NCBI GenBank assembly: GCA_027923505.1
Contig: BROI01000006.1
Location: 620,001 to 684,000, forward strand
Direction: 5' to 3'
Length of the DNA stretch: 64,000 bases
Source: Mayamaea pseudoterrestris
Lineage: Eukaryota > Bacillariophyta > Bacillariophyceae > Sellaphorales > Sellaphoraceae
Shown in pieces: positions 1 to 64,000 of this stretch. A program made the translations under genes and the position numbers. The notes beneath the pieces are model-generated. The model searched no databases and was not told the origin of the DNA. It worked only from the letters and a program-made list of their open reading frames with translations. Each line of letters opens with the position of its first letter. Within the stretch, counting starts at the first letter, position 1.

Positions 1-1580
1 GTTGCTGCACATCCTATCGGTACGAGTGGTTGCTGGCGAAACTAAGAATTAGAGATACAAGAATGCGATTGGTGAGAAAGGAAAGAAAACAAATGTGACA
101 CGCAAATTGCCGTTCATAACGAAGAAACTGCAGGCTCACAAAGCCCTTTGACCGATAAGCCAGTCTTATCGTTCTCCAAGCATCGTTGTCATTTTTCTTC
201 ATACCTTTCTATACATCTTTTCCTCGTTTGTCTCGACTTTTCGTAGCGTTGGCGGCGGTGCTGCTGCGCCGCTTCCATAGAAAGGATCGCTATTGGACTC
301 GCAGTATGCGCGCGGAGCTGGAGACAATATCCCTCGACTGCTGTGCGCTGACCCCATGATATGATTGCAAAGTAGCTTGTTCAAAGACGAGCTGGCTGCC
401 AGTTTTATCGCCCTCAACGAACACGATCAAAGCAAGCGAATGTGAATGAGTCGACGGATCGTCGTCGAAACTAAACGTCACAGCGGTTCTGATATTTTCG
501 CGCCCATTTTGAAGTGCGATCTTGGTGCCGCGACGGCGCGAAAACGGACGCGCGCCATGCGCCCATTTCCATAGCATGCAACGCCAACCGCAGCAAGTCT
601 CGCCACTTTAAAGTGGCTGCCAACGCCCAAATTGTGGACCACCAACGACGGCTTGGCGACTCTCATCGTGCACTGCGTGCCAAAATGACTGATACTACTT
701 GTCCGTCGATGAGGACAAGATTCATTATTCAAGTCATAAGCAAGCGACCGCCAACTGCGCCGACTGTAATCGCGTGCAACAACGACTTGATCTTGTTTAC
801 ACGTTAACCATCAAGCTGCGAGTTGCATTTATTTGTAAACGAAACGATATTTGACGAGTCAATCAGACTGACTGGCAAGAAAGATCTCTTCAAACGACTC
901 TGGCAATCGTACTGCCTTCAGAACAGCAATTTCCGACTTGTAAACGTTTGCGCTTTAACATGCCACCTTTGGAGCGATTCCCCTCAACTCTTGACACGTC
1001 AAGCTTTCTTTCCGTAGTTGACAGCCAGAGCCACTCGAGCAAGTCTTGCCATGAAACATTTACACGCATAGATCTTCGGAAAGTTGCAGTGCATGCTCAT
1101 CGAGACTTGGTGTGCAAGACTAATCCACTGCTTGAAACACGGTCGACTCAACATACGTCTGAAAAGGAACAGGACACCAACATGGATTGGGTAGACTTGT
1201 TTACGACGTGGTGCTCCTGTCGACCAATGTCGGAACGTCCGCGCAAGCGATCGGCTGTTGGAAGCACCAAGAATATCATGTATCCAGTGGCTCGATACCC
1301 AGATCGTTTGAACAGTCCACATTTGGTGCAACGCAGACGAAAGAGTATTGAACAGCACCTAATGTTTCGGCCAGTTGTGGAATGAGAAAGTGCGCTTGTG
1401 GAATAGTTCACGGACATTGCGGAGAGCGATGTGGCTTGCGCTTAAGAAACAACGTGAGATCCAAATGTATACTGAGTATAACTTGCTATGATGCGCAAAC
1501 TAATAAATGTAAATTAAATGTCTAGGAATTTGGAGTAGATGGTCACACTGGGTGACCACTGTAGTTTAAGAAGCGGTAGC
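1..1580. other. Gene-poor stretch, no convincing gene
   Basis: No open frame here has a recognisable domain, and the frames present are short and overlap one another on both strands. The longest is about 145 codons at 948-1385 on the plus strand; it has no family signature and no clear splice partner. The stretch lies downstream of the minus-strand dioxygenase gene and may hold its 3' untranslated region and spacer. A perfect 16-bp palindrome at 602-617 is listed separately. A poorly conserved exon of a gene reaching in from the left cannot be excluded. Confidence 0.5.
602..617. repeat. Perfect 16-bp palindrome
   Basis: The sequence GCCACTTTAAAGTGGC equals its own reverse complement. It lies in otherwise featureless DNA, and nothing next to it suggests a transposon end or a terminator. 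Confidence 0.6.
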
Positions 1581-3065
1581 TTATGCGCTGATTGCGCCGG
1601 CAGTGGCTCGCATTTCATTCTTCATTTCCTCTTCACCTTCCCATCCTTCAAACCACGCAACACCATGCTTTCGTGTGCCATCAAACACGTTGCGTCCGTG
1701 CATGCACTTGTAGTTGTCGAGCAATACAACATCGCCGTGCCTCATCTTGATGAAGCGAACATTCTTCATGGTAACTTCGTCAAGGTGCTTGAGCTGCTCG
1801 TCCGTCAATTCACCGTCGTCGCCAAAGAACATGTCAGACTTGTTGATTTGTGATGCACCATCCTCGAATCGCTCGGCGCCGTATCTGCAATCAAATTAAA
1901 TTAGCAAGATTAACAACGGAACACGCTATGCCATGCCATCATCGCATGGTTATACTCACATTGCTTCACGATCCTTTCGCAGCTTGCTCGAATGCGAATG
2001 TACATTGCAGAACCACGTTGGATCTCCAGTGACAGGATGAACGACAATTGGGGGTTGGCTCGGCGCTCTGGCCTGCAGCATGCGCGTATTGTCGTAACCT
2101 CGCTCACCCCACAGCAGCTCCACGTCAAAATCCACCTTGGCGTTGATTGCCGCCGAAACTATTCCCTTGACGGCGCCCATGACTGGTTCCTGCATAAAGT
2201 CTGGTAGATTGTCGACCCATCCGAAAAAGGGCAGCTCCATGACGCTGTAGCGAATCTGTCGATTGTACAAGTCTTCCACCAAATCGGAATCCAAGTCGCG
2301 AAACATGCGTCGACCATCGGCCAGCAAAAACTCGCCACCCTCCTCGGCGGGCTTGAAGCAGACAAAGGCGGCAGCCCGGGGAGCTCGCGTGCCGACGAAT
2401 TCATTGTGCATGCCTGTATGATATTAAAGCGAATGGAATAAGTTGGATGATGGATAGATGCGCCTTACCAAGTCAACTAGCAGCTTCAGCTTTACAAACA
2501 TCAAGCACCACTCACCAATAAAGAAATTCTTGCGACTCTCCTTATTAACAGCTTCATAGACTGGACTATTCTTGCTGCCATCCACCGTCGGCCGCGCGCT
2601 CACACTATGTAATGGATCCAAACAAACCTTCATGCCAAGGGCCTTGTAAAAATCTTGAAAGCCTGGTTGCGTCTTCATTAGTTCAAAGTCACGAAAGACC
2701 ACGGCTCCATGCTGTTGCATCATGCGCTTGAGTGTCATGGCGTTGCTACGAACGTATTCCAACTGACTGGCGGAGTCGTCGCCAAGCCCAAGGTTCTTGG
2801 CGGATATTTCGGGAGCAAACTCTGGAATCTCTTGTTGGCGGAGCTCCTGCTGCAGCTTGCGAATGTTTGAAATCTTTTCACCCCACTGCGTGAGCGGACT
2901 GAGTGGAGGTGGTGATGCATCAACGACGGAGGATGGAGCAGCAGTGGTGGAAGATGCGAGAAACGTAGAGGAGGTTGCAATCGTCGACCGCGCTCCTAGC
3001 CGTGGGGCAAAGGAGGAGACGCACGCGGCGCTTGCCGCAATAAGAGCCAGTGATCGAAGTAGCAT
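1581..3065 (-). CDS. TauD/TfdA-family Fe(II)/2-oxoglutarate dioxygenase, probably plastid-targeted
   Basis: Three exons on the minus strand, 2516-3065, 1960-2413 and 1581-1884, join in frame across GTGAGT...AG introns to give 435 residues. The core is a clavaminate-synthase/TauD-like fold. The iron ligands fit H-x-E at His186 and Glu188 (in MHNEF) and a distal His near 397 (in CMHGR), followed by an Arg (GTRKHG) that would hold 2-oxoglutarate. The N-terminus is a hydrophobic signal peptide (MLLRSLALIAASAACVSS) followed directly by Phe-Ala-Pro, the diatom plastid-import pattern, and then a Ser/Thr/Ala-rich transit-like stretch. The substrate cannot be read from sequence. The gene is divergent from the DPF/NPF gene at 3594, and a 10-bp inverted repeat lies between them. 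Family call is firm; plastid location is inferred from the presequence. Confidence 0.85.
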
Positions 3066-3194
3066 GGTGTACTGTTGCTGCTGGATATTTGTATTTTACA
3101 AGAGCTGTTTGACGACGCCACCGAGTCGTTCTCTTTTGATCATGCAGGAGGACGAGCGAGCGTCGCGCGCAATCTCCAACTTCAAGCTCGCGAA

Positions 3195-3222
3195 GGAATG
3201 AGTCACGAATGAGACTCATTCC
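3195..3222. promoter_or_regulatory. 10-bp inverted repeat upstream of the dioxygenase gene
   Basis: Perfect arms GGAATGAGTC and GACTCATTCC are separated by 8 bp. The left arm plus the next base contains TGAGTCA, the classic AP-1/bZIP core. It sits about 130 bp upstream of the dioxygenase ATG in a divergent promoter region, so a regulatory role is plausible but inferred. Confidence 0.35.
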
Positions 3223-3593
3223 GTCTTAGGGTTGAAGGTTAATGACTGCCGCGACGGACAGGCGCGCGTGCGAAAGGTCATTGCGCCCAACTTGGCCATG
3301 ACCTTGAAACGCAAGAGCAAAGAGCAAGCCAGGGACTCGAGAGTGTGAGCATTCTGTAGTCCTCATTAGAGACTATCAAGCAAGTGAACCAGTTTCTAAA
3401 AGGAAATAGTGTTGGACAGTTTGCAGAAATTTCTTGTTGCCGTCGAACGAATCGAATCAGTGATTTGCCGAGGAGTGAGTTCTGAGGTTTTACAATCGAA
3501 TCGGAACCGGCGCACCATCGGATTGATTTACGTTCATCATTTGCTCAACACGACCATTAAAGTACTCATTTTAGAATACTACACAATACAACC

Positions 3594-4871
3594 ATGACGG
3601 ACATTGATGCTGTCAATGAGCGACTCAACAATCTCGTGAGCCTGCTGCAAGCCGTCGGCATTAGCGATGTCAGCAAGGATGACATGGCGCGCGTCAGTCA
3701 AAGCCTTACCAATGGCAGTCAATTGAACGAAGCTCAGATTGAGCAACTCATTCGCAAGCTTCAAGGGGCCAACGGATCAGCCCCGCAGGTGATTGCAGCT
3801 TTGGAGGCGCATGCTCATTCTGGAAACAATGGAAGAAGTGCAGCAACATCAAGCAGCAGCAATCGTCACGCACGAGCTGCTCCTCCACCGCCACCGGAAC
3901 CAGAGGAGGAAGAGGAAGACTCGGATTCCTTTGACGAGGATGCCGACTATCCAATGGTCGGCCATGGTGTCAGTGACGACATGAGCGTCATGTCCGACTT
4001 AACAACACCAACGGTTGTGTCAAGCCTTCACATTCCAGAAGAGGAGCACTATCGCGAAGGATCACTCCCACCCATGATGATTGGAGGTGACGGCAATCTT
4101 CCATCCATGATGATTGCTCCGCCCAAGCGCAAAAACTTGGTGCAGCCGCAGCGCGCCGGAGCACTGGCTCCGCCTCCCGCCCGACGACCAACCAGTCGAC
4201 CGGATCGCGGCGGAGCCGCCAGCGCTAGACTCAAGAATTATCAAACCACCATGGCAAAGCTGAGTGATCCAGTTCCGAAAAAGAGTGGCGTCAAAAAGTC
4301 GTCCACTGCCGCCGCCGCCAATAGTGCAACGTCACCCAATGTATCCGCGCCAAAGAAAAAGGCGGCACCCAAAAAGAAGACGGATGAAAACTTTTCAGAC
4401 TTGGCAGCATCCAGAGGAGGCAACGATGTTGGTAATAATGGTGGTTGGGGCAGTGCGCCGGCTACTGCCAACCAAAAGTCGCCACGGCAAGCTCCTAAAA
4501 AGAAGGTTTCTAGTGGTGGTGCCGGAAAGACTCCCATTGATGACGATGGTTTCCTCGTGGGCGACGGGTTTGATCCGTTTGATACTGCAGCAAATCCATT
4601 CAAAAGCAGCGCCGGCGATTTGGAGTTTGGTATGGCAAGCAGTGACCCGTTTCGAGCTGATTTTGATGCGTTTGGTTCCTTCAACATGTCACAGCCAGCC
4701 AGACCGTCGCAAGCTGGTCCAGCAGCAGCGGCCAAGCCTCGCGTCAAGAAACCTGTAGCCGCGCAAGCAGCAACAGCAGCAGCGCCTGGGCTGCAGCGCA
4801 AAGCACCCGCCACTGCCAAGAATGTCGAAGGACGGCCTCGGCGTGCGCGACGGGCTAGCGCCATATCATAG
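3594..4871 (+). CDS. Low-complexity protein with DPF and NPF motifs, possibly endocytic adaptor-like
   Basis: Intronless, 425 residues, with ATG in a good context (accATGac). Residues 1-65 may form two or three short helices. The rest is disordered: an acidic block around residues 100-125 (run of EEEEED), then Pro/Arg-rich and Lys/Ala-rich stretches with several PKKK-type basic patches, and a strongly basic tail (RPRRARRAS). Residues about 320-370 contain FDPFD, NPF, SDPF and FDAF in close succession. DPF and NPF are known ligands of the AP-2 appendage and of EH domains, so a clathrin-adaptor role is possible. No folded ENTH/ANTH or other adaptor domain is visible, so function is inference. 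A candidate poly(A) signal (AATAAA) follows near 4962. Confidence 0.7.
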   Translation: MTDIDAVNERLNNLVSLLQAVGISDVSKDDMARVSQSLTNGSQLNEAQIEQLIRKLQGANGSAPQVIAALEAHAHSGNNGRSAATSSSSNRHARAAPPPPPEPEEEEEDSDSFDEDADYPMVGHGVSDDMSVMSDLTTPTVVSSLHIPEEEHYREGSLPPMMIGGDGNLPSMMIAPPKRKNLVQPQRAGALAPPPARRPTSRPDRGGAASARLKNYQTTMAKLSDPVPKKSGVKKSSTAAAANSATSPNVSAPKKKAAPKKKTDENFSDLAASRGGNDVGNNGGWGSAPATANQKSPRQAPKKKVSSGGAGKTPIDDDGFLVGDGFDPFDTAANPFKSSAGDLEFGMASSDPFRADFDAFGSFNMSQPARPSQAGPAAAAKPRVKKPVAAQAATAAAPGLQRKAPATAKNVEGRPRRARRASAIS

Positions 4872-6313
4872 AGATTGTTCAAACGAATAAGATACGTAAC
4901 TAACAATTGACACGTACATCCGCGAGCAACTATTGCAAACACAAAGGTCCACTGCTGGCTGAATAAATAGGACAAGTTTACTTACAATAGACTACAAAAG
5001 TCGAATTATTTTACTATGTGCTATGTACACTTCATCAGGTATCATACCGCTAGCGCGACTGCAATTCCATAGAGCGCACGTAAGAGAACTAGTGACAAGG
5101 TTTGTCTGTATCTATATTATAAAGCAACTAGTATGTAACATTACTAGTTAAGAGCATGGTCGAAGCAATGACAACTTTGATGGCAGCGGGGATTGCCTAA
5201 ACAATGAGCTGCTACACAAACAATAATCATGCCAACATGAGGGGCAATAATCAATTATGAAGCATTTTGGCAGGTGGCACGTTCGTACTTGGTGGATGTC
5301 ACTTCAATATGTGTTTCAAATGTCCGAGTCATTGTCTAAAACAAAAAATGTCATTGGCCGTATCATCACCTGCAGTTCATGTCCCGGTGCTTCCAGAATC
5401 GCTCGGATTCGTGGTCAAGCGAATGAGGCTGTACAAAATGAGACGCCAGAATGCTTAACTTCCTCGCGAACTTGGTGAGGGCAATACCGAACATGTCGCC
5501 ACGTAAGGGACGGAGGTGGAGCTACAAGCAGATGGATCATTCCGAAAACATTCGAGTTCGGATTGTTAGCCAATGAAACTTGGAAATTGTTCAACTTGTT
5601 ATTGAAAGGGCGATTAGATATTGCGGAACACCTTGCAGTCAGCCAATGAGTTTGAAACGATTGCAGGCCACGTCAGTTGAAGGGTGGCATCGACACGACT
5701 ATTGTCGAGGTGGCGCGGCGGCGGCGTAAGTGGAGAAAACGGCAAGCGCCAATTCTTGCGAATGTCGCGGTCCATCTGCGATTGCTTGGTGGCGGTCAAA
5801 CCATTCGAACCGAGAAGATCGGAACCTGATTTCTCGTTCAGAATCACTCTCTCATAGTCGTCCGCTCGCAAAAGTGACGACTAGAACGAGTGAAGCTATA
5901 GGAGAGGAGAGAGCGAAAGGTAAGCATTGCTCGAGCGAGTCGAAAACGAGATTGTCTGCGTTTCATCGTTGCAGCTGGACTCGCTATACGCTGCGAATCT
6001 TGGGAACCAAGAACGGTTCAACGTGAGGGAATGGTGAATAGAGAGGAGCGAGTATGAGATGTATTTGGTCTCGCATGCAACGAAATACTTTGTTATACTT
6101 GTAAAGGTATTCAGTAATGTCGGCACTCGTTCTCGCCTCTCGCACCTCTTCGCCTCCAGCCGTCCACTCTCCTATCCATCGCGCATCGCGCCACCCGGCT
6201 TATGTTCAACCTTTTCATCGACCTTTCATTCTTGCCCTTTCCGCATGCTCTGACATAAACCTATCTCTTCTTGACTCCTTTCTCTACAGACTATATCTTA
6301 CTTACAGAAAATA
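4872..6313. other. Intergenic region, promoter of heat-shock factor 1
   Basis: About 1.4 kb between two plus-strand genes. Short frames at 5257-5478 and 5730-6026 show no family signature and no splice logic. The last 200 bp are pyrimidine-rich (many TCTC and CCTC runs) and probably form the 5' leader of the heat-shock-factor gene. I see no other feature. Confidence 0.5.
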
Positions 6314-7659
6314 ATGTCCGACGCCAACGACTCGGCCCATTCGCTCCCCGGAAGCCCCAATGCCAAGAAACATGCAGCTTCATCCATTGACTCGAATCAT
6401 CTACGGCATTTCCTCGGAGCGCAGCAACATGCACATGGACAACCATCGGAATTGTCGCCAAGCATTGTCGCTCTCCTTCTGCAGCAGCAACAGTTGCAGC
6501 AGCAGCAACAACAACAACAAATTTCTCCGCAGCTCATCGCCCTCATGCAGCGCCAGCAGCAGGAGCAACTCTTGGCTCTCCAGCTCGCTCAAATGCAGCA
6601 GCAGCAACAGCAGCAGCCTCAGCTTGATCGCTTACTGGCTGGTCTATCAGCAGGAGGTACAAATTTCGACATGCTCCTGGCGCAGCAACAAATGCTGCAG
6701 CAGATGCACACTCCGTCGCTGTTGAACAATTCCTATTTGAGTGGAATGAACAATGCAGACTCCATTTCCAATGCGCAGCTATCGGCAGCGAGTGCGCTGA
6801 CGGAAATGCAGGACGTGAAGCCCCAGGCGACAAAGTCGGTATCGTCGTCATCGGCCACCTCCAACGAGGGAGGTGCGGTGCCCAACGGACCTGCCGCAAC
6901 ATCATCTGACGGCGGCGACGAGGAACTGGAGGAGCAAGCCGATGACGGATCCGTGGAAGACTCGCAGGATACCTTTCCGTTCAAACTGTATCGCATGCTC
7001 ATGAACGCCGAAAAGGATGGTCAGGAGCACATTGTTTCGTTCAACACTTCGGGAAAGTGCTTTTCCATCCACAAACCTCGCTTGTTTGTCTCGGAAGTCA
7101 TGCCCAAATACTTTTCCACCTCCAGGACCAGTTCGTTCCAGCGTCAGTTGAATCTCTACGGCTTTAGGAGAGTTGCTGAAGGTTTGTATCTTTTTCTGTT
7201 GCATTCAGAGTGTCATTCTGCATGTTGCTGACCTGCTTCTCACCTCGCTGCACTTCTTTATTTGACGCAGGACCCGACAAGGGAGCTTACTGGCACGAAT
7301 CATTCCTCCGAGGACGCAGATCGCAATGCAAGAACATTCGCCGCAAGAAGCCAACCATCAAGCTTCCGCCTTCTGCCTTTGGCTACTTGCTAAGCGCTGC
7401 CAATGGAGCAGCTGCCATGAACCCCCATGCGTTTTCGGTCCGCCAAATGATTGCAGATGGGCAGCTTTCCGCGGAGCAACGGATCCTGGCGGCGACGCAG
7501 CAAACCAATCCGGCACTGGCAGCCGCGTTGCTGTTGGAGAAGCAGCGGCAGCAGGCAGACTTGCTCAACCAGCTCGTCTTGCGCCAGCATCAGGAGCGTG
7601 AACTGGAACGCCAGCTGTTGGATCAGGCATTGGCAAAGGAACAAAAGCACATTGAGTAA
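6314..7659 (+). CDS. Heat shock factor-type transcription factor (1 of 2)
   Basis: Exons 6314-7181 and 7271-7659 join in frame (phase 1) to give 418 residues. The HSF DNA-binding domain occupies roughly residues 222-325: it starts FPFKLYRML, has the recognition-helix region SSFQRQLNLYGF, and ends after the join at AEG/PDKGAYWHESFLRG. The N-terminal half is Gln-rich with polyQ runs (about residues 50-105); the segment after the domain is also Gln/Leu-rich and could form a short coiled coil for trimerisation. HSFs bind arrays of nGAAn in promoters in the nucleus. Diatoms are known for a large expansion of this family, so a specific heat-shock role should not be assumed. The intron lies inside the DNA-binding domain. 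Confidence 0.92.
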
Positions 7660-8152
7660 CATACAAACTACTCTACATTGATGTCATGAACACCACGATA
7701 CACCCACAAGCCTGCTTCACTTTTGTTGCAGTCAACAATACACACAAAGGAGGCTTTGCTCTCACACACTTGCTCACTCACACAAATGAGCAGCCCCGCA
7801 GCTTCAAGACGTTGGTCAAGCTATTGTAAATATTGCAATGTATAGCAAAACCTTGTTGCGTCTGAATGCAATGACTACTGGGTAGGGTATGGTGTAACTC
7901 CTACTCCTTGCATGCACGCGTAGTACGAATTAGGTTGAGTCCTAGTAAGACGCAAAATAGTCGTACCGGTACAGAGACCGAAACGGATCGTTTTGTGACC
8001 GCCGATTTGATGACAATGATGTAATCGCCGTCACGAACAACTACAGTACTGGTTTCGTAGCAACGATGAAAACTTCAATGTGACTTTTTAATGAAGGTTT
8101 CACTTTGTCACATCAAAGCTGAAGCAAGTGTGTCGTGAGAGGAGAGTGCAGG
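7660..8152. other. Intergenic spacer
   Basis: Contains the 3' untranslated region of the heat-shock-factor gene and the promoter of the sulfotransferase-like gene. It carries a 10-bp palindrome GTACCGGTAC at 7963-7972, one of several TACCGGTA sites in the window. No gene seen. Confidence 0.5.
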
Positions 8153-9328
8153 ATGCTTCGACGACCCAGATGCAATCTTGAAACCTTTCTCGCCTTGTGC
8201 TCGCTTCCGATTTTCTATGTACTTTTTGCTCAACTGCATCTTATGCTGCTACAAGGTCCCTTGGCAACATCACGCACGCAAGTAAAGAATAATGACTTAC
8301 CAATATTTGTACGTCTCATTAATGACACTGACGTTTCGGAGTGCACTCATCACCAATGCATTCAAAAGCTTGCAGCCAACCTTTCTCGAACATGGAAGCA
8401 ACGATCCTTTTCAACATGGAAGGATTCGCATTCATCGGCGTTAAACACTTGCATGCTCGTCAAGGTCCCAAAGTCTGCTAGTAGTACAGTAGCTGGAATG
8501 ATGCTCCGTTTGGGACGTGCCTTCAACTGCAGCGTCTCTTGGCAACATGGAAGCGCGAGAGAAAAGTTATCTAATGTTACTGCAAAACCATTGATACTCT
8601 TGGCGCCGATTCGAATGCCGGAAACGCGAGCGCTGTCGCATGTATACTTTCACAAGGTTACCTTTCATGCGGCACCTTCGCAGGCGAATGCGCGCAGTAA
8701 AACGCCAGGAGACTCCTTTGTCAAGACGCAGCTGGAACAAATGCCAGCAAACTTTATTACCGACTACACGCGCATCAACAATGACATTGAGCTTGCCACA
8801 GATATGGGCGAGCTGCAGACTGTGGTGCAAGACATTATAAACACCTACGACTTTTTGTTTGTCGTGGAGCGCATGGATGAAAGCTTGATTGTGCTTGCGT
8901 GGATCTTGAACGTACCAGTCACGACGCTGCTGACCTTTTCATCCAAGCAAGGCGATAGCTGGTACTTGGTGGGCGGCGCGAATCGACCGAAATGCGTGCG
9001 TTTGGTGAAGCCGGTGCTGACGCCAGCAGTTCGGTCGCGCTTGGAGTCGCCGCAATGGAGGAGACGCAACTTTGCAGACTTGTTGCTGTATGCCGCGGCG
9101 AACAATTCGCTTGACGAGACGATTGATGCAATAGGACGGGACATTGTGGCAAAGCGAGTGGAGCAGTTACAGGAGTACAAGGCGCGTTTACAATCATCGT
9201 GCGCAAACACTACACATTTTCCTTGCAGCGACGCCGGCCAGCCGCAGTTGGAACTATCTCGCGTGGCATGCATTGAGCGTGACTTTGGATGTGGGTACAA
9301 GTGTATTGAAGATCTATTTGATGGTTAA
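8153..9328 (+). CDS. Galactose 3-O-sulfotransferase-like type II membrane protein
   Basis: Intronless, 391 residues from ATG at 8153; the frame extends upstream only through a GTG. A short basic N-terminus and one hydrophobic segment (about residues 10-32) give Golgi type II topology. The PAPS 5'-phosphosulfate loop reads KVPKSASSTVAGMMLRLG (about residues 108-125), and IRMPETRALSHVYF fits the 3'-phosphate site. Later, the segment with VVERMDESLIVLAWIL resembles the 'E.FDESLVLL' block of animal Gal3ST enzymes. It should transfer sulfate from PAPS to a sugar hydroxyl in the secretory pathway; the acceptor is unknown. Several NxS/T glycosylation sites follow the membrane segment. It is convergent with the secreted Ser/Lys-rich gene at 9405. 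Confidence 0.75.
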   Translation: MLRRPRCNLETFLALCSLPIFYVLFAQLHLMLLQGPLATSRTQVKNNDLPIFVRLINDTDVSECTHHQCIQKLAANLSRTWKQRSFSTWKDSHSSALNTCMLVKVPKSASSTVAGMMLRLGRAFNCSVSWQHGSAREKLSNVTAKPLILLAPIRMPETRALSHVYFHKVTFHAAPSQANARSKTPGDSFVKTQLEQMPANFITDYTRINNDIELATDMGELQTVVQDIINTYDFLFVVERMDESLIVLAWILNVPVTTLLTFSSKQGDSWYLVGGANRPKCVRLVKPVLTPAVRSRLESPQWRRRNFADLLLYAAANNSLDETIDAIGRDIVAKRVEQLQEYKARLQSSCANTTHFPCSDAGQPQLELSRVACIERDFGCGYKCIEDLFDG

Positions 9329-9404
9329 CTACTGGTCTAGCTTTTCCCAGCGAAACCCTGTGAAACTTATGTGCAAAGAGCCCCCAAATTATTTTGCCAA
9401 TCGC

Positions 9405-10478
9405 TTAATCGCAATATGATATTTGACTATCGTCGTTCTGAAAACAGGTCAAGCCGGCACAGCACTTTTCATCAGAACTGCATTCAGTTCCTTTGGTCAA
9501 GCAAACAGCTTGCGTCGGTCTTGGTGTGGTCGGAACAACCGGAGGTCGCGTCGGAGCAACTGGTTTGGGTGTTTGGGCAACGGGAGACGGGGTTCGAACG
9601 ACTGGTGATTCAACAATTTGCGCCACCGGAGCCGGTGTGCTGATTACTGGCGATGGTGTTCGGGCGATTGGTGTTGGCGTTCGAGCGATTGGTGATGGTG
9701 TTCGAGCGATTGGAGCCGGCGTAGGAGCGGCGACGCAAATCCCCGACGATGTGACTTCGACGCGTTCCGACGTACCCGGCAATCCCTTGCTGCTAGAACC
9801 CTGGCCCTTTATTCCTTTACTGCTAGCAGACCCCTTGATGCCCTTACTGCTGGCAGACCCTTTGATAGATTTGGAGCCACTTCCGCTTCCGCTGGCAGAT
9901 CCTTCGCCTTTGATGCTCTTCCCCTTGCTGAAAGTTAGCTTGACACCCTTCTTACTGGCGCTATCTGAAAAAGTTTGCTTTATAATTCCTTTGCTGCCGC
10001 CTTTTACTTGTGACTGCTTGGAACTTGCACTACTGCTGCCGCCTTTGGATGCGCCATGATTTGTTGCGCCCGAACCGACGGAAATTCCTTTGCTCTGCTT
10101 TGATGTACCAACTGCTCCAGAGCTACTGCCTTTTACCAGCTTTGATGCGCGTTTGCTGTCTGCCTTGCTACCTGGAGCCTTTTTGTTTGGTATACTGGCT
10201 CCACTGCCTTTTGCACTGCTCCCGTCCGACGCATGTGATCTTTGAAGATTTCGTCGCCCCCTGTCGCAAACCCCAGAGCAACAGTCGTTGGATGAGGAGC
10301 ATGCTTGATCAAGATTTAGGCAAGTTGCGATGTTTCGCGACACTAAATTTCGACCGTCATTTTGCAACCAGTTTGCTTGGCCATCACCGCCTCGCAGTGT
10401 GCCATAAGTGTGTCGCTCGGAGGCTTCAAGCAGCCATGCCATTGACAATAGCAAGGTAACATGACATTGTTTGATCAT
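9405..10478 (-). CDS. Secreted Ser/Lys-rich protein with two knottin-like cysteine clusters (silaffin-like composition)
   Basis: Intronless, 357 residues. I chose ATG at 10478 because it begins a clear signal peptide (MIKQCHVTLLLSMAWLLEA); the frame upstream is unremarkable. The mature protein has three parts. First is a Cys cluster, C-x6-C-x5-CC-x3-C (about residues 52-70). Second is a long Ser/Gly/Lys tract with repeats such as SASSKGIKG and KGSSS (about 75-240). Third is a Pro/Thr tract of PIARTPSP-type repeats ending in a second Cys cluster, C-x6-C-x5-CC-x4-C-x10-C. Ser/Lys-rich secreted proteins of this make-up include diatom silaffins, in which Lys is methylated or polyamine-modified and Ser phosphorylated. 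The Cys spacing resembles inhibitor cystine-knot peptides. Cell-wall or extracellular function is inference. Confidence 0.75.
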   Translation of the reverse strand: MIKQCHVTLLLSMAWLLEASERHTYGTLRGGDGQANWLQNDGRNLVSRNIATCLNLDQACSSSNDCCSGVCDRGRRNLQRSHASDGSSAKGSGASIPNKKAPGSKADSKRASKLVKGSSSGAVGTSKQSKGISVGSGATNHGASKGGSSSASSKQSQVKGGSKGIIKQTFSDSASKKGVKLTFSKGKSIKGEGSASGSGSGSKSIKGSASSKGIKGSASSKGIKGQGSSSKGLPGTSERVEVTSSGICVAAPTPAPIARTPSPIARTPTPIARTPSPVISTPAPVAQIVESPVVRTPSPVAQTPKPVAPTRPPVVPTTPRPTQAVCLTKGTECSSDEKCCAGLTCFQNDDSQISYCD

Positions 10479-11158
10479 TATCACTTGAAAATGCACGTGT
10501 TTATCGACTATAATGGCGACGAGGCGTAACTGCAGGATAGTGTGACTAGGTTGATTGAAAATCCCGGATTGTTCCGTGGATGAGCGTCGCGCGGAAGCCA
10601 AGGAATCGTGTGAAGTGACCGAATTTTAAAGTGACCTAAGTAGCCATCGTCAACGGACATCTTTTCGTCGAGCATGCAGGGTCATTCGAACTATCTTTCG
10701 TGCGTCTTTCGAATTCTCATGAACGTCAGTCCAGTTCTTGGCCTTGTCCTTGACCCTGCTGGATCGGCGAATCGCATGTTCAAATCCTAGGACGAAGAAT
10801 CGGCAAGGTTCCACAGTTGACGTCGCAGAGCCAATGCGAGACGAAGGTAGTCCTCCATGGCGGTAGCTAACAACAATGATGATAGTTGCTGATCTCGTCA
10901 ACTTTCCAAGTACTGAAAATAGTTGATTAGAATGCATTAGGTAGCGTATAGAGCACGTGGGTTTTATCATTTTTATAAAGTATTCTAGGACAAAGGTCGG
11001 TTCATTGCTCAACAGAGCAAGCGTAACAGAAAGCACATCAATCACAAATAATAGGCTAGAGTCGAAGACATCCAGCAACAGTAACACGCTGTCACAGTAA
11101 ACATGAAACAGAAAGAGCGCGCGCAGCAGACGGTAGCGCAGCGCCAAGCATATTGCTT
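10479..11158. other. Intergenic spacer
   Basis: Lies between two minus-strand genes and probably holds the 3' region of the DUF6824 gene and the promoter of the secreted protein gene. A minus-strand open frame at 10650-11180 is hydrophobic in part but overlaps the end of the DUF6824 gene and matches no family. Nothing else seen. Confidence 0.5.
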
Positions 11159-11971
11159 TTAAAGGGGAACAGTCACCCACTCGTCGGGGATTTCTCCCAC
11201 CGCATTCAGCAGCGTCGGGTCGTTCATCAGCGACTCGAAATCCTCGCTGCGGAGCGAGTCAAAGTCGTGGCGCGACATGACAACTGGTCCCGGATAAGCA
11301 AACGGGTGGTGCTGCTGGACATTGTACTCCCCCATGTTCTTCAAAATCAACTGCTGGCGCTCAAAGATAAACGGCTCGGTAGTATTCGCAGCAGTCGTCT
11401 GCTTCCAGTCAATTGGCTCCAAATCTTCCGGGAGCAGCGTAATGCTGTTGCTGCGCGTCACCAATGGAGACGGCGAGCGAGTGCGAAGACTTGGCTGTGC
11501 CGAGGAACCGTCAAGAACGTTCCACGAAACCTGGCGGCGATGGCTCTTTTTGCTGCTGCTGTACGTGGCAGCCGCCAATGACTTTCGGACTCCTTGGATG
11601 GAAGCGCTGGTATTGCTGCATGCGCCGCTCGACTTGGCGGCGAAACGAAGAGCATGTGACGTTTTATCACGAGCGACTTGGTCGCTAATCTCGTTCCAGC
11701 CTTGGCCACACCGAGAAGGCTGGAGAAAGCGAGCATTGTATTTTTGCTGCAATGTCGTGACAATCTCCTTGGTGACTTGCATCTTGGACTGCTTCGTCAC
11801 GACCTTGGCGTATACTGGCGCGTAGGAGACAATCATATCGCGGAAAACGGCGTTCCCTTGATGACGAGCAAACGTCTTGTCTTTGCCACATAAAATGTCC
11901 GTGGATGTAGGATTCGAGATGAGCGATTGATCAATGCTATTCTTGCGCATGTTATTGTTAATGATTGCCAT
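11159..11971 (-). CDS. DUF6824-domain protein
   Basis: Intronless, 270 residues. The start at 11971 (ACCATGG, strong context) is preferred over an upstream non-ATG extension. Residues about 22-108 form the DUF6824 domain: DILCGKDKTFARHQGN, FRDMIVSYAPVYA, and GWNEISDQVARDKTSHALR, which matches the usual 'DVLCGRG...HPGN..FR...YKP.Y' and 'W.E.SD..AR.K.SHALR' pattern. This domain is abundant in diatoms and its biochemical role is not established; a nuclear regulatory function has been suggested by its basic nature. The domain here has LCGKDK instead of the common LCGRG. The tail is Ser-rich and disordered. It is divergent from the Claspin-like gene about 1 kb away. Confidence 0.8.
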   Translation of the reverse strand: MAIINNNMRKNSIDQSLISNPTSTDILCGKDKTFARHQGNAVFRDMIVSYAPVYAKVVTKQSKMQVTKEIVTTLQQKYNARFLQPSRCGQGWNEISDQVARDKTSHALRFAAKSSGACSNTSASIQGVRKSLAAATYSSSKKSHRRQVSWNVLDGSSAQPSLRTRSPSPLVTRSNSITLLPEDLEPIDWKQTTAANTTEPFIFERQQLILKNMGEYNVQQHHPFAYPGPVVMSRHDFDSLRSEDFESLMNDPTLLNAVGEIPDEWVTVPL

Positions 11972-12967
11972 GGTTGGTAAAATTGTATGAGTGAAAAGAG
12001 TCAATGAGCGTGATAGCTTTTGACTGTCTTTGGATTGAGATTTGTGATGAGAAGTCGCGTGCTTTCGCGAGCTACCGTTGCATGCGGCGAGCTATCGTGG
12101 AAATGGGCGCAGACAAGGTCACGTAGGGTTAAGGATAGTATCACGAATGAAAAACGGCATTGGGCAAGATCATTTGATTGGCTAGAGCACGATTTTCTTA
12201 GTCGCGCAGAATGCTTTGCCGGCTCCCGTTGATTCGTGGTTCGAAACATTTAGCTAAGGAATCCGGCCGAAACCTTGCCAAACGCGCATGGCGATCACGC
12301 GTGACAAGTGGCAAGTTCGGCGATGGAATCGGGCGTGTCAGAACATCCCGCAGACGGGTCAAGTACGCGTAGTATGCTACCGCAAGCTTGTGCAGCCTTA
12401 TACGTTTCGTCCAATCCAGAGATACATGTTATAGGCCAGGCTATTTAGTCACTGCAAGTGCATCCTCATTCCCGTCGAGGCAAATTATGATCAAGCATAG
12501 TTCATGTATGGTTCGTGGCAACATACTGTCATCACCTCGCTACGTCGGACGTAGTACATGGCTGTGCCCCGGTAGGCTCAAGTTGCTGGAGATTTAAAAG
12601 GAAGTTTGAATGAAAGGTTAAACATGCCGGCTGCGTCATCGCGGCTCTTTACGGCCGCATCTGCCATAAGCGGGGGAAGAACCTGCATGCGAGAAAGTAC
12701 GGAACCGTTACATTGACTGGCATCATCTACTTCCCGCGCGAAGAAGCTGCGCTGTCGACCAAGGCCTTCCATTTACGCATGCGCAATCCACCGCAGCAAA
12801 TTAAGTTATATCTATATAAGATGCGCTTGACAGTTAGATGTATCTATATAAGATGCCCTTGACATACATATACAAACCATCTTTATGCAGTCTACGGTAG
12901 TTCCCGGTTGAAGGCTTGCAAATCGAAGGCGACTTGCCTTGGCTAGTGCGTGTCGCACCGATACACA
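11972..12967. other. Divergent promoter region between DUF6824 and Claspin-like genes
   Basis: About 1 kb with no convincing coding frame; frames at 12001-12249 and 12388-12597 lack family signatures. Near the right edge is a duplicated TATA-like element (12809-12864), listed separately. Confidence 0.5.
12809..12864 (+). promoter_or_regulatory. Tandem duplicated TATA-like element
   Basis: A 24-bp unit beginning TATCTATATAAGATG occurs at 12809-12832 and again at 12841-12864 with one mismatch, 32 bp apart. Each copy contains TATATAAG. It lies about 105-160 bp upstream of the Claspin-like ATG, so it could supply alternative transcription starts. The promoter role is inferred. Confidence 0.45.
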
Positions 12968-15900
12968 ATGTGGCGCGCATCGCCGCGCCTGTCGGACATT
13001 CGAGCCGATGAACGCTCTCTCCGAAAGCAAACGAGTGCATCCAATCCATCACTGCACAAACCTTCGGCTATGACAGCCAGCAGCGACTTGCTTGCCACTA
13101 CAATGGACAATGAGAATACTGAAAATGTAGCCGAAACGACGGCCTACTCGTCGTTTCTGGGAGGCCGGCGTCGGGGAGCATTTGGGCGTTCCAAGCATGA
13201 AAATGACGACGAGGGACCCCATGACGGCAATGACAAGACTGCGGCTCCATCAATTATTGCTGCCTCTGCAATGGAAGACGAATCAAGCACAATGCTGCCA
13301 GTCGGTGAGACGCAAACACCAAGGACGGATCTCTTTGACCTTGATGACGAGAGCAATGATGGCGAGAATGAGTTTGAAAGCGATTTGGACGAGCCGAGTC
13401 AAGAGTTGTCGACTGTTGCACCTCGCCGTCAAACAGACGACCATGATGTCATGATGGACACTGAAGCATTGTCTCAGGATGATAACGCGGATGACGAAGA
13501 AGCTTTTGCGGCTGAGCAGCAGTCGAATAATCATCATCATAATGCTGCTGACACAAACACCAGCGACAATGATGACGATGATGATGATGCGCCTCCGACG
13601 GAACCCAAGGAACTATCGCTTGAATCCATCATCCAAAGCACCGACGAGCTCTTTGCCGGTATTGAAGACAAATTTGCCGTCACGGTCAAGGATGTCTTGT
13701 TGGCGCTCCAGGATGAGTATCAGCTCAAGCAAGCCTTGTCCAAGGACATGAGGAGTGCTGTTCGAAGTCGTCTGGTTGAGCTCATTCAACTTGAGCAGCA
13801 GCAGGAAGCAGAATCTGATGCTGACGATGAAAGCGCAGTTGGTACCGCTGATGACAGTGAAGACGACGACATAGACGACGAATTGATGTCGAAACAAAAG
13901 ACATCTCGCACCAAGTCGGGACCATCGCGTCCCAACGCTCGCGCATTGCGCAAAACTAAGGCATCCGCCATGCGCATCCACGCCGCGCAGCTCCGCAAGC
14001 GTCGCATGGAGGAATTAAAGGTGCGCAACGAGGAGCTTCAGGCGGCCGAAAATGTGCAAGACCAGGAGCGATCCGATCGCATTGCCGCAAAGTTTGAAAC
14101 AAATACGGACGAGCTTCGTTTGCAGCGGCTCGAGCAGAAATTGGGGTTATTGCAAAAGTTGGATCGGAAGCGAGTCAATATTATTGTGCAGCAGCAAAAA
14201 CTTGTTGTCAAGGATAAAGTCCAGCCGGCGGAACAAGTAGCTGGCAATGCTCCGATCGAGGAGGAAGAATCATCGGAGGATGATGACGACATGGAACTCG
14301 AATTAGTGGGAGCAAGGACAACCTCGACATTGCGACAATACCACAAGTCTTCCGCCCTTTCACTCTTGGATATGATGGCGAAACCGCATAGCGCGGTCGC
14401 CAAGCAATACATGGAGCGTCACCATTCATCCAAACCCAAAAAGCCAGTCAGTCATCGTTCTCCCGGAAAGAGTATGAATGCACGCGCTGCTCTCAAAAAC
14501 AAGCTTCGGTCCAAATCAACGAAAATGGGCAACGCTTGGCTAGCTCGAGAACTTGGATACAAGACGGAGGAGGAGCATCTCAAAGACTGCTTGGTTGTTG
14601 AGGAGCGCAAGCGAGTACGCGCACTAAAGCTGGAGGAGGAGCGCATCAAGCTCAACGAATTTCGCCGCGAGCGTATGTTGGCGGACGGGTATGATGAAGA
14701 GGAAGACGAGAAAGAGCACGAGAATAGTGGCGGTATAGTTGCTGACAGCGACGCAGCAAAGGGTGACGATCAGTTTGATGCCGACGATGAAGAGGAAGAC
14801 GAGGAAATGGCCATGGCCAGGGAAATTGAGCAAGAAGAGGCTACACAAGAGAGTGGGAATGAAAGCATGGAACCAGTCATTGACGATAGTTCATCAGTCG
14901 CTGAAGGCAATGCCATTTTTCCCGCTCCCAAAGTTGAGCCTCAGCCTGGCGTCGTTCCGCTCGCTGAAAATCCCACTATTGACCAGAAATCATTGGAAGA
15001 TTCGAATGACGCCAATATGAATGCTCCAGCGGCGCAGGACGCAGCGCTTTCGTTGGAGCCAACGTCGCCTTCCTTAAGTCGTTTTGTCTCGGAAAGTTCG
15101 GCCGCACCCCATGATGCTATTATACCAGCAAATAACGAGCAAGACGACTGGAATGATTCTAATATGGAAACTACTGAAGATGTGAAAGCAATTGAAGGAG
15201 AACCTGAAAAGCCAAAAGGGCCACGAAACAGTGGTTGGCAAGCTGTGCTCAGGAAGGAAGCTGAACAAATGAAAAAGTTGAAGAGACGCAAAGGCGCCGG
15301 CTTGGTGGAAGACGAGGCTGACGAAGAAGAGGAAGAAGAGGTTGCTGGACTTGAAGACTTTGGTTTCACTGTCAAGAAGAAAAAGGATGACGACGACGAT
15401 GAACGAGTTGACGATGAAATCAACGAGGACGATCTTGAACATGTTGTGGACGACTTGTCCGATAACGAAGGCGACGAAGACGCGGGAGAGCAAGCGCGCA
15501 AACTCCAAGAGAAGAAGGAAGAGAAGGAACGCCACAAGGAAATGATGCGCCGTATGCGCGACGGCTACGATGGTAGAAGGGGTGGAATTGCTGTCGGTGG
15601 AGCAGGTGCTCGAGGTATGCATCGCTTTGACCAGTTGGTGGCGGCAGACAATAGAGAAGACGCCAAGCGGCTCGGTCTATTAAATGATGATGAGCTGGAT
15701 AGTGACGACGAGGAAGGAGACGAAAAGAATGCTCCTGACGACGAGGAAGACGAAGTTGCTCTTTTAGATAAGATGCTGAAGGATCGTTTCCTGCATCGTA
15801 GCTCCGAGCTGGACCTGGAAGAAAACTTCTCCGACGACGAAGACAATGCGGCCGAGGATGATATCGCAGCTGGTGGCACTGGTAACCAAGATGAAGAGGA

Positions 15901-16530
15901 AGAGAAGGAACAAGAGCGCCTAGCTAAGCGCTTTGCCAAGCGAGCCCGCATGCAACGTTTAATGGAACTGCATGGCCAAGACGAAGAATTCTCACAAAAT
16001 CGCTTGCTCGAAGAAGACACAATGCTAAAAGATGAACTAAGTCAGATGAAGGTAAGTCTAAGTTGTTTTTTCGTTCGCTACTAAATTCGTCCCGCGCTCA
16101 CGCATCTTCACTTCCCCAGACTGGTCTGGCAAGGAAGCGAAATCAAACTACGTCAATCCATTCAACCACTGTTTCTCTGATGAACACCAAAAAGCAGAAA
16201 ACCGCTGGTCTATTTGGACAAAGCGTTCTGGCCAAGAGCAGCTTGGCCACTGCTTTGCAGGCCAGTCGCCCCGGTTCCAAGTCCCGCACCAGCTTTTTGC
16301 GCGCTGGCTCCACGGTAAGCGGTGGCAATGACGCAACCGCCTCTTTCCAAAAGAGCATTGCATTCAAAAATGTCATTTTCCATTCAAATGACAGTCGCAG
16401 CAACATGTCATCGTCTCTTGGAGTTGGCAAGACTTTCGCGGCTGCGTCCAAGACGAGCAATCGACCAACCAAGTCGAATCCGGGAACCTCCTTGTGGGCC
16501 AAGGCCGTGAGTGGTTTCCAGAGGACCTGA
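12968..16530 (+). CDS. Claspin/Mrc1-like DNA replication checkpoint mediator
   Basis: Exons 12968-16051 and 16120-16530 join at phase 0 (AAG/GTAAGT...CCCCAG/ACT) to give 1164 residues. The start is the first ATG; the frame extends to 12950 only through GTG. The protein is highly acidic with Asp/Glu runs and basic helical blocks. The segment beginning NSGWQAVLRKEAEQMKKLK (about residue 753), followed by a Glu run and GLEDFGF, resembles the MRC1-like domain. Several Ser/Thr-Gln dipeptides could be ATR/Mec1 targets. The Claspin family travels with the replisome and activates Chk1/Rad53 on stalled forks. The C-terminal exon is basic and Ser/Thr-rich. Sequence is low-complexity, so the call rests on the MRC1-like block and overall architecture. 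Confidence 0.68.
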
Positions 16531-16861
16531 TGAATGACGTCATTAAGATTTAACTTATCAATAGTCGTCGTCTTATAGAAAGGAACATGCATGTACATAC
16601 CGTCAGTTCATGGTGAAATAAATCTATCAGTACCGGTAGCTAAAGATGATCCGTTATTCGGGTCGACAGCCGCGCGCGCAAGCCTTGCTTGACGTTTCGA
16701 AGCGCTCGGGTTTGAAAAACTTGTCACACGAGACAGATGCCATCTCCAAATCCATCACTGATCCTTCCTTCCTCGGTCGAAGTCGACTCTCTTGATTGCC
16801 TTCTGTTAAACTTGGCAAACGCTGTTAAAAGATTATAGAAATACAAAGACGAGGCGTTACA
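16531..16861. other. Intergenic spacer
   Basis: Short region between two plus-strand genes, with a candidate poly(A) signal AATAAA at about 16616 and a GTACCGGTAGCT site at 16630-16641. No gene seen. Confidence 0.5.
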
Positions 16862-19800
16862 ATGGCTCCTAGACTCGAGCTACGACGGCGGTGCAGCTTG
16901 TCGACAGGCACTCTTCTACTGCTGTCGCTCGGCTTGCCGTGGCGATCAAAATCGTTCCAGCAGCCCTCGCAACCACTTCAACGGCGACGAATACGTAGTC
17001 TGTCAACATTAAATGTACACATGTTTGATCCCTTCCAAGGAGCTTCGCGATATGTTGCTTCGGAAGAGGTCGACGACGCCGAGACGGATGACAGTGTCGG
17101 CGTTGCTGCTTCTAATAAAGCTGTAACTACTAGTAGCAATGGCGCGACAGATCGTAGCCATGGTTCCAACAGGTCGTGGAGTCATGGTGCTGCATCCTCG
17201 TCGAGCAGTCACAGTGGGTCCGTGTACATTGGAGGTGCGAACGAAACCACTGCCTCGAGCCATGGACTGGAACGCAGCAATCTTATCAATGCGGACGCCA
17301 TTTCAAATCTTGGATCAGCAGTCGCTGGAGGCGGCTCTAACGGCAGTATGCTTAGCAATGAAGCAACTTCTCGAAAATCCTACGCTAGCGAAGCAGTAAA
17401 GAGTGGCGATAAAGCGGCTAATCTACAAGTTCTTGGTTCGGTTCCTTCAATGCGCGATTTATACAATCGCATTGGTTTGCTGCAGCGAGAAATAAAGGCA
17501 AGAAATGCCGAAGTGCAAGGAACAGTAACAAAGTTATCAAATGCAACTGTCAAGGTTGCCTCTCGATTGCAGTCGTCGACGGAAAATGTTCATCAGATTG
17601 TCAGCGAGTTAAAACTTAAGGCCGAGGCAGCACAAAAGGACGTTAGACTAAAGGATGAGGCAGTCCAACGTGTCCAGCGAGAGTTTGATCGATTAGAAGA
17701 GTCTACAAGCGCAAAACTGCGCCTATTGACCGAGCAGTTGCAGGATCAAAAGTTCAAGTCGCACGAATCACAAGTTGCGGCGCAGCAAAAAGCGAACGAC
17801 GAGCAGGCAAAGCTGCGAACGAGTATAAAAATATTGGAAGAGAAGTTGGCACAGCAAGCTAATGCAACCACGATACAGACGCAGCGAGCGGATGAGTATC
17901 TACAAGAGCGACTTGCAGTGGAGCGCGAGTTGAAAACGACAAAGGAGGCATTGCAGGCCAGTGTTTCTGATTTGGAAACCCGACTGAGCCAACTCAAAGT
18001 GAAACATGAGAAAGAGCAGTCGCAATTCGAGAAAACACGCCAAGAGGAACTGCAGAGTTTACGCAATGATCTCGAAAAGGTCGTCCGCGAAGCCAATGAA
18101 AGCAAAACATCGCTTGAAAACGAGCTCAAGGCAAAGGATTCTGAGCATAAGCAGTTCATGCAGCAGCTGCATACTCAGAGCGCTGAAAAAGAAAAGACAA
18201 TGAATGAAAAGCTCCAGCACTTTGCCAACGAGCTTCAGCGCGTCATGTCGGAATCGCAAGAGCGTCTCGCGGCAGAGACTGAGAAGACTGTCAGCGAGCG
18301 TCAAAAACTTTTGGATGAAATTCAAAAGAAGGAGGAAGAGCTGAAGAATGAGTCGGCAAAGGTCTCAAATCTTGATTCCAAAATCAGCGATTACGATAAT
18401 AAGACGCGCAAGCTGGAAAGCACTCTGAGTACACTCAAGACTGAGCACGAGCAATTGTTGGCCGACACGAAGAAACGTGTTGAAGAGCTGAAGCAGACTC
18501 ACCTAGGCGAGCGCAACGAATTGGAGTCAAAGCTTTTTTTAGCCAAGGACGAAGCAAGCCGCTTGACTGAAAAGAATATCGAGCTGACGCGTGACATTGA
18601 AGATTTAGAGCAAAAATTGAAACAGCAGCAGGAAAGATCTCGAACTTTGCTGGAGGAGGCACGCTTTGCTACTGCACAAGTCACGGATGAATTGCAGTTC
18701 CAAATAAAGGCAGCGCAAAATGAGCTAACCGAGCAAATCAAACTGAACGAGGAAATGAAAGAACGAGAACAGAAACATTTTGTGCGGATTGCTGACCTTG
18801 GTGGCGAGCTATCCGCTTTAAAGAACAAGTTTGCACGCGAGCTAGCCTTATGGGAGAGCCGGTACAAGTCAATGCATGAGGCTCAATCTGCCGAACGTGT
18901 TGTAGCCAACACCACTCTCGCACAAATAACGAGAGAGGCGGCAACGAATTATTCGCGAGCTGTCCAGGAAGCGAAACAACAACAAGCTACGTTGGAGCAA
19001 CAGTTGCTCGCAAAAGATTCTGCTATTATTGATCTCAAGGCTCAACAGAACATGACAGTGCAAGAATTGAACGCGAAGATTGAGTCAGCGAAAACTGATT
19101 TGAATCGAACAAAGTTAGAGGCGGAAACTACACTTGCAACTGAGCAGCGAGAGGCAGCTGAGAAGCTTTCGTCTCTTCAGTGCCAGATTGATGCGAAGGA
19201 GGCTCTCGTTGTCGAATTGTCGCACGTGAAGCGGAAATTGGAGACGGAGAATCAGAAACAAGTGGCTACTCGAATCAAACTGGAAGAAGAGCTTGCTCTG
19301 ATGAAAACTCGTTATGCTCAAGAAGTGCGTCGTTCGGCTGAGCGGATAGATACGCTCCGGGGGGACTTGACAAAGCAGGTGGAAGACCATCGACGTACGA
19401 TAGCAAAGCGGGAAGCTGAAATGGAGCTAGCAGTTCAACGGCACACCCAGGAAATAGAGCGGCAAAAGGACTTAGCAAGTAAGGACCTGGCGACAAAGGA
19501 TTCCGAGCATCGACAGGTGCTACAGCAGTTGCAGCAATCATCAGCACAAAAGCAAACGGAGCTCATGGACCAGATACAGCTCTTAAACAACACCCTGGCG
19601 CATTTAAGGAACGAAACGGAAAGTAGGTTGACCCTGGCAGCGGAAGCTTCACTTGCGCAGCAACACGATCTGCGCTATCAAATATTGCGAAAGGAGGAGG
19701 AGGTTCGTGCTCATCTTCGAACGATACACCAATCTAACATTGCAGTCGAGCAGGCCCGTGCACGGCAACGGTCCACGCATGATGAATTCCTAGCGTTAAA

Positions 19801-21433
19801 AAGCAAATACAAGTCTTTAAAGGCGGAGTGGGAAGGGAAATACGAAGCTTTAGAGGATAATCGCCGGAAGGAACAACAAGACTTTCAGTCGGAAACGACG
19901 CGGCGCGAGGCTGAGGCTCAAACAAAGGTTGATAGCACTCTTGAACATCTGAGGGGGAAGGAGGCAGAGTTTATGCGCTGCTTGAAGTCGATGGACCGCG
20001 ACTATCGTCAGAAGTTGAGTGACCTGCATCAGCAATACCAAAACCGGGAGAAAGATCTTGCCAGTAGAATCGAAGTCGAGAAAACGAAGCTTGAGGAGGC
20101 TATGAAGTCGGCAGAATCCGCGTTGAAGTCTGAGCGACTGATGTTTCAAGAGAAGGAGATCGCTTTGCAAACGGCTCTTGACGAAAAAGTTGAGGCCGTT
20201 CGCCTAACATCTCAGACATTAAAGGACCTCAGAGACAAACAAACTACACAGGAAGAATTAGTGCAACGATTAGAAAAAGATCTTGGTCGATTGAAGGCCG
20301 AGCATGCAAGTGCAATAGATCAATGGACTGAGCGGTGTAAAGTACTCGAAGAGAAGGCGCAAGCAATGCAGGTTGTCCATCAAGCTGAGCTTCATAAGAA
20401 GGACGAAGAAGTAAAACGTGCGGTCAACGACGCCCAAGCCAAGGTGGAGAGGATACGAGTTAATACGGAATTGGCAACCAAAGCTAGAGACGCTATCTAT
20501 GATCAAAAGGTTACAAATATGCAGGCTTCTCTCAAGGCCGCTGAGCTTGAACTAGAGGGCCGAGTTGGCCAACTTCAGATGTCTGATAGCGAGGCAAAAC
20601 AGAAACATGCGGAGCTTCTGGAGAAGTTTAAAGAGAAAGAGAAGGAGTTAAATGATCAGCTGGCTCAAACAAAGGAACAAATGGCCGAGGGTGTCAAACT
20701 GCGGCAGGCGCAATCGGATTTGGAAGCGATGTTAAAATCGCTGACGAAGGAGCAAGAGACCACAATCGCCGATTGGATATCAAAGTATAACTTATTGGAG
20801 GACTCTCTTGCCAATGTACAACAAGCTAATGCTGAGGCACTGTCACGCAAGGAATCGGAATGGAAAGGTCGCATGGATGCCGCAGTCGCTGCCTTTGCCG
20901 AGGAGAAGAGAGTCCTAGAGACAGCTCTGAGTCACAAGGCCAAGTTGCTTAGTCAAAATGCAATATCACTGAAAGAGGCGTCGTTGCAAAAGGAGAAGGA
21001 CCTGAAGAGTAGATTACAAGCTATCACTGATGAGTTTCAACGATACAAGTTTTCGTCTCATCAGGCCCTCATGGAAGCCCAGCGCCAAGCAAAAGCGTCA
21101 ACTGCAGATACTGCAATCCATGATGAAGCCAAAACAGACTCGAGCTCCCTTGAGCATATTCGGTTTGATCTGTCGAAGCTTCTCGTCAAGAAGGAAGTGG
21201 AAATAATGCGGAAACAAGCCGATGGCGAAACACATCAATCATCGTCAAGCGAGCAGCAACAAGTTCCGCGAAAAAGAAAAAAGCCCGATCGAGAAAAACC
21301 CAAGCCTCTTATAAAACAAAAGCGAAAGTCGATTAGGGAACGACTGGCTGCCATCTTTTTTAGGTCGCCAGATGAATCGTCGTCGACGTCGCGACAAGCA
21401 AATGCCGACAAGGAGCTTTCCTATCGACGGTAG
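16862..21433 (+). CDS. Giant coiled-coil protein with N-terminal signal sequence
   Basis: Intronless, 1523 residues. The N-terminus has a basic patch and a hydrophobic core (TGTLLLLSLGLPW, about residues 16-28), then KSFQQP, so a secretory or plastid presequence is plausible. Residues 50-190 are Ser/Gly/Asn-rich; about 195-1410 is almost continuous Glu/Lys/Gln-rich heptad coiled coil without transmembrane segments; the last 70 residues are very basic (PRKRKKPDREKPKP) and end in a short amphipathic stretch. A degenerate block, x-L/E-W-x2-3-R/K-Y/C, recurs near residues 664, 814 (Met for Trp), 990, 1155 and 1305, and KDSEH blocks recur near 425 and 879, which suggests growth by internal duplication. 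No family is recognised. Tethering or scaffolding is a guess based on shape alone. Confidence 0.8.
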   Translation: MAPRLELRRRCSLSTGTLLLLSLGLPWRSKSFQQPSQPLQRRRIRSLSTLNVHMFDPFQGASRYVASEEVDDAETDDSVGVAASNKAVTTSSNGATDRSHGSNRSWSHGAASSSSSHSGSVYIGGANETTASSHGLERSNLINADAISNLGSAVAGGGSNGSMLSNEATSRKSYASEAVKSGDKAANLQVLGSVPSMRDLYNRIGLLQREIKARNAEVQGTVTKLSNATVKVASRLQSSTENVHQIVSELKLKAEAAQKDVRLKDEAVQRVQREFDRLEESTSAKLRLLTEQLQDQKFKSHESQVAAQQKANDEQAKLRTSIKILEEKLAQQANATTIQTQRADEYLQERLAVERELKTTKEALQASVSDLETRLSQLKVKHEKEQSQFEKTRQEELQSLRNDLEKVVREANESKTSLENELKAKDSEHKQFMQQLHTQSAEKEKTMNEKLQHFANELQRVMSESQERLAAETEKTVSERQKLLDEIQKKEEELKNESAKVSNLDSKISDYDNKTRKLESTLSTLKTEHEQLLADTKKRVEELKQTHLGERNELESKLFLAKDEASRLTEKNIELTRDIEDLEQKLKQQQERSRTLLEEARFATAQVTDELQFQIKAAQNELTEQIKLNEEMKEREQKHFVRIADLGGELSALKNKFARELALWESRYKSMHEAQSAERVVANTTLAQITREAATNYSRAVQEAKQQQATLEQQLLAKDSAIIDLKAQQNMTVQELNAKIESAKTDLNRTKLEAETTLATEQREAAEKLSSLQCQIDAKEALVVELSHVKRKLETENQKQVATRIKLEEELALMKTRYAQEVRRSAERIDTLRGDLTKQVEDHRRTIAKREAEMELAVQRHTQEIERQKDLASKDLATKDSEHRQVLQQLQQSSAQKQTELMDQIQLLNNTLAHLRNETESRLTLAAEASLAQQHDLRYQILRKEEEVRAHLRTIHQSNIAVEQARARQRSTHDEFLALKSKYKSLKAEWEGKYEALEDNRRKEQQDFQSETTRREAEAQTKVDSTLEHLRGKEAEFMRCLKSMDRDYRQKLSDLHQQYQNREKDLASRIEVEKTKLEEAMKSAESALKSERLMFQEKEIALQTALDEKVEAVRLTSQTLKDLRDKQTTQEELVQRLEKDLGRLKAEHASAIDQWTERCKVLEEKAQAMQVVHQAELHKKDEEVKRAVNDAQAKVERIRVNTELATKARDAIYDQKVTNMQASLKAAELELEGRVGQLQMSDSEAKQKHAELLEKFKEKEKELNDQLAQTKEQMAEGVKLRQAQSDLEAMLKSLTKEQETTIADWISKYNLLEDSLANVQQANAEALSRKESEWKGRMDAAVAAFAEEKRVLETALSHKAKLLSQNAISLKEASLQKEKDLKSRLQAITDEFQRYKFSSHQALMEAQRQAKASTADTAIHDEAKTDSSSLEHIRFDLSKLLVKKEVEIMRKQADGETHQSSSSEQQQVPRKRKKPDREKPKPLIKQKRKSIRERLAAIFFRSPDESSSTSRQANADKELSYRR

Positions 21434-21494
21434 TAAATGTGCATAAATAAGCTTTGATCAAGTTACTCTCTGTAACAAGAAACGACATTTTATA

Positions 21495-22334
21495 CTAAAT
21501 ATTACTATTTTCTGATTTACTCTCTATACTTCGTTTCGGAAAGTTTACAATATCCTTGAACCACGGCTGGGCAACCGTGATGCAAAGCAACGTGCGAACG
21601 TCGCCGTCACGTTGACACTGATTTGCCTTTCCTCGATGCAGCACCCGATAGTCAAACAGCAACACATCGCCTACCGCTAGCAGCGGCGCGACGGGCGATT
21701 GCAGCGTCTTGCGCGCCTTGGCGGAAAGCATCATTGGCACCAGGTGGCGCGTGTGAAAGTGCGTTCCAGGTCGAAGTTCGGTGGGACCATTTTGTTCAGT
21801 GACATTGACCAGCGGCACGAACACGTTGAGGCAGTGGCATGGCAAGTGTTTGGAGACGGATAAATGGCCTCCGTCGGCATGCCACGGCTGATCTATGGAG
21901 CCAGGTGTTGAAACAATGAGGGAAAGGTTGATAATATGCACGTCGCTCCAGCTGTCAAGATAAAGTAGTGGAGGAATGATTCCAGACAGCCGCTCCATCA
22001 AAGAATCCAGAGACGGATGTTTGCTGGCGTTGGAATGAAGGAGCGAAATTTCGTAGCGTCCTGGACTGCGCATGACAATTTCTCGAAAGCAATGCTTCAT
22101 GCCAACGTTGAGCGCATAGACGCGATTGCCGTCGTCATCGTGACGGCAATGGTTTGGAAAGCTCGTATGTCCATTTTCATACAGTGTCTGAAATGTTTCT
22201 TGCCAGTGAATTGTACTAAAGTCTCTCCATTCGTCAAGGACTAATGGTGAGATAATGTCATGGAGCACCAAGAAGCCGTCGCGTTCGAACGTTTCCAGCT
22301 CAGCCAGCGACGACTTTTCAGAGACCTTTAGCAT
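21495..22334 (-). CDS. Phytanoyl-CoA dioxygenase (PhyH)-family protein
   Basis: Intronless, 279 residues. The N-terminal FERDGFLVLHDIISP is typical of PhyH proteins. Iron ligands are visible as H-x-D in WHADGG (about residue 150) and a distal His in LHRGKAN (about 230), with an Arg (RTLL) a little later for 2-oxoglutarate. GPTELRPGTH matches the conserved 'G.....PGSH' block. The family hydroxylates varied small molecules using Fe(II), O2 and 2-oxoglutarate; the substrate here cannot be named. No targeting peptide is evident. It is convergent with the coiled-coil gene (61 bp between stops) and divergent from the carboxypeptidase gene. Confidence 0.85.
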   Translation of the reverse strand: MLKVSEKSSLAELETFERDGFLVLHDIISPLVLDEWRDFSTIHWQETFQTLYENGHTSFPNHCRHDDDGNRVYALNVGMKHCFREIVMRSPGRYEISLLHSNASKHPSLDSLMERLSGIIPPLLYLDSWSDVHIINLSLIVSTPGSIDQPWHADGGHLSVSKHLPCHCLNVFVPLVNVTEQNGPTELRPGTHFHTRHLVPMMLSAKARKTLQSPVAPLLAVGDVLLFDYRVLHRGKANQCQRDGDVRTLLCITVAQPWFKDIVNFPKRSIESKSENSNI

Positions 22335-22680
22335 GAAAATGATAAACTACTCAACAAGATACGAGATTCTGCAAGCTTAACGTTGCAGCTACGCATTCAA
22401 AGCTATTTCCAAGCTGCCTGTAAGGTGAAGAAACGAGTGATCGTCCATGGTCGAGGCACGAGGCAGGGACCCATTCGTGATCGGCGGTCCAAGACGCACC
22501 GGTACACGCCAGAAACGGTGCGACGCCATGAATGTCACTTCGTTACACAAAGATTTCGCAAGTGCGGCACGCAAAAAGGGCGATGCCGAAGACGATTCGA
22601 AGAAATCTGCTTCCATCCGTCACACATCAAATTGACCTACCAAGCCCCTTTCGCTGCATTACACAAGGAGTCACAATACC
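22335..22680. other. Divergent promoter between PhyH and carboxypeptidase genes
   Basis: A 346-bp region between two start codons. Short frames on both strands (for example 22447-22635 plus) lack any family signature and probably reflect chance. No clear element seen. Confidence 0.45.
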
Positions 22681-24183
22681 ATGGCCAACTCCATTAGCAT
22701 CTCGGATGCCTTTGACGGTGGAAACATCAAGCACGTTGCAACGACGCCCGATGCAGATACGCTCAATGTTTCGTTGCACATTAAACCGGACGTTTACACG
22801 GAACTGGAAAACATTCAGCACATGCAGTACTTTTGCTTTCGCGCCATGATCAACTTTACTGATAGTAGTAATTCTTCTTCAAGTCAACAAACTGTCAAGT
22901 ACTCGATTGACAATGCCAGCAAGGTTTCCTATCCACTGGCTTGGACGGGAAGTACCGTCTTTTACTCGACCGACTATAGCAACGTTGACGGATGGAAGCG
23001 CGTCAAGGATACCTTTTACACGGAAGGTTGCCTTTGGTGGGAATATACGCATCAGCAGCAGAGTGAAAGTGTCGTTTACTTCACCTACTTTCCGCCGTAC
23101 ACCTACGAGCGACACTTGCAGTTGATTAACAAGTGTCAAGCGTATGCCCACGTGGAGAGTTTGGGGCAGAGTCCGGATGGTCGTGAGATTGAATGCGTCA
23201 AGGTTGGAACAGGTGATTTGGTATGCTGGATGATTCATCGGCAGCATCCTGGTGAAACCATGGCGGAACATTATGCGGAAGGTATGTAGTTTTCGTGGGC
23301 AACGATTTGAAAATTGACAAAGCACGATGCTCATGACTCAATTGAATCTGATTCTGACTCAATCATCACGTCGTTTGCATCTACAGGTCTCTTGAATCGT
23401 CTACTTGGTCTAGAGACACAAGGCGCACTTGACGATCAAACCAAGCGCTTGCTTGGTTTGTATACCTTTTACATTGTGCCATGCATGTGCCCCGATGGAG
23501 CTGTGCGCGGCCACTTGCGGACCAATGGCTGCGGGGCCAATCTCAACCGCGAATGGGCCAACAAGAGCAAGTACGAAGCTCCAACGATGCAGCGGTCGCC
23601 CGAAGTGATTGCGGTGCTTTCCAAAATGGACCAAACTGGCGTTGACATATTTTTGGATATTCACGGCGATGAAGAGCTGCCGTACAATTTTCTCAGTGGT
23701 GCGGAATGCATTCCCAAGTGGGGCAAGCGACTCGAGTCGCTGCATGGGGCGTTTTGTGCGTCATATGCGCGCGCCAACAGCGACATGCAAAAAACGATTG
23801 GATACCCTCCATCCGAAGAGCCGGAGGAGGTACTCAAGTATATGAACGTTGCCACCAATCAAGTATGCAACCGCTTTGACTGCTTTGGCGCAACGTTGGA
23901 AATGCCCTTCAAGGACTGTCTTTCGAACTCTGACCCGGATCGCGGTTGGAGCCCACTGCGGTCGCGCCAGTTGGGTGCCAGCGTACTAGATCCGCTCGAG
24001 TATGTGCATCCGTACCTGCGCGCGGAGGGAGAGTTTTGGCTGTCATTGTCGGCGGAGGATGCCTACGTTGCACCTACCGATGACTATCAGGATGAGCTAC
24101 CAGGCGCTTCAACCGAGTTCAAGATGCTCAAGAAGCGGTTTTATTCGGATGTCCATGAGATGCACAAGCCGATGTGCAAATAA
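22681..24183 (+). CDS. M14-family zinc carboxypeptidase, cytosolic (Nna1/CCP-like)
   Basis: Exons 22681-23281 and 23387-24183 join at phase 1 to give 465 residues. An N-terminal beta-rich domain (about residues 1-150), typical of cytosolic carboxypeptidases, precedes the peptidase domain. Zinc ligands are His189 and Glu192 in HPGE and a His near 293 in DIHGDE; the general-base Glu is near 372 in LEMPFKD. The NREW-type Asn-Arg pair (NLNREWAN) that binds the substrate carboxylate is present. Relatives trim C-terminal residues such as Glu from tubulin and other proteins, or process peptides; the substrate here is not known. No signal peptide. The ATG (accATGgcc) is in a strong context. Confidence 0.88.
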
Positions 24184-24293
24184 ATTACTTGTAAGGCAAA
24201 TAATGTCTACAATCTACAATAGTATAGAAGTTGCAGAATACTTGATTGCAACGTGCAGACATCACTTTCATACGATCAAGTTAGGCATTGATT

Positions 24294-25290
24294 TTACTTG
24301 GTTTGGTTCTTGACTCCTTCGATTCTAGCGCGGATCTGATCTTGGTCTCCCAAGTATCGTCCCTGCAGAGGAGCAATCGCACCACCCTGCGGGATAGGTC
24401 GAAGATTATCATCAAGCTCATAGACGAGCGGAGCTCCCGTGGGAATGTTGAGCTCAGCAATAGTACTTTCATCAATATTGTCCAAGTGCTTCACGAGGGC
24501 GCGAAGCGAGTTGCCGTGCGCCGCCACCAAGACCGTCTTGCCGCTTTTTAGTTGCGGAGCAATATTGTGCTCGTAGAATGGAACAACGCGTTCCAAAGTC
24601 GTTGCCAAACTTTCGGTAAAGTCGGCGGAAAACTCGTGGGACGCGTAGCGCGGGTCGTTGGACGGATGGTGCGGACTCGACGTGTCGACCACTGGTGGCG
24701 GAACGTCGTAGCTGCGACGCCAAACAAGCACTTGGTCCTTTCCAAACTTGTCGACAGTCTCCTGCTTGTCGAGTCCCTGCAAAGATCCGTAGTGTCGCTC
24801 GTTGAGCTCCCAGTGCTTGCTGACTGGAATCCACATGAGGTTGGTTTGTTCCAATACATGCCATAGCGTACGAATCGCACGTTGCAACAGTGACGTAAAG
24901 GCAACATCAGCCACTAAGCCCTCCTTCTTGATGAGCTGGCCAGCCTCGATCACCTCCTGGTGGCCCTTGTCGCTGAGCGGACAGTCATACCAGCCTGTGA
25001 ATCGGTTCTCCAAGTTCCAGGTTGACTCGCCGTGTCGCACCAAAATGAGAGTGTGCTTGCTCGCTATTTGCTGTAGACGGAGACTGTAATAAAACAGATG
25101 GGTTGTAAGTGAGAAATGCAGTTTCAGGCATCATATTTCAAGGCAGTGACTTTGCGTGTCGGCGATTGTTCTATTGTTCGAAGTCTGTCGATCAAGACTT
25201 GTCTCATTGACGGTCCAAGTCGCTTACTTACCTGCTCAGCGAGGATACGCGAGTCACCAGGCGCAACGATGATCGGGAGACGGAGAACAT
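24294..25290 (-). CDS. 2,3-bisphosphoglycerate-dependent phosphoglycerate mutase, mitochondrial form
   Basis: Exons 25232-25290 and 24294-25083 join at phase 2 (AG/T) to give 282 residues. The first exon codes a basic, Ser-rich amphipathic presequence starting MFSVSRSSLRLVTR, typical of mitochondrial import. The catalytic core begins LILVRHGESTWN with the phosphorylated His37; also visible are FTGWYDCPLS, the ELNERHYGSLQG block, and the second catalytic His in AAHGNSLRALV. It interconverts 3- and 2-phosphoglycerate. Diatoms are known to run lower glycolysis in mitochondria, which fits the presequence. Without the small first exon the protein would start at a non-ATG codon inside the core, so the two-exon model is preferred. 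Confidence 0.9.
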
Positions 25291-25640
25291 TTCTAAAGAG
25301 TAGCAAAGTGTTGTGCAGCGAGGATCAACTGGATTGTTGGGTGGTGGTAATGAAGGTCGTCGGCGACGATGATGTTTTCGTTTGCCAGAGCGCACTTTTG
25401 AAACTTCGCGTCGAGGTCGCCGCGCAAGTGACGTACTCGAGAGTCTTAACCCTAAATGCGAACGTTTTAGCTACGGCTTGGCAGCCAGCAACCTGAGCAA
25501 GCCTTAGCGATCTCGTGCATTTACTGTACATACCGTAGACTATCATACATACAGCGCAGTTTCAGGTTTATTGCATTGTATACTATTTCGCAAGCATGGG
25601 AAGCGAGGAACCGTAAGCTACACGAGTAAGTGTATTGCTT
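25291..25640. other. Intergenic spacer
   Basis: A 350-bp region between two minus-strand genes. It holds the phosphoglycerate mutase 5' leader and the 3' end of the next gene. Open frames here (25325-25546 minus, 25116-25496 plus) have no family signature. Confidence 0.45.
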
Positions 25641-26279
25641 CTATGCTTCCATATCATCTGCACCAGGCATAAACTCGGCGATAAAGGCTGGAAACACCAC
25701 TTCACGTTCATTCAGCTTGCGACCAAGCTTGTACAAGTGCTGAACGGCGCGCTCCACTTCTTTTTCTCCAGCGCACCAAAGGTCGACTCGTTGGCACATT
25801 AGCAAGGCATTTTCTGCTCGCGTAAACTCGTCGTTGGGTCCGCTCTTGATGACTTCCAATTGCTCATTCATGTTCGACTTGAGTCCCAAGTAGACTTGCA
25901 AGTCATTCGTCACCTTGGCATCGTCCTTCCACTCCGGAAAGTCTTGCTCCAAGTAGGGTCGTTCCGGGTCAAACCCCGGGCTCTTGAAGCGCTCAATCTG
26001 CATACGATTCCAATCCGTCGCTAGAAACGTCTTGGCAGCTTCCACGCGTGTTTCACTGATGGTACCGTTCACGTCTCGAAAGCGGCCCGTTTGAATCATG
26101 AATCGAAGCAAGTCTTGAATCGTCCACTCCAGTTCCGTCGTGACGGCTGGCATGGCGTTTTCCGTGGTTCGCATGAGGAGTGGGAAATTGGGATTTAGCA
26201 GCTTGAGCTCATCATAGTTCTTGGAATAATATTTCCTGTGATAGGCAATGAAGGGCTTTTGAGAATTACTGGTAGCCAT
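25641..26279 (-). CDS. L51/S25/CI-B8-domain protein, possible complex I subunit NDUFA2-like
   Basis: Intronless, 212 residues. Residues about 10-45 read YHRKYYSKNYDELKLLNP, then NFPLLMR, which resembles the 'F...Y..LK..NP..PILIRE' core of the thioredoxin-like B8 subunit of mitochondrial complex I and of mitoribosomal L51/S25. The usual N-terminal part of that domain (the first beta strand with conserved Cys) is missing or much altered, and a 150-residue C-terminal extension rich in charged helices follows. No obvious presequence, as expected for NDUFA2, which is imported without one. It could instead be a lineage-specific mitochondrial protein that borrowed this fold. Confidence 0.5.
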   Translation of the reverse strand: MATSNSQKPFIAYHRKYYSKNYDELKLLNPNFPLLMRTTENAMPAVTTELEWTIQDLLRFMIQTGRFRDVNGTISETRVEAAKTFLATDWNRMQIERFKSPGFDPERPYLEQDFPEWKDDAKVTNDLQVYLGLKSNMNEQLEVIKSGPNDEFTRAENALLMCQRVDLWCAGEKEVERAVQHLYKLGRKLNEREVVFPAFIAEFMPGADDMEA

Positions 26280-26788
26280 TCGACGACCGCAACCCTTTTG
26301 CGTCGTTGGTCGGCAATTTCAAGTTGCAGACTACTTTTTCACTCACATTACTCCTCGAGACGAAGGACTATTGGGACATGCAAAGAAGCGCAAGCATGGC
26401 AAATAGCGAGAGAGGCCGGCCTTCCACGACATGGTTTGTGAAAGGTGCGAGACGATGGCAAGGTAGGCTGTGACGGCGATCCACCATTGTGACGCTCGTG
26501 TTGCGCCACTCGCAAGGCAACCCGGATGCGGTCAGCTATCGGTAGCGATTGACTGTAAATCACAAGACTTTGCAAAAGAAGCTTTAGCTTTGCAATAGAG
26601 CAACCCAATACAGATAATTGGCACTAAATATATGTATACTTATGCAATCACACTACCTTGGAAGAAGACCAACGAAGCATCAGAGCTGTCAAATCTTCGA
26701 AGGAAAGATTAGAAAATCAGACCATGCAAACTCGTACAAAGCACAAGACTGATGCCCAGCAAAATGTATCCTCAATCACTTGAATGAG
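26280..26788. other. Intergenic spacer
   Basis: About 500 bp between two minus-strand genes: 3' region of the RAD21 gene and promoter of the B8-domain gene. No coding frame with a family signature and no notable repeat seen. Confidence 0.5.
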
Positions 26789-29038
26789 CTACATTTCAGG
26801 GTTTTCGTGGAACTTGATGCCAGGAGAAATCTATACAAAAAAGAGATTGGTGAGAGAACACGTTTGTCAAAACCAAAGCAACATGACAGTACAAAAGAAG
26901 CGCTTACCTTGATATCAGCGTAGGCTTCATCTTGCTCAAGCTCAATATAGTCCCAAGTCTTGAGCTGCAGTAGTTCAAAAAATACGCCAGACGCAGTGCG
27001 TCGCGACGTTGTGCCTTTCGTCATTTCATTGAACGAGACAAAGCCTGGCTTATCTGGATCGTCAAGGCCCAACGTATCTTTCAACAGCTTAAAGACTCGA
27101 ATGGTGTGCTTGTGCCACTTGGTCGTGCTGTTAATGACCTGATCGCCAGCTTCCTGGCGCGGCTCGCCGTCGTCGTCGTTGACAAAATCATTGACAAGAC
27201 CAAGTGATAGACCAGAGTGACGAGACGCATGACTTTCATCTGCAAATAATTTTTTAATTATTTAAACAACGTGAGTTTAAAGCAAGAATGATAATGAATT
27301 GGAACAAATCAAATAAACTTACTTTCGACCGCTTCCAAATCGTCCGCCATGTAACCCGAGTCATCCTTGGGAGGAGGCATGTGCTCGTCGTCATCAAATG
27401 GCATGGGCGCATCATCGTCATCCGGAGGCGGGAATTCGCCATCATCTCCTTTTGGGAAGGAATGCTCGTCGTCAAACATGCCTTCGCTTTGGTTGTCTGT
27501 GCCGGCAGATTGACGAGCAATTTCAGCATCTTCCACCTCGTCCGTATCGGCAGTGCGGCTCGTCTTGACAGACATGGGCGACGGAGGATTCAATTCTATT
27601 GGAACCGGACGACCAAAGACAGGCGCTGTTGTCATGTCGAAAACATCCATGATTGACTTGGAACACGCACCATCATCTGCAACCGACGGTCGCGTAAAGA
27701 GACGGGCATATCCCAAAAAGGCCACCATTTCCTCTTGCAAGCGATCCGTCGACGATAATACACTTGCATCAGGGTCGTACGCAGCAAAATCCTCGAAAGG
27801 ATGTACATATGTACACGAGTCCTCTTGGAATAGTTTCTTCATGTGTGCATTACTCAGTTCTTCTTCGTTTTCGTCAAACTTGACGCGACGAACTTTGTGA
27901 TTGTCTTCCTTGGAGACGCGGCGCTTGCGTTTCTTAGAGCTACTCTGCTTCGAAACGTCAACTTCCTCCGAGTCATCTAACCCGTCAATCAAGCCCTTAT
28001 CGTCACTGGCCGAAGCAGAAAGCATGTCGTTCGAAATGGATAGTCGCATGATATTCGAGGTCCGGCCGTCGCCCATCGGGTATTCGTCGTCGTCCGCGAA
28101 TGGCATGGGCGCGTCATCGTCGTTATTCATGGGGAATGATTCCTCGTCCGAATAGTTTTGCTTGTCACCTGGAGACACCGCATGTTCCTTGTCAAACGAG
28201 CTCGTTTCGGTAAGCTGCATTGCAATGCGAGCGTGGGTCAGTGATTTGACGCAACCGGCAAAGTCCGCAACATTGGTGCATCCTAACATCAACAACGTAC
28301 CTTTGGTTCCGACAAATGAGAGTCATCCGCCGCTCGAGTAACTTCAATATCTGAAAGCTTGTCTTCCTCATCGTCACGAACGCCTTTCACCTTCGCATCA
28401 ACCTCCTCCTCGTCTTCTTCTTCGTCCTCGTCCGGATCAAAAGCGGTCCAATTTTGCACCGCTGGTCGGCGCAGCAACGTATCCTCCGACTGCATGGTCA
28501 TATCGAGCGACGCATCATCGTCCATGTCCGAAGAGGAGCGACCTTGCGAGCGACTGCCTCGTCGAAAATCATTTGCCTCGCCGTCATCGCCAGGAATCCA
28601 AAGGTGAGCAATCGCATCTCCGTTAATTTCCGTCGGTACTTGAAAGTCAGCATCAAGCTCGAGTAAGATTTCATGGTACTCTCCAAAGTTTGGTACCAAA
28701 TTTTCTTGCTGATGATTGCGCGGCTGCAAATCGACGGCAGCCTTTTCCGACTGTTGCGCATTCGGACGAAACGCCATTTTAATTTTGATAATTGCTTCAT
28801 GAGCGTCATTCATCAGATACTTGACCTTGCGAGAGTAAATACGCACGACTCCAAGCAGCAAGTGACCCGAAATGCGGAGGGCCAGCGGTACCTGCGGGTG
28901 AACGATATTGTCAACCGACTCGGAAATGTCGCAGGAAAAAACCTGGGCGCGTCCAAGCTTCTTGTCGCCCCAATGAGCGGCTAGCCAGACCTTGCCGAGA
29001 GCGCCCTTTTTAGCTAAAATAATTTGGGAATAAAACAT
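26789..29038 (-). CDS. RAD21: Cohesin kleisin subunit RAD21/SCC1
   Basis: Four exons, 28301-29038, 27323-28214, 26908-27239 and 26789-26830, join in frame to give 667 residues. Residues 1-95 are the kleisin N-terminal domain (MFYSQIILAKKGALGKVWLA, then LLGVVRIYSRKVKYL), which binds the SMC3 neck. The middle is acidic and disordered, with Asp-rich repeats (DDDDAPMPF twice, around two SFP blocks). The C-terminal winged helix (FFELLQLKTWDYIELEQDE, then ADIKISPGIKF), which binds the SMC1 head, depends on a 14-codon last exon. The protein closes the cohesin ring that holds sister chromatids together; separase would cleave it in the middle region. It is divergent from heat-shock factor 2. A meiotic REC8 paralogue is less likely given the close match to RAD21 N-termini. 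Confidence 0.93.
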
Positions 29039-30048
29039 GGCTTTGGTCGCTGCGATAAAATAGAATTGGAAGGCTAGATGAGAACCAATGCATTATCTCG
29101 ACGCAGCAGCAGCATTGTCGTGAAGCTCAATATTGCTGTCAAAGGAAGATACGCGCCAGCTGTAGCGCGACAGTACTTACAGCGCTAAACAATTTTAGTT
29201 GCATTCAATGCGAATAGTAGTTCGAAGGCGCCTCAAGGAAAGTAGAGGTTCGTTTCGTGCGCTGCCGCAGGTAGATTCAAGTCGAAGGAAAATGCAGTGG
29301 CGCTGCTGCCATGGCGGAAACGCGATTGTGGCTTGCGGCGGCATGGCCGGCGCGCAAGCGTCGCCGCTGAAACGTCATTGGACTGATAAGGTTAAGGCTA
29401 CATTTAGCTATGGGCCCGCTCGATTTCGATTTCTTTTTCAGTATGTAGTTGTAGAATGATGATGCCTACAGTACGCAGAAGTTTGATGGGAGGCGAGTAG
29501 TCTATGTAGGGTAGTAGTTTAAATTGACTAAACAGTGTGACGACTTGCCCTAATGGAATTAGTACGTATACCTGTACACCATACCGTTTAGGCTATGGCA
29601 GCACCACTTGCTAACGAACGTGAACGACGCGATTCTTGCACTAATACATGCGCCGGCACATGCGCACAGCATCCCATCCTCTGCGAAGTTTTGGTGGAGC
29701 GCACGGTGGACCCTCGGATTGACAGCAAAGCACTAACAGAGCACGCCCGAGCAAGCAAGACGCATGATAAGTGGACGAACTCACTGGAAAGGCGCCAGTG
29801 CACGAATGGTGTCTCTATTCATGCTCGTTTACCACTCGTGGGTGCTTTGCTACGTAGAATCCCATGGGTTTCCTACGAAGATGATTTTACTATGCCCTCG
29901 ATCAACGCGGTGTCTATGACGTTACCTAACTTACGCCTGACAGTCAATTAATTCTAGTTAGTATTGCCCATGTTCGCATAATGACCATCGTCGCCACACG
30001 ATCGACGGTGCGGCCCACAATTTTGCGAAACGCGGCCTGTGATTGATT
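29039..30048. other. Divergent promoter region between RAD21 and heat-shock factor 2
   Basis: About 1 kb without a convincing gene. A plus-strand frame at 29595-29951 contains a run of Cys/Thr residues near its start but no recognisable domain, and it is matched by an antisense frame of similar length. No repeats of note. Confidence 0.5.
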
Positions 30049-31723
30049 ATGTGCCTTGACCAAGCACGAAGCAGCCTCCACATGCCCATGATGAATCGCG
30101 ATGGCATGCACAGCAACTTTCAAGGCAGAAACCCAACTGATGAGTGGATTGATGATATAAAGTACCCCGGGGCGGGGTCACGCGTTGCAGCTATAGTAGC
30201 TCAGCAGCAACAACAGCAGCAACCCTTTATTTCTCGGCGAAGCAGCGACTTTTCTTCCTTTCCTTCGCACCTTCAGGAAGAAAGCCAGCGATCAGACTCC
30301 TTTCATGCTAGTATTAACTCTGCTGAAGATCTCTATCAGCTCCAGCAACAACAGCAGCAGCAAATTCAGCGCTTGCCGGATCGAAGTAATAATGACCAGA
30401 GGGTCCGATATTTGGAGCAGCGAATCAGGGACGAAGCAACTCGTGCATCAGTTGCAGAGCAAGCATACCTACGAGCAAGAGAAGAGTCAAGAATTCTTCA
30501 GCAAGCATACTTGTCTCTCTCGCCGACGCCGCTCCACTCTGGAGCTGCCCTGCCGCCCATGGGGCTCCATCCAAGTCACTTGGCCGGTCACGCTCAACCG
30601 TCGGCTCTGCTACCGGTAGCTGGCATGGAGCATTACGCCTCGACTGCTACCATACCCTCTTCTTTGTCTAGTCTTTACCCCCAACATAGCAGTATATCGG
30701 TACCGATGCAATATCCCATGGGAGTTGCGCATCCAAATCTGTCCCCAAATTTTCCCTATCCGCAGCAGCGAGTGGACAATCTTTCGGGGCTTCGACCCTT
30801 TTCCAATTATGCAGCTGCACCATCGATGGACCAGCATCATCAACAACTACAAGTGACCAGAGCCGAGTCAAAGGCGCCCTCCCGAGCCCTGGCCATTGTC
30901 AAGTACCTTGGCAACACAGTTCAGCAAGGCCAAGCGTACATGGACGTGACCAAGCTGGAGGGACTCGAAAACGCTTGCTGCGACGGAGACGACACACCCA
31001 AAAAGCCGCCATCGCATCATGAGCCTTCCAAATCGTTTCCCGAAAAGCTTCACGCCCTCGTCGCCATGGCCGAGTCGGATGAACAGCTTCGAGAAATTGT
31101 CACCTTTTGTCCACATGGCCGCGCCTTTCAAGTGCTTGACATTGCAAGGTTCTGCGCCGAAATTGTCCCAAAGTTCTTTACACGCTTGGGGCAATGGAAA
31201 AGTTTCACGCGGCAGCTGAATCTGTACGGATTTACAAGAATATCGTAAGTCTGTTTTTGCCTTTGTAAATGAGCACGGCGCAAGCATGCAAAGAATGGTA
31301 GCGGCTGTGATGATGTGTCGGAACTGAATCTGGCGACAACACTCACGTCTACCTCTGTTTTCAATCATCCAGGTACGGACCAGACGCTGGTGGCTACTAT
31401 CATCCACTGTAAGTTTCATTCGGGCGGTGCTGTGCTTAACTGTCATTTGCGCCAGTCCGACAGCATTCAACTGTATCGGGCAGCTCACATCAAAGACAAG
31501 AACCCAAAACAATTTGTTGTCACTATACATCATACTGACAAAACCTGCTCTTATTCTCTTTTCCAAATATAGGTTTCTACGAAACCACGCGTACTTGTGT
31601 CGATTCATGACGCGAGTGGGCGTCACGACGGCGGGCGTTGACCGACGCTACAAGAGCGCCAAGGCTCCCAAGGAAGCGCTTCAGCAGACACCTGACTTTT
31701 ACGGAATGGATCCCGTGACTTGA
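30049..31723 (+). CDS. Heat shock factor-type transcription factor (2 of 2), C-terminal DNA-binding domain
   Basis: Exons 30049-31244, 31373-31408 and 31573-31723 join in frame to give 460 residues; the middle exon is only 36 nt. The first 325 residues are Gln/Ser/Pro-rich, with a short helical Arg/Glu segment (about residues 125-160). The HSF domain runs from about residue 330 (FPEKLHALV) through SFTRQLNLYGFTRIS, then YGPDAGGYYHP from the micro-exon, then LFLRNHAYLCRFMTRV. Having the domain close to the C-terminus is unlike animal HSFs and common in diatom members. HPLFLR and MTR after the wing are the conserved end of the domain, which supports both joins. First in-frame ATG is at 30049; the frame extends upstream only through TTG. 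Confidence 0.88.
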
Positions 31724-32090
31724 TGTCAGTAATGCGGATGGGGGGATGCATACATTTGAGCCTAAAAACCTTTAATCTTCGAAGCTTATTAAAATGTTTC
31801 ATAAAGTGTATCGGATAAGAATGCTACCATGAGCAAGCGTAACAAAAAACCAAGCCAACACCTATATCTCTTACTATATGTCATATGATGCATCTACTGG
31901 AGTAACGCTATGATGTCAAAGGTCTGTCGCCGACTTGCTTTGCAAGGGCTAGCTGGATGTCACATCGGTTCTGAGTCGTTTTTTCGGTTCGCTCAAAACG
32001 CTTCGCGCCGTCCATCCACTTCACAACTTCCTTTGTTCGAGGCCCTTTCGTAGTTGGTTTGCCCAACTACCCGTAGTTTTCAGCATTACC
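31724..32090. other. Intergenic spacer
   Basis: A 367-bp spacer between two plus-strand genes: 3' end of heat-shock factor 2 and promoter of the sulfotransferase gene. Nothing notable seen. Confidence 0.5.
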
Positions 32091-33162
32091 ATGATACCAA
32101 TCAACAGATCATCATTGATGCTTGTCGCAATTGGTGTTTCCATTGCATTGACCGCAATTCTTCACACATGGACGGTCGCTTCAAGCTGCCCGCCGCGCAC
32201 AAGCCTTTCCATGATGAATCTGTCCTGTCCACTGTCAGCAGTGACTCCAAATCGAAACAAGCACAAGAAGCAAACATTGCCAGTGAGAAATGAGAATGGA
32301 CTGATTATTGTCTTTATTGTGAGTAGATAATGAAGCTCGCGGCGTGTAGGGAAGCTGGAGCACGGATCGCAAGCGTGACAGTCGACACCATGAATCTCTC
32401 TGACATACACCTTTTCTTCAATGTAAACAGCACATTCCAAAGACTGGTGGAACCTCGACGCGCGCAGCCCTCTCCAAAGCATCCGACGAGTTCCTCTTTG
32501 GCCTCGGCGAGGAAGCCTGCCGCAAGCACGTGGATACCATGTACCGACAGCTCTCCAACTGGACGCCTGGCAAGTTTTTGCTGTTTGAGCTTCATACATT
32601 GACTTGTCCACCGTACATGGCGCATCGACATCATTTGGAAGCCTGGCGAAACATGGCAGCCTTTCAGGAGATTCCATTCTTTGCCTTCTCCATGGTTCGC
32701 GAACCATATTCGAATGCTGTCAGTTGGTATTCCTACTACTTTGGACCAGTTGGTTTCAATCATGAGCTGACGGAGGATGATTTCAAAGATTCACTGGTGC
32801 ATAACGTACAGTCGCTGTTTCTTGCTCGATCAGAGCAAGCATACCGACACAAAGAGTTGCGAATAGGATATAGTCGACAAGAGTTTGAAACAGTCGCCAA
32901 GTACTTTTTGCAGGACATGGACTGGATTGGAACCTTGGAGCAGCAATCCACCGAAACGATTCCACTTTTAAATCGAGTCACAAACATGAAACTAAATTTT
33001 GAGCACAAGAATGAATCACCCGACTCGTTTGGCAAAACCAATGTTACCGAAGCTACCAAGGAATGGGTACTGGAGGAAAATGCATGGGACATTGAACTGT
33101 ATCAGCAAGCTCAAGCTCGCTTTCCAATCAACATGTGGGAGACGAGCAAGCGTCGAGGGTGA
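32091..33162 (+). CDS. Membrane-anchored sulfotransferase
   Basis: Exons 32091-32318 and 32431-33162 join at phase 0 to give 319 residues. A type II membrane anchor (LMLVAIGVSIALTAILHTW, about residues 9-27) is followed by a short stem. The splice join recreates the PAPS-binding loop, GLIIVFI/HIPKTGGTSTRAAL, and SMVREPYSNAVSWYSYYF is a clear 3'-phosphate-binding motif (about residues 164-181). This is the general Golgi sulfotransferase pattern and should sulfate a glycan hydroxyl; the acceptor is unknown. The protein is near the short end for the family. The DNA just after the stop codon is a diverged copy of the last 85 bp of the gene. The next gene, convergent, codes a glycosyltransferase-like membrane protein. 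Confidence 0.82.
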
Positions 33163-33499
33163 AGCAAATGGGAAAATGCATGGGACATTGAACTGTATCA
33201 TCAATATCTCGCTTGCTCAACATGTGCTGGAGACTAGCAACGTAGAGGACCTGGTTTGGGGTACTTTGTACTTTCTTCCATACACCCACTTTGATCGGGT
33301 CTGCTCTACACGTGCGGCGCGATCTCTCGGTTAAAGGCCGGCCTTATTGTGTGCTTGCGTTCATACTTTGGCTGAACTGAATATAAACAGCCTGATTTAA
33401 CGGAACCACGCGTTTACTGAACAGCTCTCCAATTGCCATTTGGCGGCAGTATATGCACAGAATAAGAATCAAATTTTATTATAGCGTATATCGATTTTG
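33163..33499. repeat. Spacer with diverged duplication of the sulfotransferase 3' end
   Basis: A 29-bp block beginning GAAAATGCATGGGACATTG at 33076-33104 (inside the gene) recurs exactly at 33172-33200, 96 bp downstream, and the following 50 bp still align with gaps (ATCAACATGTG and GGAGAC in the gene, CTCAACATGTG and GGAGAC in the copy). The copy lies beyond the stop codon. The rest of the spacer, between convergent genes, holds nothing recognisable. Confidence 0.7.
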
Positions 33500-35083
33500 C
33501 TAGCGTCTTTCAAGTCCACATTGTATCAACTCTGGTAAACTCGCTGGATCAATTCCATTTTGCCACGCTTCCATGATTCTATGATACTCCACCAGTTCCT
33601 CCAACAACTCTGATGACGTTCGCCAAGAGTCGTAGTGAGGTGGCTGGGAACTGCCAATGACGGCGGTCCGGGCAAAGGACGACGCCAGAAACAAGTCTTG
33701 AAAGAATCCGGCGCCGGCGAACGGGCCGTGCTCGTAAAGCACTCCGAGACCTTTTGCGTGATTGGCAACATGAATGGAGCAGTTCATGAACGAATTGGAA
33801 TTGGAAAAGTAAGATCGAAGTCTCTTGAGTGTGCAGGGACGATCCGACATGAGCGCAACGGCGCATGATGATGGCAACGTGGAAGAATGTTTGGTTGCTT
33901 TCACTCGTCGCAGTACCATATGAATGCATTGATCCTCGAGCGTCACGTTGCAGCCATCATCTTTCGAGGACACGTGACGAGAGTGAATCGCCATGGTGAA
34001 AGGAAAATTGTTCGCTTGGTCTCCTGCCGCCACAGTGGTGGCTCGTTGCGACGACAACATTTCGTTCGGCTCACGCATTTCTGGTCGCAGATCAAAGGCT
34101 GATCGAAACAGTAAACCAAAGAGAAAGCGATGGCCCATGGAGAAGAGCGCATCCACACGCTCCAACGTTTCGTTACGTTTGAGCTTGAGCGCCCGCGTCT
34201 TGGGCCAGCGACCAAACGCATCGTATCGCCTGGACATTGGGCGGAACGCCAAGACTTGGACCGCGTCATAGGCAACGTCAATGCCTCTTTGTGAATATAC
34301 GTGACTAGACTGCGGTCCAAAGTCATTGACATTGACATATGTGGCATCATGCGGCAAACCAAGTGGAGCTTGCCATTCGTCGTAGCTGGCAATCCAGGGA
34401 GCTCGATCTAAAATCTTGGCGCAATCGTCCAAAGTATTGTTGATTCTGCATTGTGCATCTTCATTGACAAAGTCAAATCGCTCCTGGAGACGCTGGCAGT
34501 GCGCGTCAGTCAAATATCGATACAGCAAGGTGCGATTCAGCAGGACGGCCCAAAAGTACGAGTTTAAGAATTCGTGCAGCCGGTTACCAGCCGACTGCGG
34601 ACAGCGATAATATGCGATGAGGAACTTGCGACATTCGGGACGCTGCGTCACGCTGTCGACAGAATGGTGTTGTCTGTAGTCCTCCAGTATCTGCAATGGT
34701 AACGGTAGTGTTTGTTTCTTGCTGGTCAGTGATGGATATTCTTGCAGAATGCTTCGATATGAGGAGGTCTTTGCATTGGATATTCGTTCCTTAGCTGCTT
34801 GAGAGTTATCCATCCATGCCGGCCAACTTGAAAGATCTGCTGGATCGCAAATAAAGTCTTCATCAATGGAAAGCGGCTCAATGTTTTGTATTCTCCATGG
34901 ACCGTTTGAAACGCTTTCATCGTCTTTTTCCTCCTCCTGGTGGCTGGTGCGATTGATAATCGGCTCAAAGAGACCGTCCAACTCGTTTACAATGTTAAAG
35001 TTATGAATGCTTGCATAGAGACATGCAAAAGCTAGCGCAACGGGTATAACAAGCGTCCATTTTAGCTTCTTGCCCATGGCCAT
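33500..35083 (-). CDS. Type II membrane protein, fucosyltransferase-like
   Basis: Intronless, 527 residues (or 525 from the second Met). A basic start and one hydrophobic segment (about residues 9-27) suggest a Golgi type II enzyme. CPQSAGNRLHEFLNSYF followed by a hydrophobic NRTLLYRYL block resembles the 'G.GNRL..F...FA..L..NR.LL' region of GT-B fucosyltransferases, and the later MAIHSRHVSS recalls their 'H.R' nucleotide-binding motif. Near the C-terminus GPFAGAGFFQDLFLASSFARTAV could contact donor. Several NxS/T sites are present. Assignment to a specific CAZy family is not possible by eye. It is convergent with the sulfotransferase gene and divergent from the plastid L15 gene. Confidence 0.55.
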   Translation of the reverse strand: MAMGKKLKWTLVIPVALAFACLYASIHNFNIVNELDGLFEPIINRTSHQEEEKDDESVSNGPWRIQNIEPLSIDEDFICDPADLSSWPAWMDNSQAAKERISNAKTSSYRSILQEYPSLTSKKQTLPLPLQILEDYRQHHSVDSVTQRPECRKFLIAYYRCPQSAGNRLHEFLNSYFWAVLLNRTLLYRYLTDAHCQRLQERFDFVNEDAQCRINNTLDDCAKILDRAPWIASYDEWQAPLGLPHDATYVNVNDFGPQSSHVYSQRGIDVAYDAVQVLAFRPMSRRYDAFGRWPKTRALKLKRNETLERVDALFSMGHRFLFGLLFRSAFDLRPEMREPNEMLSSQRATTVAAGDQANNFPFTMAIHSRHVSSKDDGCNVTLEDQCIHMVLRRVKATKHSSTLPSSCAVALMSDRPCTLKRLRSYFSNSNSFMNCSIHVANHAKGLGVLYEHGPFAGAGFFQDLFLASSFARTAVIGSSQPPHYDSWRTSSELLEELVEYHRIMEAWQNGIDPASLPELIQCGLERR

Positions 35084-35326
35084 TTTTGTTTGGCATTTGC
35101 GACGACATCATGAAGCGAGCGTGTCGCATTACTGTCGCACTGGTTCACATTCTGTCGTACTGGTTCTGGGTTCGTGCGTCACAAGCGCAACCTCGTCACC
35201 ACACGTTCGACCCAACGCGGCCCTGAATGCTGCTGATGCTTTTGTACCGGTAGCTCCAAGCCCCGAGGCAACCTTCTCTCTTGCTTGCTAGCCCATCATC
35301 ATCCTTCAGAGAGATAGACAGTGAAC

Positions 35327-36301
35327 ATGCTGAAATCTTGCTTGGCCGCGTTTGCGGTGCTTGCATGGACATGCGGTAAGAGAATCTGAAATAAATGTCG
35401 CTGCGCTTGGAACGATTGCTGATGAAGCATCCGTCGCTTGTGATGGGCTGACTCGAACGGCCATTAGTTTCAAGAGGGACCATAATATTTTATATTGTAA
35501 AATGGATTGTATAATCAACAATCCATACGTTATCATGTGCAATTGTAAACGCGATAATCGACTTCAAGCATCGACCTGCTTGTGGAAGTTCTACTTCTTC
35601 ATGCACTCACACATCAAACCATTGCACCTCTTGCTTTATTTACTACCTCAGACGCATACTCCTTCGTATCACGCAGCAGTAGCCGATCGATCTACACTGC
35701 TGCTCCGCAATCCACCAGTGCATTGAGCATGAAGCTCTACGACTGGAAGCGACGCACGGCGGACGAGACCAGCTTGAACGACGTCGACACGTATGTCTTT
35801 ACACTTGACAATTTAAAGTCAGCGCCAGGCAGTCGCAAGCGCAAGACCCGCAAGGGTCGAGGTATTGCTGCTGGACAGGGAGCATCCTGCGGTTTTGGTA
35901 TGCGCGGACAAAAGTCCCGCAGTGGACGTCCCACCCGACCCGGCTTTGAGGGTGGACAGACGCCACTCTACCGACGACTCCCCAAGTTTGTCGGCAAGCC
36001 AACGGGACCGGGACATTCCAAGAAAATGTTCAGTTTGGTCACGACGGATCATTTGGCCAAGGCGGCGCCAGGAAGTACTGTCAACTACGAGTCACTCGAG
36101 CAGGGAAAGATTATCACCAAGTCCAAGTACAATACCTACAAGATTGTCGTCGGCAAGGACGAGTCGGCCGCCATTGCTAGTGGCTTGACGGTGCAGGCGC
36201 ATGCCTTTACGCAAACGGCCCGGGCGGCCATTGAGGCGGCGGGAGGCAAGTGCGAGCTGTTGAGCCGCACCACAGGTCAAGTGCTGCAGGAGGCGGCGTA
36301 A
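35327..36301 (+). CDS. RPL15: Plastid ribosomal protein bL15c, nuclear-encoded
   Basis: Exons 35327-35375 and 35652-36301 join at phase 1 to give 232 residues. Exon 1 codes only a signal peptide (MLKSCLAAFAVLAWTC); the join continues DAYSFVSRSSSRS, so cleavage before Phe gives the diatom plastid-import signature, followed by a Ser/Arg transit peptide. The ribosomal core begins near residue 50: GSRKRKTRKGRGIAAGQG, GMRGQKSRSG, RPGFEGGQTPLYRRLPK are standard bacterial/plastid L15 motifs. The protein is an early assembly component near the 23S rRNA centre of the large subunit. Without exon 1 the frame would begin at a GTG and lack a signal peptide, which strongly supports the 276-bp intron. Confidence 0.9.
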
Positions 36302-37464
36302 TTGATTCAGTAATCACTATGGTGTTAACTTCTTAAGAATATTCTAGTAGGGGTGGGAAGGCTGCGCCGTTGCTTGTTTGGTGTTGCAGCTCAATTTGGC
36401 AGTCTTGTATGCACAAATGATTGCTTCGCACCGACACCTACTGAACGGAGCAATGCTGTAAAGCGCACAGCATGCCTAATCGGGCACCGGCCAAAAGTCT
36501 GTTACTGCGATCATCTTTTTGTATAGAACTTTCAGTAGTAATTCCGCATGTTGTCCGCATCGTAGAAAACTGGGCATACTATGTCTTTGTCATGCTCCGC
36601 CGCCGATTGCTTTGCGAGGCGTTCCGTGTCCGAACTCGGTCTCTCTTTGTGTGCATAGCGCTATCTACCATGATTAAAGAAGCTGCGATCTAACAAATGC
36701 AACTGAATGCTGACAAGTAATGTACCGATACGTTCAGTAGCTACCGGTACATCAAACCAAAAGGTCCCATGCTCTATGTTTACCCTACGTCTGCTCTCGG
36801 CAAGGCGTTTGTAAATAATGTCGGCCTCACTGTCAGTTACTGCAAGCTCATGTACGCTCTTCTGTGTGATCGTTTATAAATTGTACTTCAATTAGCAACG
36901 ACGGTGTAGTCCTCGCAGCTGCCATGTTACAGTTTGGCGAGCTGAAGGCGGATTGATGTTGCCATTCTTGGCCAATGAGGCTATTCAAAAACTGTCTGTG
37001 ACTTAAAGCACGAATGAATGTTTGTCAACTACTTATGCCTCCCTCCTTGGAAGTCAAAAAATGATGCACGATAACTTCGCTATGCCAGGCGAATGTTATT
37101 GCAGCTCGCCTATTCCATTGACAACTTATAATGATAAACTGCAAGAGCAGTGTACAATACCAGACGTGCGTACAAAACCAACAAAGATTTGTCCAATCTA
37201 CGACGGCTCCTGTAGAATTGCAGATAAGTGGCGGCAGATTCCGTTTACGATTAGAGCGCCACAACATCTTGCATCTTGGTCCGAGGCACATCTGTCGCCG
37301 GCAATTGATGTCAATTCCACGATTACAGTCACTTTTTCTTTCGCATGCACTTATAGCACGGAAAACAGCGCTGACCGTTGCTTCTTGAAATAGATGCAGG
37401 TGTATCCGGCTCCCGTTGCGCAGGCAAAACTCTTTTTGGCAGAATTGACCATAAAGCAGAGGAG
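36302..37464. other. Intergenic region, no convincing gene
   Basis: About 1.2 kb. A plus-strand frame at 37022-37393 begins at TTG and overlaps the upstream extension of the next gene; it has scattered Cys residues but no signature. An AGCTACCGGTAC site (reverse complement of GTACCGGTAGCT) lies at 36739-36750. An unrecognised first exon of the next gene might also be here. Confidence 0.4.
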
Positions 37465-38214
37465 ATGAACATGCCTCTGCACCTCCAAGAGCTGCTGGAA
37501 ACAGTCAGCATCGTGCACATTGTCGAAGACAATGCCAGGCTTCCCGCGCAATCTGCAACGGACGAGTATTACAGGAACATGTCGCTCCTCAGGCATACGC
37601 GGCGAGAGCCACACACATTGTACATGAAATCGCCGGTTCCTCGGCGGCAAAAGTTGCGCATTGGAGCCAAATCCTCGCCAGGAGCCTCTCCACTTGGTCG
37701 ACAAAGGCTGTCGGTCCGAAGTTCACTGCAGCAGCAGCTTCCGCTGGCACCACCGCCATGGAGCAAGCGCAACAAAGTTAGTCGATGGGACAATAGCTCG
37801 TCCGACGGCGCTGACAGTTTGAATTCGGACGCGACAGTTTCCGCGTCGATGCGCCCCAAAATGCCGGTCAGATCTTGGAAGCAGTCGAGCCATTACGATT
37901 CCCCGTCCGTTCCCGTTAGAAAGAATAGCATGGATCTGTCCTTGTCCAACGTGATTGAAGATATGCAACTCGTGTATGGCAGCGACGACGATGTTGAGGA
38001 CGATGACGATATGACAAACTCGACGGCGACGATCAACACAATGTCTCCCGGTACGCCTCGAGAGATAAAGGCGCGCATACGTGATCACTTGCGGGCAGAG
38101 CGGACATTGCCCGTCCAAGTCTTGTCGAACGAATCCACTTCGTCACTCATCCAACTGGTGATTGACGACCTCAAGCTTTACGACGACAGTGAGAGTAATA
38201 CTGATGAGCTGTAA
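37465..38214 (+). CDS. Unknown Ser-rich protein
   Basis: 249 residues from the first in-frame ATG at 37465; the frame stays open to 37378 through a non-ATG start, so an upstream exon is possible. No domain is recognised. Residues 1-25 form a Leu-rich amphipathic helix (MPLHLQELLETVSIVHIVED), the middle is basic and Ser/Pro-rich, about residues 155-180 hold a hydrophobic-acidic block ending in an Asp run, and the C-terminal 40 residues are helical and acidic (SLIQLVIDDLKLYDD). Codon use looks like its neighbours. Convergent with the TLDc gene. It could be a regulatory or scaffold protein, but nothing in the sequence proves a role. Confidence 0.5.
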   Translation: MNMPLHLQELLETVSIVHIVEDNARLPAQSATDEYYRNMSLLRHTRREPHTLYMKSPVPRRQKLRIGAKSSPGASPLGRQRLSVRSSLQQQLPLAPPPWSKRNKVSRWDNSSSDGADSLNSDATVSASMRPKMPVRSWKQSSHYDSPSVPVRKNSMDLSLSNVIEDMQLVYGSDDDVEDDDDMTNSTATINTMSPGTPREIKARIRDHLRAERTLPVQVLSNESTSSLIQLVIDDLKLYDDSESNTDEL

Positions 38215-38737
38215 ATGGCGCATGCAGTAAGCTCTGCTTTTTCAAGGGTTAAAGTAGAAGATATCTAATTCAAACATTGGTGTTAGGGGAAATTTGCAGA
38301 ACACAGTTATACACATGCACCACTTTACTATGACAGCTTTTGGGTAGCGCCCTTCCTTCAAATGTATGCCATCACAAGGCGTAGCCAGGGGAGCATCGCG
38401 ATACGTAGTATGCCATCACAACGTCTTTTTGTAGCCAGGGGAGCATCGCGATACGTGTACCGTACTCCTTGTCCGGCGCCCCGTTGACATGTTGAGCAGA
38501 GTCTTTCAACTCTTCTCGCTTTCGATCGTACCTGCAACTAAGGACTAACTTTAGAATGTATGACATAAATGACAGAATTATGCTTGACGGTGGCTTGCTA
38601 AAAACGTACGTAGATTAACTTACAGTTACTCTAAAATATCGTTGCTCGTCCATGCTTTTTCGTCTATTTCACGTCAGCAGACACATCTTTCACACGACCA
38701 TCCGCAGCTGTCAGCAGATACTCATCAGTTTGTTTAC
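38215..38737. other. Convergent intergenic spacer with a 50-bp tandem duplication
   Basis: Lies between two convergent genes. The segment 38364-38456 contains two near-identical copies of a 50-bp unit: GTAGCCAGGGGAGCATCGCG plus six more bases occurs at 38381-38406 and 38431-38456, each preceded by TATGCCATCACAA. No coding potential seen. Confidence 0.65.
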
Positions 38738-40495
38738 TCAACCCAAAATGTCCTTCTGATCATTAGCCCGTTCAGCCACATCCTGATCCGCTCGCCCATC
38801 AATTTGGTCACGATACGCAAACGCCTTTGACGCAATCGCTCCAGATCGAAAGTCGTCAAGAAACTGCGCCTTGTCCACTTTGCGGGCCCGCCGAATGCCT
38901 TCATCCTTCATGGCGCGCACCTTGTTTCGCGCTCCCAAAGCCTGCTCCACCACTTCGTCTCCGCCAACGCCCCAAACTTCCAAGCAGTCAATCGCAAACT
39001 GCGTACGCTGTGAACCAACGCCATCCTCGCCAGGCGCCAGCAGTAATCCATTGTCAAACGTCAAGTCAACCGAGGCGGCCACATTGTCGTCAAAGTTTTC
39101 CGCCAAAAACAAGCGAGGCTGATCGACTGTTCCACCAAAACCCAGTCCATGCGCCTGCTGATCATAGCCCTTGCTGCGGGAGTTTGGATTAAGGTACATG
39201 AACCGCTGGTTGCTTCCAGTGGGTCGATAGACACATGTTCGCGGCGAAAGCTGATATAAAAAACAGTCGGCGAGTCCGTAAAAGTCCTTGCTTTCCTTCC
39301 ACTGACTTGCAGTAAATGCTCCAAAGACACTGTTGCTTGAACTTTTACTGGAAGCAATGGATCGAATCACAATCAACGTTGGTCCGCTATAGCCAACCAG
39401 TGCATTCTGCAGGCGATTGAACGACAAGCCATCATGATCCGACGAATACAAGCGAAAGAATGATCCACTCAGTGCCGACGAAAAACATGCCAGCGCAAAG
39501 AGTCGCGGTGATTTCAACGACTCAAACAAGGACGACTCTTGCAGCGAGTATGGAAACGAAAAGGCAGTCCGTGATGGAGGAAAGGGTCGGTCAGGGAAAA
39601 AGATGGAATGCATAAAGGTTGGCAAAATGCTGGCAAAGAGAGGTGCCGTCGCGTCGCACCACTCGATGAGTTCGTCCAACGTAATGGCGTCGTCTGCAAT
39701 TGATGTTCTGCCATTCGAATCTGAAACTGTTGCCGCTGCTGTGTATTGTTGCTGCTGCATATTCATTCGCCTGTCACGTGCACGCTGCAGCATGCTTTGC
39801 GCAAGTGCGTCCAATTGCAACGAATCGTCGTCATTGCTGCTGTTGCTTGGAACATAGTCTGACATGTCTAGCGTTTCATCGACTGTTGCTTTCAAAAATG
39901 CAGTTGCAAGTGCAATTCGGTAGGCGAGCTTGGCAATCTCGTGCGCCTGGCACGAGTCGTGCTGCTGGTCGTAGGATGCGCAGGAGCGCAGCAACACGGT
40001 CAGCGTCTGCTTGGCGCCTCGTCGGCCCGAGCTAGCCACGCCCTCCAAAAATGCTTCCAGGCGGCTCCGTTCCATGTGTTCATCCGTGGCTCTGGTTGAA
40101 TCTAGAGTTGTTGTCGGTAAAGCTGTACCTTCTGTTGATTGGTCTGCATACACAAAAACATCGTCATGCTGACTCGTACAAAACGCCGTTTGATATAATC
40201 GCAATCCCCAATCTTGCGGCAGAATCTGCGATTCGATAACTTGAAAAAGTGTTTCTCGTTCCGTTTGGTTTGTGGTCTTGCTGCATTGGATGCTCCATTC
40301 CGTCAAGAATGAGGAGGAAACTTGTTGCTGCTGCTGTCGACTCGCCAGGAGCTTATGATACACCGAGTACAAATGCAACAGCTCACTGTCGCCAAAGGGC
40401 ATTCGTTCAGCGAGATGCTGAATCTCAATTTGCTGCTTGGTTTGGTGCTGCTGATGTTGCCTAGGAGGCTTACATGATGGACTGATGTTTCCCAT
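38738..40495 (-). CDS. MEAK7-like TLDc-domain protein, predicted N-myristoylated
   Basis: Intronless, 585 residues. MGNISPS fits the N-myristoylation consensus (Gly2, Ser6). Residues about 30-300 are helical with low EF-hand-like similarity, as in MEAK7/TLDC1 proteins. The TLDc domain spans about 330-530: LFALACFSSALSGSFFRLYS, GPTLIVIRSI, FGAFTASQWKESKDFYG, CFLYQLSP, MYLNPNSRSKG, GLGFGG, DLTFDNGLL and CLEVWGVGG are all in order. Human MEAK7 also starts MGNxxSR, is myristoylated and sits on lysosomes, where it supports an alternative mTOR activity; TLDc proteins in general bind V-ATPase. The C-terminal 60 residues are charged and helical. Function by homology only. Confidence 0.82.
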   Translation of the reverse strand: MGNISPSCKPPRQHQQHQTKQQIEIQHLAERMPFGDSELLHLYSVYHKLLASRQQQQQVSSSFLTEWSIQCSKTTNQTERETLFQVIESQILPQDWGLRLYQTAFCTSQHDDVFVYADQSTEGTALPTTTLDSTRATDEHMERSRLEAFLEGVASSGRRGAKQTLTVLLRSCASYDQQHDSCQAHEIAKLAYRIALATAFLKATVDETLDMSDYVPSNSSNDDDSLQLDALAQSMLQRARDRRMNMQQQQYTAAATVSDSNGRTSIADDAITLDELIEWCDATAPLFASILPTFMHSIFFPDRPFPPSRTAFSFPYSLQESSLFESLKSPRLFALACFSSALSGSFFRLYSSDHDGLSFNRLQNALVGYSGPTLIVIRSIASSKSSSNSVFGAFTASQWKESKDFYGLADCFLYQLSPRTCVYRPTGSNQRFMYLNPNSRSKGYDQQAHGLGFGGTVDQPRLFLAENFDDNVAASVDLTFDNGLLLAPGEDGVGSQRTQFAIDCLEVWGVGGDEVVEQALGARNKVRAMKDEGIRRARKVDKAQFLDDFRSGAIASKAFAYRDQIDGRADQDVAERANDQKDILG

Positions 40496-40894
40496 AGTTG
40501 TTGGTCGTTGGTGAATGTGAAGCTAAGGTCAAACGGCTGCCGACGTGGAAGCTTTTCGAATTCGAATGCAAAGTGCAACGCCTTTGAGAGTGACTTTATA
40601 ATCTGCGTTACTTACTAGCTCAATATGCTAGAATGCAGACACGTTCTTCAATAGAGACTCTAAATGCATGCAATCGCTCATATTATTTGTCATGGTATTC
40701 GTCGGCAAGAAAGCAACTACTCGCGGTCCGACAAAAAAGTCTGTCTTTTCAGTGCCGCTCCTTCCTTCCCGCGTTCGACGACCGCCGATCAAGATCCTTT
40801 GGACCATGTATACTTTCCGTCGCTGCTTGATCGTTCCAGCTTACTTCCTAGTCGTCATTCATAATACTACATCAGCAGCAGCAGCAGCAGCACC
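40496..40894. other. Divergent promoter between TLDc and proteasome genes
   Basis: A 399-bp region between two start codons; it ends in an AGCAGC triplet run just before the proteasome ATG. No gene seen. Confidence 0.5.
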
Positions 40895-41740
40895 ATGTAC
40901 TTGACGCGCTCGGAATATGATCGCGGTGTAAACACCTTCTCGCCGGAAGGACGCTTGTTTCAGGTGCGTTCTCTCATGGCAAAACGCAGGGCTTCATTTT
41001 TCATGGAGATTGAGTTTTTTTTCCTCTTTGTATTTGCACTCATCAAATTTACTAACAAATCCCATCATCAGGTCGAATACGCCATTGAAGCCATCAAACT
41101 CGGCTCCACCGCCGTCGGCATTGAAACCAAGCACGGATGCGTCTTGGCGGTGGAAAAGCGCCTCAGCTCTCCGCTACTGGATCCATCGTCGGTGGAAAAG
41201 ATTGCCGAGATTGACTCGCACATTGGCGCCGCCATGAGTGGCCTCGTGGCCGATGCCCGGACGCTGGTGGATCACGCGCGCGTCGAAGCGCAGAATCATA
41301 CCTTTACCTACAATGAGCCCATTGGAGTCGAGCCGCTCACGCAGGCGGTGTGTGACTTGGCACTGTCGTTTGGAGAAGGTTCGGATGGAGACTCAAAGAA
41401 GCGCATGAGTCGGCCATTTGGTGTAGCGCTGTTGCTGGCTGGTTATGATGAACTTGATGGATGTCAGTTGTTCTTCAGTGATCCGTCGGGAACATTTGTG
41501 CGTTACAAGGCCAAGGCGATTGGAGCGGGGAGTGAAGGCGCGCAATCAAATTTGGAGGAGTCGTACTCGGCAACCATGACGCTGGAGGAGGCGGAAACAC
41601 TGGCGTTGACGACGCTCAAGGCAGTCATGGAGGAAAAGATTTCAACGGATAATATTGAACTAGCTCGTGTGACTCCGGAGAAGGGCTTTCACATTGCCAA
41701 TCACCAAGAAGTGGGCGCCGCTTTAGAGCGACTTCCATAA
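40895..41740 (+). CDS. PSMA5: 20S proteasome subunit alpha type-5
   Basis: Exons 40895-40963 and 41072-41740 join at phase 0 to give 245 residues, the usual length. The N-terminus [20 protein letters not shown] then [19 protein letters not shown] is the alpha-subunit signature; [20 protein letters not shown] and the acidic insertion region typical of alpha-5 ([12 protein letters not shown]) follow. It is a structural subunit of the outer ring of the 20S core and gates substrate entry; it has no protease activity. The 108-bp intron (GTGCGT...TCATCAG) falls inside the signature helix. Divergent from the TLDc gene and convergent with the RABL6-like gene. Confidence 0.95.
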
Positions 41741-41872
41741 TCTTCATGTTGTTTCACTTTAGCTTGGACTGAGTACAAATCAATGATAATATAAATGACA
41801 ATTAAAACTTGAATAATGTGTAACTTCTGCGATGACATTCATTATTGTTCACGAGACTTTTTTCTTTGACTT

Positions 41873-43984
41873 CTAATCCTTCTTCACCTTTTTAATCGCA
41901 CGCTCGTCGGAAACCTTGAGCATGGCTTCCGCTTCCTGTCGAGCAACCGCAAGGGCCGCCAAGACTTCCTGGCTCAAACCATTGGACGCTGAGACATCAT
42001 TCGAGCTATCGGTCGTGGCCGCGCGGTCTTGCTGCGTTGCGATAAGGCCAGTAACAGCAAGTCCTGTTTCTACTGCAACTGCTGGAGCCTGCACAATGGT
42101 TTCAATCATAAAGTCTTCGTCGTCGCTGTCAAAGTCATGCTTCAGTCGCGAATCCTCGACGAAATAGCCTCCGTCGCTACTACTTGTACTTGCATCGTCG
42201 TCAGGATTTGACAATGATTCGACGGTTGCATGCGCGGCCTTTGCGTGCTTGGGAGGCGAATCCGGCACTTTTGTTTTGGAAATGGAAGTCGTTGTTTCGT
42301 TTGCTTCATCAATCTCGTCCTGTACTGGATCGAATGTTTGGATTTTGTGATCATTATTTCGTAATTGGCTGCCAACCGTCTCGTCGGCTTCTGGAAGAGC
42401 GTCGTCTGGACGACCCAAGGCATTCAGTGCATTTGATTCAACTGTTTCGCTTGGCGGCGTACTAATCGCATCACCTGCTGCAACAGCTTCGCTTGGATCT
42501 AGAGCCTCGCAACGTTCTGTTGCAGCAGGTGCCGGCTCGACGACCGCGTCTTCACTGTCATTTTCTGTAAGCGCTACTTCGTCAATCTGTTCATTACTCG
42601 ACGAGGACCCCTCCGTTGACTCATCTTTTGCTGTCTCCGGTGATGGTACTTTTCTGGAAACGACTTGGTGTAACATTGCGTCGTTGTCGTCCTCGTCGTC
42701 ACTGTCATTATTGCGTCTCTGCAAAGGATGCTGTGAATTGTCCTCCGTTTCCGAGTCGCTATCCGCTAGAAAGGCCTCCAGTGCAGCTTCGCTATCGCCA
42801 AGATAGGTATCTGTCTTTGTTACTGCTTGTTGTTGCTCCTGGTGCTGTTGTTGTTGAATGTGTTGGTTTTTATCGGGAAGTATCTGTCGACGTGCGAAAG
42901 GTTTTGAGACACCTTCCTGCACCGGCTCGTCAGTATCCTCACTTGCAATCTGTGCTGTAGCAACTGTCTTTTGTGAATGACGAATCGAGCGTGGACTAGG
43001 CGAGGATGGTTGTTGTCCATTTTGTTGCAATAAACTCGGCAATATCGATTCCATGTATTCAGTGTACGACACTTGAGACAATGCTTGCACTTGCCGCCTG
43101 GCCGTAAAAACTTGCTGCAGCATGGCTTCCAGATCACTTTGCTTGCGCTGCAAATATGCTTGATAGATAAAGGAATGCAGCCTTTGCAAACCAAAGCAGT
43201 TGAACAATGAAACATGCCCGCACATTAATACGAGACGATTGGGTTCCAATGCGGCATAACTCTGCAAAACGTTCATTGTCACGCTTGTCATGTCACTGAC
43301 AATTTCATGCAGTTCATCTTCGTCTGCGTCTTGGCCAAGCAAGTCGCGAAAGTTGATTAATACGCACAAGCAAATGGGTCGAGTAAAGGTGTGTTTCGAT
43401 TGCTTTGTCTTTGTTGCTTCTCTTGTTGCGTCGTCGTCATGCTCATCCCCATCGCCATGCCGCTCATTGTCTGTTTTGTATCCTTGTAGTTTGAGCAAGT
43501 CTTTTAGCGATTGCTTCAAGTGCTTCTTGACATGCTTTCGCTTCTGTTGCGGATGAACGACAAGGACCGCAAAGTCGACGGCATGTGCGTCATTTTCTGG
43601 CAGACCCAGACCAACCTGCAACTCAATCCTGTCCCAAGTTTGGGCCGATGCTTTGTAGGGTGCAGTAATGGATGAATTTGTAGCTGCAGCTTCAATCAAA
43701 TCTTTAGTTGCAGAGTCGGCAAAGGGATCCTTGCCTTGCAGTCGATTCATCAGTGTACGCTTTCCAGACTTTGGTAAACCGAACACTATTCCATTTAACC
43801 GACATACTGGATCCGATAGAGTAGACTGCGGCCTTTGGCGACGACGAGAATGAATGGATGGAGGCGTTTTGGATGCTGGTGCGGCTTGCAGAGAAGATGC
43901 TGCTGAAGGACGACGAGGACGAGTAGAAGGCCCCGCTACATCGTCCTCTTCAGCGTCAACAAAAATCGATTCTGTAGTTCCCAT
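41873..43984 (-). CDS. RABL6-like (Rab-like 6) GTPase with long acidic tail
   Basis: 703 residues from ATG at 43984; the frame stays open to another ATG at 44107 (744 residues), which would leave only 73 bp to the neighbouring start. I prefer the shorter form because MGTTES fits an N-myristoylation site, but cannot be sure. The P-loop is GLPKSGKRTL, followed by MNRLQGKDPF, which matches the RABL6 'HRLQGRPF' block; CVLINFRDL and NCFGLQRLHSFI match later RABL6 positions. The C-terminal half is disordered and acidic with an EAALEAFLADSDSE block and FVEDSRLKHDFDSDDE resembling the conserved tail of human RABL6. A polyQ run lies near the middle. The exact role of this family is not settled. Confidence 0.72.
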   Translation of the reverse strand: MGTTESIFVDAEEDDVAGPSTRPRRPSAASSLQAAPASKTPPSIHSRRRQRPQSTLSDPVCRLNGIVFGLPKSGKRTLMNRLQGKDPFADSATKDLIEAAATNSSITAPYKASAQTWDRIELQVGLGLPENDAHAVDFAVLVVHPQQKRKHVKKHLKQSLKDLLKLQGYKTDNERHGDGDEHDDDATREATKTKQSKHTFTRPICLCVLINFRDLLGQDADEDELHEIVSDMTSVTMNVLQSYAALEPNRLVLMCGHVSLFNCFGLQRLHSFIYQAYLQRKQSDLEAMLQQVFTARRQVQALSQVSYTEYMESILPSLLQQNGQQPSSPSPRSIRHSQKTVATAQIASEDTDEPVQEGVSKPFARRQILPDKNQHIQQQQHQEQQQAVTKTDTYLGDSEAALEAFLADSDSETEDNSQHPLQRRNNDSDDEDDNDAMLHQVVSRKVPSPETAKDESTEGSSSSNEQIDEVALTENDSEDAVVEPAPAATERCEALDPSEAVAAGDAISTPPSETVESNALNALGRPDDALPEADETVGSQLRNNDHKIQTFDPVQDEIDEANETTTSISKTKVPDSPPKHAKAAHATVESLSNPDDDASTSSSDGGYFVEDSRLKHDFDSDDEDFMIETIVQAPAVAVETGLAVTGLIATQQDRAATTDSSNDVSASNGLSQEVLAALAVARQEAEAMLKVSDERAIKKVKKD

Positions 43985-44180
43985 TACACAATCTCTTTGC
44001 TTGTAACTCTTATTTGAACGTTTCCGTGGTCTAGAGGAACGACGTTGCTGGCTTGTGTCATGATCATGGAAGTGTCGGTTCGGTCGCGAAACAGCTTCGT
44101 GTCTCATCGGTTTTGCCTACGCCGATCGGCGCGCCATCCGTTTTTTCCTCTCACAAAATTCAACTCCAATTTCCATCACC

Positions 44181-44806
44181 ATGGCAAGTCCTCAAGCTCA
44201 AGCGCGCGCCAATGCGCTCAATGCGCAACTGGAGGGAAATGCGCAAACCACCATTGATGAAATAGAGCGACTCTACATTCGACCAGTCGCTCGCAAGGCG
44301 CACGTTTGTGCCGTCAGTTGCTACGACAAGGCTGGCAACAAGGGACCAATGGATGCTTTAAATGCTTGCGTACGAACATGTCAAGGGAGTCATCAACAAG
44401 CGAATAACTTTTTACAAAATGTAAGATGGATTGGTGAAGACGTGGCGCTTTATTGGTTCGTCTTTGGCAATATTGACGAAGTAAGCAGCGACTGCATTGT
44501 GCATTGCAACTTGTAATGCAGTTGCAATATGGAAGCTATGTCATTTTATCTCATCAACATTCTCCTTTCATCCTTCTTTCTATGCCACAGGAAATTAATC
44601 AGTTTCAGAACCGCGTCCATCGCGCCATGGCCGACTGTCAGGACGAAGCCCGCGACCTCATGGTACCTGGCTGGGAGCAGGACGCCAAATTAACCTCCAA
44701 AGTGGAAACGGCGTTACTGTCGTGCATGACCAAGGCGGTGGACAGTCACAGCAAACTGCTCAAGCCAATGAAGGATCGTGTTAGTCAGCAGTTGAAGAAT
44801 TTGTAG
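44181..44806 (+). CDS. FAM136A: FAM136A-like mitochondrial twin-Cys protein
   Basis: Exons 44181-44420 and 44591-44806 join at phase 0 to give 151 residues, close to the family length of about 140. Twin C-x3-C motifs are visible: CAVSC and CVRTC in the first half, and a more diverged pair (ADC and LSC) in the second. NFLQ/NEINQFQNRVHRAMADCQDEARD matches the family's most conserved stretch (shown here across the splice join). FAM136A resides in the mitochondrial intermembrane space and is needed for stability of proteins there. The ATG (caccATGgc) has a strong context. Divergent from the RABL6-like gene. Confidence 0.88.
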
Positions 44807-45268
44807 TTGTACTTGTCGCAGGTTTTGGCTTGGCTTTTTACCTTGCTGGCGGATAGAGATTCTGCTGATTGATGAGCCCATCTAATTGCTGCGCACATCG
44901 AGTAACTCGATGATTAATGACGTAGACGTTGAGAAACTCTAAACTTGCTAAAAGGGAAGCTGCTCGTCCTGAATGGTGCTGTTTTTAAACTTTTCGGATA
45001 ATTCATGTCACCCTCCGGTTATTCGTTTTGCTTGCTAATGGATTGAATCACACCTCATGAGAACATTTCTCGGCGTTCATCTCGTTAGACTCTGTATGCG
45101 AGTATTCTTGGCCAAGCAATTCTGGGCAAGCTGATGGCTGATGCAGATGGTAGATAAACCGAGTGACAATTAGGACACTTAACGTCGTACCGTTACTCAA
45201 TCGCTCATTCTTCACGTCCATCGCATCACTGTTTCGAGCCTCCACCATGACAATGCCATAAAACACTC
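44807..45268. other. Intergenic spacer
   Basis: A 462-bp spacer between two plus-strand genes. A minus-strand frame at 45048-45266 has no signature. Nothing else seen. Confidence 0.5.
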
Positions 45269-47599
45269 ATGAACCCAAAGGCAGATGCTCCTACGGCAGC
45301 AAGACTTTCATTGCACAAGCGCAAGCGCAGAAAGCTATATTATTCAGTCGATGTTTTGACCGACGGTTCGGAATGGACAGGCGACGGCACGCTGTTCCTG
45401 TCCGTCTACAAGGAGTCACCTTATGATGCGGAAGAAGAATCTACAAAGGTCACTTTGTCATCACAATCTGAACGGAATGATGTAGAACATGTTCGAGACG
45501 GCGAGGCTCAACATCAAGTTGACGATAACAAGACTCGCTCACACGTGCCTCCACCATTGGCTCGCTATTCGATGGGAAGCTTGACGGATGTTTTGAGTCG
45601 ATTGGCCTTCGACCAGCGCTTTTCACTGGGAGCAACCCGCGCCTTCTTTGCAGTGAATTCCAGCAACAGCAGTGAGTCTTGCGTCTGTCAAGGACTCGAA
45701 GGCTTGCCGCCGTTGCTGCTGAATCTCAAGCAAGCAGGTGCAGAGCAATTAACCTTGGTGTTGCGTGACGAAGCAACCATGCAAGCCGTCCAAGACACTG
45801 TTCCACTGATTCTTCCGTCGCATCGCTCGCAACACCCTCACGTGCAGCTTTGCAGTGTGCCAGCTGCCAAAGTGGCTGGTGAAACGAATGGACCTTGCTG
45901 GTGGAACGTGCATAGCGATGAATACGTTGTCGTTCATGCCAAGCGATTTCAACAAATCAACAATGATTCAAACGAGAGCGCCAATGAAACAGCGGTATTT
46001 GTCAATAGCGACACAGTGTTGTATTTGATGACATTGCTGCATCATGACGAAGCAGCGCGCAGCGCAAGTCTTGTCGTTGTTCCAGGTGATATGGAAGCAG
46101 AGCGTTTGAACGAAAGCATCCTTCAGCTGCCAGTGCTTGAGAATGGACTTGGCAAATCACCTACAGTCGAGATACGCTGGGGCATTGCTTTCGGAAGTAC
46201 GCTACCAAAGCTAACGACTGCGTCTACAAGTGCTGCTGCTGCTCATTCAGTGTCACTCGATGATAAAATTAGTTGGTATTACACGCAGCCTCGTCCAACG
46301 AATGTGCTCGATCCTGGCTTGCTGGTGCGGGCGCAGCAGCAATCGAAAACGTGGCATGCTGGTCGGCCGCAATACTTTCCATGGAACGAAACGACTGAGA
46401 TTGGTGATGCGAGTTGTGTCCGTCAGTCTGGCATGGATATAATGACTCGATTACACACGGGCTGGTCGCTATTACTAAAGAGCGAGAAGAATGCTTGCTT
46501 GCTCTTTGATCGAATGCGACAGTTAAAGGTAATAACGTCAAGCTCTTTAACGGATCGGTCGTTGTGGCCTTTGAAATGCGATTTTGAAATGGCGTCGTCA
46601 ACTAGTGACGACAATGAAATTGAGCTTGACGACGATGAGTGCGAAGTCAATGACGAGAAAGATAGAAATGACTGCAAAAACTCTTTAATGTCAACGCAGC
46701 TGTTAGTGCTCGGCACAGGATGCGCCGCTCCCTCGCCATATCGAGGATCGTCGGGTCATTGCCTGTTTCTGAGCCCCGATTTTACGTTTGTGTTTGAAGT
46801 GGGTGACGGGTTCTTGACGCAATGGTCGCGCTATAGCAGCCGAAGCTTGTTGACCATACGAGCCATTTGGATCTCTCATGCACATTGGGATCACTATGGC
46901 GGCTTGGCCGCGCTGCTTTTAAAGATTTTTGAAGTAAGACAAGACGTTCGTCGAGAGGAGCGACAACATTGCACGAGCCAAGGGTCAAGGAAACGACAAC
47001 GACAGGAAAGCATCGACCTGCCATTGGTTCTTGCTTGCGGCAAAGTGCTGAAATATCTAGAACAATACTTTGGTGATACAAATAATTACTTTCATGGTCT
47101 TAATATTGCACGGCTATCCAAACAGGCATCGGAATTGCTGTGTCAGCTTACAACTTGCGACCATATTGGAGCAGTGACACATCCAATCACCTTTTTTGAC
47201 ATTGTTCCAATGGACCACTCCTGTTACGACAGTTTTGGGTTTGTTATTGGTCTACATTGCCCCACGCGGCTAGCACCCTTTGTTTTCTGTTTCAGTGGCG
47301 ACACGCGTCCATGCCAGCGATTCGTGCACGTTTGCCGACAACGTGCAGCGCTTTGGAACAACGGATTTGTCGACTTGCTACTTCATGAAGCGACTTTTGA
47401 GGAAAGCGAGAGCGAAATGAGTATCACAAAAAAGCACTCAACCATAAAGGAGGCTATCGAAATTGGCTGGTCAATTCGAGCCGGCAAAATTTTCTTGACG
47501 CATTTCTCGCAAAGATATGCCGCGCCATCGGACCTAGACACGGATACAATTGCATGGACGCCGATGTTCGACGGCGTTTTAGTACCTTTGTTCAATTAA
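45269..47599 (+). CDS. Long-form tRNase Z (ELAC2-type)
   Basis: Intronless, 776 residues, the size of long-form tRNase Z. The C-terminal half is the active metallo-beta-lactamase domain: LGTGCAAPSPYRGSSGHC (about residue 482 on), then the metal-binding SHAHWDHYGG (about 535-544), FSGDTRPC, LLHEATFE and LTHFSQRY, all in the expected order. The N-terminal half is a diverged, inactive copy of the fold that supplies the flexible arm, and starts with DVLTDGSEWTGDGTLFLS. The enzyme removes 3' trailers from pre-tRNA. A Glu/Asp-rich stretch (about residues 440-465) separates the halves. No mitochondrial presequence is obvious. Convergent with phosphodiesterase 1 (74 bp between stops). Confidence 0.9.
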   Translation: MNPKADAPTAARLSLHKRKRRKLYYSVDVLTDGSEWTGDGTLFLSVYKESPYDAEEESTKVTLSSQSERNDVEHVRDGEAQHQVDDNKTRSHVPPPLARYSMGSLTDVLSRLAFDQRFSLGATRAFFAVNSSNSSESCVCQGLEGLPPLLLNLKQAGAEQLTLVLRDEATMQAVQDTVPLILPSHRSQHPHVQLCSVPAAKVAGETNGPCWWNVHSDEYVVVHAKRFQQINNDSNESANETAVFVNSDTVLYLMTLLHHDEAARSASLVVVPGDMEAERLNESILQLPVLENGLGKSPTVEIRWGIAFGSTLPKLTTASTSAAAAHSVSLDDKISWYYTQPRPTNVLDPGLLVRAQQQSKTWHAGRPQYFPWNETTEIGDASCVRQSGMDIMTRLHTGWSLLLKSEKNACLLFDRMRQLKVITSSSLTDRSLWPLKCDFEMASSTSDDNEIELDDDECEVNDEKDRNDCKNSLMSTQLLVLGTGCAAPSPYRGSSGHCLFLSPDFTFVFEVGDGFLTQWSRYSSRSLLTIRAIWISHAHWDHYGGLAALLLKIFEVRQDVRREERQHCTSQGSRKRQRQESIDLPLVLACGKVLKYLEQYFGDTNNYFHGLNIARLSKQASELLCQLTTCDHIGAVTHPITFFDIVPMDHSCYDSFGFVIGLHCPTRLAPFVFCFSGDTRPCQRFVHVCRQRAALWNNGFVDLLLHEATFEESESEMSITKKHSTIKEAIEIGWSIRAGKIFLTHFSQRYAAPSDLDTDTIAWTPMFDGVLVPLFN

Positions 47600-47672
47600 T
47601 TCTATAAACTTTTAGACTTTAGACAATAGATTACGGCGGACCGTAAAACCTGGAGGCTTGTTCTTTCTTACT

Positions 47673-50237
47673 TTACCCACCATCGTTCCAATCCTGCTGA
47701 AGATCGATGCCTTCCACCATCCATGAATCTAGGTTGTTCTCGAGAATATCGGAGAATGACAGCCCTGTTTCGGACCCAAAAATACCCATCTCATTCAACT
47801 TTGCGGCGAGAGGCAAAAGGTATTTCTCCATAACTTTGCATTGATTATCGAACCAACTTGGTCGAGGGTCAAATCCTTTCCCATCTTCCGCGGCCAAGAG
47901 TAGTTCCTTGTATAAACATGACATCCATTTGGTCATGTTCTCAAAATACTGCATGTTGTGCGAAACATCGGCGGCTCGAAGCAGTACCTCTATAACTACA
48001 GCTGCCTTTAAATCATCCGGTTCGTCGTAGTCAACGTGATTTTTTGTGTCTTGCATCTCAGTGAAGGTTGAGTGAACCGACATGTCACAGGAGCCACGCC
48101 GCGGATAAATTTCCACAGCCTCGCCCGACAAGTCCATTGACCGTCGGATTCCCAGACGTTTCTTGAAATTTTGAGAAGGACCTGAGCTATGAGTACTGTA
48201 GTTAAGACTCATGCGCCGATGCCCATTTGCCTTGAAGTCTGTCTCGATCGGACCTGTATGATTATGTTCACTGACTTGATGCTCGTCAATACTTGTTCCC
48301 ACCAGCGAGCCAAAGCGCATCGTCAAATTTCCTGTCGAAGCTCGACGAGCAACACCTCGCATGACAGTTGGTCGCGGTCGCGTTGCATCAATGTCAATGG
48401 AATGGGTTTTTTGAACTCCTCGTCGTTGATTGCCGCCTCGCTGATGGTTTGAATTACTGAGAGAACTCTCTGGATTGTTATAAATCCTTGGGATCCCAGA
48501 AATGATGACAGGTTCTTCGTCATCCGATGATGGAGGAGTCAGCGAAAGACTTTCTGAAGAGTCATCATCGTAATCCGCGTCATTGTATTCGTATTGAATG
48601 GGTTGTCGGACAGGCCCTTTGTTGCTTTTTTCATCGTCCGATGAACGATCCGAAATATCCTCGTAATCATCCCCATCGCCATCATTATGCTGATCTGGCC
48701 GTGTCTGGGGCCCTGTAAATTCACGTTTCTTTTGCGCCAAGACAATAGAGTTGGCCGTAACCGATTGAAAAGCACTAGACGCATACGTGTCCATGGACAT
48801 GTAGCTTTGGGTCGACTGCCTACGTGACAGTTTCTGCCGGCTGAATTGTCGCTGCTGCAGCCGCATTGAGTCTTCCGCAAAATGCGACAATTTGGCCATG
48901 GAATCACTACTTATACCAGAGCTGCTCTTGCCGACACCTCGCGCTGGCGGGTTTGACTGCTGCGGTCGGTAACGTTGTGCAACAGAGTCGTAATCAGATC
49001 CGCTCGAAAGTCGACGCTGCAAGGTCGGTTTTGCAGGTGTACGACGTGGACCACCCGCCACTGAATCATTGGCAATGTCCGAAAAGTTGCCCATGCTGTC
49101 AATGGATTCGTTGGAAGCTCTCCGAAGTGGGATGGGATTGTGATGATTGTTTCTGGTGGGCGACTTGAGCATATTGTAACTGTCACTTGTCACGTCCGAA
49201 ACAATACTGCTAATAGAAGCATTGGATCCACGACGATTCAAGCGTCTTACATCTTGATGTTCATTGGGTGAACTCGCCAGTTTATTGGCTCGATGCATGG
49301 ATATTTGCGACGTCACGCTGCCTCGTCGTCCGCCTTCGACCGCATAATTGCTGCCATCAAACATGTTTTGTCGCTTACCAAACGCCGCCTCCTTCCACTT
49401 AGAATTCGAAATTTGACATCGCTCTGGAGAAGCTAGATCCGTCGATAAAACTGATTGGATGACAAGCAAACGACACCGATGGTAGTCACCTTCCGTAGGA
49501 AAGAGTGCATGGTAAAAGTTGCAATACTCTGGACGCAAGAGTTCCGAAAAGGCCAGGTGCAGCGAATGATTCTCACTAATGCTTTGATCATTGTATTGCA
49601 GCGCAAGCTGCGGTTCGTCCATGGCGCGCTGCCGATTGCCAACTCCAGCGTGGTCCACGTCATGGACAAGCGCAGCAAAGAGCAAGGCGAAGAGCGCCAC
49701 AGAATCGCTCCGCAAACCAAATGTCGGCGGTCTCTGCTTGCCTTGACGCGGCCAAAAGTCTCGCGAAAGCATGAATTCCAGAAACTTGTTGGCGCTGACG
49801 CAAACATGGACAGCATGCATGTAGTTGTGAAAGGGCAAGTCGCGGTGGAGAGAAAGCATTCTGGTGACATATGCTCCTGTTTCTTGTATAGCTTGCATGG
49901 AGACGTAGCTGGACCAGTCAATATCACTCGCCGTATCACCAGTCAATAATTCTCTGCAAATTGTCGATGTACTTAAATCAGAAAATGTATTCAGCGGCGC
50001 ATTGATGGCAAAGAGTCGAACAATGAAGAGGCTCGTGACGCGTTCGACCCCAATATCCAAAGACTCTTCCTGTTCGTCTCCAATTTCGTCAGCGTCATCA
50101 TTTAATAGCGATCCCCATTCTTGTAGCGACAGCTCCAACGCTTGCATGGCTATATTTCGAGTTAAGGTAGAGTAGGAGCTGCGTGTATCATCATTCTGGT
50201 CTTGGCCGCAATCTTCACCTTCACTATTGTCGGTCAT
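47673..50237 (-). CDS. 3',5'-cyclic nucleotide phosphodiesterase 1, catalytic domain split by a 450-residue insertion
   Basis: Intronless, 854 residues from ATG at 50237 (the upstream extension starts at TTG). The first catalytic half (about residues 55-290) has FHNYMHAVHV, the metal motif HDVDHAGVGNR, YNDQSISENHSL and STDLASPE. The second half (about 738-854) has AADVSHN, in which Asp is the fourth metal ligand, and SWFDNQ, which holds the invariant nucleotide-binding Gln. Between them is a disordered insertion with seven RRxS sites and the motif RLGIRRSMDLSGE. All catalytic ligands are present, so it should hydrolyse cAMP or cGMP; specificity cannot be told. No transmembrane segment. It is divergent from the two-pore channel gene (430 bp between starts), so a shared promoter region is possible. 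Confidence 0.9.
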   Translation of the reverse strand: MTDNSEGEDCGQDQNDDTRSSYSTLTRNIAMQALELSLQEWGSLLNDDADEIGDEQEESLDIGVERVTSLFIVRLFAINAPLNTFSDLSTSTICRELLTGDTASDIDWSSYVSMQAIQETGAYVTRMLSLHRDLPFHNYMHAVHVCVSANKFLEFMLSRDFWPRQGKQRPPTFGLRSDSVALFALLFAALVHDVDHAGVGNRQRAMDEPQLALQYNDQSISENHSLHLAFSELLRPEYCNFYHALFPTEGDYHRCRLLVIQSVLSTDLASPERCQISNSKWKEAAFGKRQNMFDGSNYAVEGGRRGSVTSQISMHRANKLASSPNEHQDVRRLNRRGSNASISSIVSDVTSDSYNMLKSPTRNNHHNPIPLRRASNESIDSMGNFSDIANDSVAGGPRRTPAKPTLQRRLSSGSDYDSVAQRYRPQQSNPPARGVGKSSSGISSDSMAKLSHFAEDSMRLQQRQFSRQKLSRRQSTQSYMSMDTYASSAFQSVTANSIVLAQKKREFTGPQTRPDQHNDGDGDDYEDISDRSSDDEKSNKGPVRQPIQYEYNDADYDDDSSESLSLTPPSSDDEEPVIISGIPRIYNNPESSLSNSNHQRGGNQRRGVQKTHSIDIDATRPRPTVMRGVARRASTGNLTMRFGSLVGTSIDEHQVSEHNHTGPIETDFKANGHRRMSLNYSTHSSGPSQNFKKRLGIRRSMDLSGEAVEIYPRRGSCDMSVHSTFTEMQDTKNHVDYDEPDDLKAAVVIEVLLRAADVSHNMQYFENMTKWMSCLYKELLLAAEDGKGFDPRPSWFDNQCKVMEKYLLPLAAKLNEMGIFGSETGLSFSDILENNLDSWMVEGIDLQQDWNDGG

Positions 50238-50667
50238 GCTGGCGAGGATACGAGCAGCAGCGTACAACTCAGCGGCTTTCTTGCCCAAAATCAAGGCTCG
50301 ACAGTTCAAACAGGTATCAATTATTTATTTTCGAGCGTATGAGCTGTATTGTTCAAGTTGATCCCGGTGAAAGAGTGAGGAAGGTGACTGCTTTTTGCTG
50401 CATTCTTTGGATTCCGGTCTTTCTCAATACTCGTAGTGTCGCACTAGTTACCGCTCCGTCATGAATCTTCCGTTTCCGTTGCTGTTCACGCTGGTACATT
50501 TTCTACGTGAGCTACGCAGCTTCCACCAAGGACGAGGAAGATTTTGTTCACGCACACACATCCACGATACAAAAGCAATGGCGACCATAATTTAGATCGC
50601 GCCTCAACTACAGTATCAAGTTAGACCGAAAAGAAAGAGGGCGAAATTCTTGAAGGTCTATTTCATC
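50238..50667. other. Divergent promoter between phosphodiesterase 1 and two-pore channel
   Basis: A 430-bp region between two start codons and a candidate bidirectional promoter. No coding frame or repeat of note. Confidence 0.5.
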
Positions 50668-53600
50668 ATGTCATCGTCCTATCTTCCGCTGCTTTTCTTC
50701 CGACGCGACGACGACGACAATGATGAGCAGCAAGGCGACGACGCAGCACAAAGCAGCAGCAAGGACAATTCACTTGACGAGCAGAACCAGAACTCCGACC
50801 AAGACGACGAGGAGGAGCAAGGCTCTTCATCTTGGCATACGCGCCATGCTAGTAGCATTACTATGGAGTATTCCGATACGGATGATGACGACCGTCGTCA
50901 TTTTTCAGTGCCGAGCAGCAACAACAGTCCATTGACAATAAATTCATCCTGGCTATCAGGTCGCATTTACAGCGCTCCAGATGACGCTAGCGATAAAACC
51001 AGTCGAGATGTTAGCTGGATGAAGCAATTGGCCGAGTCATTTCGGCCAAAGGACAAGCAGTCGTCCAAGACTCGAGCGAGGAAGCATCACCGCCGAGTCT
51101 CATCGCAACGAGAGTATCCTCAAATCATGTCGCCGAGTACTAGCTCCATACTAGCGAACAGCAAGAACTTCTTTAGTCCGAGCAATGGCAGCAATCCACA
51201 GAGTGAAGCGTCCCCTTTGCTGGGTTTATCTTTTGCAAGCAATGCAACGTCAATGTCGACCTTTGCAGGCGCAACGAAAAGCAAGCCTCCACTGGCGAGC
51301 AGCAGCAATAATAACAAGGACGACAATGACGAAACATTTAAGAAGAAGACAAAGCTGCATCCATTTTATACGGCGCTAGCAGCCTCCTTTTTGCAAGACT
51401 ATGAGGCGAATCGAAAGCCAGTACTTTGTCGAGACGTTGCCAAAATTACCTGGCATCAGCTGCAGCTGCACCATATCAAGTATTCTGGCTGGTTATATTC
51501 ATTAAACTTATGCATTGCAACGCTTGCACTCTTTGTATCGAGTGCTTTGGAGGAACAAGGAAACGAATACACAAGTTACGATGCAACTGCTGGAGAAGGA
51601 AGCATTCCCAAGCGCCTTTGGCTGACTGGTTTGAATGCTTACGCCATTTGCGTCTTGGCCGTGGACCTTTGGATCCGTAACCAGCTGCAACCAACCGAGG
51701 CAACGCCAATGACGTCAGTCATGCCGCGACGAATTACTGCCTCATTTGCAAATCCTACAAAGCTGCAGCGTCAGTCAAGCAAGGGACAACAGCAACGAGC
51801 AAATCTACCGATGCAGCAACCAATTAAGAATGAGCAGGCAACGGGCGATGATGCGCTCGTCAAACCCTTGATACTATTTCTGCTGGTTCTTGGTTTAGAA
51901 ACCACGGCGAGACTTGGGATTGCCTACTTGGCATTGAGCAAGGCTGACGACGATGGCAGCGACGCTGCGTTTGACAATGTCACGCAATCGCATGCTTTGC
52001 ATGGTCAAGCACAGCAGCAGCAACAACAACAGCCAATGGTTCTCTTTTCGTCCCTACTCAAGCCTTTGGTCTTGTTTTACGTAAGCCATCGAGCGCGGAA
52101 TGCTCTGGAAGCCTTGGGTCGCATTATGCGAATTGTAATTCGCGTTTTGTTCATGGAGTTGTTGGTGAGTCTGCCTCAATAATAACGACAAGCTTTGCTC
52201 TGCAAACGTGCTTGTATGGGAAAAACACTCACCTTGTATCAACCATTTAGGTCATTTTCATCTTTGCTGCCATTGCATGTCGCCTCTTTAACGAGTTTGA
52301 AGCATTCAAAAATTTATCCAGATCATGGCTCTCTCTCTTCGAGCTATCAACAACAGTGGTCAACCCATCATTGTGGATGCCAATGGTACGTCGCTTCTGT
52401 TCGTGCGATTGCAACGACGAGTCGATCCCTTCCGTCTTTCGTTTCACTAACCCGCATGTTTTCGAAGTATCAAGCCTCGAAGTATTCGGCATTCTTCTTC
52501 ATTTTCTTCATTGTCACATCTGTCCTTTATCTGCATTCGCTGGTTCTTTCAGTTGTCTTTCAAACCTACGTTCTGGCTGCTTCTGAAATTCATGAACGCA
52601 GCGTTGCTGACAGAGAAGAAGCAATTCACCGTTCGTACTTGGCGTTGCGGCAGCACGATACTAGTCAAGGACTCATCTCGACGGAGAGTGTGCGAGAGCT
52701 GCTCTCCCAATTAAGACCTCATTACAATGTCTATAAGATAGATGCTTTGGTGGAAATTGTCGATCCGCATAGAAGGTCGGTGGTCGATTATTCCACTTAT
52801 CGAGTAAGTCCATGTCGTTGGTCACACGAGATTTGAGCTCCTCAATATTTACTGACTTCTCACTCTGTGATGTGCCGTTCCCGTATGATAGACGAGAATC
52901 CGACAAGCATTGAATGCCTCCATCCGGACAACGAGAACAGCGTCCGCCGTGGCCATGAGTGTCGAGCTACTCGCCGTCATAGTCGCCATTGTCAATTTTG
53001 CGTACGTTATACTGGTCTCTATTGCTTTCGATATGAAGTGGTTTGACAGCATGGAAGCTACACTGGGATGCATTATTACCGTGGTTGCAGCGTCAGAACT
53101 TGTAGTCCGTTTCAACCCGCTTCGAATAAGCGATTTTACTCCGTTGACTCGTTTGAATGTTTGCTTTGACGGTTTGGCTCTCTTGGCTGCTCTAATATCT
53201 ACCTTTGGGATGGTGCTTCATGCGAGGGGCGAGCCTTTGGCAATGGAATTGATTTTATCTGGCAGAGCGATTGATATTTTCCGGGTCATGCGATTCTTTT
53301 CCATGTTTCGCGACGTGGTTCGTCGAAGTGCCGATGTTCTACCAGTGTTGATCGGGCCTTGCATCCTTGTTGCTACGACGCTCCACGTGTTCGTGTATGT
53401 GGGCATGGCGCTTTGGGGCGGCGCGGTTAATATTGGGCAGCGACATGAGCTCGCGCAGCTTTACAACTTAAACAACTTCAACAGCTACCAGGAAGGCTTA
53501 GTCACAATGTTTAATGTTCTCGTGGTCAACGATTGGCACGCTATTGCGGAGGTCTTTCTCCACGCGAAACGGTGTTCGAGCACATATATTGTCATGCCCT

Positions 53601-54399
53601 TTTTTGTGATCGGAAATTTGATGGGTGTCAGCATAATGCTAAAGTAAGTTTTTGAGGAAAGGCAATACTCGGATCTGCTTGAACATGCCACTTATACTGT
53701 GAGCACCTCTGGTCTCTCTTCCTTAGCGTCGTGACGGCTTTCTTTGTACAAGCATTCGTCACGAAACTGGACGACGATGCGATTGTCGCGCCTATCAACG
53801 CCCTCAAATTGGTTCAGCCCTCCAAGGCACCACCAGACTCGGGACTCCGAAATTCTGAAAATGCGTCGTTTCGTGTCTCTTCAAGCACCAGCAGTATATA
53901 CGACCAGGGTAGTGATCAGGGCGCAGATGCCGACTCAGAGGGCAGCTCTGACTCGGACTTCCTTGAGTTTGATGTCTACGAGAGACAAGGCTATGACAAG
54001 GTGATGCAGACCGTCGCTGGTGGCTCGTATACTCAGTCAAATATTGCACTGGACGTCAGCGAGTATCTCGGGACGTTCGAAAAGCTTGTTCCCGACCGTG
54101 AAGCAGTTGGCTACCATATTTGCGACCAGCTAACAATGGAGCGATTCGGCAATCACCTTTTTATGGCCATGGCGGAGGGTTTTGTTGAGTCCAACGAACT
54201 TCATGTGATCGTCAGCGAAATGCATGCAGAACTAATAGCTCTCGCTGATAGCCCTCCGGACAAGAATCGCTCGCTGATCCGCACATATTCCCATCACCAA
54301 CGGCCTGACCAAGAATCACTAGAGATCACCGCAGCTCTCTTGCGTAAACATCCAGCTCTTTCTCTACTGGTTTCACGCCGTCGATTGAAACAAGCTTAG
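50668..54399 (+). CDS. Two-pore cation channel (TPC family)
   Basis: Exons 50668-52164, 52251-52385, 52468-52803, 52892-53643 and 53727-54399 join in frame to give 1130 residues. The first 270 residues are cytosolic and Ser/Asp-rich. The first six-helix channel unit ends with a pore SWLSLFELSTTVVNPSLWMP (about residues 520-540) and the helix FFFIFFIVTSVLYLHSL. A linker follows (about 590-660) with an EF-hand-like stretch, as in plant TPC1. The second unit has its pore in NNFNSYQEGLVTMFNVLVV, then NDWHA (about 853). Both pore patterns match TPCs, which pass Ca2+ or Na+ across vacuolar or lysosomal membranes in response to voltage, Ca2+, NAADP or PI(3,5)P2. The fourth helix of unit II keeps Arg residues (RVMRFFSMFRDVVRRS). 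N-terminal splice forms cannot be excluded. Confidence 0.85.
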
Positions 54400-54618
54400 T
54401 TTGCGCTGCGTCAGCAGGTCGCGCCCATCGCTTTTTACAACAAGTATATTAAGTAGTGTAAATGTAAAATATTGTTGTCAGTATCATAACCTTAAACCCA
54501 ACCGATACATAGATACTACACATAATCAACCATCATGCTCGACAGAGACGTCGACGACGTAAAATATTTTCTTTGCCACCTCAACCACATCCCACCACGT
54601 GGGTCGATCCAACTACGA

Positions 54619-56876
54619 TTATAAAAACAAACGATCCGGCTCCGTCACTTGTTTCTCCATGTCAGCTATACTTCCGCCCAGTTTCGCCTCAACATCTGCG
54701 GCGTCACTTCCAGTTGCTCCACCTTCCATCACGCCGAGGTGTTCAATCCATTCGTCGTTGCCCGGAAACATGGCGAATCCATCTTGGATCATCTTGTTTG
54801 TCGATTGCGCTCCTTCGACAAGCCAACGATCGCGGCTGCTTTCGACGACTTCACCAAACATAGATCCCAAGGGCCCGTACGCACCCGTTGCATCCAGCCG
54901 CTGAGAAAGAGGAGCCAAGTAGAACTCCAAGAATCCAATCTGGTTTTGGAACCAGTTCTCTTTGGGATCAGGTCCACGGTTCTCCAACATGGCCTGTGAA
55001 AATTGAAGGGTTAGCACTGACAGGTTTAAGCCGCTTCGATTACACAAAGTCACATACCTTGCGCATTTCAATGTAGAGGCGGCCGGCCCACTTGCACATT
55101 TGCTCGTACCCCTGCAAGTTTTGGCTGACATCCGCCGCAGTCACTGAAAAAGCGAACATAAAGGTTAGTTCCCACTGCTGAAAAATCACTTAATATAATA
55201 GCACCACGCAACTCACTTATGAGGTCCATCAATACGGCAGCCTTTAGGTCATCAACTTCATCATCCACTTCATCCTTGAACAGACTGGTCCGACGTGTTG
55301 TTCTTCTGTATGTCTCGACCGTTTCTCCGGTCAAGTCCATAGAGACTCGAATACCGAGTTTCTTATTCTTGTTCAGACCAAAAGAGTTTCCAATAGATCC
55401 TAACGACCCAGTAACAAGTTTCACTGTATTCTTCATGGGATCAACAGTATACTTCCTGGCTTGATTAAGCATATCCTTGGATGCCGCAGGTGAATCTGCC
55501 GTGTCGTCATCGTTTTCGCTAGTCTTGGTGATCCCTGAGTTACGTTTGAGAGATTTGCTCATGGCCGACATGCCTCCAGTCATGGAGCTCACCATGCTCT
55601 TGGGAGGTTTGGGTGACAATTTCGCACCCCCAGCAGCTTCTTGGTCAGCGGTCGATGTAGACTTGACTCCTACCACACCTCCCACTCCCTTGAACACCTT
55701 GGAGACTCCGTCCATGCTGGCCTCTCCAATCTTTTTGACGCCGCTAACACCGAAATTGGCAACATTCTTGACGCCACTGACACTGGCGTCCGCCACCGTC
55801 ATGACGCCTCCCGAAACGTTTTGCACGCCCTTGTTCAAGGCTTTCACCGTATTCATGGGCATGCGCCGAACGTGCTCCAGCATGTTTTCTTCCACCTCAT
55901 CTTCCGTGAGCGCTGCATCACTTGGCAACGAGGGATTCTGAAATGCCTCTATATACTTGCTCTTTGCCAATTGTACATTCGAAGGTGACGCAATATCCGT
56001 GTTGAGAACCAACGAAAGGACTTTGGAACGAAACTCGTGATACTCTGTTGACACGGGAAAGATTGTCTCTCGAAGCTCCTTGTAGTCGGGCTTGAGCAGC
56101 TCCTGAAAGCCAATGAACAAACTCCGCTGCTCGGCAATCGACGTGTCATTGTACAAAATGGCAAGCTCATCATCCTCCAGGGCCAGCTGTCGGTTCGGCA
56201 AGCCCCGATGCTCCACGTCGTGAATAATGGCGGCAAACACCAACGCCAGCAAGCTCAGCGCATTTTGGCGCAGCCCAAAACTGTTGCAGCGATGCACCCA
56301 CAGCATGTCGAGCAACTTGTTGGTGCTAATTGTGACATGAGTCGCATGCGAAGCATTATGGTAAGGCACTTTTGGATCATACTTGATCAAAATGCTGCGG
56401 ACAAACTGCTCCACTTGGCGAACGACCGTTTCGGAAATTGGCCAATCGCACTGCTCCTGCAAAAAGACGGTGCAAATGTTGGTCGTGCTCCAGTTTGTTT
56501 CCGGAAAGGGCGACTCCTCCATAAAGCTCGACTGCTCCGACTGCAGCAGCAAGAGTTGTTGCTGCTGCTTGTAGTCAAACTCGCATTCGGAGAACTCGTT
56601 AGTGTCTAAAAGTTCTTCCTGCTGCTCCTGCTGCTTTTTCAGCAGCTCCTCCTGCCGCGTTTGCTTGGCAATTTCCATGGCGCGAGCCACGACGCGTACC
56701 AAAAGCAAGGATGTGACTCTCTTGACATTGATTTCAAAGTCGTCCGTGGCGGCAGTGATTGGATGATCGCCCTGACCAAGCTGCGTCCAATGCTGCTCCG
56801 AAAGGGCGAGTGCAATGGCGGCATATGGAGGCGTTGACGTCGGCGTCGCGGAGTTAGAGGAGGAAGATGACGGCAT
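54619..56876 (-). CDS. 3',5'-cyclic nucleotide phosphodiesterase 2, with 11-residue amphipathic repeats
   Basis: Exons 55217-56876, 55058-55143 and 54619-54993 join in frame to give 706 residues; ATG at 56876 (upstream frame starts at TTG). The first catalytic half has YHNASHATHV, HDVEHRGLPNRQ, YNDTSIAEQRSL and NTDIASPS; the second begins LKAAVLMDLI/MTAADVSQNLQGYEQ across the first join and includes NWFQNQIGFLE with the invariant Gln. The insertion (about residues 310-540) contains four or more 11-residue repeats such as SGVKNVANFGV and SGVKKIGEASM, then RRTS and the motif KLGIRVSMDLTGE. Such 11-mers form lipid-binding amphipathic helices in other proteins. A polyQ/Leu run lies near residue 105. 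Convergent with the two-pore channel, divergent from phosphodiesterase 3. Confidence 0.9.
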
Positions 56877-57488
56877 GATACTTGAGCTCAGTGGCTTGAT
56901 CGGTGTGAAGATCTGTAATGCTTGAAGCTTGGTAACTTGAAAGGCAGTGAGCAATGCAACGATGAACAGTCGTCTTGGTGCTGTCAAGGTGCGGAAGGAG
57001 TGTTTGTTATGTGACTGTATGGCGCTTGCCTTACTGTGCTGAAGTACCAAAAGCTTAGCTTGACACAACCTTTCAACCTTTTACGACTCCAAGATACGGA
57101 GAAACTATCGTTTACTCCAACTTGTGTAGTCCCGCCGATCGTGAGAAACGTGTCGGCTGAACCTGTGAAAACGATTTTGATTTCTGTCATGGTGCCTTCA
57201 GAAACGGCACTGGAAGATATGAATGTCTTTTTATGTCGCACCGAAGTTGAAGTGCGTCAAGAATACTTAAGCCTTGCGGAGTTTTGTGACGCACGTGACA
57301 CGGGAGGCTGCGGTCCATTCCCGCATCAACCATGACCCTTTTTTTCTTGTCACACTCGATCTTGCGTCTTGACCATTGCTCGTCGCGACGTGCATATCTA
57401 ACTATTACAACTGCACTTGCTTTCTTCACTCGCTTAATAGTATTTTTTACAATTTTGTTGCATATTGCATTGATTCTTTGGTAACAGC
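56877..57488. other. Divergent promoter between phosphodiesterases 2 and 3
   Basis: A 612-bp region between two divergent paralogues. The open frame continues upstream of phosphodiesterase 2 to 57068 but only from a TTG, so it is taken as leader. No repeat or other gene seen. Confidence 0.5.
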
Positions 57489-59439
57489 ATGGCATTGACG
57501 GAGGAAGAGTCATCAATTGCAGCTGCAGCAGATACTAATATGGAACCAGCCACGTTGGCACTCGCCCTCGTCTCTCAGGATTGGAGAACCATTGGTTTGA
57601 ACGTTGACGACCCGCTCACGGCTGCAACAAGCGATACCAGTCTCATTATTGATCGACTATATGCCATTCTTCTAATTCGGCTCGCGGCCATTGTGGCGCC
57701 GCTGGGAACCTTTAGCGATTTGAGTGTCTACAGCGTCAGCTCCAAAATTATCAAGATGAAGACATGGCCGGACGCATTGACCAGCAAGGTTCGCGCGCAG
57801 CTCCACGACTTTGTGAGTCGCATCATTAAAGGCTACAAGAATAATCACTACCATAACCAGGAGCATGCCTGTCACGTGACACTGAGTGCCTGCAAGTTGA
57901 TGGATTTGTTTTTGTATGGAGACTTGAATGACATTGAATCGGACTACTTGATTAGCACTAACAAGAATCCATCCTTTGGCTTGCGGAATGATCCGCTACT
58001 GCTCTTCGTCGTGGTCTTTAGTGCATTGATTCATGACGTGGAGCATCAGGGACTGCCGAATCGGCAATTGGCGATGGAAAAGGATCGATTAGCGGTGCTT
58101 TACAATGATCAAAGCATTGCCGAAAATTGGAGCTTGTACGTTGCCTTTAGCGAGCTGCTGCAAAATGATTTTACGGAGCTTCGTCAAGCCATGTTTACAT
58201 ATGTTGCTCCGCTGGAAAAGTCTGCTGCTGATGCTGACGCAGTAGCTAATGATGTTGCTGACAACCAAGCATTGGACGCGCATAGTCAACACTCGCATCA
58301 AGTTGCAGCAACGACGCCACCACCACCTCCTTCGTACGACGATCTTTACCAACGGTTTCGTCGTTTCACAGTCAATCTCGTATTGGCCACGGACATTGCC
58401 TCGCCCGAAAAGTCGCAACTTGCCAAGAGTAAATGGAAGGAGGCCTTTGGCGACTCGTTTGAAACGGTGGAGCGCAAAGTACGCCATGAAATGCGTCGGG
58501 CGTCCATTGGCATGACTGGCAAAGTGATTGGAAGCAACAGCAATCGCCGGGGAAGCAACATTTCCGACGTTTCCGCAAGCCCCGGTTTGTTGGCTGGCGC
58601 AGCAGCGCCTGCGAATGGAGACCACAACGATGACGACAGTTTGAGCGTCACGCCGGAGCATTCGGAGAGCGACGATTTGGACGTTTCGCATACGAACAGT
58701 CATCAGCAATCACCAGTTTTACATCAACCCCAGCAACGCAAGGTGAGCATGGGCTACGGACCAGGTGCACCTTGTCGCTTTGAGCGACGCATGTCAACCT
58801 CGACGAGCAAGTCGAGTAGCAAGTATCGTCAGCGACTTGGCATTCGCCGGTCCATGGACTTGTCGGGTGAGACAATTGAAGCGTATCAGCAGACTGCGTC
58901 CTCGTCAGTGTCGTCGTCCAACATGAATCATCATCACTATCAATCCAGTGGAGGCGCCACGGTGTACTCGGTTGACGTTGATTCGGACTTGCCGGATGAA
59001 CTTAAAGCGACGGTTGTCATGGAGGCAATCATGACGGCCAGTGACGTTGCGCATAATTTGCAAGGGTTTGAGCAAATGAAAAAGTGGAGCAACAAACTGT
59101 ATCTTGAGTTGCGCAAGGCGTACGTGGCCAAGCGTGGGGTTGATTGTTCGCCCAAGGTGAGTAGCGTATTTGTGCAGGACAACCAACTGGATTACATATT
59201 GTTACCATAAGCTTACTTTTATGCTTCTCTCATTCTATCAGTGGTTTGAAAATCAAATTGGCTTTTTGGAGTCGTACTTGCTGCCGCTGGCACGAAAGCT
59301 TGAAGATACTGGGGTCTTTGGAGAGACTGAATTTGCGCGCAATGTGGAGCAGAATCGAGACCTTTGGTTGACGCGCGGCTTTGAAATATCGGAACAAATT
59401 GTCAAGGAAGGCTTGGAGCTGTATCCCGAGCCAGAGTAA
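57489..59439 (+). CDS. 3',5'-cyclic nucleotide phosphodiesterase 3
   Basis: Exons 57489-59156 and 59242-59439 join at phase 0 to give 621 residues. The first catalytic half shows YHNQEHACHV, HDVEHQGLPNRQ, YNDQSIAENWSL and ATDIASPEKSQ, with an extra Ala/His/Pro loop (about 240-280) before the last. The insertion (about 316-500) holds RRAS, RRGS and RRMS sites and the motif RLGIRRSMDLSGE. The second half has LKATVVMEAIMTASDVAHN and, after the join, WFENQIGFLE with the invariant Gln. It is more like phosphodiesterase 2 than 1 in catalytic motifs (HDVEH.GLPNRQ in both). The last intron falls just before the WFxNQ block, close to the position of the last intron of phosphodiesterase 2. Confidence 0.9.
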
Positions 59440-59485
59440 ATCAAGTTTTGAAAAATAAAAAAGGTATATAACGTTTAAAGCTATT

Positions 59486-61315
59486 TTAAGCGGCGTAAAC
59501 AAGTATAGCGTAGACGACCATGGACGGCAAACAAGCCGACAGGATTGTAACGATCATGTAAGGATAAGCATGGTTTGTTTGCTTATGAACAAAGTCGTTC
59601 AGCTCGAAGCAAAAAGTAGATACAGTCGACAGGCAGCCAGCAAAGCCAATCCGTGTAACTCTGACGAAAGCAATAATCCAGTAATCGCGCAGATAGCTTT
59701 CCTGCATACGATACTCCAGAGCAACGCAAATAATACTGACAAGACTGCCAAGCACATTGGCCGTAAACGTTCCCAAAGGAAACCAAGGATACTGCGAGAG
59801 CGATCCATTCAAGGCTCCAAGCTTCCACCGCAGACATGCTCCAAAAGGAGCTACCAACATGGCCAATGCCATGGTTCGGTAAGTGCGAGTAGTTGACTCG
59901 TCGGAAGACAAAAAGACGGCAGCAATGGCGAGGGAGCAGATTATGAACCATAGGACAAACGAAGCGACCGGAAGCGTTAGCCATCGGCTTGGAGCAACGT
60001 TTGACTTGTCCAGCAACATTTTGCTCCAACTTTGAAGTCCAGTTGGTGAGCAGAGTTTGGACTTTTCATTAACATAGGCTTGGAGCGCACCAATGTCCCA
60101 TGCCTCGTCGCGGGCCATGGCTTCGGCATGCTTTGGTATCGGAACATTGAGAATCAGCGCCGCTCGTTCAATCTCAACCAGAATCGGCAACAGCGTATTG
60201 TTCACTCTCCTAGAACTTTTGGTTGATTCTCTCCATTGAATCAAGCAATCAGTGTTCAATGGTACAATTTCATCCGTCTGCGATAAGGGTTCCATGTCTA
60301 AATCAAGTAGCACTCGACGCTCATAGTCTGGAAGCTCACAGTGAATGTAGACACCTTCCTCCCTCTTGACTCTTACCAGCTGCGCCTCCTCCACAAGCGT
60401 CGGGTTGACGTATCCGTGAATGAACCGGGCCAGAGACTTTCCAGCGGCAAAAGATCCTTGAGCCGTCTCCATACCAACAATGTAGCCGAGCAAGGCCAAC
60501 CAGATTTGAGTATTCAAATTGCTCCCAGTACCAAAAATGAGTACCACCATGGCCGAGTTCCAGCTGCTAAAAGTTGTCAGCGAGCCGCAAAAACCAGTTT
60601 TAAAAGCATTGTGTAATATTTCCATGCTCTGAAAGGGATGATCCGGTTTGAGCCATGCCCTGCGACAAACAAGCGAGACGTCAGGTTCGTAGCAAGCAAC
60701 ACGTCATTTCTATCGCTCGATCCTAGATTTTAAATCACTTACAATGGCATCGGCAGGGCTAGATGCAAGTATTCTCCATTCACAACCATTCCCATCAGGA
60801 AGCAACCAAGCATGTTCGCTGGAAGGTCGCTAAAAATGACACCACCTTCTTGCAGAGTATCTCCATCCTGCGTGACGCAAAGCGGAGCTCCACTGGACAA
60901 CCAGCCAACTGTACCTGGATTCGCACACTCCTCGCCAAAGAGTTGGGCGACGATCATGCGACAAAACGCCCCGAGAATGGCGCCGACGCTAATGTAGCAA
61001 GCCTGGACCCACAGCAGACGAGACCATCGTTTGCGATCGCGAGCTAAATCGTCTTCGTCGTCATCCGAGACTGTAAATCATAATGCAGATTACTATCCAT
61101 CAGTTATGTCAATGAATAGTCTAGTCAACGAAAGATTCGCGCTTGCTCGTACCTCGTTGAAAGTCGGAGTGTTCAGCATCGTCTTTTTTGAAAAGCACAT
61201 CTTCTTCATCCAGCTGCCGATACTCGGCTCCAATCACTTGTTGCTGCTGTCCATCATCAACATTAAGTGATGGCAGCAGCTGGTCAATGCTTGTAGTCTT
61301 TGAAGGGTTGTCCAT
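59486..61315 (-). CDS. Two-domain fluoride exporter (FEX/CrcB family)
   Basis: Exons 61153-61315, 60743-61070 and 59486-60659 join in frame to give 554 residues. After an acidic 65-residue N-terminus, domain 1 has GAILGAFCRM, PANMLGCFLMG and TGFCGSLTTFSSW. A cytosolic linker of about 140 residues and a linker helix (SFVLWFIICSLAIAAVFL) follow. Domain 2 then has GACLRWKLG, TANVLGSLV and GFAGCLSTVSTF. Both domains keep the pore Asn and the TFSS/TVST region that lines the fluoride path. Bacterial CrcB is a dual-topology dimer of one domain; eukaryotic FEX fuses two inverted domains through the linker helix, as here. It would expel F- across the plasma membrane. The first domain is only visible once exons are joined. 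It abuts the satellite block. Confidence 0.88.
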
Positions 61316-61429
61316 GGTCGACGAGGCGTGCCAAGTGGCACGGAAGGAAATTGGCGAGCGTGCGACGGAACTCGTGTCGAACCGGCGATGACAACTCACT
61401 GGCGTCCGCTAGCGATGTCGGCGAATCAG

Positions 61430-62820
61430 ATTAACATGGTCCGGCAAAGGTCTAACCCAGTCACATTGCAGTCTATTGTGACACTAGCTAGGCATGAAAA
61501 TAGCTCAAAAGTTCCTGGCACCATTGCTAGATTACTGGAGGGGTAGATAAGATGTTCATTTTTGCTCCAATGCTTGCAGCTATGACATAGCTGGACCAAT
61601 GGAGGTGCAGAAAATTGCTCAAAATTGCTCGTATTGCTCAAAATTGCTCAAAAGCTCCTGGCAACATGGCTGGATCACTGGCGGGGCAGATTAGATGCTC
61701 AGTCTTGCTCAAATGCTTGGGGCTATGACATCGCTGGACCAGCGGAGGTGCAGAAAATTGCTCAAAATTGCTCGTATTGCCCAAAAAAATTGCTCAACCC
61801 CACTGAAATTTGCTCAGAAGCTCCTGGCACCATTGCTGGACTACTGGAGGGGTAGATGAGATGCTCAATCTTGCTCGAATGCTTGCGGCTATGACATAGC
61901 TGGACCACTGGAGGTGCAGAGAATTGCTCAAAATTGCTCGTATTGCCCAAAATTGCTCAACCTCCCTGAAATTTGCTCAAAGCTCCTGGCACCATTGCTG
62001 GACTACTGGAGAGGAAGATGAGATGCTCAATCTTGCTCCAATGCTTGCGGCTATGACATAGCTGGACCACTGGAGGTGCAGAGAATTGCTCAAAATTGCT
62101 CATATTGCTCAACCTCACTAGAAATTGCTCAAGTGTTCCTGGCACCAAAGCTGGACCACTGGTGGGGCAGATGAGATACTCAACCTCACTCAAATGCTTG
62201 GGGCTATCACATAGCACAACAAATTGCTCAAAATTGCTTGTATAGCTCAACCCCACTTTAAATTGCTCAAATGCTCCTGGCACCATGGCTAGACTACTGG
62301 TGGGGCAGATGACATGCTCAGTCTTGCTCAAATGCTTGTGGCTATGATATAGCTGGACCAATGGAGGTGCAAAGAATTGCTCAAATTGCTCATATTGGTC
62401 AACCTCACTGAAGATTGCTGAAATGCTCCTGGCACCATGGCTGAACTACTGGTGGGGCAAATAAGATGCCAAGTCTGCTCAAATGCATGCACTTTGACAT
62501 AGCTAGACCAAATGGATGTGCAAAGAATTGCTCAAAATTGCTCATATTGCTCAACCTCACTAGAAATTGCTCAAGTGTTCCTGGCACCATAGCTGGACCA
62601 CTGGTGGGGCAGTTGAGATACTCAACCTTACTCAAATGCTTGGGGCTATGACATAGCTGGACCAGTGGAGGTGCAGAGAATTGCTCAAAATTGCTCATAT
62701 TGGTCAACCTCACTAGAAATTGCTCAAAAGCTCCTGGCACCATAACTGGACCACTGGTGGGGCAGATGAGATGCTCAACATCACTCAAATGCTTGGGGCT
62801 ATCACATAGCTGGACCAATG
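61430..62820. repeat. Tandem satellite A, unit about 152 bp, nine copies
   Basis: A shared landmark, [GC][CT]TCCTGGCA, occurs at about 61511, 61654, 61820, 61982, 62135, 62273, 62425, 62577 and 62730, so units are 138-166 bp and mostly 152-153 in the right half. Each unit contains runs of AATTGCTCAAAATTGCTC and two copies of a CTGGACCA-x-TGG block, which implies that the unit itself grew from a smaller repeat. Copies are diverged, with small insertions and deletions. A diverged fragment of satellite B lies at 61456-61495, at the left edge. Open frames across it are a by-product of the repeat. Confidence 0.88.
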
Positions 62821-62829
62821 AGCAATCTT

Positions 62830-64000
62830 GAGCATTTTTGAGCAATTCCAATGTTGGGACCATTCTGGTGTAGTTTGGGTGTATACATGGCTTGCTGTAG
62901 GGGCGTTTGAATGTCAAGGCATCTGCGGGCTGAGACTGGTGACAAGTTGTCACCAATCACATTGCCGTCCCCGGAGACACCAGCCAGGCATACCATCTTG
63001 TAGCGCAGCCCAAATAATGATGTTGGCACCATTCTGGTGTGATTTGGGTGTATACATGGCTTGCTATTGGGGGCGTTTGAATGTCAAGGCATCTGCGGCT
63101 GGAGACTGGTGACAAGTTGTCACCAATCACATTGCCGTCCCCGGAGACACCAGCCAGGCATACCATCTTGTAGCGCAGCCCAAATAATGATGTTGGCACC
63201 ATTCTGGTGTAATTTGGGTGTATACATGGCTTGCTGTAGGGGCGTTTGAATGTCAAGGCATCAGCTGGCTGAGATTGGTGACAAGTTGTCACCAATCACA
63301 TTGCCGTCCCCTGAGACACCAGCCAGGCTTGTAGCGCAGCCCCAATAATGATGTGGTCTCTGTGGTGTATACATGGCTTGCTGTAGGGGCGTTTGAATGT
63401 CAAGGCATCTACGGGCTGAGACTGGTGACAAGTTGCCACCAATCACATTGCCGACCCCTGAGACACCAGCCAGGCATACCATCTTGTAGCGCAGCCCCAA
63501 TAATGATGTTGGCACCTTTCTGGTGTGATTTGGGTGTAAACATGGCTTGCTGTAGGGGCATTTGAATGTCAAGGCATCTGTGGGCTGATATTGGTGACAA
63601 GTTGTCACCAATCACATTGCCATCGCCTGAGACACCAGCCATACCGTCTTGCCCCCATTTGGTGTTTTTATGGCTTGCGTAGGGCGAAAGGCACTGCGAG
63701 ATGTAAATTGCCCCGAGACACCAGCCAGGCATACCATCTTGTAGCGCAGCCCCAATAATGATGTTGGCACCATTCTGGTGTAATTTGAGTGTAAACATGG
63801 CTTGCTATAGGGGCGTTTGAATGCCAAGGCATCAGCTGGGTGAGACTGGTGACAAGTTGTCACCAATCACATTGCCGTCCCCTGAGACACCAGCCAGGCA
63901 TACCATCTTGTAGTTTGGTGTGATTTAGGTGTATACGTGGCTTGCTGTAGGGGCGTTTGAATGTCAAGGCATCAGCTGGCTGAGATTGGCGACAAGTTGT
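62830..64000. repeat. Tandem satellite B, unit about 170 bp, runs to window end
   Basis: The landmark CATGGCTTGCTGTAGGGGCG (with variants) occurs at about 62886, 63055, 63225, 63370, 63541, 63669 (diverged), 63796 and 63936. Full units are 169-171 bp; others are shortened to 127-145 bp. Each unit carries a GGTGACA-AGT-TGTCACC hairpin, and CACATTGCCGTCCCC and GACACCAGCCAGGCATACC blocks. The repeat is unrelated to satellite A except for a short diverged fragment at 61456-61495. The array is cut by the window end. A subtelomeric or centromeric position is possible but not shown. Confidence 0.9.
63274..63296. repeat. Hairpin-forming palindrome inside satellite B
   Basis: Arms ATTGGTGACA and TGTCACCAAT are perfectly complementary around a 3-base AGT loop in this copy. 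Most other units keep at least eight paired positions (for example near 62937, 63107, 63592 and 63847). The conservation of both arms across diverged copies is visible. Confidence 0.75.

Follow-up and report, generated by a model that had tools for sequence, protein, structure and literature searches.

A conserved block in the long inserts of three stand-alone class I phosphodiesterases of a diatom, a candidate docking motif

What keeps one short block of residues in the inserts of three diatom phosphodiesterases, and what might this block do? The three genes (PDE1, PDE2 and PDE3) are neighbors in the window, i.e., the whole stretch of 64,000 nt that was analyzed. All coordinates are positions within the window (Table 1), and the genome searched amounted to 30.6 Mb.

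Table 1. Positions of the phosphodiesterase genes, their inserts and the conserved blocks in the window
Feature	Positions	Strand	Description
PDE1	47673..50237	(-)	Stand-alone class I phosphodiesterase; open frame, PDEase_I, metal and Gln motifs
PDE2	54619..56876	(-)	Stand-alone class I phosphodiesterase; Pfam and alignment
PDE3	57489..59439	(+)	Stand-alone class I phosphodiesterase; Pfam and alignment
PDE1 insert	48018..49379	(-)	454 aa, Ser/Arg/Asp-rich, 8 RRx[ST] sites
PDE2 insert	55254..55940	(-)	229 aa
PDE3 insert	58449..58994	(+)	182 aa
PDE1 block	48120-48158	(-)	RLGIRRSMDLSGE
PDE2 block	55323-55361	(-)	KLGIRVSMDLTGE
PDE3 block	58833-58871	(+)	RLGIRRSMDLSGE

PDE1 is intron-free and has 854 residues counted from the first plausible Met, and its PDEase_I match (E 7.7e-28, Pfam scan) is split into two stretches. 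The two introns of PDE2 (exons 56876-55217, 55143-55058 and 54993-54619) and the single intron of PDE3 (exons 57489-59156 and 59242-59439; a protein of 621 residues) were deduced from their GT..AG borders and from the reading frame that splicing restores, not from transcripts. In both genes Pfam matched the frame of the first exon only, the remaining exons being placed by alignment, and the last-exon frames taken alone gave no Pfam match. The main frames of PDE1, PDE2 and PDE3 scored 98.2, 67.8 and 72 bits against PF00233, of which the curated cut-off is 24.8. The motif check found HNxxHA, HDVxH, the Asp of the second half and the Gln in all three proteins; we presume the roles of these residues, taking the Gln to be that of the purine pocket. 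The Pfam scan of these frames returned PDEase_I alone, with neither UCR nor Guanylate_cyc, and NCBIfam gave no match for them. By profile and motifs, PDE1-3 are thus class I phosphodiesterases, which are predicted to hydrolyze cAMP or cGMP.

The 27 other phosphodiesterase loci of the genome are cyclase-PDE fusions; in all 27 a same-strand cyclase match precedes the PDE part by 412-857 bases, whereas none of the 58 PF00211 matches of the genome search fell on the contig that carries the window. In the tree, PDE1-3 formed a single group, separated from 20 cyclase-PDE rows by a branch with support of 100/100. Their catalytic parts are 44-54% identical to each other. PDE1-3 form a small family of neighboring genes for stand-alone class I phosphodiesterases of cyclic nucleotides.

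The inserts lie before the second metal-binding half, bordered by SK[WY][KI]EA(A)F and D[DE]LKA, at a position where the cyclase-PDE proteins have a linker of 12-26 residues without the block. Outside the block the inserts align at just 20-28%. The sequence-only reading had put their lengths at about 450, 235 and 187 residues, as compared with the 454, 229 and 182 measured. The inserts are probably disordered. AlphaFold models, which were poor and rested on shallow alignments, were obtained for PDE1 (mean pLDDT 45.8, 5 rows) and for exon 1 of PDE3 (mean pLDDT 48.6, 3 rows), and in both the block and nearly the whole insert stayed below a pLDDT of 50, the block itself being at about 30 and without a helix. 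A Foldseek search with the PDE1 model gave no match at E <=0.001, the first matches being PDE3A (E 0.53) and PDE4D (E 0.58).

The block common to the three inserts reads [RK]LGIR[RV]SMDL[ST]GE, or LGIRxSMDLxGExxExY in a longer form. The claim that the inserts share it was borne out: 10 of the 13 columns are identical in PDE1-3, whereas in 300 shuffles of the inserts that preserved composition the best three-way identity was 3 (7 shuffles), 4 (286) or 5 (7), of which only values under 4 may be undercounted, as the script seeds from pairs sharing 4 or more matches. A random origin, which had been named as one outcome that would sink the claim, does not fit these counts. The block is better described as 17-19 residues than as 13, with 12 of 19 columns identical. 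Counted from its end, it precedes D[DE]LKA by 34, 23 and 41 residues in PDE1, PDE2 and PDE3, and A[AS]DV, in the second metal-binding half, by 48, 37 and 55; the earlier estimate of the distance to that half was 25-60 residues. When the block was deleted, the best remaining three-way match of the inserts was 4/13. The back-translated block pattern, with up to 3 mismatches, matched the window three times, as compared with a mean of 0.01 in shuffled sequence. In the whole proteins the block tops all gap-free stretches of 13 columns (10 identities versus at most 8, in HDVEH, YNDQSIAE and TDIASP), indicating that it is more conserved than the catalytic motifs. Third codon positions within it are mostly changed, and pairwise comparison of the three genes shows 5/6, 6/8 and 6/6 of its four-fold sites to be different. 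Since the residues were kept while four-fold sites changed, selection acted on the protein. The block is real and is maintained by this selection.

Within the genome the block was found only in the genes of PDE1-3. When one mismatch was allowed, the core RxSMDLxGE gave the three exact matches in the window and six mismatched ones, which look like chance because the reversed control gave five. The block pattern had no match in the viral and prokaryotic contig collections, and no relative was found in viral contigs (two alignments) or in prokaryotic genome contigs, results without bearing on other diatoms. In the literature, the four strings of the motif occurred in none of the papers searched, and no listed title or abstract opening described it.

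The sequence-only reading had offered three roles (kinase site, docking motif, autoinhibitory helix) and is partly supported, docking being the best fit of the three. The consensus for a kinase-interaction motif (KIM), (V/L)X2(R/K)(R/K)X3-6L, as quoted in a passage of PMC1379644, is fitted by LGIRRSMDL in PDE1 and PDE3, where it is the sole match in 854 and 621 residues; the PDE2 block misses it, having RV where two basic residues are required. Among 20000 random 19-mers with the composition of the inserts, 61 fitted the consensus. The Bardwell and Kornfeld docking consensuses fitted none of the three blocks. Such consensuses are cheap, since the KIM, Bardwell and Kornfeld forms had 3, 18 and 7 matches in 21 cyclase-PDE rows (6942 residues). 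A simpler docking pattern fits the start of the block for PDE1 alone; all three blocks fit a very loose one. The residues of the block beyond the KIM (Gly, Ser, Asp, GE, E and Y) are unaccounted for by the KIM consensus.

The position of the block points in the same direction. Human PDE4B and PDE4D, compared over 216 and 215 residues, both have a single KIM-consensus match, 30 residues before ADLS, and this stretch aligns, with low local confidence, with the short linker of one cyclase-PDE of the genome, i.e., the site of the inserts. The KIM is located on a β-hairpin of the PDE4 catalytic unit, as stated in parts of PMC12699188 and PMC7291338. In the alignment, the insert takes the place of the loop in which human PDE4 appears to have its ERK-docking KIM. 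A docking motif thus fits best, because the KIM consensus is matched in two of the three proteins and the block lies in the loop that bears the KIM match of PDE4. We propose that a long, probably disordered insert has taken over from the loop preceding the second metal-binding half; that the insert would serve as a regulatory region with many sites for basophilic kinases (RRxS/T) and one linear motif; and that this motif would most likely be a docking peptide recruiting to the enzyme a kinase, at best guess one of the MAP kinases. We infer docking, along with its partner and a possible effect on activity, from these comparisons. The chance that the block is a kinase-docking motif in general seems to us slightly below even, and its being a MAP-kinase KIM in particular is doubtful.

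The kinase sites are gathered in the inserts: RRx[S/T] occurs 13 times in 865 insert residues versus once in the remaining 1316 residues of PDE1-3. The 21 cyclase-PDE rows hold 6 such sites in 6942 residues and 15 other frames of the window (two PDE rows excluded) hold 11 in 8779. Against shuffles that keep RR pairs, the excess is clear for PDE1 only (p 0.005; PDE2 0.12, PDE3 0.06). Neither R.[ST] nor R..[ST], both looser forms, was consistently in excess in the inserts. [ST]P sites are unenriched (4, 2 and 3 in PDE1, PDE2 and PDE3 versus shuffle means of 5.2, 1.6 and 1.9); none of these nine has Pro at -2, hence there is no PxSP in the inserts. The genome encodes a TEY MAP kinase (contig C21; best PDB match MAPK7, 6.3e-86) and also proteins combining cyclic-nucleotide-binding and kinase domains.

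The main rival is an intramolecular regulatory segment: folded back onto the catalytic domain, the block would cap or brace the active site until phosphorylation of nearby RRxS sites releases it. A block better conserved than the catalytic motifs, with its pattern of hydrophobic residues, two Gly and GE, exceeds what a short docking motif usually needs and would suit such contact; a tether of just 23-41 residues to the second half could span to the active site. PDE4 offers a parallel, being capped by UCR2 or the C-terminal region (section on capping in PMC12699188). However, in both AlphaFold models, built from shallow alignments, the block is without secondary structure and of low confidence, and the fold does not need the block because cyclase-PDE proteins are without it. 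We regard folding back as possible but rather unlikely.

Alternatively, a basophilic kinase may modify the Ser of R-x-S-M-D, the S/T four residues on possibly being a priming site. R-x-S, R-x-S-M and S-x-x-x-[ST] are present in all three blocks, and RRx[ST] sites abound in the inserts. The preferred RRxS/T is nevertheless missing from all three blocks (RRxS 0/3), so the kinase site proposed earlier is the weaker fit, and phosphosites alone seldom conserve 10 of 13 residues. Such a switch is unlikely. Of other forms tried, an Aurora-like R-x-S-[ILVM] fits all three blocks but is very short, and a calmodulin 1-5-10 form fits the PDE2 block only.

Strong conservation amid freely varying inserts would suit any single conserved partner, including a cytoskeletal protein, a membrane protein or a phosphatase bound through a targeting or scaffold motif; the forms tried (RVxF for PP1, LxxIxE for B56, LxVP/PxIxIT for calcineurin, 14-3-3 and DSGxxS, in simplified form) do not fit the block, and we consider this improbable. 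That the block is a functionless leftover of recent duplication, as neighboring genes in one group of the tree might suggest, is close to refuted by the catalytic identity of 44-54%, the 20-28% of the remaining inserts and the largely changed four-fold sites, those of the block included.

Little is known about how diatoms end and control their cyclic-nucleotide signal. A concrete handle on this control is offered by phosphodiesterases that stand apart from the cyclase-PDE fusions and combine a conserved, putatively regulatory motif with clustered kinase sites. Cyclic nucleotides have been linked to diatom sexual signaling through a pheromone-induced cyclase/PDE (part of PMC4726125) and cAMP to the CO2 response (as cited in a passage of PMC3727952). 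Should the partner prove to be a MAP kinase, phosphodiesterases of distant eukaryotes would have this loop in common as a control point, and MAP-kinase input to cyclic-nucleotide breakdown through it would be very old or have arisen twice. That diatoms and animals carry a MAP-kinase docking peptide at the matching loop of class I phosphodiesterases, moved here into an insert rich in phosphosites, is a less probable claim still than the KIM assignment itself.

Among known enzymes, the families PDE3 and PDE5 (distinct from PDE3 of the window) are under feedback by PKA/PKG phosphorylation. The same kind of feedback acts through UCR1 of PDE4 (UCR1 passage of PMC12699188). In these enzymes and in PDE1-3, RRx[ST] sites are gathered outside the catalytic core; they lie in the N-terminal region of the former, whereas the putative phosphorylation sites of the latter lie in an internal insert. 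The bifunctional guanylyl cyclase/PDE of the diatom Seminavis robusta, as described in part of PMC4726125, belongs to the same PDE family and carries a cyclase, whereas PDE1-3 are without a cyclase match on their contig and have the long insert. In contrast to human PDE4, PDE1-3 have no UCR by Pfam, fit the KIM consensus in two of three proteins and lack PxSP in the inserts. The loop is a short hairpin in human PDE4, whereas it spans 182-454 residues in the window proteins. Both are nevertheless class I by sequence, and in both the KIM-consensus match lies between TD[IML] and the metal-binding Asp.

The internal inserts of the three stand-alone class I phosphodiesterases of the window (PDE1-3), delimited from SK[WY][KI]EA(A)F to D[DE]LKA, were 454 (PDE1), 229 (PDE2) and 182 (PDE3) residues long. 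Each contained one copy of the 13-residue block [RK]LGIR[RV]SMDL[ST]GE, 23-41 residues ahead of D[DE]LKA. Ten of the 13 columns were identical in all three proteins, as were 12 of the 19 in a longer form. In 300 insert shuffles, three-way matches amounted to 3 to 5 of 13 residues as against 10 in the block, and when the block was deleted the best match was 4 of 13. In the full PDE1-3 alignment, no other gap-free stretch of 13 columns was conserved as well as the block: it had 10 identical columns, and the runner-up stretches around HDVEH, YNDQSIAE and TDIASP had at most 8. The pairwise identities of the 19-residue form were 68, 79 and 68%, whereas outside the block the catalytic part reached 44-54% and the remainder of the insert, as aligned, 20-28%. 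Within the block, the three pairs differed at 5 of 6, 6 of 8 and 6 of 6 four-fold degenerate third positions. Since these sites have changed while the amino acids agree, the block has been retained through selection, not recent copying.

The motifs HNxxHAxH, HDVxH, A[AS]DV and WFxNQ were present in all three proteins, so that the enzymes look active. The last exons of PDE2 and PDE3, which are oriented head to head, were positioned via the alignment; their frames alone gave no match in a Pfam scan. PDE1-3 also shared a second region of conservation, spanning about 60 residues (ALALSxQxW...TAATxD...RVTSLLLVRL) N-terminal to the catalytic core, which had no Pfam match. PDE3 carried an extra insert in its first catalytic half, which was absent from PDE1 and PDE2. 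The ion channel gene between PDE1 and PDE2 contained the pore stretch VVNDWH and by eye resembles a cation channel of the two-pore or voltage-gated type; its location amid cyclic-nucleotide phosphodiesterase genes may or may not be meaningful.

Features of the window around the three phosphodiesterase genes
Feature	Position	Strand	Remarks
Class I phosphodiesterase genes PDE1-3	within 47673-59439		each main frame above the Pfam PDEase_I cut-off
PDE1		-	intronless
PDE2		-	two introns (inferred)
PDE3		+	one intron (inferred)
N-terminal conserved regions of PDE1-3	about 49950-50150, 56640-56830, 57550-57720		
Extra insert of PDE3	about 58197-58325	+	Ala/Asp-rich, PPPPPSYDD at end
Ion channel gene	50596-53647	+	Ion_trans E 4.3e-10 in frame 52892-53647
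CrcB-type (fluoride channel family) domains	59489-61077	-	adjoins PDE3; two stretches in frame 59489-60703, a weaker one in 60739-61077 below the Pfam cut-off
Tandem array	61497-62820		units of about 153-162 bases, copy number between about 3 and 9, varying by row; similar reading frames continue up to 64000
Metallo-beta-lactamase-fold protein	45251-47599	+	tRNase Z-like by eye
DUF842 protein	44064-44516	+	FAM136-like

The genome containing the window (30.6 Mb, 41 contigs) encodes silicon transporters (PF03842, best E 2.0e-197). The PF00233 profile gave 33 matches in 30 loci including the three window genes, and each of the other 27 loci was preceded, at 412-857 bases and on its own strand, by a Guanylate_cyc match. 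This cyclase-PDE fusion is found in diatoms only, to the knowledge of the authors of PMC4726125. Because of the transporters and the fusions, we take the source for a diatom. Eight, five and four of the PDE loci are clustered on contigs C20, C11 and C9, respectively, and these clusters are a large expansion of cyclic-nucleotide turnover. None of the 58 cyclase matches of the genome lay on contig C6, which holds the window genes.

A 35-base pattern of LGIRxSMDLxGE, allowing up to 2 mismatches, matched the genome three times, all in PDE1-3, and its reversed control gave no match; a 28-residue protein query (E up to 10) returned the same three, scoring in these genome-wide searches being limited to the best candidates from a first pass. 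In all frames of the 27 cyclase-PDE loci (about 3.3-3.8 kb each), at most 6 of the 13 block residues were found. Counting by script, which also covered the cyclase neighbours, showed that the linker at the insert position has 12-26 residues in these loci, and 12-16 in 26 of them. In a tree built with the inserts omitted, a branch supported at 100/100 separated PDE1-3 from 20 cyclase-PDE rows (a 21st was dropped as too short), although the PDE1 and PDE2 branches are long and the tool warned of possible false joins. When the genome was searched using the first half of the PDE2 catalytic part, in a query that contained an error, PDE1 (46%) and PDE3 (56%) came directly after PDE2 itself, followed by the cyclase-PDEs at 33-41%.

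RRxS/T is the form preferred by PKA- and PKG-type kinases. The inserts of PDE1, PDE2 and PDE3 contained 8, 2 and 3 such sites (about 15 per 1000 residues), and the rest of these proteins 0, 0 and 1. For comparison, 6 sites were counted in the 6942 residues of 21 cyclase-PDE rows, and 11 in the 8779 residues of 15 other window frames (at least 300 residues each; PDE1 and PDE2 excluded). The excess had p ≤ 0.0014 for each insert under plain shuffles, and p of 0.005, 0.12 and 0.06, respectively, when RR pairs were held together; the looser R.[ST] and R..[ST] forms showed no consistent excess in the inserts in the shuffle test. Since the genome encodes proteins combining cyclic-nucleotide-binding and kinase domains, a feedback loop would be possible.

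When one cyclase-PDE was aligned with human PDE4B and PDE4D, its short linker fell on a 20-residue PDE4 stretch, at which single-column confidence was low. We take this stretch to be the PDE4 kinase interaction motif (KIM), as supported by the sole match to the KIM consensus in each PDE4 segment compared (12 residues, 30 residues before ADLS). PMC12699188 and PMC7291338 place the KIM, an ERK-docking site, on a beta-hairpin within the PDE4 catalytic unit; its consensus, (V/L)X2(R/K)(R/K)X3-6L, is quoted in PMC1379644 from MacKenzie et al. 2000. Exactly one match each was found in PDE1 and PDE3, LGIRRSMDL within the block; among 20000 random 19-mers with the composition of the inserts, 61 matched, and the 6942 residues of the 21 cyclase-PDE rows contained 3 matches. 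Two other published docking consensuses had no match in the block and 18 and 7 matches in the cyclase-PDE rows, which indicates that such consensuses are cheaply matched. A TEY-type MAP kinase is encoded in the genome (best PDB relative MAPK7, E 6.3e-86).

It is safest to describe the block as a linear motif under selection in the phosphosite-rich insert of a separate diatom phosphodiesterase group. Because a KIM match lies at the position of the PDE4 KIM, our first choice is that the block is a candidate kinase-docking site. This choice is kept well below certainty, since PDE2, with Val at the second Arg position, has no match to the consensus and the inserts are not enriched in [ST]P. An intramolecular cap, which the unusually strict conservation of the block would suit, comes second.

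No paper containing the block motif strings was found in a literature search. As far as our searches go, the combination read here in a group of stand-alone diatom phosphodiesterases, within an internal insert, is undescribed, and its kinds of component, namely the enzyme family, phospho-feedback on phosphodiesterases and KIM docking, are already known.
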